From positions 379,501 to 443,500 of the forward strand of contig JAYKKI010000148.1 in the NCBI GenBank assembly GCA_039881145.1: a DNA stretch of 64,000 bases, written 5' to 3'. Position numbers and translations under genes: made by a program. Within the stretch, counting starts at the first letter, position 1; the number at the start of each line of letters is the position of its first letter. This DNA is from Druceiella hillmani (taxonomy: Eukaryota > Arthropoda > Insecta > Lepidoptera > Hepialidae). Below the pieces are notes generated by a model. That model did not search any database. It was not told the origin of the DNA and was given only the letters and a program-made list of their open reading frames with translations. Below, one piece after another: positions 1-64,000 of the stretch.

Positions 1-299
1 GGTGAGTTCATTTTTATGTACGACAACGCTCGAGCCCACCGCTCTAGAGACGTTGATGCGTATATGCAGGAGGCCGGAATTCATCGGCTAGACTGCCCAG
101 CTAAAAGTCCCAACCTCACTTCGATAGAACACATATGGTGTACTCTCAAATGACGCGTCAGAACCGTAAAACCGGTTCCAGAAAACATTCAAGCCTTTAA
201 AAATGTGATCGTCGCTGAATGGAAAAAAATGTCGTCGAAAGCATGCCTAGCGGATTAAGCGCATTGATTTTAGGTAGAGTAGGCCATACTCGTTACTAA
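1..299 (+). pseudogene. Tc1-like transposase, C-terminal fragment (pseudogene)
   Basis: The reading frame starts at the window edge, so the N-terminal DNA-binding part lies outside or is lost. The visible part is the C-terminal half of the DDE catalytic domain: YDNARAH carries the second catalytic Asp and, 34 residues later, SPNLTSIEHIW carries the third acidic residue, Glu. The spacing is therefore D34E, the Tc1 signature. The frame is broken by an in-frame TGA at 151-153, after IEHIWCTLK, and resumes unchanged with RVRTVKPVPENIQ. A single-base shift near 237-240 is needed to reach the family-type ending GGHTRY-like (GRVGHTRY), followed by TAA at 297-299. The encoded enzyme would cut and paste its own element. 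These lesions make it inactive. The 3' inverted repeat is not clearly delimited in the AT-rich sequence after 300. Confidence 0.85.
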
Positions 300-1034
300 A
301 TTTTAAAATTTTATGTTAAATTAATAAAAAATATTCAAAAATAAACATTAGTCATTTTTAATGTACCAGTATGAAAACGCTCGTCTGTGGACTTTACATC
401 TTTTTTTTTTATTAATTCACATTATTAATAACTGATGTAGGTAAAAACAATATCTCAATAATAAATAACAATATTCTCATTATATCGCCATATAAAATCC
501 ATCAAATAATAATAAAATAACTCTGGTATGGTTTATTCCTATAAGTGCCCGTTTTTTTGGAAAAGAGTTTATTTAATTTCATAAAATCTAAACATTAATA
601 TGGTAAGTAAAAATGGCGCCCGTTCATTTCGATCGATGTCATTTGCTCTATACTCTATTTACTCTATAGTATTCTGTATTTATAATGTGTTTTGCTAGCG
701 ATGTATTAATACTTATCAAAAATGTCGATATCGTACGTAATATAGAAGAGTTAGATGACTTAGTTTTTAATTTGAATTGGTTGATGTATTGATCTGTTTT
801 ATTATTTAATTTTAACGAACAATTTCAATTCATTTAGATTTCCGAAGTTCCCAGATATTAAAAAAATTATGAATTCTACTGCATAAGATGACAATTGGTT
901 TTCTACAAATCGTTTCAACAAATATGTTCTCTTCATTTCACTGGAGATTGTTTTAAATTCATGAAAAACGACGCTTTTTATATAAAAATTCCATCCCAAT
1001 GCTTAATTTGCCAGTGATTGCACGTAATTTATAT
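300..1034. other. AT-rich spacer without recognisable gene
   Basis: The first 100 bases probably include the 3' end of the Tc1-like element, but I could not identify its inverted repeat without the other end. The rest is AT-rich with stops in all frames. A short reverse-strand frame at 802-999 has no motif I recognise and is most likely chance. Confidence 0.5.
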
Positions 1035-1116
1035 GGAAATTATTTCTAATTTACCCTTAAAATACGAGTAATGACAAAGATCTATGATTACTATGAATCA
1101 CATTTTTAATTTTCAG

Positions 1117-1220
1117 ATGTCTATTCCAGAGCAGTCTAATTCAATGAATTGGCAAAATATAACGAGTGTAGATTTATTATTAGATAAAAAGATAGTTTAT
1201 ACTAAAAATTTACATATAGG
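1117..1220 (+). pseudogene. Putative 5' exon, copy 1 (P-element-like unit)
   Basis: This is a 104-nt stretch, open from ATG 1117, encoding about 35 residues rich in Asn, Leu and Lys. It is preceded by AATTTTCAG and followed by GTTTGTAAG, a good 5' splice donor. Conservation between the two copies extends into the flanks as well, so it does not by itself prove coding selection. No zinc-coordinating C2CH THAP residues are present, so it would not be the THAP domain itself. Confidence 0.4.
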
Positions 1221-1516
1221 GTTTGTAAGCTTTTTTTGTTGATATTATTTACATTCTAGTTAAATAAAAGAAAACTGACTACATTTTAGTAGATTCCAAA
1301 AATTATTTTAAAACGTTTAGTGCTTGAAATATAGTTTAATATTTCTATATAGTTATATCTTGAAGTTAGCTAATATTTTCCTTTAAAAATTATTTGTTTT
1401 TATACTGTTTCATAGAATCTTGTTTAATTAATATCGAAATCATTTCTATTTTTCCCTTAAAATACGAGTAATGACAAAGATTTATGATTACTAAGAATGA
1501 CATTTTTATTATTCAG

Positions 1517-1620
1517 ATGTCCATTTCAGATAAATCTAATTCAATTAATTGGCAAAATATGACGAGTGCAGATTTATTATTAGAAAAAAAGATGGGTCAT
1601 ACTAAAAATTTACATGTAGG
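1517..1620 (+). pseudogene. Putative 5' exon, copy 2 (P-element-like unit)
   Basis: This is the second copy of the exon-like segment, 400 bases downstream of the first. It keeps the acceptor (ATTCAG) and the open frame from ATG 1517, with substitutions such as VDLLLD to ADLLLE. The donor context has drifted: GTTATTG replaces GTTTGTAAG. It lies about 130 bases before the frame that begins the P-element-like coiled coil. Confidence 0.4.
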
Positions 1621-1757
1621 TTATTGTAAACTTTTCTTAATTTTATTTACGTAACAATTAAATAAAAAATACTGAATACATTTTAGCAGATTACAAAAAT
1701 TATCTTAAAACGTTTAGTGCTTGAAATTTAGTTTAATATTTCCATTTTTAAAGGAAC

Positions 1758-3980
1758 TTGCTGAGGATAAAGAATATGTTAAGTACAAAAAATCAGCCAT
1801 CAAACGACCGCATAGCCGCATACTTGTTCGATCTGCAAATTCCAAATCACTTGAAGACGTCTCGCCAACACCATCAAATTACAACTCCCCACGAAAGAGA
1901 CGGATCAGTAGTAAAAATAAAGTGCTTAAGTGAGGCAAATTTCAGGCTGAAAAGAAAAACGGATTCGCTGAAAATGATACTGGAGGAATTAGGAAAGAAT
2001 AACATGATATCCCAGGAAAATGCATCATTATTAAGTAAAATTGGTGTCCAAACTCGAGAACTTGTAAAGCGGCAACATCTCAACGTTGCAACAGGCAAAG
2101 TAAATCGCAGCAATTATTCCCCTGAATTAAGAACTTTCCCCTAACGTTGAACTTTTATTCGACAAAAGCTTATCAATATGCAAGAAAAACCTTTGATACA
2201 TCATTACTTTCAATAAACACATTATCAAAATGGTACAAAACAGTCGATGGTCGTCCCGGTTTTGCCAGGGAAGTTTTGATGCCATTAAGTTGAAATCGGA
2301 GCACTCTGGAATTATATTTTATGGCACACTAATATTTGATGAAATGAATATTAAAAACAAAATTGATATGTTCCACACACTCAAAGAACTCACGGTTATG
2401 CGGACTTTGGAAGTGGATTTGATGCTGATTGCGACGATAAATGTACTGAGTCTTCAGTTTCTCTGATAGTTCCATTTAATGCTATATTCAAAGTACCCAT
2501 TGTTTATGTTTCGGTAAACAAAGTAACAGGGGATCAAAGAGCAATGTCAGTTCGTCAGGCAATACAAATGTGTAAAGAAGCAAATTTTATCGTCAAAGCT
2601 TTGACTTTTGATAGATGTCCAACGAACATTACCATGGCAAAGAAACTTGGTTGTAATTTGAGTCTTTCAGACATAGAAACAAATTTTGTAATAGATAACC
2701 AACAAATAGCACTATTTTTAAACCCAGTACACGTGATAAAACTTATAAGAAATAGTTATGAATTCTATCAACATTTCATTGACAATGAGGGTAACATAAT
2801 AAAGTGGTCTTGTATAAAAAATCTGCATGACTAAAGAATCATTCCATGTAGCCAATAAACTTCGATCGGAGCATCTCAACTTCAAAAATAAAATAATGAA
2901 AGTAAAACTTGCAAGACACATCTTTAGTAGAAGCGTTTCCACAGCTTTATTCATTTGTTGTAGAGAACTGAAGTTGCAGAGTTTTGAAGGAGCCATATCT
3001 ATTTCTAATATGCTTTTGTTACTGAATGATCTTTTTCATATTCTAGATTTCAAAACCCACGGTTACGGTTTAAAACTAACTATGAACATAGATTTCTTAA
3101 AAATTAGATGAAGCAAAAAACTTTTTAAAAACGTTAAAAGTACATATTACATCAATATACAATAAGATATTTAAATTGATTGAGTCTCCGCGATATACTG
3201 ACTTATTAGGCATGTGTATATGCATCGAAAGTGCAAAATTTATTTTTTAAAATTTAATTCAAAACGAAAATATTCCATAAAATTACTTAACCCGTCATAA
3301 ATTTAGCCAAGATCACTTAGAATTATTTTTTTGTAATCACATCACACCACGTCAATTTGAAGCAGCTTATAAATAAATATTACTTCACACCGAACTCTGC
3401 AATAAAGGCACTGGAAACTGTATTCCTCTGGAAAATATATAAATTTTAAATTGTTCCTCTTCCATTGACAAAATTATTATAACATCTAGAGCTGAATTAA
3501 AAGAAGTAGACTTGGCCAATAGTGATTTTGTTTACGCTTTACAACAAATTAGTTTGTCACTATTTTCAGAAAATATCGTAGAGTATATTGCTGGATTTGT
3601 AGTTAATTCTTTGCTCAAAAAAATTAAGTCCAATAAATGTTGTGAAGCTTTAATTTCCATATAAGCGAGGTAAAATAGCCTAATTTGTTTAAAAAATAAA
3701 GGGACTTAGTACATCCTTCTGACTATGTTGTCATAATTTGCCGGCGATGCGAAATTGTCATTCAAAGTAATAAAAATTACAGAAAGTTTGAACCAGAGAA
3801 TGGAATTCTGTATTTTGATACGAAAACCTTACTCACTTTTACAAACGAAACATTATTTTCGGACATATTACATCATCAGTTTAATTACAAAATAGCAATC
3901 ACCTAATAGATTTAGCCAAAAGTGTTATGGAAAAATACATTAACGTACGACTAGTTTATTTAACAAAAAAAGTATATTAA
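1758..3980 (+). pseudogene. P-element / THAP9-like transposase pseudogene
   Basis: Fragments on one strand follow the order of the P-element transposase family. 1758-2144 is a charged, Leu-rich coiled-coil linker ending in the family motif SPELRTF. 2145-2466 has the NFYSTKAYQYARKTF and SKWYKTVDGRPGF motifs in shifted frames, then LIFDEMNIKNKID, whose Asp (2338-2340) fits the first catalytic Asp. 2410-2834 has VSVNKVTGDQRA, then TFDRCPTN (Asp 2610-2612, second catalytic position) and NPVHVIKLIRN, where the family usually has Asp-Pro-x-His. 2827-3111 has FHVANKLRSEHLNFKNKIMKVKLA. After a decayed middle, the C-terminus is recognisable at about 3697-3905 (HPSDYVVIICRRCE) and 3902-3980, ending in VRLVYLTKK-type residues and TAA 3978. 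At least five frame changes (near 2140, 2260, 2392, 2825 and 3900) and many stops between 3112 and 3690 show that it is dead. The N-terminal THAP zinc finger is not visible. Confidence 0.85.
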
Positions 3981-4045
3981 AAAAAAGGAAGTCAGACGTG
4001 TATACAAAAAACTAATTCATTTTAGGGGACAATAGCGTAATTGAA

Positions 4046-4220
4046 GTGAAACTTCTTTAGAATCGTGGTGATTTGAAACTCGATGAAACGAAAATGTGTC
4101 ACGACAAAGAAATAAGTGAAGCTTCTTTAGAATCTTCGTTATGATTTGAAACTCTATGAAATGAAAATGCGTCACGACAAAGAAATAAGTGAAGCTTCTT
4201 TAGAATCGTTGTGATTTGAA
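4046..4220 (+). repeat. Minisatellite, about 70-73 bp unit, 2.5 copies
   Basis: Units start at 4046, 4116 and 4189. Each opens with GTGAA(A/G)CTTCTTTAGAATC and includes GATTTGAAACTC and CACGACAAAGAAATAA. The third copy stops after about 32 bases. It follows closely after the P-element-like remnant and could be a sub-terminal repeat of that element, though nothing proves this. Confidence 0.85.
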
Positions 4221-4920
4221 TTTAAGGTCTCCTCTTTATGCCATGCTTCGTAGTATTTCCCTCTCGTCTATTAGGCATTATACATATATGTGCGCATGTA
4301 TATTGCCGAGCTAAAGCGAGAGAGCAAGTGTCGGTATGTATCTATATTGCACACTCTCTAATACGTGCTCTTGTCCAAGCGTTCTACGTGTGTATGTTAG
4401 TATGTATGTTAATACGTGTGTATGCGCCTGCGTATTACAAAGCTTTAGTAAAAAGCCAGCGCGGTGTATTATTTATGTTCATTTTTATTTGTGTGAATAT
4501 TTTTTTTATTTGGGAGTAGTTTAATATAATACGCGTACATTATTGTATTTTAAATTAATGATCTCGCGTGGTTCCAGATTCGTCGAATTAATATTCATCA
4601 TATAATATCAATGTAATTATATATACAAATAATTTTAAAAATTGGAATTTTCCTTCTATCGTATGATCATAAGCGCACACCAGATTTTTTTATAATCACT
4701 AATACTTCACTTTTTACACGAGATTCTTATTTTAAAAAAATCTGTAATAAATTTTGTTAACCCTTTTAATACAGTAGTTTTCTTAGTTCTTTGTACATTA
4801 TTGTATACAGAACTAACTAAAATACTACCTTCTAATGAGAGACGTAAGACTAACGAACCATCACACAAACATTCAAATATACATACATACAAACACTCCT
4901 GGCTTTTGGCCACACCTTTG
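4221..4920. other. Spacer, no gene recognised
   Basis: The sequence is slightly less AT-rich around 4250-4450. It contains a plus-strand frame (4238-4519) rich in Cys, Val and Tyr that results from TGTATG-type repetitive sequence. I see no domain, splice pattern or homology here. Confidence 0.4.
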
Positions 4921-5014
4921 GTATATCACGCTTTCTTTCATCCATTTTGAAGTGGCCAATCACAGAAGTCTGTGATTGGCCACTTCAAAGTGGATGAAAG
5001 AACGCGTGATATAT
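4921..5014. repeat. Long hairpin, 46-nt arms with 2-nt loop
   Basis: Left arm 4921-4966 and right arm 4969-5014 are near-perfect inverted copies. The core AAGTGGCCAATCACAGA is mirrored as TCTGTGATTGGCCACTT around a 2-nt loop. Outer parts (GTATATCACG.CTTTC and GAAAGAACGCGTGATATATC) differ by a few substitutions and one small indel. A third, partial copy in the left-arm orientation follows at 5009-5050. The form suggests a foldback MITE or the fused ends of one. No coding content. Confidence 0.85.
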
Positions 5015-5050
5015 CATACTCTCTTTCACCCATTTTAAAGTGACCAATCG
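5009..5050. repeat. Partial third copy of the 4921 hairpin arm
   Basis: GATATATCATACTCTCTTTC and then CCCATTTTAAAGTGACCAAT match the left hairpin arm with substitutions. This makes the locus an arm / inverted arm / direct arm series. The overlap with the hairpin end suggests that ATATATCA-type ends served as the junction. Confidence 0.7.
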
Positions 5051-8000
5051 ACAACTATTAAATAAAAGTCTGTAACTAATCCAAATACAGCGCTTCACTT
5101 ACACCACTCCGCACCTCGCAGCATTTGACACGTTTGTTTTCATTACAAAATTGCTCAATGCGGCGTCTTCTTGTTAAGTGGTCTGTGTATGTAACATTCA
5201 AATATTTGATATTATTTCAAATATTAAGAGAGTGAATAATAGAATAGTCCTAATTCCTAGATATTTTCTTTTACCGTTTCGTAAATGCAATATTACTGTG
5301 AAATTACATGATTTTGTTAATATTGTTTTCTATTTTCCTTAACTATTTTAAATAAATTGTTTTATGATTTTCCAACCATTTTGTCAATTTGGCATTTATA
5401 CATATCGATATTATATATGTCATTGATTCACAATTTTGATCATTTTGCGACTAAACTGAAAATTGATAAATGAAATCCCAATATAATTTTAAAAATTCTA
5501 TCAAATGATATTCTAAAAGACGGGATGTGGGAGAAAAAAAAATTCGCTCTTACTTCACTTGTATATAAAATGATTATATCGATATGTTTATATAATAAAT
5601 CTGCTTAGGTGCACATAGGTTTAAAACTATAGAAATTTTGAGTCTATGGCCGATATGACAAAATTTTATTTGTTTATTACTTAACTATAAAACACTAAAT
5701 ATTAGCTTAGAATCAGTTCCGAATTTAAGAAAAAAACCTATAGAGAAACTCCGACGATTTTGAAAATATTTGTCTGTTCGTTATTATACGTATCAGTTTT
5801 TTTTTAATTATTAAGGGGTTTTTCAAAATTTTATAGATTAATTTTCGGCAAACATTTCATATGTCATTTCGATACCATGAAAAATAACGAGAAAAAAATA
5901 GCCATGGACAGAATTTAATAACCTAAAAATAAATTGCAATAAAGATATTATTTTCTTTAATATATTTAAACCTTTTATTATTTTGTTTTTCATCAACTTG
6001 GCTACATAAATGTTAAAGTAACGTTAAAAAACTTCAGCCTATCGATTTCTAATAGTAATTGTTATTAGTTACTGTTAGACAGTTGACATTAGATGTAAGT
6101 TAATTCGCCATTCCAATGTTGATCTCTATATCAGGTTTTTCGTTATTGAACCGTATATTAGGCGAAAGTACTCGTAATCGCGAACAAAAGCGGGTAGGAA
6201 TATTATTTTGAAAAAAATATGAAAAAAAATTTTAATTTTGAAGCCAGGAAGAATATTAAGTTGATTTTTTATGTATTGATTTGGACGACATGCTAATATT
6301 ATGATTTTAATGTCTGTGTTCCAAATTAAGAATACACGGATTTCTTAAATGGATCATTTAACGTACCCATAGTAATGTTGTTTTTGTCACGTTTAATGGG
6401 ACTTTCTTTAAATGTAGCATTTTAACCGGTATAAGTTCTGGGTGCTCGAACAGGGGTTCACTTCCAACCCACATATTTTTTACTTTTCTCAGTATGATTA
6501 ATACTGAGCCGTTACAAGGTCAATCATTTAAAAATAAAAATTATCAGAATTTATATATCTACGTAAATAACTTCCTCCGGATATACGGCACTGAAATATA
6601 TGACTTTCGACACATAAGTTATTATAATTCATTATTAGAAAATTTATAAAAATGAATGAGCTTTGAAGTATGCTTTGCTTTGAAGTATTTAACGATACAT
6701 GATACTATGTTATAAATGTATTGGAAAATACGACGGGTATATAAATATAAGTTTGTTACCTTTTAGAATAGGTCCATTTCTTAATTATTCGGTACTGTTT
6801 AGTAATCATTATACTCAAAAAATTATTATCAAGGGACGGAAGAAGCGTTTGAGTTATTATTATCCGGAAAATAAACCAAAAAAACCTTTTTATATTTATT
6901 GTTTTCCTTTGTATTCCTTCGTACTAGCATTCTTATATCTTAATGTTAATTAGTTTATCGCCTGTTTTTATTTCACCGTAAATGAATTAATTCATTAACC
7001 GAGTATGATATTTGCATGAGGTGAAAAAATAATAAATTTGGAAATATTTACTTAACGTAACTGTTACCAACCGTGTTTCCTTTATGCCTAATTGAATAGG
7101 TTGTTTTATTTCCTAAACCAGAGTAAATATCCAAAACATATTCGTTATTTTAAAATTTATTTGAAATCACACTGTTTAATCTTTTCCTTCGTCGTATTAA
7201 CATTAATATAATTAGGATAAACCATATGTAACCAATGTGAGCAATAATTACAAATTTCCAAATAAATAACAATCTTGCTTAGCTACGAACGAATAATTTA
7301 GTTTATCAAGACAAATTCAGAAAAATATAAAGAAAAACAAAACAAAATTACCGTGAAATTTCTATTTGTACGTGTGTTACACGAAGCGCATACTCCTCTT
7401 CGTTAGGAATCGATTCGTGTAGAGGAGTTTACATGACTATATTTTGTAAAGCGATGAACCAACAAATTAGCTATGTGATTTTCACAACTGAATTGTCGCC
7501 TATGACAATTTTTCATTCATCACAACTATAAGGTTAACTCACGACCCTTTCTAGAGAACACTGTAAAAAGAATTTAATGTAATAGGTCGAGAAACTGTCT
7601 CAGCGAATTAAGTCATTTAGCATATTTATTTTTTTAGGCTACATTATTAGAACACTCTGATTAAATTAAAGATCGGTTCACTTTTAATGTAGTCACAATA
7701 ACTATAAAAGTACGTCTCAATCATTTTCGTGATTATGCTTTACTACGCTTATTCATGCTCTCTGACAAAATCTTATCCATATTACTTTTCACAACACGGC
7801 ATATTTTGTTTCAAAATATGCTTCTAGTGCTAGGTGGGAGTCATAGGTACAAAGAGGGTATCTCTCCTATAAATATACAAACGAAATAAAAAAATTCCAT
7901 TTTAATTTAAGTCGACGTGGAAACAGAAATAATATTTTCGAAAAACGAAGCGCTACAGTACAATATTCGCACAAATTGTACATATACATACGTTTTTATG

Positions 8001-11000
8001 CGTTTGTGAAATCTGAGCTCTGCAGTATTCAGTGAATTTGTAAAACATCTATATGTCGTTGCTTGCAATTATTTTAATTATTCAGAATTTCAGCGCTATC
8101 AAAACCGCCGTCACCTTTTCTAATTGTTTCTTCTTTTAGGTTTTTCCGTCGCGTTGATCGCGTTTATGCGAATGACAATGTGTTTGAGGATAGCCCTATT
8201 TTAATGTTGAAACCAATATTGTACCATACATTTTCGAAAAACGTTTATCGACATTAAATAACTTGAAAGAACATTGATAAAATTTCGAAATCTGGCCAAC
8301 ATGGAATAAATTATGTCTATTAGTGTTGATAAATATTCTAAATATTATCAGAATTGAAACATTTAAAACAGACTGTCATTTTCAAACGTACAAATGGACG
8401 AGGGAATGAGATAGCATTAGCCAGAGCTATCATAGGCTCGATCGTATCAGGAAAATAATCGCATTGGTTGAACGGATGTAGTGTGTGATTTTCATTAAAT
8501 TGTTTATGCTAATAAATAATTAAGCGATTGCAAAACCAAAAGAATACAGTGAGCTTTATTTTATTATATTTTTCATGAAAAATTAAATTTTTATTCCAAA
8601 TATGCAAATAATGAAACTTAAAATTTTATTATAGTACGCAAGACAAAAAAATATTCTCAAATGAAACTGCGTAGTTTCAGTAACGAAGTATATATTGAAA
8701 TTTCCAATCTTTATTAAAGTCTGTATTCTCTAGTCGAAATATTGTTTCACTTTACCAATCTTATCGTGTAAATTTAAAAGAAATTTCTTTTAACTCCGTA
8801 AGAACGGATTAACTTTTAAAGTAATATAGAAGATATCGTCAAGAATCAAGAAACATAATTCAATGCATCGTAACAACTTTTATCCAAGTCAAATAAGAAG
8901 TGAATGGATGGAATAAAATACAATCAACTTTTAAAAAATGCGAGTTAAAATTGTGTAGGGGTGAGAAGGTTAAAATAAGACTGGATTAAAATAAGCCAAA
9001 AGATATAACTAAAAAAGGAACAGCAAAAAACGAAGAGATAAAGCCCCATCTGAAATTTCCGTTTCTGCCTTAGGTGTAATGATAATGATCTGCTCAATAA
9101 TTATTTAAAACTATATGTACCAATAGGCAATCATTAATCCATAAAGTACCATAATTTTTCAAATTCTCTAAAATATCGAATAATGTTGGAGGAACTGAAT
9201 ATAACGAAATTAAGCCTATGATATTGCTTCCTGTGCGTGATTTTATTAGGATATAAAGAGATATAGTTATTTTAACATCTACCTATATGTAGTGTCAGTA
9301 AGAAGGTATCACGTTTAAAAGAAAATTATAGTGAACAATTATTATATTGATTTAAAAAATATTCTAGTAATAATAATCAATTAATGTCAGCAACTTTCCC
9401 CTGAATTGAATACTTGTATAATGGTACTAATGTTAAAGTGTCAATAATACAACGCAGGCTACGATATTCACATTCTTATTTTTGTTTGTAAGAAAATTGC
9501 CATTTGAACTAAATTGTAAAGTTAGCGTATAAATACAGTACGGAAAATTAATTTTATACAATATCAGAAAGAATTAAATAAAGTTATATAAGTTAATTTG
9601 ACAACCACAAGATTATCTCCTATGAAGGCACTTACAAATTTATTTAACTTCAATTAATCGTGACCATCTTCTTGGGTCATGATTATAATCAAAAGTAAAA
9701 TCATATCGAAATATTTAGTCAAAAAAATAACATTTTCAAAAAAAATTATGACAATAATTTTAACTCTATTATCTTAAGGATAAGGATTATTATCTTAAGG
9801 ATCTATTTTATTTCTCTTCAATCTAACATTTAATATATCTTTAAATAAAAATTTAAATTGTTATAAATTTTCTGAAAAATGTATTCCCAAGGGCCGTACG
9901 AAAAAAAAATTAGGTATTACAAAGAAGTCATAAAAAATAATACGTAGAATACGTCAAGAAGTAGTACGTCAATAATATTTAAAATATTCTATACTACTTT
10001 CGAATAATTGAAACCTTAATCCACAACCCTAAACAAGTTCTATAAAATCCAGTCGATAATAACTAATTCCATTAATTCATCAACTCGCTAAATGGATTTA
10101 CATTAAAACGCGAAAAGTCGAATAGCTGCACTTTAAAACCTTCCCTGTCGTTATCGAATCAGATGTAACTCCGACATCGTTTCAGCGAAAATACGAGTTC
10201 TGATTAAACCTTCGCACTAGCAGGGTTCAATTGCAAATTTAGCCTTTCACTGGATTAACTTTTCAAATCTATATAATGTCTTGAAGGGTTTTCACTATTG
10301 TTAGCCAATTTACACTGAGCAGAAATACACTTTGCAAAGACACTTTCCGCTAAAATGGATTTATTTCACGTTTCACGTAGATGTGTCCTCGAAAGAGGAC
10401 TTAAATATAGTTTTGATTTAAAAAATTAAATTTAATTAATACTGAGTAGTAATATATTACAACGTTTAGAGTTATTCTGGTCAGAAAACTAATTTTAATA
10501 ACAGTTTATATAATTAATTAAATTCCTTAACTTAGTAATATTAAAAAATGTTAATGAGTTTAAGTCGTTTGTGATTCTATTTCAAAATGCTCTATATTTA
10601 TGACAATTACGGCACATCGCAACTTAATTAATAGTGCGATAGTAATTAATAGTGCTTCTAACTACAAAACATTTTTTCGTGCCTATTATAACTATCTTTT
10701 GTTCATTAAAATGCAACAGTATTCAATATCAGTAAAACGGGAGATCTAAATGGAGCCAAAAGTAACTTTCTTTAAAATGGCATGTTTAATTATTCAGGAA
10801 TAGATGTCAAGCAAAAAATTATTTTCTTGCCCTTACTTCCGACAATACTCCTCTGATTATAAACTAAACAATGAGTATCATCTACAGACCAAAAGGTATC
10901 CTATTGAAATAGCCTTTAATTTGTCTTATAATAATCCAATTGATTTTTCTTAAATTTTTTTAGGACTGAGATTTAAATTTTTAGTGACGTGATTTCCGAG

Positions 11001-11252
11001 CTTAGGAACGTACCATTTTGTTTTTTTCTGTTGAGCACTATTAAATAAAAATGGCCGCACTAAATCGAATGTTTCCTTTAGATTCTCTAACGATTGACGC
11101 ACGTGAGTTACATAAATACGTGCGCACATACGTAAGACTCCAATGTGATTTCTGCTTATCCACTCACATTTCTTTTGAAAAAACCTTTTTCCCTTATTTT
11201 TATTAACCCCTTTCTAGATTCAAACGCAATATTTTCATCGTTCTGATGAAAG
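5051..11252. other. 6.2-kb AT-rich stretch without recognisable genes
   Basis: I read both strands for family motifs and found none. There are stops throughout, and the plus-strand frame at 6699-6953 is Tyr/Ile/Lys-rich with no domain. Small structures include a 10-bp perfect hairpin at 7799-7821 (GCATATTTTG with a TTT loop) and a 9-bp inverted pair around 7391-7430 (ACTCCTCT/AGAGGAGT). Nothing else stands out. Confidence 0.5.
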
Positions 11253-11291
11253 TATATATATATGTGTGTGTGTCTGTGTGTGCGTGCGTGC

Positions 11292-11355
<64 letters not shown>
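11253..11355. repeat. Compound microsatellite (TA)n-(TG)n-(TGCG)n-(TA)n
   Basis: A short TA run, then TGTG/TGCG repeats at about 11264-11300, then a TA run to about 11344. The alternating purine-pyrimidine order could form left-handed or cruciform DNA. Frames through it are repeat artefacts. Confidence 0.95.
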
Positions 11356-12250
11356 GATATTAAATTCTGAAAAATCGTAGTATTTTTGCATCGGTATGAG
11401 ATATGCTAGTCAGTAACTGTACTGTATTAATTTTGAGATTATGTTCCGAGAAACTTAAAAACTTAGAATATAATTAAAATTTAATGTAACGGAAAACATT
11501 TTGTAAGTTTATGCACGATAAAATTTAAATGAGCTTTATCAACTGTATAAAAAAAAAGTTTTCATTAGCGCCGTTTATAGCTGTAGTTTTTCAAATACCA
11601 AATAATTGTATAATTTTTCAAACCTTAACTCCCTGAAAAATGTTGACAAATGCAAACATTATACTTTCTTAAAAAAAATCCGATATCTCTTATATTGCTT
11701 AATTCGCTACCTATGTGAGTTACTCTGAATGTCTGGCCTCCACAAAGAAACTTTCTCGTAAACAAGTTTTTCACCGAGCGTTACAAAAGTGCTTGCTGTT
11801 GTTTCCCAACATAAATTAAATTACGTCTTTTGGAACTCTCTTTGTAGAACGTTTGCAGGTCTTCTTGTTGTTTGCACAGTGTATTGATGTAGACGCTGTA
11901 AATATAATTATTTCAATATTTGGTGTGTGAGGAGTCACAGGTTGATTTTGAAATAAACTGTGACCGTCATTAAAATTTAGTACGTGGTAATAAAAGCCAA
12001 ACTGAAATATACATTATTTTTCGAGAATATAATAAATTGTGGTAATTGATTATGTTTCTTAAATATAAAGTTATTTAAAACAATTTTTTAAGTAATTATC
12101 ATGTAATGTAGTCTTATTTAATAGTTAAAGTAAGTGACAGGTAGCAGTATCGATAGCAATATCAACTAGCGATTTTACGATAAGTTACATGTAGTCAATT
12201 CAAAATCAAATATAAAAATGTAATAGCAAAACTCAAATTCCCAGGTCTGC

Positions 12251-12860
12251 AAAAATAACAAGTCTCCAGATCAGGATAAAATACAAGTGGACGTCTGGAA
12301 ACACTTAGGTGATCAGGGAGTGCTTTGGCTAAACGAATGCTTACATGCACTCTATAAGAAAATAATTCAAGGTCAGAGGGGGCCAAACTAATGGCAAAAC
12401 AGTCATTTGCTATCAGTTTACAAGGTAAAAGGTGGTGATTTATAATATAGCAATTATAAAGTCATTAAACTGATGTCAAACGCCTTCGAATTTTAGGAGT
12501 GGATCCTAAATAATAGGCTGAAATACGTTGTAAAGCTGATTCGTAATCGATGTGGATTTATAACTAAGATAGGTACATCAAGTGCAACTCAGAAGTATCG
12601 AATATTATTGGACTACCAACAAAAACTTTTATATGGTTTTCATAGATTTGGAAAATGCATTTGAACATACCCCCGGTATCTAATCTGGAAATCACTCAGA
12701 CAGAAAAGAGTACCGGAAAATTATATGAACCTTATTCAAGACCTGTACAAATCTGTTACTACCCTAATGCTGTTCTGTAGGCCTAAGCTAAACATTTCAA
12801 ATTGAAGTTAGAGTACACTAAGTCTTAACTCTCAGCCCAATACTGTGTATGTTGCCGTAA
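12251..12860 (+). pseudogene. RTE-type non-LTR retrotransposon reverse transcriptase relic
   Basis: One frame from 12251 reads KNNKSPDQDKIQVDVW.., the family's KA.G.D.I...VW opening (RT fingers), then GDQGVLWLNEC, SVYKVKGGD, YKVIKLMS and a FITK segment, with stops in place of Trp, Gln or Glu codons. After a frame change, MVFIDLENAFEHTP matches RT motif A, with its catalytic Asp at 12645-12647. It is followed by IWKSLRQKRVPENYMNLIQDLY, and near 12812-12850 a degraded motif-B region (GVHQ.LTLSP). No YADD box, endonuclease or 3' domain is visible. With multiple stops and truncation at both ends it is a dead 5'- and 3'-truncated copy. Confidence 0.85.
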
Positions 12861-13428
12861 ATTATCTAACTAAATTCTGCCAAAGGCCACAAGCCGACGG
12901 AAGTCACGTGTCAATGTCATTAATTTTAATACTCTATATTAGTGAAGTTTGTACCTAATATTGATTTAAATCTATTTGTTTGAAGCAATGACTTCGAAAG
13001 CTTGGCGTTGCCTTTAACCGAGCATACTTCAGTCTATTTACATATTATAATAACCATCAGCCAGCTAACCAAATATATACCTGTACGTATATACTGACAG
13101 AAATACAAGTCTGAATATTAGCAAAGAATATCCTAAATAATTTAAATTATAGCTCCGGAACTTCAAACATCCCAACATTAAAAAGAAGTTAGAACTAAAA
13201 TAACGTAAACAGGTACGAACTACAATGCGTAAATACGATAACAGTATCTAATGATACAATGATAAGCAGGAAACACAACACTATGAGCTCACCACCACCA
13301 TAAAGTGTTCCGCAATAATTCAGTTTTATAGTAAATAAATATAAATGTTTATTCAAATATTAAATTTAATTAATCAATTATGTATCTATAAAAATATATC
13401 GTTCACTATTGAAAATAAATAGCTCATA
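12861..13428. other. Spacer after the RT relic
   Basis: I see no continuation of the retrotransposon beyond about 12880 and no other gene. The first part (12880-13300) is less AT-rich than the surroundings and may be unaligned remnant of the same insertion. Confidence 0.35.
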
Positions 13429-13516
13429 GAAACCGCATATAAAATTTAATGACACGTAAAATTATATAACTATAGTTACATAATTTTATGTATCATTAAA
13501 TTTTATACGTGGTTTC
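13429..13516. repeat. Imperfect inverted repeat, about 42-nt arms
   Basis: Left arm GAAACCGCATATAAAATTTA.. and right arm ending ..TAAATTTTATACGTGGTTTC mirror each other with a few mismatches around a short TATAGT-like centre. It is palindromic and non-coding, consistent with a small foldback element. Confidence 0.75.
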
Positions 13517-13529
13517 TTCATCATCAAAA

Positions 13530-13635
13530 ATATATTAATACAATGTTTTGACAGTCCACGTGTATTATTTAATTAATTTGTTCAACATCATTAATATGAT
13601 ATCAATACAACGTTTTAACAGTCTACATGTAAGCA
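13530..13635 (+). repeat. Degenerate direct repeat, about 70-bp period
   Basis: AATACAATGTTTTGACAGTC near 13538 recurs as AATACAACGTTTTAACAGTC near 13605, each followed by a (T/C)ACGTG- or TACATG-type sequence. It lies directly beside the 13429 inverted repeat. Confidence 0.6.
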
Positions 13636-13826
13636 ATATATAATCAATTGGACAGAGACATTACTCACAAAGAGTACCTAACATGTGGCTTCATGATGAA
13701 TATTCTTGGACGAAAATCTTTGTAAATGGTATTGTCCAGTTACTGATATAAGTGTTTGCGGATTCTATAAATTTGAGAGCTTTTAAAGTTAAGAAGTTTA
13801 AAGTTTGGCTCGCGTCGTCAACTTAC

Positions 13827-13864
13827 ACAAGTAGATTTATAAACTTCTTTATAAATCTACTTGT
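13827..13864. repeat. Perfect hairpin, 17-bp stem and 4-nt loop
   Basis: ACAAGTAGATTTATAAA (13827-13843), loop CTTC, then its exact reverse complement (13848-13864). The stem is too short for a typical animal microRNA precursor. The function is unknown. Confidence 0.9.
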
Positions 13865-15369
13865 ATACATGTCGATGGTTGCGATAGTTATCAATATTTC
13901 ATCATACGGTAGGTCACATGCTCATCTTTTCATTTTTCCCCTTTTTTAATATATCAATATATAAATAGTCAATCACATAACTTAGTTTATAAGATTTTTT
14001 ACAATATATCTCAATACAGTATATATTAGTAACTATGGACTTGTATTATCCAGAGTTTAAAAAAAAAAGAAAACAAATTCTTCAATTTCTAGACCCTAAA
14101 TAGTATAAATTAATAATTAAAACGATCACAGCTTGACTCCATAGTTTAGACTTTTCAAAATTGTTAATGAAGGTAACCGGAACAATTTTTTGAAAGTTGT
14201 AACCACATAATTATTTAGCGGATTTTTCAAACCTGCTACTGGCTGAGTTACTGGTCTGGTTACTGGTCTATTTCAAATTTAATATTTGCAAACGGAGCTT
14301 AAAAATGAAAAATGCGATTGCGATATTTTGATGAAAATAGAAATAGTTTTCAAAATTACTTAAAACTATATTTCAAGGCGCTTTCGAATATGCAAATGGT
14401 GATGGGAGAGGGTATTTTTCCATAGACAGGAACTCCCCTCCTGAGAAGATCGCTTTGAGTAGAGTACAAATCTGGATTTTAATGTTTCTTTCACTGGAAT
14501 ATTGGTTATATTGCTGTAACAAAAATCAAAATTGTTCTATTTATTTTGTTGCCCATTTCATTACAAAAAGGTCCCTATCTGGGAAATTCTAATTTGATTC
14601 TGAAATTTCTCATATATTTTATTTAAACAAACTAATACTAAATTGTCGAGTAATAAAACCACGGTATACATTTCTTTTTTAATTGACAATATTTTTTCAC
14701 CCATTAACCACATGTTAAGCAATTTACTTTCGTGGTAAAAATAATATTAATATTTTCAAATACTCTAACAGAAACACTTGAATATTTATATGAACTCGTA
14801 TTGCGACATTTACTCTTACTTAACAGGTATATGCAACTTTTCGATGCGTTATACATCGGCATGGCACATACTGGGTTTTACTTTTTGGCCTTTAAGTTTT
14901 CATTTACTCCTTTATTATGTATCATTTTTGGTTAGTTAAGACAGTCAGATTAAAATTAAGTTAGTCAGTGCAATATATATAGATACGACATTAATTAAAT
15001 GAATTATTTCACTGCGGTTCAAAATATTTGCTTGACCACAGCCGTATTACTAATTACACTCACTGAAAATGTAATGTATTGTGAGCATAGTAAACCCAGA
15101 TACATTTTATTTTATATTTTTAAAGCACTGCTTCATCTCAACAGTTTAAAAGTAAAATAATTAAAAATTTGACAACACTATCGTTGTGATTTAAATACAA
15201 ATGTTCACTCCTAAAACTTTAAGAAAAAAACGGAACTATTACAACATTGTCATTCATTTCTCTGTTACCTCTCTGTAGTTTCTATAGCTTCATACTTATA
15301 TAAAGGAAGTGTTTCATATACATGTTTCATATATTATTTTATTAGTATTTACAGAATAAAAAATTAAAG
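13865..15369. other. AT-rich spacer, no gene recognised
   Basis: There are only short chance frames (for example 14732-14935, Leu/Phe-rich, no domain). I see no repeats of note. Confidence 0.45.
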
Positions 15370-15410
15370 AAATATACTTCCACACTCACTTAGAGTGTGG
15401 AAGTATATTT
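15370..15410. repeat. Perfect hairpin, 18-bp stem and 5-nt loop
   Basis: AAATATACTTCCACACTC (15370-15387), loop ACTTA, then its exact reverse complement (15393-15410), followed by a T-run. The perfection of the stem implies recent origin or active gene conversion. The shape resembles a terminator, but in this eukaryotic, gene-free context that reading has no support. Confidence 0.9.
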
Positions 15411-15797
15411 TTTTTCGTACATATTGAATTCGTTATCATTGAATAGTCTTTTGCATTAAAATAGAGGTTGTATTTATTAATATTAATTTTTAAACACCGC
15501 TTGCGTTATTAATTTCATGTAATTTGTTTTAATAAAATAACTTCTATATATTTATTCCAACAAACATGCTACACCTAAATAATAAATCTCCCAAAGATGT
15601 CCGAGTTTTTTAAAATTAAATATCCCTTATAAATTCAGCAGTTTACTCAAAATTGTATTTAAAAATTATTTGTAACGTCATTTCAGAAGAAATAAAAATA
15701 TATCAGTTTATTAAAAGGAAGTTCAAAATATATAATTTCTCCTACTCTTCATTACAAATAATGAGACGAATACCCGTGGCAAAAATATGTAACAAAT

Positions 15798-15955
15798 AAT
15801 ATATATATATACATACTGTATGTACATACATACTTACATATATACATACATACATACATACATACACATTCACACATACACACACACACACACACACGCG
15901 CGCAAGCGCGCGCGCGCACGCACACACACACACACACATATACATGTACATATAC
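15798..15955. repeat. Complex microsatellite (TA)/(CATA)/(CA)/(CG)
   Basis: A TA run, then CATA tetramers to about 15866, CA dinucleotides, a CG-rich core with GCGCAAGCGCGCGCGC around 15898-15920, more CA, then TATACATG. The three overlapping reverse-strand frames here are rich in Cys, Val, Ala and Arg purely because of the repeat. Confidence 0.95.
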
Positions 15956-16132
15956 ATATGCAAACTACTGTTGTGATAGTGACATAAGGAAAATAATTTC
16001 CTAAATAAATAGTGCATACAGGTGATACTGGGTTGACAACTAATAAATTCACCAACATAGTTCATAGAGTTATTTAATTTTTCATAAAAATGAATAAAAT
16101 CAATTAAGGACCCCATTGTTATCCAATATTTG

Positions 16133-16321
16133 CTAACGTGTATGCATAGATAAGTTTTTTTTTGTTGACTTTTTTGGGATTTTGATTAAAATATGTGGCA
16201 AGTTAAATTTTAAAATGGTCTGCGTCTTTAAATGTTTTATCGTAAGAATAATTTGACAATGAGTAAAAAAGCGATAGTCAGTGAACGAAAGGTCCGCAGA
16301 ATACGATGGGTAATAAGACAT
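16133..16321 (-). pseudogene. Mariner-like transposase relic, C-terminal scrap
   Basis: On the reverse strand the frame contains YPSYSADLSFTDYRFFTH, which matches the mariner block Y-S-x-D-L-x-P-T-D-Y-x-F-F around the third catalytic Asp. It is followed by IKHLKTQ, resembling the family's GK.FK.Q segment. The upstream DNA-pairing and second-Asp blocks are not recognisable. A short fragment only. It differs from the mariner at 25858, which reads SPDLAPSDYHLF. Confidence 0.5.
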
Positions 16322-16710
16322 TTTAGCCTATGATTTTTAAAAGGTGATTTTTAAATTGCTCCATGCACACGTACCATCGACCTTTTTCTGAAGTTGAAGC
16401 GCAATTAGTTCGGCCGGTAGCTAAAGAGAATATTTTCTGTTCTTCCCCAAAGCATGAAATAGTTTTTAAAGATAACTCTGCCTGATGTCTCTTTCAACAA
16501 AGTTTTTTCAATTTTTCTAATTCAATGTAGGCTTTCGCTTATGTTGAAGACTATCAAAGAAATCAAATTATTCTTTTTGAATATTTTACTGTAAAATAAT
16601 ATATCTTCATACACATAGTATCTGCTTCATTTGTTTTTTTTTTGTGAATCGAATTCATAAAACTAGAGCAATATTAATTCTCCCAGTGAAAGTTATACAT
16701 CGTGTTTTTC

Positions 16711-16747
16711 CTTTCCTCAGCAAATTCATTTGCTAACTTGAGGAAAG
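16711..16747. repeat. Hairpin with a small bulge
   Basis: CTTTCCTC-AGCAAAT pairs with ATTTGCT-aactt-GAGGAAAG around a 2-nt loop. There is a one-sided 5-nt bulge. Confidence 0.75.
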
Positions 16748-19700
16748 ATATATAGTTCTCAATAAATAATATTTATACAACAATGTAGACTACTATTTGA
16801 CTTAATATTTTTCTGATATCTTGGCCGATATTAAAAATTTAACACACATATATTTTCTATATTGATAATACCACATTTATTCGACTCGATTTACTTATTG
16901 CATTAATTTTTCAAAATTTTTGATATCTTTAAATGTTATTAAAAGACAGGTCTTTTAAATATTTTAATGGCCTCTTTACTTTCTATCAAAGTGAAAAGAT
17001 TGGAGCTACGCGATGAAACCAATTTATATTATTAAACACATCAACGTTCATACAACTTTTGAAATACTGGTAATTACAATAGAAAAAATTTAATATCATA
17101 TTTATTTTATGGACCTGGTTAAAGCAACTGGAATAAGAGAAACAAAATTTTAAAAAATAGCTTGGTAAATAACTATAAATTTAAGTTCTTTGGTTTAACC
17201 ACGTTAGTTCTACCGTCGTGATAATGTATAAAATTTTACTAATATGCAGTTATAACACAAATTTCCTCGTAAATATTTGGTCAGCAATATCGCACTAAAT
17301 ATCTGCCAGATGTCTTATTTGTTTTAGATCTTAATAGTCTTTTTATAAAAGAAGTTTAATTAAAATTAAAAATGAAAATGATTTCCTTATTTCTAATCGT
17401 ACGTGATTGTAATATCGATTTTTAACCTTTCGATGTGTTGGTTCCTTTCACATATGCAAAAGAATGAATATAACATCATATTAAAAAAAATCTGTCAATG
17501 ACCTAAAAATATAAAGATTATTGTCTTCCTTCTTGACTTCCTAGTTCCGACATAGCGTTAAAAATAATTAGATTTTTATCCTCAAAAAAGGATCCCGTCT
17601 CTTGTTATCATTTTTCTCACACCGTCCACAAAAAATGAATAATCATGGACAAAACATCGTTATTGACATTTTAGTTAAAATTTACCAAAAAATTATAACG
17701 ATTATTGTAAATTTCATAGATTTTGAGAAATTTATGTTTTTATACCTGTGAAAAATGCACTAGGCAGTTTAGATGGTGGAAAATATTTTATATTTCTACA
17801 TGGTTTAATGGAAATATCATGTAACCTTAAATGTTTAAATGTACCCAAATGTACAAGAAACACTTGTATTGAGTGTTCTACTCGTATTACCACCTGGACA
17901 TGGTAATACCACCTGGATATTGCGTATTACGGACCATGTATTGAACATCGCTTATGATCATTAACATTGAGAGCTAAGGAAGAAATTGCCAATAAAATTG
18001 ATTTCTCTAATTATGTGATAGTTTTAAGCAATTTATTATTGTAATAACGTTACCGTACATCTTTACGTTTACAAGCTAAAAAAGTAGCTAAGCTATAGTT
18101 AAGGCCTACATTGTTTAAACAATATCAACATTCGATTTCTTATATTATTTTATGCCACGATATCTGAATATCAATAAATGTTTATAAAATTGTTGGCCCC
18201 TTGATTGTCAAAAATTGACTACAAAGCTACTCAAAGTTCAATATCGATAAATTAATTCATAGATTTCAAATAACATATCGACAATTACAATGTAAACACC
18301 GTTTGGTTTTAATATCTTATAAAGTTTGGAAGCTACCCAAGAACTAGCAAATTAAGTCTGCATAAGACAGGAGATTCCTAGGACAGTGGTACAGGAATGG
18401 CAGGAGAAGAGAAGTGTGCACTAAATATAAGAAATTGGATACCAAGTGCTGCTTATATTGTCGACGTGTGAATTTTACAGGGAAATAATTCTATATTAAT
18501 CTATGTTAATGAATAATAAGCAAATCTTTTATTGTCTATTTTTATTATTAATACTCATTTATTAAAATAGATTAAGAAAAATTGTTTGTTAACATTAATA
18601 TTATAATATTTAGAATAATGTGTTTACGTAACCGTGTTAATCGGATTATTTGGAAAAACATATTTATAATTGAAACAAATCTATACCCGAAAAAAAGTTA
18701 GTTGCGGTGAAATAAATAACAGGGCAATTTGTCCGCAATGACTGATCACTGGTCTTAATGCTTAAATAAACCCAGTGTTTCTATATTTTCTTTTGAATTT
18801 ACACAATTCGTATATCGAGTATTATTAAGTATATTATGAAATGTCTATATTTATAATAATTGTTCTTAAAGTTAGCACAACTCTTGGCTTTTATCATTGA
18901 TTATTTAATATACACTCACCTGAATTGGTATTCATTTCGTTGGTAAACTCTTGATCTGACGCTAACTGTTCAATAAAATAATATTTCGTCGAACATATTT
19001 TGCACGTGTTTACTAGCAAGCATGAACTTTCTTTGTGTAAAACTCCCATACAAAATCATATTAACCTTGAAATTATTCGCACTGAAATCAACAAATATGT
19101 AACTGAGCCAATGTTGTAATGAGTAAAGTCACGCACGTTCGTAGTGGTTAATTCATTAACTTTAATACATATGTTATTTCATAAAGCGTTTTTTGCTTCG
19201 TTCTTCTACCCTCTAGTTTCCTACGAAGCAAAAATAAATGAGGCGTTTGTTTATAGAGAAATCAGTTTTAAGAATAAAATTGTGATATTGACCTATCTCT
19301 ACGTTCATGGTGGTCGGTTATGAAAAATGGTTTAAGGGAATGGCTTTTGTCTGTGAATTTATCAACTTGTCTGCGCACAACGCAAGATCAATTAAAGAAT
19401 TTCTATGAAATTTTCACTGTATGATTCTATTGCATCTGGGTTGACATATAGTTATTTTCAATCACGCTTTGACGTTTTTTACCCAAACGTACATTGGCAA
19501 AATATGTGTTGACAGAAGTAAAATGATGCAGGAAAGCTAGGTTCTTGAGTAAGCAAACCGAATTCGGAGAGACGCCTGAGAGTCAAACTCGTTTTGAGAT
19601 GTCTTCCCCACATACGTAAGTTTAGTATTAGGTTGTAGATATTTTGTGGTAACGAATTTTATTGCTTATATCTATATATATAATAAAAATGTGGAACGGG

Positions 19701-19915
19701 TCTGTTTGTATATTGAAAGTGCTTACGAAAAAATGGTTTAGAGGAACATAAAAAAAGCTAAGGCGATTTCAGTGAAGTTTTCATTGTTGTGTTTTGTTAG
19801 GTTTGGATTAAAATATAGGAAATGTTTCATCTCAACCAACAGCTATACTAGCTAGTTATACCGAAGATATAATAACTGTGATATACAATATACATGATCT
19901 ATGCAGGTTACAAAA
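16748..19915. other. AT-rich spacer with small inverted repeats, no gene
   Basis: Two small inverted pairs can be seen: GTATTACCA/TGGTAATAC at 17884-17909, next to a short direct repeat TACCACCTGGA, and an 11-bp pair TTTTTGCTTCG/CGAAGCAAAAA at 19190-19234. I see no coding sequence. Confidence 0.45.
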
Positions 19916-19965
19916 GAATAATATTCAGAAATTATAATCTGAATAATATTCAGAAATTATGATCT
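19916..19965 (+). repeat. 25-bp tandem duplication
   Basis: A unit starting GAATAATATTCAGAAATTAT is repeated head to tail (19916-19940 and 19941-19965), with one mismatch (AATCT versus GATCT). Confidence 0.9.
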
Positions 19966-21664
19966 GTACCCCCATATGTAACTGGTAAACGGATAGGTTT
20001 TAAGCTAGTTTGAGATTCAGAGAAATACGTAGTAATGTTCACTAAATTACATAGTACTGAAATGATTGAAAATAGATTATATGGCAATATATATGGCAAT
20101 AATCTAACAATGCAAATATTTAATAACAATAAAAATATTTTTGGCAGAAGATATTTGAAAGGACGACAACCGAGCCCTCTCTACAATTACGCTTCAACAT
20201 ATCTACGAATAACTTACATTAAACATACTACTACGGTAGTAATTGCTGTTTAGTGGCAAGTGCTATATCAGCTTTGCAGATATTTAAATTCTTCCGCGAA
20301 TTAGTAGTAGACTGTTCATAAATTGTTGTATGCTAATTTATATTTTGGAGTTAATATGATCCACATATCATGAAATACGGGTCGTTAGCTTCCGTGTTGT
20401 TCTTCATTCTACAAAGTAACTCAGATAATTGTATATTACTCAATATAAATATCCTCGCTTATTACGGATTTAAATCAAAGAGACTGGGTTTTTCGCAAAA
20501 TTATTCGTTTAAATATTTCCAATATTCCTTTTCACAAAATGAGACGTTTACGAGTTTTCCTAATTAGACAGAGATTTTTTGAATTGTAGATTTATTTTTA
20601 ACGCTATGTCTTCTATGACGTATGGGTTTTTAAATTAACACCGGAAAATAAACACGCTTTTTATTACTTTTAGACTGAACATTATTATTATATTTTTAGT
20701 ATTATATTTTACTATCTTTCTCTTTAGTAGTTTTGTGGTACAATTCCAAAAAATATCCAGTAAAATTAAGGTGAATATTTGCAAAATCAGAACGACATTA
20801 TCTACTATGTAAATATATATACATAATTATATTTACGCTCTTAATTCTTATTTGGTGTTTTTTAGTAACAGAAAATAAATTTTATGCTGGAATAAAATTA
20901 TCTATGCGTACTTCCATGATACGCGTTTTAAGAGTGTAAAATGTCAAGGAAGTAAGCTGATAGCAGACATGTTGAAGCTAAAGATCAATCTAAAGATAAT
21001 TATGCAAATAATTAAAGAAAACACTTCCACATTCATAATTCACATATTACATCTATGTAAATAAATAAAAGTTAACCACATCAACCACTTGTTCCATTAA
21101 TAATGTGTAATCCGACAAAATGTTATTTTTTTAAATTTGTGGCATAACTTATAAAATAATTAAAAATTAAACTTTGTATTGAGTCATAATTATATTTAAA
21201 TTAATGCCTATGAATAATACCGCGAAATATAACGTTGCCAACGTAGTACGTACCTGTAAACTGTCAAGTGTCAAAATAAAATATTATTTATCAGTTTGAA
21301 AAAATTAGAAAACACGCGTACATGGTAAATCAAACTCAATATATTTTGTTTTAGAAGGTATTTACGCTTACCTAAATTCAAAAGACAAATGCGTCTATTT
21401 CACAATGAATTTCTAGTAAATAAACTTTCATCAGATCAAGTAACATTTTAGATCTAATGAGGATTTCAATACCACAGCGCCTGTTACTCGAATATGCCTC
21501 CCTTCTAAAATTACTTAGAACATTTTCTTCCACATTTATCGATATAGTTAGAGTTACCACTTGATTTCCATGGAATGATGGGCCGTTTCTCACGTATCCT
21601 CGTGATTACATTGATCACTTTACCTTTACCTTGACCTTTACTGCGTTACCACCAGTTCTTATTG

Positions 21665-21735
<71 letters not shown>

Positions 21736-24009
21736 TATATATGTATATATTGATGCGTTTTAAAGTTAAAGACTTACGAAAATTTTTAAATATCAAAAAT
21801 GGTGATAAGATTTGAAAAAAAAATTGACGTGCTGCAATCTTTGCATGATGCACTATTACGGATTGAAGTGGCGAACTTTATTTACTTGCATATTGTGTAA
21901 TTAGAATATTCAAGTTAAACCATCGTTACGTGTAGAATTTATTCTTCTTTTTCAGATACGAGACGCAAAATTCGGAGTACTCACTCGAACAGGTCTAAGT
22001 AGTAATAAACCGTCTGAGTAATATATTAATGAAATATCAAAATAAGAAGCATTAGGCTTCTAACGCTATTCTTTGCTTATTTCTAGATGATAATACCTTT
22101 TGTGGCTTACACTACATTAACTTGATTGATAAAACAGCATATTATATTCGTATACACATTTATTACGGGGCGCCATAAAACTAATGTAAAATTTTATAAA
22201 GTCACTCGTGCTTTTTCGTACTGAAATTTTAAAGTTATTTTTATCTTGCTGACTATGGTAAAATTCCGTTCTGTTAATATATCCTGCACAAAAAAAACAA
22301 TATTATTGGTTCTTTTATAAAGCTAAACAATTTCGTGTGCCTTAATAATATTACTTTATATTTTTGAGCGTGGATGCGATGGAGCTGATTTTTAGGTTCA
22401 CTCATTTGAATGAAATTTGCATAAATCTGTATAGTAATAGAGAATATGATTAGCGTTTTAATCTGAATAGGAATATTTCTAGAAGAACAACTGAAATGAA
22501 TGTGGTATTAAATGAAATCCGATTTCTATAATATGAAGGGCAATTAAAAATTTTAAAGATTTTTAATGTTGATTTAAATTTTCTTATTGCTAAAAACGTA
22601 CAGCTTTCTAAATATTCAGCAACTTGCACAAATTTTTGGTGTTCTTCAGAACACAAGAAAAACTAATAGCGGAAGTTCGATCTGCACGAAAAATATATTT
22701 ATAGTAGGTACCATAGCTTATTTAGCTTTATTCAGGTCTTGCATTAATTTTTTAAGTTTAATTAGTTATATATATCACCTACACCAACCAAATATATTGG
22801 CTAAGGAATTTTTGTTATTTTATTTAGAATACAATTTTCTTTCCGAATATTTACACTTTATTAATAAATTCTTAATTACCTTTTAAATTGTTATTCGCTT
22901 TAATTACTCAGAATTAAAAGAAAGTTGTAGATGTACACCACAATCGCAAAATATGAACAACTGAGATACCACTCATACGTTGTGTTTATAATATTTATCG
23001 ATCTGTTTTTCATTTATTTCGATCGGTATTTGTGTATTGTAAATTTATATGGAGATTTTATTAGATGTTTACATCGATTTATAATGACATTTTTTAATTT
23101 TCCTGAACTTACAGTATTCAAGTCTTCTTACACAAATTTGGTAAAATCTATGAATTTATGCTTAATATATATCCTATATCCTCCTATGCTATCTTACCCT
23201 TACTGTATTTTTATAAATCAGAGTTTAAATCGCCAAAAAAGTTTCGCTTCTATCACGTGAACTGAGTTGCACGCGATTAATTTATGTGACACAAGTGTCA
23301 ACTTAGATCAATGTTCAAATACACAAAGAGAATTAAAACAGTTTATTTTGTGTAAAATGCTTATGACAATGCAGTAAATTATTTCTTTGTATCTGACGCT
23401 TTATATTTCTTGCAGCTACTGGCCACAAAAGATGGCCTTTTTTTAAATAGTGCACTATTTTTTTAAATCGGATATTTAACACAGACTAGTTTAACATTGA
23501 CGCTATTTGAAACTCAACATATTACAATCACTTGAGCACTCTTTGCTTGAGAATGTATCAATCAAAATCTCTGCTACGTAAAATTAGCTCTTAAACGAAA
23601 CCATGGAAGCACTCGCACTCGGATCAGCACTCGCAATAGAATTTTTCGGACAAGTTGATTAGGTGTAAATTAACATATATTTTGTTTACCGATTGTATTA
23701 TTTTATTTACTATTTATTTTTATTCGCTAGGACAAACATATATCATTCCAAAATAAACTAAACCTATCTTCAAAAGTAATATTTCCCTGAAATAATAAAA
23801 GCCAAATAAGAAACCACAAAAAAATTTCCCACAAGTTTCAGGTTTACTATGTGCTTAACATGGGAGAAAGGACCTCTATTCGGGCATCTTAACGGAAAGG
23901 TAAAAAAATGTTACATTTTTATTGTCTTCGGAACCTAAATTTATCGTAGTTTATTGGTGCATTAACAAATTAAGAATTTTTTGCAAAAGCTCGCTTTGCC
24001 CGAGTAAGT
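19966..24009. other. AT-rich spacer with one microsatellite, no gene recognised
   Basis: Several frames of 60-110 codons occur (for example 20035-20253, 22587-22886 and 22931-23260). They are Ile/Phe/Tyr/Asn-rich with no domain, signal or conserved motif I recognise, as expected by chance in AT-rich DNA. Confidence 0.4.
21665..21750. repeat. (TA)n microsatellite
   Basis: A nearly pure TA run of about 65 bases, flanked by TATATG variants on both sides. Confidence 0.95.
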
Positions 24010-24036
24010 AGCCCAAAAAGGCATGTCTTTTGGGCT
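24010..24036. repeat. Small perfect hairpin, 9-bp stem
   Basis: AGCCCAAAA (24010-24018) and TTTTGGGCT (24028-24036) flank a 9-nt loop. It lies about 400 bases beyond the 3' end of the piggyBac-like coding remnant and could belong to that element's end. Confidence 0.75.
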
Positions 24037-24429
24037 CGACGGATATGTTTGAGAAGAGAGAGCACTGTTTAACTTTGTGATATTAACATGATAATAAGAA
24101 CGTATGAAAAGAAAACAATGAAAGAATGCACAAAAAGGGAAGAGAAAACTTTATTACTACCAAAATATTAACTGGGAAAAAAATTCTGGTGATTTATTAG
24201 AAGATGTTTGGATTCTCGTTTCCCCCATTATATACAGACAAGTAGCATTAATGTCTCGCTTTTCGATATGTAGCATTAGTAGATGAACAAATCTATAAAC
24301 TTGAGGTTAAGACAGTTTAAATACAACAATTTTTTGCACACAAGGTTGTCAGTAATGTCCCGGGTAACCTCTTTCTTTGCTTTACGGTTTATTAGGTCCC
24401 TTTCCTTCAGCTTTTTGTAGCAACCCACT

Positions 24430-25775
24430 TAGCTCTTTTGACAATTTTCTCTTCAGCTTTTCTGGGTATACGTAATATTTCTGCCACAATTAACTCATTT
24501 ATTGTATACTAGTCATCATAGAATATCTTCGTTTTTGCTTCCGGGCGTAGCTCATTACATAACAAGATAGAATTGACTACATTCACGGCCAGCTGATCTG
24601 CCACATATATCTCTTTCTTGCTTTCGTTGCAGGTAAAACGATTTTTGGCTTCGAAGTACTATAATATCCTTTTGATATGAGCATCTCTTAGTTATGGTAA
24701 GTAGGCAGAATAAAGACATCGCGTTTATAATGCCGTTCAACTGTTTTACAACGATTTAGCCCTTGTTCGGCTGTTGCTAAATGACGAGGTAGTTATTGCT
24801 TGTTTTTGTAAACGATCCCGCATAAATCGGCTCTTTATTTTTAGGTACCTTGCTAAAGGAATGCTTGTATAGTAGTAGTTAGGAAAAAAAAGTCTTCTCT
24901 TATTCAGCAAATTTTCACATAAATATATGACCAATCTCGACTTATCTAACCTCACTAATTGATGGTCTTGACCCACAAAAATTCCGTAGTTACAATAAAT
25001 ATATACTATCGATATATAATTTATTAACTTTAATATCATACTTATTTCTTTTTTGTGGATTATACGTCCAAAATCAAAATATTCCTCTAAAACAAATCAT
25101 TACCTCCCTAATGGCCATGCGTTGGCCGGCTATATATATTGCTTGGCAGTTATGTATTTTTGTCAATTAATGGTTGAAATTTGCAAAAGTGGTCACCGTT
25201 ATCACGCTCTGCTTCATTATTTATAAAGTGCCAGAGTTGTAAGGTCACAGTTAATCTTTTGTAAAACATACTTTGCTGGTCATTAGAAAAGCGAGGAGTC
25301 CGGTCAGTAAATACACTCCCAAAAAGGTTTTCATTTTCCAGGTGTTAATGGCTTCCCTCTCTTTACGCGACTATAGGATTTTAAAAATGTTTTTATTATT
25401 TGGAAAGCATATAATGGGAGTAGTAGCATGTACGGTGTGATTAGTATTAAGTGCTATTTGATTAACAGCAGGCGTGCACAGATTAGTATTTAGGCTCGAA
25501 GGTATTAACAGCACTCGCGACGGGATTAATAGGTGGTTTGTTGGCATATGCATTTTTATTACCTGGAGTAGTATTTTCGGATGAATTATTAGATATTAGT
25601 CATGTATCCTTTCATCGGGGGAAAAGAGTATCCTGTGCATTATAAATTGTAATGAATCGACGACTTCTACTGACTTGGGACTGGCAGGTTTTTCAATTTC
25701 ACACATAACGTTATCGTCTCCTTAGCTTTCATCTATAATGCAATACATTTGTTCATCCGACAATGGTCTAAACGA
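24430..25775 (-). pseudogene. piggyBac-like transposase pseudogene
   Basis: Reading the minus strand from 25775 downward: an acidic N-terminus (PLSDEQMYCIIDES, then DNVMCEIEK). Near 25340 comes NTWKMKTFLGVYLLTGLL, the piggyBac FLG(L/V)..L.G block. Near 25090 is REVMICFRG. At 25039-24746 comes VIYLCENLLNKRR..YYYTSIPLARYL, matching the family's (N/R)(F/W)YTS(I/V)PLA strand that follows a catalytic Asp. Then come LPRHLATAEQG and KRDVFILPTYHN, an ADQLA segment like the family's S/ADQ, and VVNSILLCNEL with ELIVAEILRIPRK near the C-terminus. Frameshifts and stops separate these blocks, and the Asp expected before the YYYTS strand is replaced (FFPNYYYTS). TTAA-flanked ends were not found. The assignment rests on the order of several partial motifs. 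Confidence 0.65.
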
Positions 25776-25857
25776 GATCTGTGCATATTTCACATTATAA
25801 CTAAGAATTTTAACTACAAGAAAAACTAATGTAAGTTGTTATCAAAACTTTTTTATA

Positions 25858-27179
25858 CGAGGCGTGTTTTTAAAGTACCGTTTTGACATAAAAAACAACA
25901 ATTAATTTTTTTCCAAAAATGATTTATTCACTTGAAAGGCCATACTTTACTCTACTTTTCTACATAATTCCCATTACTATTGAGGCATTTATCGTATCTT
26001 GGGACCAGCTTTTGTATGCCATCGTCAAAGAAGATTGCCGCCTGATTAGACAACCACTGCTTCACAGTCGTTTTCACTTTGTCATCATCGGAATGGCGCT
26101 GCCCCGCCAGATGCTTCTTCAAGTGCATAAACAAATGGTAGTCGCTCGGCGCTAGATCGGGACTGTATGGAGGGTGGTCCAATTGTTCCCAGCCAAAAGA
26201 AGTGATAAGATCTTGTGTTCGATTTGCTGTGTGTGGACGGGCATTATCGTGGAGCAAAACGACACCTGCACTCAGCATGCCACGCCTTTTGTTTTGAATT
26301 GCGCGGCGCAGTTTTTCTAAAGTCGCACAGTACGCTGCTGCATTGATCATGTCGCCGCGAGTCAAAAAATCAACCAGCAACACACCCTTTCTGTCCCAAA
26401 ACACAGTGCACACGATTTTCTGAGTGTGAAATTGTTTGTTTGAATTTCACTTTCCTAGGGGATGATTACTGCCGCCATTCCATTGTTTGCTGCTTCTATT
26501 CCGGTGTAACGTAGGCTACCCATGTTTCATCGCCTGTGACAATATGGCTTAGAAAATTATCCCCCTCTTTACTGTATAGTTCGAGAAAACTCAATGCACT
26601 GCCAAATCTTTTGGTTTTGTGCTCATCAGTCAACATTTTTGGGCACCCAGCGTGAACACAATTTTCGATAATTTAAATGTTCGGACACAATTTCGTAAAG
26701 AACACTTCTGGAGAAAGCAGGAAACTTTTCAGCTAAGGACGAAATCGTGAATCGTCTGTTCTCTTTCACTTTACAGTCCACTTTTTGAATCAGTTCATCG
26801 GTAATGACTGAAGGTCTCCCATTTCGTACCTCATCATGAATATTTGTACGGCCATCTTTAAAGGCCCTAACCCATTTCCGCACCATTCCATCACTCATAA
26901 TGTTTTCACCATACACTTCACTGATTTGGTGATGAATGTCAACTGATTTGAAGCCTTGAGCACAGAAAACCGTATTACAGCACGCACTTTACAGTCGGCG
27001 GGATTTTCAATAGGTGGAGGCATTTTAAAATTACGCAAACAGATGTAGACTCGATCGGATGGTTCCGTAATGGCGTCTGTGGTTTCCCAACAGATGACAC
27101 GACGCGCATGCGTTAAACGGTGACCGCAGCGCTGCGGCGGCGTAATTTAAAAACGGTACTTACTTTAAAAACACGCCTC
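25858..27179 (-). mobile_element. Full-length inactive mariner element
   Basis: Terminal inverted repeats are at 25858-25885 (CGAGGCGTGTTTTTAAAGTA, then CCGTTTT) and 27149-27179, whose reverse complement reads GAGGCGTGTTTTTAAAGTA followed by a 4-base repeat and CCGTTTTT. The left end is preceded by TA, the expected target dinucleotide. On the right the outermost bases read AG instead of TA, so the target site has mutated. The length of about 1.3 kb is normal for mariner. It is inserted about 80 bases upstream of the piggyBac-like remnant, on the same strand. GC content is higher than the surroundings, a sign of more recent arrival. Confidence 0.9.
25952..27023 (-). pseudogene. Mariner transposase (D34D) pseudogene
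   Basis: It starts at ATG 27023 with MPPPIENPADCKVRAVIRF. After a frameshift the frame 26916-26626 gives YGENIMSDGMVRKWVRAFKD and GRPSVITDELI, the two helix-turn-helix regions of the DNA-binding domain. A second shift leads to FLSHIVTGDETWV (first catalytic Asp), then two in-frame stops. A third shift opens 26413-25952 with VFWDRKGVLLVDFL, HDNARPHTA (second Asp) and SPDLAPSDYHLF, where the third Asp lies 34 residues after the second. The end is the family-type CLNSNGNYVEK followed by a stop. All three catalytic Asp codons survive, but three frameshifts and two stops prevent full translation. Confidence 0.93.
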
Positions 27180-32950
<5,771 letters not shown>

Positions 32951-33003
32951 AACAAATTATAATAATTTGTTTATTTTGTAAATGCTAATTGAATTAGCAT
33001 TTA
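32951..33003. repeat. Two adjacent perfect palindromes
   Basis: A 19-bp perfect palindrome (ACAAATTAT-a-ATAATTTGT, about 32951-32970) is followed by a 25-bp perfect palindrome (TAAATGCTAATT-g and its mirror, 32979-33003). Both lie about 100 bases upstream of the RTE 3' fragment. Confidence 0.8.
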
Positions 33004-33109
33004 TTCTGCAAGTAAGTTTAGTGCTTAATTCATGTTATTCTTTTCTTTTTCTTAATATTGTTTCAAGTTTACTTAATGAGATTTTTCATTATTTTGCAGA
33101 TGACTAGAT

Positions 33110-33490
33110 ATATAACCATGAGTTGAAACTTGGTCCCTGCGCATACAGATAGCCGAAAAATGAACGCCTTAGGGATGTGATGTAGAAGGCGTATGCTGAA
33201 GATCGCTTGGACCGCTTTCCACACAAACAACTCTATCCTGAAGGAACTAAAGGTTAAGGAACAACTTTCATCGACTGTGCAACTGCGAATAGTACAATTC
33301 TTTGGCCACATATCCAGGAACGGGCATTCGATCAAAAGGCTGGTGGTGCAGGGTCAGGTAAAGGGTAAGAGATCTAGAGGCCGATGACATACTCGATGTA
33401 GGGACCAAATTAAACCAGTAACACAAACTATCGTGAATGTGTGCTCTCGCAGCGTAGCGGAGGCAGCTGAAGAGACAATTTAGGCCAGGA
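33110..33490 (+). pseudogene. RTE-type non-LTR retrotransposon, C-terminal fragment
   Basis: The plus strand encodes an ETWSLRIQIAEK-like start, then RRMLKIAWTAFHTNNSILKE, matching the RTE-type (C/R)RRML.I.WT.....N..(I/V)L.. block after the RT domain. Next come KEQLSSTVQLRIVQFFGHISR, the R...FFGH..R block, and LVVQGQVKGKRSRGR, the basic G...G.R.RGR segment, followed by a TGA and HTRCRDQI. The last recognisable part is CSRSVAEAAEETI. Stops at 33160 and 33385 and the lack of any RT domain upstream show a strongly 5'-truncated copy. It is not from the same region of the element as the relic at 12251, so the two are separate insertions or split parts. Confidence 0.8.
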
Positions 33491-33737
33491 AGAACGAATG
33501 AAGAACAACTTAATAAAATTAACAGATGAAATCATCTATATTTTAACCGTATGCTTTCCTTTTATGTGTATACTTATAAAAGTATTAATAGCACTTTTAT
33601 ATATTGTAGATTTGTAAACAATGTTAAGATATGTAATGTAAGCGTATGTATGTATACATGTTGATAATAATAATATATGTCACAATTAAATGAAACTACG
33701 TTATGTAGTATTATTTCTACTTCCTTTAATTTCTTTA

Positions 33738-33778
33738 CCATGACTTAGGTTTCGTTGTATTACAACATCTTCAGGTGG
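33738..33778 (-). ncRNA. Hammerhead-like motif, copy 1 left arm
   Basis: Read on the minus strand: stem I CCAC, core CTGAAGA (33774-33768), stem II GTTGT/ACAAC with a 3-nt loop, core GAAA (33753-33750), a short stem III, then GTC and ATGG. Both conserved cores are intact. However, the ATGG strand mismatches CCAC at the cleavage-proximal pair, and stem III (ACC..AGT) has one mismatch. One extra U lies between CTGAAGA and stem II compared with the textbook motif. Confidence 0.55.
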
Positions 33779-33836
33779 GATCTTAGCAAAGATAGATTAG
33801 AATAGATAGATTAGAAAATATATCTTTGCTAATATC

Positions 33837-33878
33837 CCACCTGAAGATGTTGTAATACAACAAAACCTAGGTCGTGGT
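33837..33878 (+). ncRNA. Hammerhead-like motif, copy 1 right arm
   Basis: CCAC, CTGAAGA (33841-33847), stem II GTTGT-aat-ACAAC, then AAAA where GAAA is expected (33862-33865, loss of the invariant G), stem III ACC-ta-GGT, GTC ending at 33873 and GTGG pairing with CCAC. Predicted cleavage would be after C33873. The G-to-A change should abolish activity. Confidence 0.55.
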
Positions 33879-33989
33879 AAAGAAATTAAAGAAAGTAGAA
33901 ATAATACTACATCACGTAGTTTCATTTAATTGTGAATAATGAATTTCTACAAAATTAACGCCAAATATATTCAATAATATATGTGTTAG

Positions 33990-35093
33990 TAATAATATAT
34001 TAGTGTTAATAACAAATAATTTGTCTGCAAACAATTAATTTACCTCTAAAAAATGTATTAGCAAAGACAAAGACGAACAACAAAATATTATGTACAAGTT
34101 GAAACACGCTCAGCGACAAGTACGCAGCGAATTTCAGTGCGGAACTATAAAAGATTTATAAAACCGTGTAAATTTACATAATCTTCTTATTGATACTATG
34201 TTCATAATTTTAAAAATAGGTAGTTGATTTCATATTATATATTTTACTCAATATCATCTGTCTAATGATACATTTCAAACGCTATAATCTCTACGATTAT
34301 AAATTTTGAAGATATGGGCTCTCTAAGAGTGAGATATTTTCAAACAATGTTCGTTCAAAGTGACTAAAACTGGAGGTATATACATGTAAACGTCAAAAAT
34401 TAAGGAATTGAAAAAAATCTTTGTGAGGATGTTTAAAATTTAATATTTATCTCATTTTTTACTAAATATAATCGCATGCGACTTTATCAATGTTCAAAAT
34501 ATTATTAATTTTGAGTTTTATTTTTATTGAAAGACAAAAAATAAATACTTATGTCTTGTAAAATTCACTTATATCTAAATATCTTATTTTATATGTCAAT
34601 AATTAATATAAGAACAAAAATTTATGCTGTCGCAGAGAATAAGGGCATAATTGCCTATACCTCAAATTTGAAAAAGTACATGGACATATTCATTTGAGTC
34701 TGTATTGTCAAGATAAATATTCTTGCATCTGTTCACTTTGGGTATAATATACTATGTACAAGCAATTAGTAGGCCGCTTACTATGGTAAAAAAGAAATGT
34801 CAGAAAATAAGCAAATAGATTAATATGAAACTTATATGGCAACTAATCTTACAAAATAGTTAATATTTGACATTCTTATAGATTTCATACACGTTTTCCT
34901 AGCGGTAATTTTGGTAACAAAAATATTTGAGTATATTTTAAAAATGCTGAAAACATTTTTAAATAACTGGGAAAGGGCCTGTTGAACGTACTAATATTTA
35001 ATTCTCTAGCCTCATATTTATAGGTATTAGATAGACGCAATTTTAAAATCGAACCTAAAACCAAGAAGGCTACTTAGCTATGGCAATTCTCCT
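33990..35093. other. AT-rich spacer, no gene recognised
   Basis: No coding motif or notable repeat could be seen between the foldback copy and the palindrome at 35094. Confidence 0.4.
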
Positions 35094-35137
35094 TTTAATT
35101 TCATTATATATATATATATATATATAATGAAATTAAA
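35094..35137. repeat. Perfect 44-bp palindrome with TA core
   Basis: TTTAATTTCATTATA and its exact reverse complement flank a TA run, so the whole 44 bases are self-complementary. It is prone to cruciform formation and typical of TA-microsatellite expansion in a short palindrome or a minimal TA-target MITE. Confidence 0.85.
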
Positions 35138-36278
35138 TAATATGAGCAAGATATAAATATTTATATATATATATCACTTTTGTGAATACTATTCGGATAA
35201 TCATTAAAGGTGGCTTAAGTGGTGGGGAGGTTGAAGGCATATAATTGTAACGAAAATGACTACTTAAGATCTGCATTTAACATTTAGTAAACGGATCACT
35301 CTATAGATTAATATTGTGACGTGGCCCCCTTATTTTTAAAAACTTATTTATGTATGAATAGTGGAGGTCCCTTAAAATGTTTATTGAATGGGTTTTACTT
35401 TATAGCTTTATAGACATTATACATATATATAATCTTAAAAAAAATTTCTGCATAAAACTAGTAGCCTGCGAGTAAAACGGCTTTAACATATAGACGAATG
35501 GATGAACAGATATGGTAAAACTATAGAGTTTCTCATTTCACTATGTAAACTTAAAAAAAATAGAATCTCTATTGACGAATTGGCAGAAACCGACTTTAAA
35601 ACATCAATAAATTTTCTGTTAATGTCAATGCTTAATTTTGGATTTATACAACATATAACCAGAAAATGAAAAATTAACTTGAAAAGAGCATTAAAACATA
35701 TATCGCGTACAACTCCAATTTTATCGTAGGTTTTTAATTTGTGATCAAAAAATAAGTGCTGGTAAAAACTGAAGTTTATGAAAAATAATTGTAAACAATT
35801 TAAATAGATTGCTTCGAACAAGAAACAATATTTTGAATGTATTTTCGTAAAATTTAAGGAGTCGGGATTGATAAGAATGGTGAAAATTTATATAAGTTTG
35901 TCGAATGTGATTTATCATAAACGCCCAGTGATAACGTAAAATATGGAGGAATATTTATATCAACTTACATTATGTCTTATTAGTCCTCCGGATAATTGCA
36001 GGAACAGTATTTTGTGAATATATAGTTCTTATTTTAGTTATCAATTCCATTGTTAAATTAAAATTATATGTAAAGCAGATACACTTTGAGGCCGTTTTGG
36101 TAGTAATGAATTAAGATTACCCGGTAATGAATTACATGATAATACTTGCAAGTTCAGTACTAAGAAGTATAAATGCTATAGATTAAGTAAGCTCATTTTT
36201 GAGAACTTATTTTCTATGATTCGTACTTGCTCTTGAAATTGTGCAAATTAATTTAATTTATTTAAAACAGTAGTCATG
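35138..36278. other. AT-rich spacer, no gene recognised
   Basis: A reverse-strand frame of 112 codons (35483-35821) is Phe/Ile/Leu/Ser-rich without a recognised motif. I regard it as chance. Confidence 0.4.
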
Positions 36279-36338
36279 GTAGTCAGAAACATTCGTAATA
36301 ACATAACAGTAGTCAGAAACATTCGTAATAACATAAAA
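36279..36338 (+). repeat. 30-bp tandem duplication
   Basis: Two adjacent 30-bp units starting GTAGTCAGAAACATTCGTAA (36279-36308 and 36309-36338), identical except at the last positions. A shorter GTAGTCA occurs just before. Near-identity indicates recent slippage. Confidence 0.92.
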
Positions 36339-36739
36339 ACTTTTGAGCAAACCTTCGAGCTATTTTAAAACTTCACAACAAACGAAACGTAATTGAGCAA
36401 TGGAAAGAAAAATATTACCAAGCTACAACTTAAAGAGGATAAATAGAAACTAAACAAATTTCACTGTAAAAAGAAAGGTTATCTCAAGTTTATTACATAC
36501 ATATGTATTTAAAAATACCTTGTTTCAATAAGTTTAATAAAACAACAATAGAAGTCTCTAGAACTAATTTATAGATCTGTGACATGGAATAATATCACTT
36601 TATTTATTAGTGAAATGTACATTATAGGTACATTTTGTTGTAATAAAAAATATTACAAATTAAATATTTACAATGGAAAGCGATTCATTTGATAGGAATC
36701 GATATCGGCGTAGAAATCCCACAAAATTTTATACGATGT

Positions 36740-37635
36740 TCCATATTATCTGTCTATACGTATGACTTAGATTTCAAATAATATCGTGTTTTGAGAATGA
36801 AATGAAAAACTGCTTAAAACAGCATGCCGTCATTTGTTTTTAATAAAAAATAGCATTAAATGAATATTGTCAACATATTTTATTCAAGCAATTTTTTAAA
36901 TGTAGCGTAAACTGGATTAGTTACTAAATACAAATTCGTATTAAAACTTTAGTATTTTACGAAATACAATATTGGTTTGCTTACATTTTTGCATACTTTT
37001 TGATAGGGACAAGGAGCAATTTTTTAAGTGTTCCATTATAAAGAAGCCATATTCGGAATAAATTGAAGTGATTTGAGAAATCAACGAGTAGGAAAAAGGC
37101 TGACTCTTTTCGTAATAAAAATATTGAAAGGGTTGAGTAAAAATAAGAGAAAAAGTACTGAGTGTTTGCAAAGAAAAAACAATTTTTATTTATTCGGTAA
37201 GGATTTGATAACGATGTAGGTGTCCCATTAAATGTTATACACAGTTCCTTCTTAGTTGTATCTACGTATGGATTAGATTTCATATAATACCGTGTTTTGA
37301 GAATGAAATGAAAAACTGCCCAAAACTCTATGCCGTCATTTGTTTCTATTCTAATAAGAAAATAGCATTAATCTAATAGTGCCTGCTTATTTCATTCCAA
37401 TAGTTTTTGATATTTGGTATCAAAAATCAGTTACTAAATACATCCTCCTTTCAGAACTTTACTTTTTTACGAAATGTAACATTGGTTTGCTTACAGTTTT
37501 GCATTGTTTATGATGTGATATTTTTGCTTAGTTTATGACATAATTGGAGCAGGGAGCAATATGTTAAATGTTTTCTTATAAAGAGACCACATTCGAAATA
37601 AATTGAAGTGATTTGAGAAGTCAAAGAACAGGAAA
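36740..37635 (+). repeat. Ancient tandem duplication, about 510-540-bp offset
   Basis: Copy A (about 36750-37095) and copy B (about 37265-37635) share ordered blocks: CGTGTTTTGAGAATGAAATG (36785 and 37291), ATGCCGTCATTTGTTT, AATAGCATTAA, ATTGGTTTGCTTAC (36971 and 37491) and AATAAATTGAAGTGATTTGA (37067 and 37607). The offset grows from 506 to 540 through indels. No conserved frame runs through both copies, so it is probably non-coding. Confidence 0.8.
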
Positions 37636-40600
37636 ATCTAGTCTTGGATGCATTTATTTAACTTCGGCGGGTTCTTGCTTGATCAAGATACGTGAATATT
37701 TTGTCCTTTATATTACCATGTTTTTAAACTTTGTGTATTTTCTAGAAAGAACAAAAAATTTAAATCGATAAAAGGGTCGATAAAAGAATCAGGAAAGGAA
37801 GTGGAAATCGCTAAAATATAAACTAGAATAAATTATTATTTTCTACAAGTGATGTGATTAAGTATACTGAAAGCATTTTATAATTTAAATTCTTTACGAA
37901 AAAGTTGCTTTTTTTGTCACGTTTACTTAAAATAAGTCTAATTTGAATCAAACAACTAAATCTTGTGGTATAATCAAGTCATTAAATTTTACACATGTAC
38001 GTTTTGAAAATGCGATAATAGATGCTTTTCAGTTGCTTATATATATTCCATTTTTTCTTCAAGGACTATCTTGTCCTGCAAAAGGAAATTCTCGAATGAT
38101 TGAAAAGGACCAACTACAACAAACGTACCTGTTGAGAAAAAGCTTCAGATATCTTAAATATGTATTGCATAGTCATATCAATTTAGATTCAAATTTTACA
38201 CGCAAAATTCAGTGAAGGACTACTCTGATTCGCCGTAATTGTCATTAAAACATACTTTTTATACGTTTTTACCTCTATATACTGGAGACATGTAACTTAT
38301 TACAAATAGTTATTTAACGAAGAAAGTTTTTTACCTCTTGAATGTAAAACTTTCTAAGGCATTTTTGGTTATTTTTCTTCCATGGTTCTTTTTTTTGAGT
38401 TAAAAAATTACACACCAGAAATAATGTCGTCCGAGTTGAAGTATCAGCATTATGGATGTGCCACTAAAATATAAGTAAACACGAAGTAGACATCTTATAT
38501 TCCAATTTATTTGTTTATGCATGTGATATTAATTTTTTTTCACAATTGTATTTTGTATAACCTTCGAGGAACTCCACGACGTTTTAAAACACATAAGATC
38601 AGAACAGTTTATGATAGCCAGCAAATTCTCCATATTTGATTACGAGATTTTTGTCATGGTTTTTACAGTCTACCCTAAGAAACCCTCTACCCAAGCAGCG
38701 TCTGCGTAACTAATCTTAATACCATAATATATAAGCTTTTACAGTTGTATTTTCCAAACAAATTTTCAGATAAAAGAAGCTTTAAAGTAATCCATTTAAA
38801 TATATAAAACAAGAAACGTTTACATTTTTCGAATAATTTTAGTAACTACGTACTCAGCTGATCTATATAAAACTTTTGCTTATGTATTGTATATATAGTG
38901 GGTACTTGAATATTATAATCACATTATAATAATATGTCAATGAAGGTAACTTAAAAAAAACAAAATCGGAATAAAAGTGTAGCAAGTAGGAAAAGAAGCT
39001 ACTGAGATGCTTACAATTTAAAGCAGTAGGTAAATAAATAGATACGTTTTTTGTATATATTTACTATACCCAATTGATATTCTAAATACGTCTTATGTAT
39101 ATTAGTCTATCCATAACCTTCTCAGATATTTTTAACAATAACAACAATCGATTAATTTTAGCTGAATATTCCCGCAAATATGAACTGTTTACTTCTAATG
39201 TTGACAACAAATATTATGCTAAATACTCGAAAATGGTCAGTGTCTTGAATCCATTATATAGTTAAATTAGTCCTATTTTTTCCAAATTCTTGCCTAGACG
39301 GAGTCTAATTAGGGTTTATTTAATCAAAAGAAGAAAAAAACAAACAAAACCTTTGTGAGATCACACACGCATCCATCTGTTTACATGTTAAATCACATAT
39401 ATCTAAACAACTAACATTCAAAAATATTCATATGAAAATGTAAAGTAAGGTAAATACAATACTTGTATATTTTTCTTTAATATGATATGGCGTGTGTCAT
39501 GCAGTATTAATTGCAAAGCGAGTTATAGGAGAGAGACGCTACGTCGGACTAAAGAATGAATAAACATTTTTTGAGGACTGTAATTGTTCAGAAGTCCTGC
39601 TAGAATATTATAGTTCAACATGAGTTTATTTTTCCGCATACGGGATACAGAGGTGGAGCATTGGGGGAAAATGTTTGATTGATAAAACGGGGGTCAAGTA
39701 TCGGGAAAAATATTTGAAAAACATGGGAAAAATTAATAAATGGATTTTTTACGATGTTTTCAATTATATAATTTAAAGATCATAAAATATATGTTATTTT
39801 AAATGTTTATCTGCTGTGCAATTATGAATTTAAATGAAATTTGAAAACATGATCATTATCTAGCTCATTATCTATTCATTGAAATATATAATAGATAATA
39901 ATTTTCCCTCTTATCAATTACTTAAATAAGAGGGAAATTTAATTAACTGTGTTGTCTGTATCTTTTCCAAGCAACCATCCTAAATGTTAATCATAAAACC
40001 CCTTCAAAAGTAATACTATAAATTTTCAGCATTTGCTCTAAAATCCCAGCTATCTGATACCCTTTCTTTTTCCTTTCGTGGCAATTGCAGCACAACTGTA
40101 CAGATTGTAGAGTGCGCCGTTGATTCGTGTTCTCCATATCCCATTATTAAACAAAGTTCAATGAGCCGTATATTTCGCAGATTTTATCCGCTCCTACTTG
40201 GCTGGCATATCCTCAGCATGACTTTCGATTAATAGAGAAGTAATAACAAATTTGTTGAATATTTTCTCCTGGAGAGTGCTCTTGATGAAGTGATATCGGT
40301 TATAGCTCTATTTTAGTAAAATTAAAAATTATGTAATTGCATCTGCCCACATTCTGAATAATTTGACGTTCACTAAAATGTAGTCTTTATTATTTGATTT
40401 ATTTAACTCAATAAATTTTGCACCGTATCATTTCTTGTTTGTACCCTCTGAATGGTCGTGGAATTGGGGAATCAGTAATAACACCTTAATCTGAACTTAG
40501 AAATTGACTCAGTTTCTGATTCTTTTGACTATACTTATTGTTTCGTTAAAATTTGTCAATATTTTAATTTTTCGTTGCGTTAAATTACAGAAAGTGGATA

Positions 40601-43479
40601 TAAATATGTAACGGTTTACTAAATTCTTGGTCTTAATCTCACTTTTATAATATTAAACACTCGTTATGAATTTTTCCTCTATTTTGGGTTAATAATTTTA
40701 TTTGATGAAGAATACCTTTATATCATCTGTCGTTTGCCAAATTGTAAATATTAAAATCGAATTAATAGAATACAAATACAATATTTTTTATATTACTATG
40801 GTATCCATAACGTAGAATATTTATTAAGATAATAATTAAAATTTATTCTACGTTAAAACTTTTACTATATAAATTTAATTATTTTTCAATCAAAAAATAA
40901 ATAATTTTGACTAAAAGAAGATGGGCCAATTGCTTTTCAAACCACGCAATATATGGTATCGTTATCTTCTCTATCTCTTCAAATTGTTGAAGCAGTTGAA
41001 TTTTAGTATCTGGAATTTCTCACATAATTTTCTCACTTAAAATAAGAAAATTAGGAGGAGATATCCACTATATGTCACTTTGAAGTGTAACATTGAAATT
41101 TAATATTTCATATTATCCCATTTGAAGGAAAGCAAGAAAAAAATATTTCCAAAATGTTTATATGTATGTAAAAGGAAATTAACAAATTGATTTGAACATT
41201 TCATATATATTAAATGAGACTTCAATATGCAGCATTCACTTATAAAATTAGAGTGTGGCAAAAGGATGAACGAACTTCAAAAAAATCAAGAGTTTTTGTT
41301 TCGGTATGGGTCTCTAAAAGTTCTTTTTCTTTTCAATTTAAATCATATATTAAATGACATAGTAACAAAATAGGCTATTTAAAAATTTTGCTTAAATAAA
41401 TTTGAGTGTTTTCCAATCAAAATGTGACTTTGTTATGAGTGTGCTTCTTCGACTCGTAATCAAATTGAGTTAATATCCAAGAAGCTCAAAAAAGTGTCTT
41501 TTAATTGACACCGCTATCATTTTGTATACGTAATTTATAACATATATAAGTACTCAAATATAATAAGCGGTTAAGTGATCTAAAGATACCGTAGCGAGTA
41601 GGTAACACTGTACGTCGACCACATACGGTGGGTCGACAGCCGATGGACGCCATGTGATTATAAATTTACACGAGACATTTTCAGTCAATTTTGACACCAT
41701 TATAACATTAGGGCTATTTAATAAACCGGGTTAAAACTTGAAGTACCCATGGAGATAATAAGTACCACGCTGTATTTCAGAATTCAATTAAATATAAATT
41801 CCATGAATGTAATGTTTACGGTTCCTGATTGTACATTCAAAACTTGCTAGATTTGGTACTGACCAATTAAGTCATCATCGAAACCTCTCACTTAATTCCA
41901 TAGGAAGGAAAAACTTAAAATTTGACTTGTACATATAGTTAAGACTTCTAGATACATAAAGAGTCAGAAGTTAGACAATTGGGAGTTAGAACAATTTAGT
42001 GTATAATAGTTTGGTAGAAACTTTCTTCACCAAATTTTAATTATTTTCATTTGCCTCTTGAGATAGATAAATTACTTTTTGGTTAGATTAAATGTGAAAT
42101 ACATTTAATCTAACTAAAATGTATTTTGTTGTTTGCATAATTTTAATTATTAATTGGTTATTTAAAAACTCAATAAAAACATTTATTTTCATTTGTAACT
42201 GAAATCCCAGTACCAGCAATAACGATATTCAATAACGATATTTTATTCGTGATTTCGAGTCACTTTTTTTAAATAGAGGGAATATTATATACTACTTTTA
42301 TTATTTTCTGGCAACAGGTTTAAAAACTTAGAGAGTTTGAAACTTATTTTATATTAAGTACTAAAAGGCTAAGTACTATTTAACCCCGAATTTATTTTAA
42401 TTAAAAAAATCGCTTGAAATTTTATGATTGTTTTGAGTTCAATTGTTTTTAAATTAACATTATGATTTCAAAAGACTTGTTATATTTCTTTATAGACTTA
42501 TGTTTAAACTACTATGGATTCTGAGCCAAGCATGAACAGTTATAACAATCACTATTAGAATAGTGTTTAAAACTGATTTGTGTCTGCACAAAAATGGGAC
42601 AAGTCTTTTAGATCATCATTTTAACTGTTAAATTGCATATTATCTCTCAATGACACTTAGACTTTTGGGTACTGTAACCATAAAATAACTATTACAGATA
42701 TTTGAGGTACACTTAGCCTTTTGAAGATACAATAGAACTATCTGAACAAATCAGAAATAAATTCATAAGATTTGACAGAATTGATGAAGAATCTTTCTAA
42801 TATAAATGAAAAATTTTGTTTACGTGTTGAAAGATTGAACTAATCCTTTCTTTTTAATATAATGCTTATAAAGACTTTTATACTCAACTCATTTCCATTT
42901 GCTATTTGGTCCAAAACAAGGCAAGGTTCTTTACTTTTTCAATGGTGTAAAAATTACGTCTTTAATATGAATCCATAAAGTAATTTTTGACGTTTTTTAA
43001 ATGTTGCGGTTTTGAATATATTTAATTACATAATTTTATTTGAGTATACAATAACTTTTCGCAATTTCTGGATTGACATATTTCATTACCCACAAAACTT
43101 TTTTTTGTGTCGTCTTTTTACATTGTACGTGATTCATATTAAAGAGTAAATATATATAATTTTCGTGAACACTCAATAAGTGCAATACAGCTATATCTTT
43201 TATAATCCAAATTTACTATAGCTAGGGAAAATTATAAAATTGAAGGTTCCTTTAAAATATATTTCTCATCACTTAAATAGTAAGCTTTCCCCCTGAAAGA
43301 AGGAGCAATTAACCAGTATTTAAGAATATATGTTCCACTAAATAAAAATATGCTGTTGAGGCGCTTGCTTACTCCGTGCTTTCTAAAATTCCCGTAGTGT
43401 AGAAGAAAACAACTTAAGATCTGTTTAATAGAAAACCAATCATAAATAAGTTAATTTGGGTTGAGTTATTTTAAGGCCA
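37636..43479. other. AT-rich spacer with small hairpins, no gene recognised
   Basis: Contains inverted pairs at 39903-39937 (TTTCCCTCTTAT stem), 40808-40855 (TAACGTAGAATA arms) and 42082-42114 (a 14-bp perfect stem, GTTAGATTAAATGT). A small GC-richer island at about 41590-41690 holds an inverted GTCGACC/GGGTCGAC pair. The 90-codon frame at 37943-38215 has no motif I recognise. Confidence 0.4.
42082..42114. repeat. Perfect hairpin, 14-bp stem and 5-nt loop
   Basis: GTTAGATTAAATGT (42082-42095), loop GAAAT, and the exact reverse complement (42101-42114). Confidence 0.85.
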
Positions 43480-46270
43480 GCCCGTTTAAATTAACATGTC
43501 CTAGAATATAAATATGGCCTTTTGATGAGTCGTAACATTTTAGGATGACAAATACGATGTTTGCCTCTTTCATTTGAGGTTACCACCTTAAAGCCACTTC
43601 GCAATTATCTTTAGAGTAATACGGCATCTCGTATCACATGTTATAAAATATCATTGCATTTTACTAATTAGCCGTAAATGAAAAAAATGTAAATAAAATA
43701 TAATTACATGCCTTTGGATATCTCCTATTCTTTATTCATACGTGTCGTTGAGAATTAAGATTTTTAAATTTAATGATCCACAAATAAAACAAAGTAGCTA
43801 ACGACTTATTTTCTAATTAGCTTCACCTTTTTTAGAAAAATGTTATTATATTAATCGTAAGATAAATGCACCTAATGCCACCTATTATACAATTTATAAA
43901 AGCAAACTTTTTATATTTTTTTTAATTAGTCGATTGTGATAAAACATAGCATATATGTCACCCCAAAGCCAACAGAATCCACCAGTAAAAGCTTCTCCAA
44001 ACTTATTTTAGCTACTCTTTCTTGGTGCGTGAACAAATAAAAGGCCCATACACATAACAGTATTTTTGTGTCCTCTTACATTTATTATATTTACCTAAAT
44101 AATTTTACTACTACAGTTTTATTATACTAACTAATGTAATGCTAAACTATGTTTGTTTATCCTTTTTTTGCCTCGCAGCGGTGCAAGAGATTGACGTAAT
44201 TTTTTAAAGAAAATAGCGGGGGAGGGGAGTGGTATTACATAGGATACTTTACATCACGATAAAAGTCTTGTTTGAAACTAAAGAAGCACACAAAGTGAAT
44301 AAGGAAGCAGCTTTGCAACTGAGCAACGCGTCAACGTGAATTTTTGAATCGTAATACACGCAATACAAGGGAGCATCACAATCACTACCTATAATATTAT
44401 ATATGCTTAAGCATGTTTTTTGTCCTTTTTTCACGTTACAGTTGAACATACTTTCAATATGATTTTTTGCCTGAAGATAGTTGGCTTATCGGAAAATGAG
44501 GAAAGCCACTTTTCGTATCGGAAAACTTTATTTTCAATACGTAATATTATTCTAACTTATATTATAAATGCGAAAGCCTGTGCACTTGTCTTTATTTCAC
44601 GTCGCAACGGACCTGCGGATAAACGTGATTTCTTGCACATAAATAATTGGCTAGCCGGGGAATGACATAAGCTACTTTAAACCTGGAAAGTCTTATTCTT
44701 ATAAGCAATATAAATCTAATTAATATTAGAACTGCAAAAGTGTGGTTTGTAATTTTTTCTCCTTCTTTCATGTCGCAACGGAGCTACGGATTAATCTGAT
44801 TTGCACAGAGATGGTTAGTGGACTGGGGAATAATATATGCCTTTTATTACAGAAAATTTTATTACTTGGAGAAATGTTTTTATTTGAAACAAAAAAAATC
44901 ACAATGGAATAACGAAGCAATGTGGCAACGGAGTCACGGATAGACGTGATTTTTTAATAGAATGTAGCAATAGAATCTCTCCCTTTAATACCTAAATTAG
45001 GGAAAAATATTTAGAGAAAATTATTATAAATGCACGAAAAAAAGGCATAGAATTTCATTTCCTTTAATCATTCTAAATGGCGCTGCATATTTTAATTTCA
45101 CACTATAACTATATTAATTTAACTGTAATCCTGTGGGTAAAACTGCGGGTAAAAGTTTGGTATTTACAGCAAAAACGGATTATTGTTTTAGACATGTTTT
45201 ATACAAACTTTAAAGGAATATGTATTTTTCTCGAATGTTAGTTCGTATGTCAGTTAGGGCTAGTCGAATGTCAGTTTGGACTCGTGGCGTTTCATTCGTT
45301 GTCACATATTCGAAATTTAAATCAAATCTAACTAACGAATAGACAAAATAATTCAAATGCTTCTTAAACATTTACTTATTACAATATTGTACTAGAACGA
45401 ATAAGTGAAAAGCATTAAACAGTCGAATAAATGGCATTAAACCGACGCTAAAGACAATAAGGCTGGGAGATATTTATTTGATTTTGAATATAACGCTAGA
45501 ATGACTAGGAAATTACTTCGAAAATGACTACATAGATAAACTTTAAAATTATAATATGTGCACGTATTTACATAAAATTCATAAACATTGGTCAAGCACG
45601 AATAGAACTCGCGCTACGAGGGTTCGGTACACATTTAGGCAGTTAGAAACATTTAAGGGTGCATAGTTTTTCTATTAAACTATTTGCGAATATTAATTTT
45701 TCATTACATAAATGTATTCAGTAGTTTGGGAAATTTAATCCCCTTGGATTGCTAAATTTTCGCAGATTTTTGGAATATATATTTAAATTACAATTTTCAA
45801 ATATTTATGTATGCCTCGTAAGAAAATCATACTCATAAGATATATTAAAATTAAAAAAATGAATGCTTTTATTTATCTCGTCTTTAAATTGTTTATTTGA
45901 AACTTGATTAACATTAGTAAACAATTTATGGTCCAATAAGATACATTTCTATGCCAATTTAAAGCTCATATGTCGCAAGTTTTCTAAGGTAATCAGCTAA
46001 AAATATAAAAAAACATAAATATATTGCCTAATACAGCCCCATAGCATAAAAACGGTGTTAATTTAAATAATTAAAACTCTCGAATGATCGTTTTAGTTTT
46101 CCTATAGCCTTTGCGATGGCTTCTAAAAACCCCTATTTTTCATAATTTTTTTCAGTAGGCTCAGAATGGGTATGCAATATTTTCAATACATTTCTTTAAT
46201 ATTTTCCAGAGTATTTCTGATAATATGATATAATATGTAAAATTATTAAAAAAAAGTTAACCTTATAATT
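43480..46270 (+). repeat. Dispersed non-coding repeat, copy A (interrupted)
   Basis: Segments 43520-43830 and about 45280-46270 align in order with 52730-54120. Shared landmarks include GACAAATACGA, ATAAAACAAAGTAG versus ACAAAACAAAGTGG, CGTGGC(G/A)TTTCATT, TTTTCCTATAG followed by GGCTTCTAAAA, and a TTATAA(T/C)TA(G/A)TCCTTT block near 46262 and 54068. Between the two halves lies about 1.4 kb absent from copy B, which includes the four monomers at 44180-45080. I see no conserved frame. It may be an unclassified non-autonomous element. Confidence 0.65.
44180..45080 (+). repeat. Cluster of four degenerate monomers of a dispersed repeat
   Basis: Recurrent blocks in the order ATTATAAATGCGAAAG, TTTCACGTCGCAACGGA, C(T)ACGGAT.AACGTGATTT, CTGGGGAAT.A(C/T)AT and GAAA.TTTTATT occur at about 44180-44270, 44540-44700, 44730-44870 and 44900-45080 with varying completeness. 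The pattern resembles widely dispersed short repeats of insect genomes, but I cannot assign a family. Frames at 44249-44449 and 44420-44665 run through these monomers and are not genes. Confidence 0.7.
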
Positions 46271-46379
46271 AGTCCTTTCAAATGATACTCCACATTATAT
46301 ACGGAATTTTAAAAAAAGTCGAATAAAGTTTCCAGTTTTTCTTTCTCAGTGTTTTTAATTAGATATAATAGTGTAATTG

Positions 46380-46465
46380 AACACGCACACACGCACCCTA
46401 GCACGCACGCACTCACGCAGGCATGCACGCACGCACACACGCACGCACACACGCACGCACACGCG
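46380..46465. repeat. (ACGC)/(ACAC)n microsatellite
   Basis: About 85 bases of CACG/CACA tetramers. The reverse-strand Cys/Ala/Val-rich frame at 46309-46509 results from it. Confidence 0.95.
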
Positions 46466-46689
46466 TACTCACTAAAATTATATTTAGCTGTTTCAAAAAC
46501 TACAATCAAGATATTATAATTTAAGTACGTTTGCTAAATGTTTGCTTATATTCTGGTGCAATAAATAATATCAATTTTGGTAAACATTTAAAATCAATAA
46601 AATATTTAATTCTGACTTAAACCGAATGAAATTTTTTTCTTATTTTTTTTCAAATGTCTCTATTTCTTTGGAAAGAAATTAGTAATACA

Positions 46690-46900
46690 CAGCGAGTGAA
46701 TCAATAGTAGAGGCACGTCAGAGTTGATCGGTGAGATTTACCGAGCCATAAATTCACATAGGATCAGAGCGTAGACCGCCTGTGATACGCCACATAAATC
46801 CTTATGACGGACCTGCCTGTCCCCGGAGTAACTTACTCGTGAGAATAATACTGATTAGGTAATCGTAAGCCATTCAACAAGAAGCTGATGTAGAGATTTA
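46690..46900. other. GC-richer island of unknown origin
   Basis: About 200 bases of clearly higher GC than the surroundings, including TCGGTGAGATTTACCGA and CTGCCTGTCCCCGGAG. No coding frame or RNA-gene structure is evident. It could be a fragment of a more recent insertion. Confidence 0.4.
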
Positions 46901-47383
46901 TTGTTTGGTGGAAAGGTTTAACTGAAGCACATAAAATTGCAGTATCGTGTTCACTGTAAATAGCTCTCCGCTTTTTATAGTCAATTTATAAATACAAAAC
47001 ATATTATAACATGTAATTTACATTATTGGAATAAGTACGTGTAGATAAATGGGCAATCATTCCGATAGTTTTTTTTTATTAAGCTGGTTAAATTTAATAA
47101 ATTAAAACTTATTAGTGAGTCGTTAAAGATTACAATATTAAGGATAAACCATTTATTTAAAGTTTTAATAAAGTCAACTTACCTCCAAATACGGGATCAT
47201 TCATTTATTTAACACTATTCATTCTGTTCTTCATTTTTGTGTTAGGTAAAAAATTCGTCACAAATTTTCTGCAGATTATTTAATATGCTCTTAATTTTAA
47301 TAATTTCTATCGTTTATAAATTGTATGTATTACGTAAATGAGTCATAGATTGTATAGTGAGCAGGTATAATAAGGAAAAACTG

Positions 47384-47480
47384 TCAAGTACAAGTGAAAC
47401 TCGCAGTACGAGGTTTCCGCACATTTAAGCATTCATAAGCATTTAATGGTATCTAATATTTCTATTATATTATTTACAAG
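47384..47480 (+). repeat. Third partial copy of the dispersed repeat
   Basis: GTCAAGTAC..GTGAAACTCGCAGTACGAGG..CGCACATTTAAGCA and TTTCTATTA align with 45590-45690 (AACTCGCGCTACGAGGGTTC, ACATTTAGGCA, TTTCTATTAAACTATTT) and weakly with 53330-53410. Confidence 0.55.
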
Positions 47481-47484
47481 ACTT

Positions 47485-48094
47485 TAAATTATTAGAACAG
47501 AAATATATTGCCCGATATATCTTTCGCGCATGTGAATTTAAAAAACCTATTTGTTATATGATACAAGTACAATTTAACGATTTTGTGGTTGCTGCCAAAT
47601 GTCTGTTGCTGTGAAATGCCTTAACTTTGGTGGTTGACAAATTTAAACAGGAAATAAGTGCCAAGGTAAACAGGAAGTATAGGTGTTGATTTATTTGGAA
47701 GTGTGTGAATATGCAGCAAAAATGGCCGCATTTTATGGTTTTGCATTAACTTAGAAGCTGGATTTTTTTACATTTCTAAGGAACCGTAGACCTAAGTATT
47801 TGATTTTAATTTCAACTTGTCATCTCCACGAGTTCCTGAGAAAGGTTGCCTGACAATGAAATGATCTTATAAGAGTTTCTTGTTTCCATTTGAGATAAGG
47901 TATCCTAAAATTACATGAAATAGGACTTAAGATATTTGACTTAGTATTTGCTGGTTTTAATAATGTGGTAAATGTATTGAAATAGTTTTAACCCTCGTTT
48001 CCCTTTCTTCTCCAGCATCAGCAGCTGCAGGTAATAAAGTGAGAAAAGTTTCAAATGAGGAAAAACCTTTGAGTACTGCATGCTGTAATGTATG

Positions 48095-48147
<53 letters not shown>

Positions 48148-51100
48148 TGTGTTATTAAGTATTAGATAGTCGATAGATTATAGACGTAATTATGAGTTAT
48201 GAACACGGGTAAACCTTTCTAAAATTTCATATATTTCGTTTTTATATTATCAACAGAATATGAAACAAAATAAGTCCTTAAATAAAAAATTTATTAAGCG
48301 CTAAAAAATTAAGTCCATTTCATAACATGAACGTGAGTGTACAAATATCGTAATTGAAAAAAATGAAACGAGAAAATTTTATCTTGTTACTATTTCGAAT
48401 GCGGGAATAGTTCAGTCCCCATTTTTTTTTAATGGTATAAGAATCGCAGGATACATGAGTGGTGTAAAACTATCTCTATAACAAACAAATTGTTAGCTGA
48501 GAATATTTTGTACACAAAAAATATTTCACAAAATAACGGATACTTCTGTCTTAATACTAGATCCATAGATTTTTTAAAATCAGACCCAAATAATTTATTC
48601 CTAACTGAATTTAAAAGTTTTACTGTCAAGTGGGTTATTGTAAAACCAGAATATAATACAAATAATTAATAATTTTGGTGCAATTATTTACACCATTTTT
48701 GTTACTTCAAGAATTTTTAATCTGAATTTAGTTACCTTGCATTTTTTGCCATTTTGTAGGGTTAATGTTATTTTATCAGCGGTCATATCGACTCTGTATA
48801 TATAATTTTTACAATTGGACAAAATAAAAATAGTTTTTGCTCTGTACAATCGCATTAGCAACCGATAGTATTGACGAATAATAGGGACAGTAAAAGTTTT
48901 AAAAATAATTAATATTTTTGAAAACGTAAAACTAGCTTCTACTTTTTTCTAAATTAAATTTTATATCATGATTTATAATTTTTTTAAATTTATGAGCACT
49001 TAGCATAATAGAGTTAATATGCATATTTTTGATAACAGAACGATTTTATTTTTACGTATTTTTATAATGATTTACAGCATATATGGGAATAGTTTACATA
49101 GATTTCTACTCCTTAAAGGGGTAGTTTTCATGAAATTGTACAGATAAACGGACAAGAAGGCAGCGTATAATTGACCAAATTTCGTAAATTTAAATCCTCT
49201 CATTTTTTTAAAATGGGCATAGTATGGGCTAGATTTTACCAACACCAAGGTCATACTTGCTTATCAATTCACCAAACAAGAGTATCGCATATTTTGTGGT
49301 TATGTCTGGTATAAAATTCTGTAAAATAAATTGTGCAAATTTACTAATTTTTTTAAATGTTCCAACGGTTAATTTTGTTTATATTCGTTTTCCATTTTCG
49401 TAAATTTATTTAGAAATATCTGCAAGAACCACAATTTTCAGTTTTCTATCAGGCCCATTTCCTTTCAAAGCACGGAAACGCACAAAATTTTATACAGAGG
49501 ACGTCTCTTATATTTAAAAACTAATTTTATTTTATAGATATTCAAGCATTGTATAATATCGAAATTCGTGTTTATTTTATCTTATGATATAAAGTTATAA
49601 TTTATAATTATAATAAATAAAGTTATAATTTTTGAGATATTTACGGTAATTTTACGCCTGTTTTAAAATAATATGTTTTTTTTGTAAACAGTTTCATAGA
49701 AATGCTTCATATACTTAAACATTTACATATGCCTAGACGTGAAAGGAAACCCTCATGGTAAGAGTTCAACTCATACATAAAAGGTTTCTTCTAATTAAAT
49801 GTAATAACCACATATTCGATAACTACATTTTAGAAACTTTAAGATATTTTAAATATTCGCGCAGCTTATTAGAATAAAAACATGTCTGATTTTAATTGTA
49901 TCAATTTTAATTAAAGAGTGACTTTACAATTTGATTTATGACTTATTAAGATTACTGACAATGTTTAAGTAAAATATAATAGTTAATTATAATAAATTAT
50001 AGATAGTCAATTCAGTTACAATTAGTTTTACCTGAATATGTTGTCGAGGAGTTTTTTAAGTTGAACAACTTGTTAAAACAATGATCTTATTACGTTAACA
50101 TAATTCAGACGATTTTTCAACACATTATGCCATTGCATATTTTGAGTACCTCTAAATGTAAATTATTAATTAAATTTTGTTTCAAAAATTATTATCATAC
50201 TCTGCTATAAAGTGTTATTCAGCTTTTTCTTCAACCCACTGATTTTAAGTACCTCCATAGTACTAAAATTATGTACTAAAATAAGTTATAGGTTTTTAAA
50301 ATCGTCATCATCATTTGGTTTGACTACTTATAACATTTTGGGTGTTTTTTTTTCTTTTTCTAGTTAATTTTGTAGTATCTTCCGAATGACTCTAAACCAC
50401 TATTTTTACAAGTACAGTTTAAGACCAACCGAATGAAATGATTACTACATACATTCTGAGTAGTAACAAGCTATTTGTTAGCAGACCGTTCTCATATTCT
50501 GACGCAATTTCTGAGGAAAATACCAAATTCTGTACTCGACTGATTTGACTTCTTTTTTCATCTGAGTTAGCATCACTATTGCTAGAGATATTAATATCTT
50601 AATAGAAACAATCTCACGTTTACTCTATTCGAGAGTCGTTTATTCTCAGAGGTTTTCTTTCAGTTTATTTTCGTGTTCTTTGTTTCGTTGGCATTAGTTA
50701 TAAATGATGGTAGTAAATAGCAATATTATCCCTGTTTTTGTCTTGGTCGATGGTAGCTATGCCATGTAATCATTTTTCTAATGTATGAAAAAGAAATAGA
50801 ATGGCACAAAAATTGTGGGCAAACAAAAGTAACATTAAAGAAAAGATAAAATAAACAAGCATATAACACAGCTAGACAGAAGAAGATCTTAAAAAGGTTG
50901 ACAAAAACATAAAGGCGTGATAATTTGATAAGATTTCTTTTCAAAACAGTCATAAAAAGTATATAATTCTACTATTTTTTATAGACTCAAAGAAAAATAT
51001 AAGCTGAAACTAGAACCGAATCGAATTTATAATTTGAGAAACTTAATTTTTAATATGGATATTATTAAAACGTATCTTTATTTATATTTTTTAATATTTG

Positions 51101-52729
51101 GAGTTTCCGTCATAACATTTAGAGTCGTTGAATGTTCCTTCTTCTGGATTTCAAAATATCTTTCAAACTTTTTAAATTTTGGAATGCAAATACACCTTTA
51201 ATATGTCTTTTAAACCGAAATGTTCGTTATAGAGACTAAGATAGACTAATTAAAATAGCACTATAACTTCCAAATTGATTTGGAATATGTATGTCAGCCA
51301 TGTGTACTGGCAGTTTCCAAAGCAGTAACACTATGTATAGAAAATATAAGGAAACATTTCAATGGTATGTCGTTCATACAATACTCATAAATAAAATAGA
51401 GCATAGTACATAAACCCGCTACAGAGCATAATAAAGTTATCGTAAAAATTGTATCGTAAAAACTATCTTTCAAGGCGTTGCAAACTGCTCCTGTAAAGCA
51501 AATATCTGTAAGTCGTAATTCGTCAATAGTTCGAAATCTTGGTATGAAAGTTTATAAATCCGTTTATCTATAGTATTACTACTAATTAAACGAAAGAAGA
51601 ATGAATTATTGTTCCCCTCTAAATTACGTTCCTTCCTTAATAAATCGAAATTAAATTTGTCTGTTATCAGTGGTCTCTTCTTAGGTTTCAAAACTTGGTA
51701 CAGAACCTTTTTCAGACAAAACATAGATGTGGGTAAATCAGTAGCAAAGTAGACGAGTAAAATAGCAAAAGAATTAGTGAGTGTGTTTTTTTTAATTATG
51801 TTGATTCGTAAAAGTAATGGGAGAGTTATTGATTCGCTTGCATTAAGTTCTTATGTTACTTATAATTTATGACATTTATTGCAGTAGTTTTTCCTATTTG
51901 TAATTATTTAACGATTTATTAATAATGTCATTATTGTGGAAATAAGAATCATGAAATTTCTTCCACTGAATGCTTTAGCACATAAAATTTAGATCTCTAT
52001 TAGATAATGAATTGTACTTTACCATGACACCAATAAATTTTCCCAAGTTGTAAAAGCACACATCTAGACGATGAAACAGCACAGTCGTACTCAAAATTAC
52101 AATGAAAGTGGTTTATGAAGAGAACTGTTAATAAAATCTGCGAGATGTAAACAAAAATATAGATCATAATACATATTTATGATTTATGGCTAAATATATA
52201 AAGCAGCTCAAAATGAATCATAGTGCTGATCAGATAATTTCACATAATTAAATTTAATATTATTTAAATTAAAATATTTCATTCCATCTCTAATGAACAT
52301 TTGAGTCACAGGGTTCAATTAATTATAATATTCTCAAACGAATAGAGTTTGCATCAGTTTTTCATAATGCTGATGAAGCACAAAATTCTTTAATTATAAT
52401 AAATTTATGTACTACACTATAATTTAAAAACACTTTCCTTTATATTTATCGTTTGTTTTTAAAGCAAAGCCTCTTTATTTAGTTCTTACTTTAGTTAACT
52501 AAGCAATCGTTAGTGTTTCTTTTTATTTTGAAAATATAAATTGTAAGAAGCAATGGTTATAAAAGTGTAGGGGCTGATATGACAAATTGTTGTTCGGATT
52601 ATCTTCGGTTTCTCGATTTAAAAATCTTTGCGCCAATGGAATGTGATCTTGATAGTCGAGATCACGTTCAAAAATAAAAACATGTAGTAGAATAATAAAT
52701 ATATTCATCTCATATAACGTAAAAATGTA
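47485..52729. other. AT-rich spacer, no gene recognised
   Basis: A TA microsatellite sits at 48096-48145. Short frames (48429-48629, 49072-49254, 50726-50953, 51470-51724) lack recognisable motifs. No repeats of note otherwise. Confidence 0.4.
48096..48145. repeat. (TA)n microsatellite
   Basis: A pure TA run of about 50 bases. Confidence 0.95.
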
Positions 52730-54120
52730 TTTTAATAAGCCGACATCATAGAGGCGACAAATACGAAATTTGTTGCTTTCATTCACGGACATTACCTTAA
52801 AACCCTCTCACTACCATTTTTCGAGTAATATCTAATGTTAGAAAATATCATTTTACTATAGGAGTTAGGCTCAAATCTAAACATGTCTGTAATGAATATG
52901 CAGACCTTTGAGTTCCTTTTATTTCTTTTTCATGCGTGCGGTTGCATGAGTCACGTTTTTTTAAACATAAGGATGTTCAAACAAAACAAAGTGGATAATC
53001 ATTTATTTCCTATTAAAATAGGTTCTTCTTCCAGTGAAAAATAGGCCTCTTCGTGGCATTTCATTAGTTTGCGTATATTGGAAATTCAAATCAAACTAAT
53101 AAAAAGCATGTCTTTATTATTTCGCATAAAGAATAGAAACTTACTAAAATAACTTATTAGAACGCATATGTGAAATGCATTAAATAGTTGAACAGGTGGA
53201 ATGAAATAAAAACAATTTATAATTAGATCGAGAAGTGATTAATTTGAGTATCAATATAATAATGGAATGACTACGATAAAGACACATTAAAATTATAACA
53301 CGTACGCGTATTTATACAAAAACCTGTAAGCAATAGTAGAATTCGAACTAAGGGGGTACCGAACATACTTCACAGTACATAGTTTTTCCGTTAAACTGCA
53401 AATATTTGTTATTCATAACGTAAATACATTGCCTAATAATATCAAAATATGGTATATATTCCAAAAAGTATAAGATATAGGATAATTGCTATAGTGTTTC
53501 TGTCATATCCTAGTCAAATTTTATTGATGTTTTTTTCGTCATTTTTGGTTAGTAATTGTGAAAATAAAGGGCAATGCTAAATTTTTGCAAATTTGTTTAT
53601 AATATCTCGTTAAATAAAAAATGTAAAGTAACAAAATAGAATCATTTATTATCTCATAATTTAATGAAACAAAAATTAAAGCCTTTATTTACCTCTATTT
53701 AATTTCTGCGTGCATATTTAAAAAATTAGTTGGTACAAAATATGGAGGTTAATAAGATATATTAATATTAATTTAAAGTTTCTACGGTCAGCTGTATATA
53801 TAGAAAAAGTACTTTTAAAGGTCAGCTGTAAATATAGAAAAACGTAATTATATTTCATAGGCGTAAAATATGATGTATAGTTAAAAAAAATATGACAACT
53901 GGAATCATGGCTATAACTTTCCTATAGTATTTACGCAGGCTTCTAAAAGCCCTTTTTTTAATAATTTTAGATGCAGTAGTCTTGAAACTGGTGGTAGGGA
54001 GTATATCTTTTTGCATAATTTTTAGCATGTCTTCGTAGGTATGATACGTGAAGTTATAAAAAAAACATTATAACTAATCCTTTTAAGCAAAAACTTATAT
54101 AATACATGTAATTTCATAAA
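52730..54120 (+). repeat. Dispersed non-coding repeat, copy B (uninterrupted)
   Basis: This is the uninterrupted counterpart of 43480-46270. The order of blocks is the same: GACAAATACGAAATTTGTTG (52756), TTCAAACAAAACAAAGTGG, CGTGGCATTTCATTAG (53053), GTGAAATGCATTAAATAGTTG (53170), GCCTTTATTTACCTC (53681), TTTCCTATAG (53918) with GGCTTCTAAAAGCCC, and ATTATAACTAATCC (54067). Divergence is high, with indels throughout. A reverse-strand frame at 52523-52792 overlaps its left end; its residues are not of a family I know. Confidence 0.65.
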
Positions 54121-57100
54121 AAAATCGAGTGATTTAAATTCTCTTCACTTCATAAATTTCTGTATAAATATTCTTGAGCGTAAGCTATGAAGTATATGCG
54201 GGTTAATATATTTTACCAGCTTGCTAAATTTCAAATTTGTAGATGAAGTGATTTCTGAGAAAAAAGGCTGGCAACGGACAATCGGATAGAAGCGCGAGTT
54301 ATCTTTTAATGGTTCTCTTTTTCCTTTTTGAGGTACAGAACCCTAAAACGGTAATAGAAAATAATTAACTGACAATCTTGATAATTGTAAATTTTTTGTG
54401 ACTGTACGCAAACGATCCCTTGAATATCCAATTTGATTGGACATCCAAAATATTTGGGAAGAATTAATTTTAACTAACAAGCTCTCAACATCATGCCTGC
54501 AAATTTCGGCCAGGGATGAGTTGCAAAAAGCAGATTTTTAAGAAATAAATTATGAAACCAATAAAAAAGAATGAACATGAATTATAGGTGAAAGTTTGGT
54601 GTATCCTTCTATCATCAAAATTATTACACTACGTATTTCCAGGGCTTGGAGTAAACTTGGCAAAAATGTAGCTTTTCCGTCAAAAATGTAAACACGCCCT
54701 CGAATCACCGAATTAGTTTTCGAAAAACAAATATTTTATCTCAATCTGCAAAGTGTATATGACGGCACGTTGCTGATAATAATTGTATTTATACTGTTAT
54801 TACTATTGACATAGTTTACAATAAATCGGCAAAAAAGTCACCAATAATTAATTCTGATAACTTGCAAGTGAAAAAGTCTGAGAAAAAATTACAGCGGTGT
54901 GACTTACGACTCAGCAAGGACTTTTAAAGAAACTATTATAATTCCACGGTGTTTTCTGCTTAGATTATATAAGTATTGATTTTATTAAGCAATTTTCATT
55001 TTATTTAGCTCTGCGTTTTCTCGCGATTACTATATGGTTAAATTATTTTAGCGTTTTTTTTTAAACAATCTCTTATTTTTAATATTCATTATCAAAGATG
55101 CGCTTTCTTTAGCTTTAATTGATAATTGTGTACAAATACTCTCGTCACACTTTTATTTACCACTATTTTCATATCAATTTCATTTAACCTCTCTGCTTCA
55201 GATATATACTCATAGTGTTAATATAACTTTACCTTGCTTAATATAAAATAAACTTTTGAGGTGATTTCTGTTTTCTTTCCACATTCTATATACTAGTTTT
55301 AAAATAAAACAGAGTATTGTGAACTTTAATTTAGAACATAAAATTCGTGATGTAAATACGATTTTACTTCCATCAGACATATTCCGCGCAATTCTCTTCA
55401 AAATTACGTGAGAAATATGTTTTCCAATTTGACTTACAGTTTCTTCGACGATCCCTAGGCTAGCCTCAAACGGAGATATTTCCATTTGATTAGCGAAACG
55501 AATAGTTTTCCTTCATCATATATTGTACATAACGTTACTCGGGTGCATAAAAAAATTTGAGAATATTTTAAATAATCAAAACAATTTAAAATTATACGAG
55601 AACTATGAGAAACTAAGGAAGAATAGAACACAGCGTGGAATTTGTTTCAAAAATTCCCTTGAAAGCCAGAAATAGTAAGAGAACACTTTTCAGCAATTAT
55701 TTGTCTACTTTTATAATTTCCAATTTATTTATTGGATCCTTTCTCTTTCCTGTAATTGATATTTCTTGTATTTTTCGAATTGTTTTATTAAAATATTTTA
55801 ATATTTATTCGAAAAAAAATTATTTCTAGAAACGGTAAGCTAAAATGGTGGTTAAATGAATTGTTATAATTTATCGGTATTTAATATAAATCAACATATC
55901 TCTTATTCACAACAAATCTGTTCCACTCTATTAATGTGCTTCAATAGAATCCGTTATACCACATGTCTCATTCAACAGTGTGACATTTATTCTATATATG
56001 TTTTATATATGTTTTACTTTACGAAAATATGGTCCTTCAAAATATTTTATTTCAACAACTAGACTAGTCAATTTTTTATACGTGACTTCGCGCCGTAAGT
56101 AGTTCTTGCCGTAATATACATATCTTCCAAATTTTCCTGCAAACAGCCGAGACAAAAAATTTCCAAATAATGGTATAAATATGAAGACGATAAAGCTTTC
56201 AAGTTTGGACCTATTTGATTCATATCAATCAACATTTCTACATTTATAACCATCACAGTCGGATAATAAAGTCAGCAGCCGTTGACGGGAATTAGAATAT
56301 TCATAAAGTAGAGACGCGGTCTGCAATACATTATTTAAATTCTCCTTAAGATTATTTTTATATTAATTTATATAAATATAAGTAGAAACATATTTGGACA
56401 ACAGGTCTAATAGACGTTTGAAATAAATTACGTAACTAATGAAGATTTGAAAATTCTACTTGAAATGTAATGGGAACCGATGCTCAGATTTTAAAAATAA
56501 CCCAAAAATTATAGTAATTGAGATAATTTGGTTAAGCAGTTCTTAGGATTTCCTGAATATTTATTTGTATTGGTTGAATATGTATATATCGTCCTCAGTT
56601 TTCTTGAAGAATATTATCGACTTTTTCAATGATTGGTCGACCAGAGCGCGGTGCGATTTTAAACTTAAAATGTACTGAGCGGAAATGAATAAACCATTTA
56701 CGTTCTATTGATTGTGATAAAGAATTTTCATCATAAACACCATGAATTTTTTCACAAACCTACGAACCGTTATCGCCTTGGTGGAAATAGTATTGTGTAA
56801 TAAAGTGAATTTTTAGAATTTTGAATCTCATTTCCGAAATGCATTTACTGTGCTACTACATTTACTTACGACTGCATTTAAAAATAATAATTTTTTAATA
56901 TTCTATGGACTTATGTTTCAAACGCTTGAGTTTGGCTTGATAGCTTGACTATTACCAAATTATGCGACCGTAGAGCCTTCTATTTGTAAAAAAACGACGG
57001 CTACGAACTTTTTCCTTAAATAATGTATTAATATAAATACCTTGTATTAAGAAACTATATGCCAGCATATTTAAGTTCGTAGACTAATAATAAAAATAAA

Positions 57101-60079
57101 ATACTTAAAGTTGTTATGTCCGTCCGTTCTTGTCTATTAAACAATTACAGTTTCCACGCAAATGAAATTTTGGCAAGCAGATGTTTCATATGGAAATTCA
57201 AATGAAGATTTAGCAAAATTTTGAAAGAAATTCATTAATGTGCTATGTAAATTAGAAGCGAATTTATATTTTGTTGTTGTCATTTACTTTGGTATCCTAT
57301 TCAAGGGTTTTCGAATAGGTGTTGAGGTTCGAATTACCGCCATTCATTTTTAGTTTCGTTTGTATATAAAAAATACCAGACTTCAAATAAATCTCTAATT
57401 TTCTTGCATCTACCACAGTTTTTGAAAACCTGTATGAAAAATTTAATTCGACCACTTGATCCGTACTTTGAATTTATTCTATTTTTATCTAAGGTCATTT
57501 CAGTTAACCTGCGCAATTCTACTTTGAGTGTGGCTCGGGACGTACTTAGCCCGTTTTGATTTATAAATGCAACTATTCTTAAAGTGACAACGCACTTAAA
57601 AAAATTACATTATCGACAATAAATACCCCTTAATAATGCAACGCATTCAAAGAATTTCACAAGTACCTTTAAGTAAAAATACCACGCCAATGTTACATCT
57701 TATTGATTAGCTAAAGCGTAATTTAAATGTTTAAAAGTTTATTTTTTAAAATAGTATTTGGTTAAGTCCAATGGGTTAAACGCAGTAAAAAGGGTGGTGT
57801 TTTCCCTTCCGCACCAAGTGAAAAACTGCCGCGATAAGGGATTTCTTGATCCTATTTAACTAATTTATTCAATTACTCTAGGTTTTGACGTAAGAACGCA
57901 ATTAAATGCGCGCAATTTTAATAAAAAGTCAGCTTTCTAATGAATCAGTCAAAAAAATTAGACCCGAATAATTTTGTTGTTTTTTCCAAACTATTTGTTC
58001 ATTTAATATTTATTGTGGTACTTACCCAATTTTCAATAAAATTGTTTTAATTATAAACGATTATAGTGAAAATAAAGGAAAAAATTTTATCTGAATTATT
58101 ATTTCGTTTACACCCTTCGACTATTTAAGTTAATATTATTGATGATATTAATATTGAAGTATTAAGTTGATGAAAGATTAAAAAAAAGTATAAAATACTA
58201 ATACTATGTGTCTAATCAATTCATCTCAATTGCCGAATCGATATAAAACATACAGAAAAAACGGTAGATATCCTTATTCTACCAGTTATTGACGATTGCT
58301 TCGAGGTGAATCCACATATTTAAAAACGAATTGATTTTCGAAATAAAAAAGTGTTGCTTCATTTTCGCACAATTAGTCTCTTCCTAAACGTATTTATTCA
58401 AGCACACGTGTCTAATAAGTTTATATGAATTGCCGAATTATTATAAGATATAAACAAGTTTCCTCTCCGTTCCTGTAGATATAATTTGCTCACCGGTGTT
58501 CGACGACCGGTCAATAGAATAAATCAACGTATTAATAAATGTTTCTCCATACAAAAATGTATCAAATGCGAAAATTATTTGGTAATGGTGGATGCACACT
58601 AAGTCATCTACTGCCAACGAGATTCAGCGATTGCTGCGCAGTTTCGCTGGCCTTCGAAATGCATTTTATATTCCATAAAAATTTCATTGGATTCAAATCA
58701 ATTTCACTTATATTCTATATTACACAGACTAAATTGTTCCAGAAAAAATTATATATGTTTAAAGGCTCACCGTATTGATTTGTAAATTTTCACAAGAAAA
58801 CTAAATTATTAATGATTCTATTTTTTCAAACATCGCTGAATTAAGCAAATTAAATTGAATGTCGGCCCATTATTTCTTTTAAATCTTAATTTATATTTTT
58901 GTCGACAACAAGTCTGCAAGAATTCTAGAAACGTGTACTTTTCTCTATATTATGGAATAAATAAAAGCAGTTTTTCAGTTATCTACTTATTGTTTTTTTA
59001 CATTTCAAGTATTTTTTAATATATTTGGCTCATAAATTATTACATATGTACATCCACAGTGTATGATTACGTACTCCAATTGAATGTTCGTTCTATAATA
59101 ACGACACTAAAATAATAATATTTAAAAAGTAATTCATTTTGGAATTTTCTTTCGTAATATTTTAATTAAGTAATTTAGTTATTTCAATCTTGATAAATTT
59201 TATTTATTTTTAAATATTAGTTAGACCTGTATAACGGTATGTATTGGACTACAATTGTTGTGGACTGAGAAAGGTTTTGATCTGAACCCGCGGGGTTCCA
59301 GAGTCATCCAGAGTCTATAAGGAGAAAGAAATGTTTAGGTATCGAAGAGCGGGGTTTAGAATTATTACCAATTCTAAAAACTGGGCTTCATCATAGAAAA
59401 GTTGCGTATTGATGGATTGTGTTATTATACTAATATGACAATCATGAAAGCAGTGCTACGTTAACATTGGCGCTAGCAAGTACAGGAGAAAAACGGTTCA
59501 TTGATCTTTGATGTCAGTTTACACTTCGTTTGCTTAAATATTTATTTCTTAAATATCAATTTTACTGCCAAGCTATGAATCACGAGCTGACTCCAAAGAA
59601 TATTCGTTGGCGTTCGATAAACCATCCTCACCAGACCCATAAAAGTTAACAAAAACTGTTACTGGCGTTCGTGAACCGGGTGTGTAACCATCTTAAAATG
59701 GGGCGATAAACTCTGTAAAACAAATTTCCTTTACAACCCTAAAATTCATTGCTGGGCATGTAGCGCGAGCAGAGTTGTAGAGGAAATGAAGCGGGGCTCA
59801 TATTACCCATAGCCGAGTCTATTGTGATGTAATTTAAAATGAAGGTTATGTTTTATTTATCCCTTCTTGTTCATTCCCTTTTTACAAAATTATTTTAGAG
59901 TGCAAAATTGGTTTTAAATCAATTTATGCATTGCTGTCCTAATCGTACGTCATAAAATTTCCACTGTTTGTATTTTTGAACTCACTTTGAGTTTCTTTTG
60001 GGTACGTTAATAATTAATAAAATGATTTGTCATCGAAATTATAATTTGTCAAAATTACTAACCGAAGGAATTGTACTGC
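54121..60079. other. AT-rich spacer, no gene recognised
   Basis: Frames of 60-91 codons (for example 55210-55485 reverse, 58539-58778 forward) show no motifs. The part from 59240 to 59830 is less AT-rich and holds a small perfect inverted pair GAACCC-GCG-GGGTTC near 59284-59298. It may be a decayed insertion, but I cannot classify it. Confidence 0.4.
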
Positions 60080-60110
<31 letters not shown>

Positions 60111-60126
60111 GTATATATATATATAC

Positions 60127-60179
<53 letters not shown>
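60080..60179. repeat. (TA)n microsatellite with TACATATGTA variants
   Basis: About 100 bases of TA with two TACATATGTA palindromic interruptions. The overlapping Ile-Tyr frames are artefacts. Confidence 0.95.
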
Positions 60180-60180
<1 letters not shown>

Positions 60181-60872
60181 CAGTTTTTACGATGAAATAT
60201 ATCTGTTGTTAGCAAGAAATGTATATGTTTTCCATTGCTCAAATATTAAAACTAATTCACGTATTCTATACCTTGCAATTTTTTCATAGCATTCAAATGT
60301 TTTATTGTTTCCGTTAGAGTAAATTACGAGTTGACATCTGACGTATTAAAAAAACGTATGACCTATCGTTATTAGGATATGCATATATTTGGCCAAGACT
60401 CTTTTCCAAATATTGAGGAATTCGGAAAAGTTAACGATCTGCAGTATTCGATTAAAATATACTCTCGCAATTATATACGAAGATATGGAGATTCGTTTGA
60501 ACTTTAGATAATACGAGTTAACAGATGTATAAGTTTATTATGTTTTTCCTTCATCATAATCTCACGTCGTTTAAGTGGTAAATCAATTTAGGTCACATCG
60601 TGTCATTACAACACTGCGTTAAATGAAATCACTCCGATGTGAAGTATTAAAATGTTTTTTTACTGATCTTGCCATTAAAAATATTGACATCTGACATTAA
60701 TGTATTTGATTAAGAAATATTAGTCTCACGGCTTTGTTCATTAGCTGAAAGCTTACAGAAATGTTGTTTATTTCCTGCACATAATTATCGTTTACTGAAT
60801 TATTATTATTTACACTATTTTACTGTCCTAACTTTTAGGTATAATCGTAATAGAATATGTATACATTATTGA

Positions 60873-60931
60873 GTATAGGTGAAATAGGATATGTATATAT
60901 GCAGTATAAGTGAAGTAGGATATGTATATAA
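60873..60931 (+). repeat. Short tandem duplication, about 31-bp unit
   Basis: GTATAGGTGAAATAGGATAT followed by ATATGCA is repeated as GTATAAGTGAAGTAGGATAT with two substitutions. A partial unit (GAATATGTATA) precedes it. Confidence 0.8.
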
Positions 60932-61937
60932 GTATATGTTGATTGACTTTTGGGTTTCTAGCTAATGGCCTCCCCTATAAAAATTAAAGTTACGGAATAG
61001 TTAAGTCAATAATTGCCATCTTTTACAAAACACTGCCGTTGGATAAATTATAATTTAGAATTGTTTGGAATATATAACCCCACCAAAAATAAATGTAAAA
61101 CAAGAGGCAAGTTATCTTTTACAGTCATAATATTAGCTAAAAAAGAGTTAAAATCAAAATAAATGAAAGGTTCTAAGCGTGGATTCTTGAAATATAGAAT
61201 TAAAATAAAGTTTAAATATAAATGTAGTAGGTATGCTTAACATTTCTAATTATTTAACATAACTCTAATACTTAAGTAAATCAGGTCTTAAAATCAAGAA
61301 AAACTTGTGGTGGAAACAAACCTTATCCATGGACAATCCTAACTGCTTACCTTATTTCGAGTTTATAAGTCAACTAGAACCATGTTATTTTTTCCTTTTT
61401 TCGTTATTCTCTTACATTTAATTGCTCACGTGGTGTATAATAAATAAAAATGCAAAACGTGATATTTTTTCAATGATATTTTTACAAACTTATTGTAAAT
61501 GTGCCTTATTTCGTTTATATTGACAAGCATACTGTACAAAATTCATCTGGTTTGGTTTGTTTCAGATGAGATTAGTTGCTTTGTTTTTGCATTATAGTAT
61601 TTCTTTAAGAACGGCGTTACTGTGTGGTTTTGTTTATCTCGAGCAATATATAACATGTTAGTAAATAGACACATCAAACTGCAATTGCGGAATTTAAATT
61701 TGTGCAATTGATTGGTTGTTTGGATGATTTTAAATACATGGTCTTTTAATGCATGCCGTAGATATGAAGATCATTTAACGATATTAAAAATGAAATAGGG
61801 CTTTACCCTTATCCCTTATATAGAGTACACCCTTGGATACAGCTGAGCATATTTGCTATAAATGTCCCTTTTTACCAAATTCATATCACTGGTTTGCAAT
61901 TCTGCGTCATCAGTATTATGATCTACAACTAACAACT
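60932..61937. other. AT-rich spacer, no gene recognised
   Basis: No motif or repeat could be seen between the short tandem duplication and the second foldback copy. Confidence 0.4.
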
Positions 61938-61997
61938 TCTTACAAATGTCCACAATTAAATGAAACTACTTGATGTATTATTATTTCCACTTTCTTT

Positions 61998-62048
61998 AAT
62001 TTCTTTACCACGACCTAGGTTTTGTTGTATTACAACATCTTCAGGTGG
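61998..62048 (-). ncRNA. Hammerhead-like motif, copy 2 left arm
   Basis: On the minus strand: CCAC, CTGAAGA (62044-62038), stem II, AAAA in place of GAAA (62013-62010), stem III ACC-ta-GGT, GTC and GTGG. Stems I and III are intact. The invariant G is lost. Confidence 0.55.
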
Positions 62049-62072
62049 GATATTAGCTGCTTTGCTAATATC

Positions 62073-62114
62073 CCACTTGAAGATGTTGTAATACAACGAA
62101 ACCTAGGTCGTGGT
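62073..62114 (+). ncRNA. Hammerhead-like motif, copy 2 right arm
   Basis: CCAC (62073-62076), then TTGAAGA (62077-62083, the first core base is T instead of C), stem II, GAAA (62098-62101), stem III ACC-ta-GGT and GTC with GTGG at 62110-62113. It differs from the expected core only at the first position. Confidence 0.55.
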
Positions 62115-62220
62115 AAAGAAATTAAAGAAAGTAGAAATAATACTACATCACGTAGTTTCATTTAATTGTGAATAATGAATTTCTACAAAATTAACGCCAA
62201 ATATATTCAATATCTTACAA

Positions 62221-64000
62221 GCGATTTTCAATACTCCCAGAAAATTGTTTAGTTTCAGTCGTGCAAATATCTTACTAAAGATTTTCTAATGCTATTTTCT
62301 TCAACCAGACTCTTTGAAAAGATTTTCCAACGCTATAATACATATTATCAATACCATGTAATTGTTCAAAAAAATTACATAACGGTAATCCATTTGTAAG
62401 ACGTAAATAGACAAACAACTGTAAATATCGGTACATACATCTTTCTGACAACACAATAGCAATATTTTTGGACCCTTTATTCGATGCTTTAACATCACAT
62501 TCAATTGACATTAGAGATTATTTATATGTACATTTAATAACAAAGGTCAATGTGTTTTTAAAATTATATTTGATTTTCAGTGGGGATAACAAGATGTTCG
62601 GGCCAATTAGATTCTAGTTCAGAAATTAATAAAATATGTTGCACGTTAATAGTTCAGATTTTCTTTGTGCCCGTCGAAGTTCAATGGAGAAATTAATGTT
62701 TTATCTCCTGAAACACTTTGCAAATCTAAGGGCATATTTTAATGTTTGCGATATAACTTAGAGTACTTCTATTTCTTCAAAGTATCATTATCGCTGTTAA
62801 TATTTAAATATGACAGTAATTAGTTTGCTATAGTCCCTGTTAATCGGTTTGAAACTTTGGTCCTGTTAGAGGTTATAGCTTAATTTTACAATTTCGCACA
62901 TATTTGTTTTTTATTGAAGGTACGGTTTTTGGTTTTTGTAGAATAACTTGATTGCTACACAAAGTCTAAAGAATTTTGTTTCATAAATATAGACTTGTTA
63001 AAATATTTTTAAAGTCATAAATAGATCAAAGTTACGTGTACTTTGAATTAGTTAATGAAATCGATATGTTAGTGATTAATTTGTGTTATACACTACCTCT
63101 AATATATGTACTAGCATGTTAAAATTTTGCGTTTGATTAGTGTTAGCTCAACAGTTAATTTCACCGGAAATATAAATTTTTGACAGTCCTTTTTTACGGC
63201 ATAATATAGATAGATACACCTTATAAAATAATAACGTGTTGAAAAATTGCTTGCAATCGTTTGTCAGGATGAATTGTGTTGGCAACAAAAGTGGAGTCGA
63301 TTTCTACGAAAAATGAGTCACTTCCTTGTTGAATGGATTGAAAGAAGTATTCTAACAGAAAAAAGTTTAGTAAAATATTATTACATGTAGATATAATTTC
63401 GTTATTTTGTCAAGTGGCATTTGACCTGACAAAAATATCAAAGAATAATATCGAACTACATTGAAAGGGTTTGCTTTAGTTTATTCAATACCGTTTAATA
63501 ATAATTAAAATGTTATATAATTGTTGACTATTTTTGTTATATTCTGGTGTTTTTTTTAATATATACTTGACCCCACATAGAGTCGAATAAAACTAAGAAT
63601 TGAATTAATAATCAATACTCAAGAAAATAAATAAAAGCTAAAATACTCTTTTGACTTTAAAGTAGTTTTCGTGTGAGAGCAAGATCCAAAAATTATAAAA
63701 TATTTCATTAAAATGTTTTTTTCCAAATTGCTAATACAATATTATTTTGTTTGTAAAGTAAATGATTGACGCAGTTTTCTTGACCTTTTTTAAGTAAAAT
63801 GAAATTGGTAAAATACTGTTTCTTCTGTAAAGTTAACAATTTTTGAGAGCGAGTTTTACCAAAACTAAACGAAAATAAAATAAATCATTTTTTTTTTAAA
63901 TTAGTCAATATATAACATAATTTAGTAAATATAACATAGTTTTACATTAACTTAATTTTATAGACAAATCGCTCGACGTGTTTTTTAAATAAAATGAAAA
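62221..64000. other. AT-rich spacer to window end, no gene recognised
   Basis: Two overlapping reverse-strand frames at 62275-62511 show no domain. TTTTCTAATGCTATTTTCTT and TTTTCCAACGCTATAATACA form a loose 50-bp direct repeat near 62280-62340. Nothing else stands out. Confidence 0.4.

Follow-up and report, generated by a model that had tools for sequence, protein, structure and literature searches.

Foldback copies in the window

A 64,000-nucleotide stretch of the Druceiella hillmani genome (contig JAYKKI010000148.1, positions 379,501 to 443,500; hereafter the window) contains a short foldback, the arms of which carry a motif that resembles a hammerhead ribozyme. The locus raises the question of how such a two-armed structure with a tail on one side is formed, and whether it is an element in its own right. 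A sequence-only reading had described inverted arms, a tail of about 40 nt and a repeated flank, and all three were found. The foldback (copy 1) lies at 33680-33976. An inverted-repeat search placed its arms at 33680-33798 and 33817-33935 (119 nt, 94% complementary), the tail is on the right side only, and the 12-bp sequence AATAATATATGT stands at both 33669-33680 and 33973-33984. The window holds a second foldback, copy 2, at 61946-62212. In both copies, arms of about 105-119 nt enclose a short centre and a tail of about 40 nt follows the right arm only; the target duplication is 12 bp in copy 1 and 8 bp in copy 2. The features are as follows, where L092 is a locus with a Penelope-like element (PLE) described in the next section.

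33669..33680, left target-site duplication of copy 1, AATAATATATGT (repeat search and copy comparison)
33680..33793, minus strand, tailless arm of copy 1 (93% match to L092 leader positions 201-314)
33738..33778, minus strand, hammerhead-like motif in the left arm of copy 1 (defective, with mismatched bases in stems I and III)
33794..33821, central filler of copy 1 (AGAT stutters; string absent from the other 40 of 41 copies)
33822..33935, plus strand, tail-bearing arm of copy 1, sense PLE leader (97% match to L092 leader 201-355, tail included)
33837..33877, plus strand, hammerhead-like motif in the right arm of copy 1 (predicted cut between 33873 and 33874)
33936..33976, plus strand, one-sided tail of copy 1, the start of a PLE frame (ATG at 33939-33941, MNFYKINAKYIQ; same start in L092)
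33973..33984, right target-site duplication of copy 1 (repeat search)
61938..61945, left target-site duplication of copy 2, TCTTACAA (copy comparison)
61951..62057, minus strand, tailless arm of copy 2 (alignment to copy 1 / leader)
62060..62213, plus strand, tail-bearing arm and tail of copy 2 (hammerhead core C3 replaced by T)
62213..62220, right target-site duplication of copy 2 (copy comparison)

In the tailless arm of copy 1, the final ~114 nt of the PLE leader stand in antisense, from the presumed RNA 5' end to a few nucleotides short of the ATG. Elsewhere in the window, two adjacent minus-strand frames (25952-26988) resemble what we take to be a broken mariner-type transposase, and two plus-strand frames (1752-2834) may, we presume, belong to the transposase of a DNA transposon.

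The arms are the terminal sequence of a Penelope-like element

From the window alone, we read the tail as the start of a PLE frame, ahead of finding L092. The 2.59-Gb assembly (181 contigs) was then searched with a PLE reverse transcriptase (RT) query. The 150 scored matches fell into two families, A and B, and L092 is one of two family-B loci retrieved after this search. L092 has an 810-codon frame, and the foldback arm, including the hammerhead-like motif, lies immediately upstream of it. The frame starts with LRI and then MNFYKINAKYIQYL (also written LRI-MNFYKINAKYIQYLKTADV); the one-sided tail of the foldback corresponds to its first codons, MNFYKINAKYIQ. In a Pfam domain search, the protein matched RVT_1 (E=9.8e-15) and, at residues 700-735, GIY-YIG (E=4.5e-4; 20.9 bits, slightly under the Pfam cut-off of 22.6). 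The GIY-YIG domain of a homologue, P0013, is above the cut-off, and homologues have the same length as the L092 protein. Thus, the Penelope identity proposed in the sequence-only reading is confirmed: the full-length relative encodes reverse transcriptase and GIY-YIG, and no DNA transposase. The foldback arms are Penelope-like terminal sequence, and their autonomous parent, a family-B PLE, is present in the same genome.

Further PLE hallmarks are found in this family, namely a tandem pseudo-LTR (the L092 leader recurs downstream of the frame), an inverted 5' pLTR, a one-sided tail and a short target duplication. In L092, the point at which the foldback arms end is ~31 nt past the first base of a TATAAA sequence, as read by eye. 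Full-length database relatives of the L092 protein are at most 46% identical and one partial relative is 51% identical over 56% of the length; many come from short contigs and some from Parnassius, Euphydryas and Phthorimaea records. A genome search for GIY-YIG gave 2 matches among the 150 scored of 1572 candidates, and the match L061 is flanked by stretches 82-84% like the family-B leader. In viral contigs, none of 83 pattern matches was confirmed as a PLE alignment. The parent family adds a member to a known kind of element, and what is new is the mechanism recorded by its scars.

Foldback copies across the genome

In the first copy search, 40 of 2371 candidates were scored. The set analyzed here comprises 41 foldbacks (39 retrieved loci with flanks and the two window copies); most of these are best matches to copy 1, so that the set is biased to complete arms. 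A 50-nt pattern spanning the tail end had 15,204 exact matches in the genome (7632 + 7572), long PLE inserts and intact PLE frames being counted along with foldbacks, and the reversed control gave 0 matches. A DNA search with 70 nt including the tail gave 0 matches, probably from the skipping of common words.

AAAGAT is reached by the left arm in 38 of 41 copies and ATCTTT by the right arm in 37, an end that we infer to be the transcription start. Between the arms, all 41 copies have distinct strings. The fillers hold AGAT stutters or fragments of the neighbouring RNA 5' end, in one orientation or the other, and the longest piece copied from an arm averages 9.9 nt, as compared with 6.1 nt in shuffles. 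Target duplications of at least 10 bp were found in 28 of 40 foldbacks (L026 was left out) and in 8 of 1560 mismatched flank pairs. A single tail is plain in 39 of 41 foldbacks; in L026 it comes after an internal jump and L038 is without a tail.

We also compared sequence variants between the two arms of 38 foldbacks. Two variant sites were always shared (in 2 and 3 inserts), and a third was shared in 6 and discordant in 5. This concordance is compatible with one or with two RNA templates.

Long inserts have the same one-tailed plan

Of 22 pairs of family-B RT matches less than 6 kb apart, 19 are head to head, 3 are tandem and none is tail to tail. We examined 13 long inserts, namely L093 and 12 of the 19 head-to-head pairs. 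In eleven of them, one end is tailed and the other bare, and the target is duplicated over 8-13 bp. For C14 and C38b, the duplicated stretch reaches only 8 nt and is AT-rich or imperfect; in addition, C38b has its bare end at +9. C61 has no recognisable left end within the stretch retrieved. C68 (L126-L128) is tailed at both ends, and its target shows no clear duplication. These four cases stand against the explanation that we prefer below. Five of the eleven carry their tail on the longer arm (C37, C3b, C7, C125 and L093) and six on the shorter arm (C98, C3a, C14, C38b, C1a and C34; the start of the tailed arm of C1a was taken from its RT match). The arms of L093 have 0 differences over 1356 positions, and the arms of C3a and C3b share private variants.

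Family A gave the same picture. Eighteen inserts have both ends visible (15 within one locus and 3 spanning two) and were scored by end positions, the target duplication being read for L068/L069 only. Seventeen have one tail (+29 to +39 from the ATG) and one bare end (-4 to +9), and none of the 18 has two tails. The exception, L074, has one tail and its other end at -32, and is likewise a case against the preferred explanation. With the 3 pairs and L074 left out, the RT-bearing arm is tailed in 6 of 14 inserts and untailed in 8. If each strand chose its site at random with equal odds, 17 one-tailed inserts of 17 would have a probability of 8e-6. Therefore, the tail asymmetry seems to be built into the reaction.

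L068/L069 (G000 C67, ~5,359,000-5,365,000) is a head-to-head family-A PLE inside a family-B foldback. Its 12-bp duplication, TTAAAGAAAGTA, was read by eye.

Probable priming of two cDNAs at one target

We consider it probable that each foldback is one short insertion of the family-B PLE, in which both ends of the target primed reverse transcription of PLE RNA and the two cDNAs were joined end to end. The PLE RNA would start ~31 nt after the leader TATAAA at a presumed capped start, ATCTTTGC, pass through the hammerhead-like motif and enter the frame. The target would be cut with a stagger, giving a duplication of mostly 10-15 bp, and the 3' end of each strand at the cut would prime on PLE RNA. 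One strand would start ~36-42 nt inside the frame, yielding the tail, and the other just before the ATG, yielding none; the two start sites would be ~40 nt apart. Both cDNAs may extend to the RNA 5' end or halt earlier, and their 3' ends may then be joined head to head through microhomology or a filler copied nearby. If a read-through tandem RNA is primed close to its 3' end, long PLE inserts would result; priming close to the 5' end would give the ~290-bp foldback.

Four features that bear on this scheme can be read directly from the inserts: their parent, a single tail in nearly all of them, a tail side independent of arm length, and differing centres. That both arms are RNA-templated, and the mode of end-joining, we infer. 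Six of the 11 long inserts carry their tail on the shorter arm. The second arm is therefore not just the first arm copied, and at least part of the inserts need two RNA-templated cDNAs. Because the arms of one insert mostly share variants, the two templates would usually come from one source locus, or one molecule would be used twice. Two RNA-templated cDNAs agree with experiments in vitro, in which a PLE protein cleaved and extended both target strands from internal start sites and the tail was the stretch between the two start sites (PMC11167929, in the results given there). That each strand keeps strictly to one start site is not accounted for by independent choice, a point against this explanation.

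The strongest competing explanation is that a single target-primed cDNA folds back and copies itself into the second arm, halting before the tail. Arkhipova et al. (2013) read head-to-head PLE repeats in a related way, as self-priming on an antisense template, in the discussion of PMC3846280, and the source-specific variants common to both arms of one insert (L093, C3a and C3b) fit it. However, a self-copy cannot exceed the tailed cDNA, and the tailless arm is the longer one not only in the six long inserts but also in the incidental foldbacks L024b, L041b and L089b (the long arm of L089b has its outer end outside the locus), as well as in 2 of 7 unselected foldbacks, L145 and L150. Among other unselected foldbacks, L033b and L146 carry the tail on their longer arm, and the arms are about equal in L144, L147, L148 and L149. 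If instead the tailless cDNA were the one copied, no tail could result. Moreover, the extra RNA-to-RNA jump in L026 lands at the tail start site. We thus regard self-copying as an improbable general explanation; for inserts other than those with the tail on the shorter arm, it is possible.

A second alternative is that the foldbacks form a genuine non-autonomous family, SINE-like or MITE-like, which replicates its own RNA or DNA. The 15,204 exact tail-end matches (long inserts and full frames also counted), the uniformity of arms between copies, and the equal gap length of 17 of 33 junctions near leader position 221 (compared by length, not by letters) could be so explained. In their centres, L038 and L051 are identical but for one base in 45, so some copies may have been amplified. 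However, a SINE lineage would not be expected to have 41 different centres between like arms, the arm ends are variable in unselected copies, and long inserts of two PLE families have the same one-tailed plan. The sequence-only reading had favoured a reduced non-autonomous element. If a propagating derivative is meant, this is not borne out, given the differing centres, the end of most arms at the presumed RNA 5' end and the plan shared by most long PLE inserts. A propagating non-autonomous element is unlikely, somewhat more so than self-copying; the foldbacks appear to be short insertions of the PLE, each made separately. Finally, a DNA-transposon foldback would have the long terminal inverted repeats seen here, but it can be set aside almost entirely, since the tail is one-sided, the duplication varies from 8 to 17 bp and the parent encodes reverse transcriptase and GIY-YIG.

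Insertion by priming from both target ends bears on a matter left undecided in the parts of the literature consulted, namely PLE second-strand synthesis and the origin of inverted one-tailed copies. The authors of the 2013 paper prefer self-priming on an antisense template and state that they cannot decide (PMC3846280, discussion), and the 2024 in vitro paper calls the later steps "yet to be validated experimentally" (PMC11167929). In the open-access literature searched, we found no earlier proposal of two-ended priming for PLEs. The 15,204 tail ends suffice for a statistical choice between self-copying and two-ended priming; they could also place the RNA 5' end and probe hammerhead cutting in vivo.

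The hammerhead-like motif in the arms

Each arm contains, in order, CCAC, CTGAAGA, a 4-bp stem-loop, GAAA, ACCTAGGT, C and GTGG. The arrangement is that of a type I hammerhead whose stem III is tiny and in which A9 is followed by an additional U. The order and pairing given in the sequence-only reading hold in the family consensus, where the CTGANGA and GAAA cores and the CCAC/GTGG pairing are kept; the clean 5-bp stem II given there does not, the stem being 4 bp with an extra U before it. PLEs have been described as bearing minimal hammerheads without helix III (PMC6155905, in the parts consulted), and an extra core nucleotide is reported for a viroid hammerhead in a title of its reference list.

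The core string CTGAAGATGTTGTAATACAAC occurs four times in the window at ≤3 mismatches, as compared with 0 in 100 shuffles. The consensus motif is intact despite defects in all four window arms: two have G12 replaced by A, one has C3 replaced by T and one has mismatches in stems I and III. The right-arm motif of copy 1, in which G12 is replaced by A, is presumably dead. We then used a strict descriptor (core CUGANGA...GAAA...H and three helices, one extra nucleotide being allowed after A9). It found no intact motif in the window or in 100 shuffled windows, 44 among the 82 arms of the 41 copies, and 50 in 131 loci minus L001-L020, which are duplicates of L021-L059 or of window places.

The Rfam hammerhead type I model had been suggested as a check. 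No Rfam hammerhead model matched at E≤10 in window positions 33600-34000 or in 10 of the 39 copy loci, and a scan of the whole window at gathering scores gave 0 matches. Matches to microRNA families at the foldback were below gathering scores and due to the long hairpin, and were rejected. The arm fold predicted by ViennaRNA differs from a hammerhead (-9.9 kcal/mol, z -1.23); a hammerhead with a 2-nt loop is unscorable by this program. CTGANGA..GAAA was not seen in the family-A loci inspected, and the exact core string had 0 occurrences in viral contigs. In L068b (L068 around 411-442) and L049b, pieces of the hammerhead region are missing between short repeats, as if the RT had skipped the hairpin.

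Arm ends at the predicted hammerhead cut

If the motif cleaves the RNA template, some arms should end at the predicted cut, before leader position 253. In unselected stretches, 36 arm records were obtained, and 11 inner ends are at the presumed transcription start (199-204). Five more, from 4 inserts, are at 252-256. For 5 ends at the cut among the 25 remaining records, which contain a spurious match of 15 nt at 450 as well as starts within the frame, the chance under a uniform model is 0.008. For example, L133 starts exactly at GTGG, and both arms of L148 end at the predicted cut. The best-matching copies run through the hammerhead, whereas some unselected copies stop at it.

Across the genome, 50 junctions have both arms ending within 8 nt of the cut (reversed-pattern background 0), as compared with 23 (background 2) at a control position 5 nt downstream and 33 (background 0) at one 32 nt upstream. 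With fillers of ≤4 nt, the numbers are 32 at the cut, 6 downstream and 21 upstream, and 17 of these 21 share one gap length, which may reflect a recurrent microhomology join or an amplified copy. The excess at the cut is thus modest in number. Letters could be read in 37 of the 50 cut junctions; in 33 of these, both arms stop at the exact cut nucleotide, with 29 distinct fillers (this reading covers cut junctions only, the controls being counted by position). A stop exactly 3' of the scissile bond, with the 3' strand of stem I copied, fits cleavage better than pausing at a stem, but the numbers are only suggestive. We lean slightly towards ribozyme cleavage in vivo. In experiments with an anole PLE, mutating the ribozyme left insertion in vitro unaffected, and none of the reads ended at the cut (PMC11167929), which argues against a needed role for cleavage.

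In the cut junctions, the filler begins with T in 21 of 37 and ends with A in 22 of 37; cDNA ends often carrying an extra T would possibly reflect non-templated addition at an uncapped RNA end. Near leader position 221, the gap is exactly 2 in 17 of the 33 junctions and 7 in 8, and these equal gaps may be recurrent microhomology joins or small amplified lineages.

Taking these results together, we favour, with some reserve, the view that PLEs insert by obligately two-ended priming with an inner start on one strand and an outer start on the other, that the thousands of foldbacks record this reaction, and that the subset stopped at the hammerhead records template cleavage in vivo.

Comparison with known systems

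In LINE-1 twin priming, two primers are used per target, the junction has microhomology and internal inversions arise occasionally. The inserts described here would be similar in the two primers at one target and in the junction microhomology. In contrast to LINE-1, a head-to-head, one-tailed arrangement seems to be the norm here.

The foldbacks also resemble metazoan retrozymes (PMC7229834), which are ~300 nt long, very numerous, carry a type I hammerhead and are thought to depend on PLEs. Retrozymes, which are non-LTR, are direct tandem repeats that give circular RNA (PMC7229834), whereas the arms here are inverted and the centres differ; direct tandem repeats of the retrozyme type were not found in the copies examined.

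The nearest kin are GIY-YIG PLEs, as far as the parts consulted of these papers go: Penelope of Adineta vaga (PMC3846280) and PAc of Anolis (PMC11167929). The motif of PAc overlaps the start of the frame (PMC11167929), whereas here it lies ~60-100 nt upstream of the ATG. Unlike in those PLEs, the short two-armed products are extremely numerous here, and their arms end at the presumed transcription start and, in some copies, at the predicted ribozyme cut.
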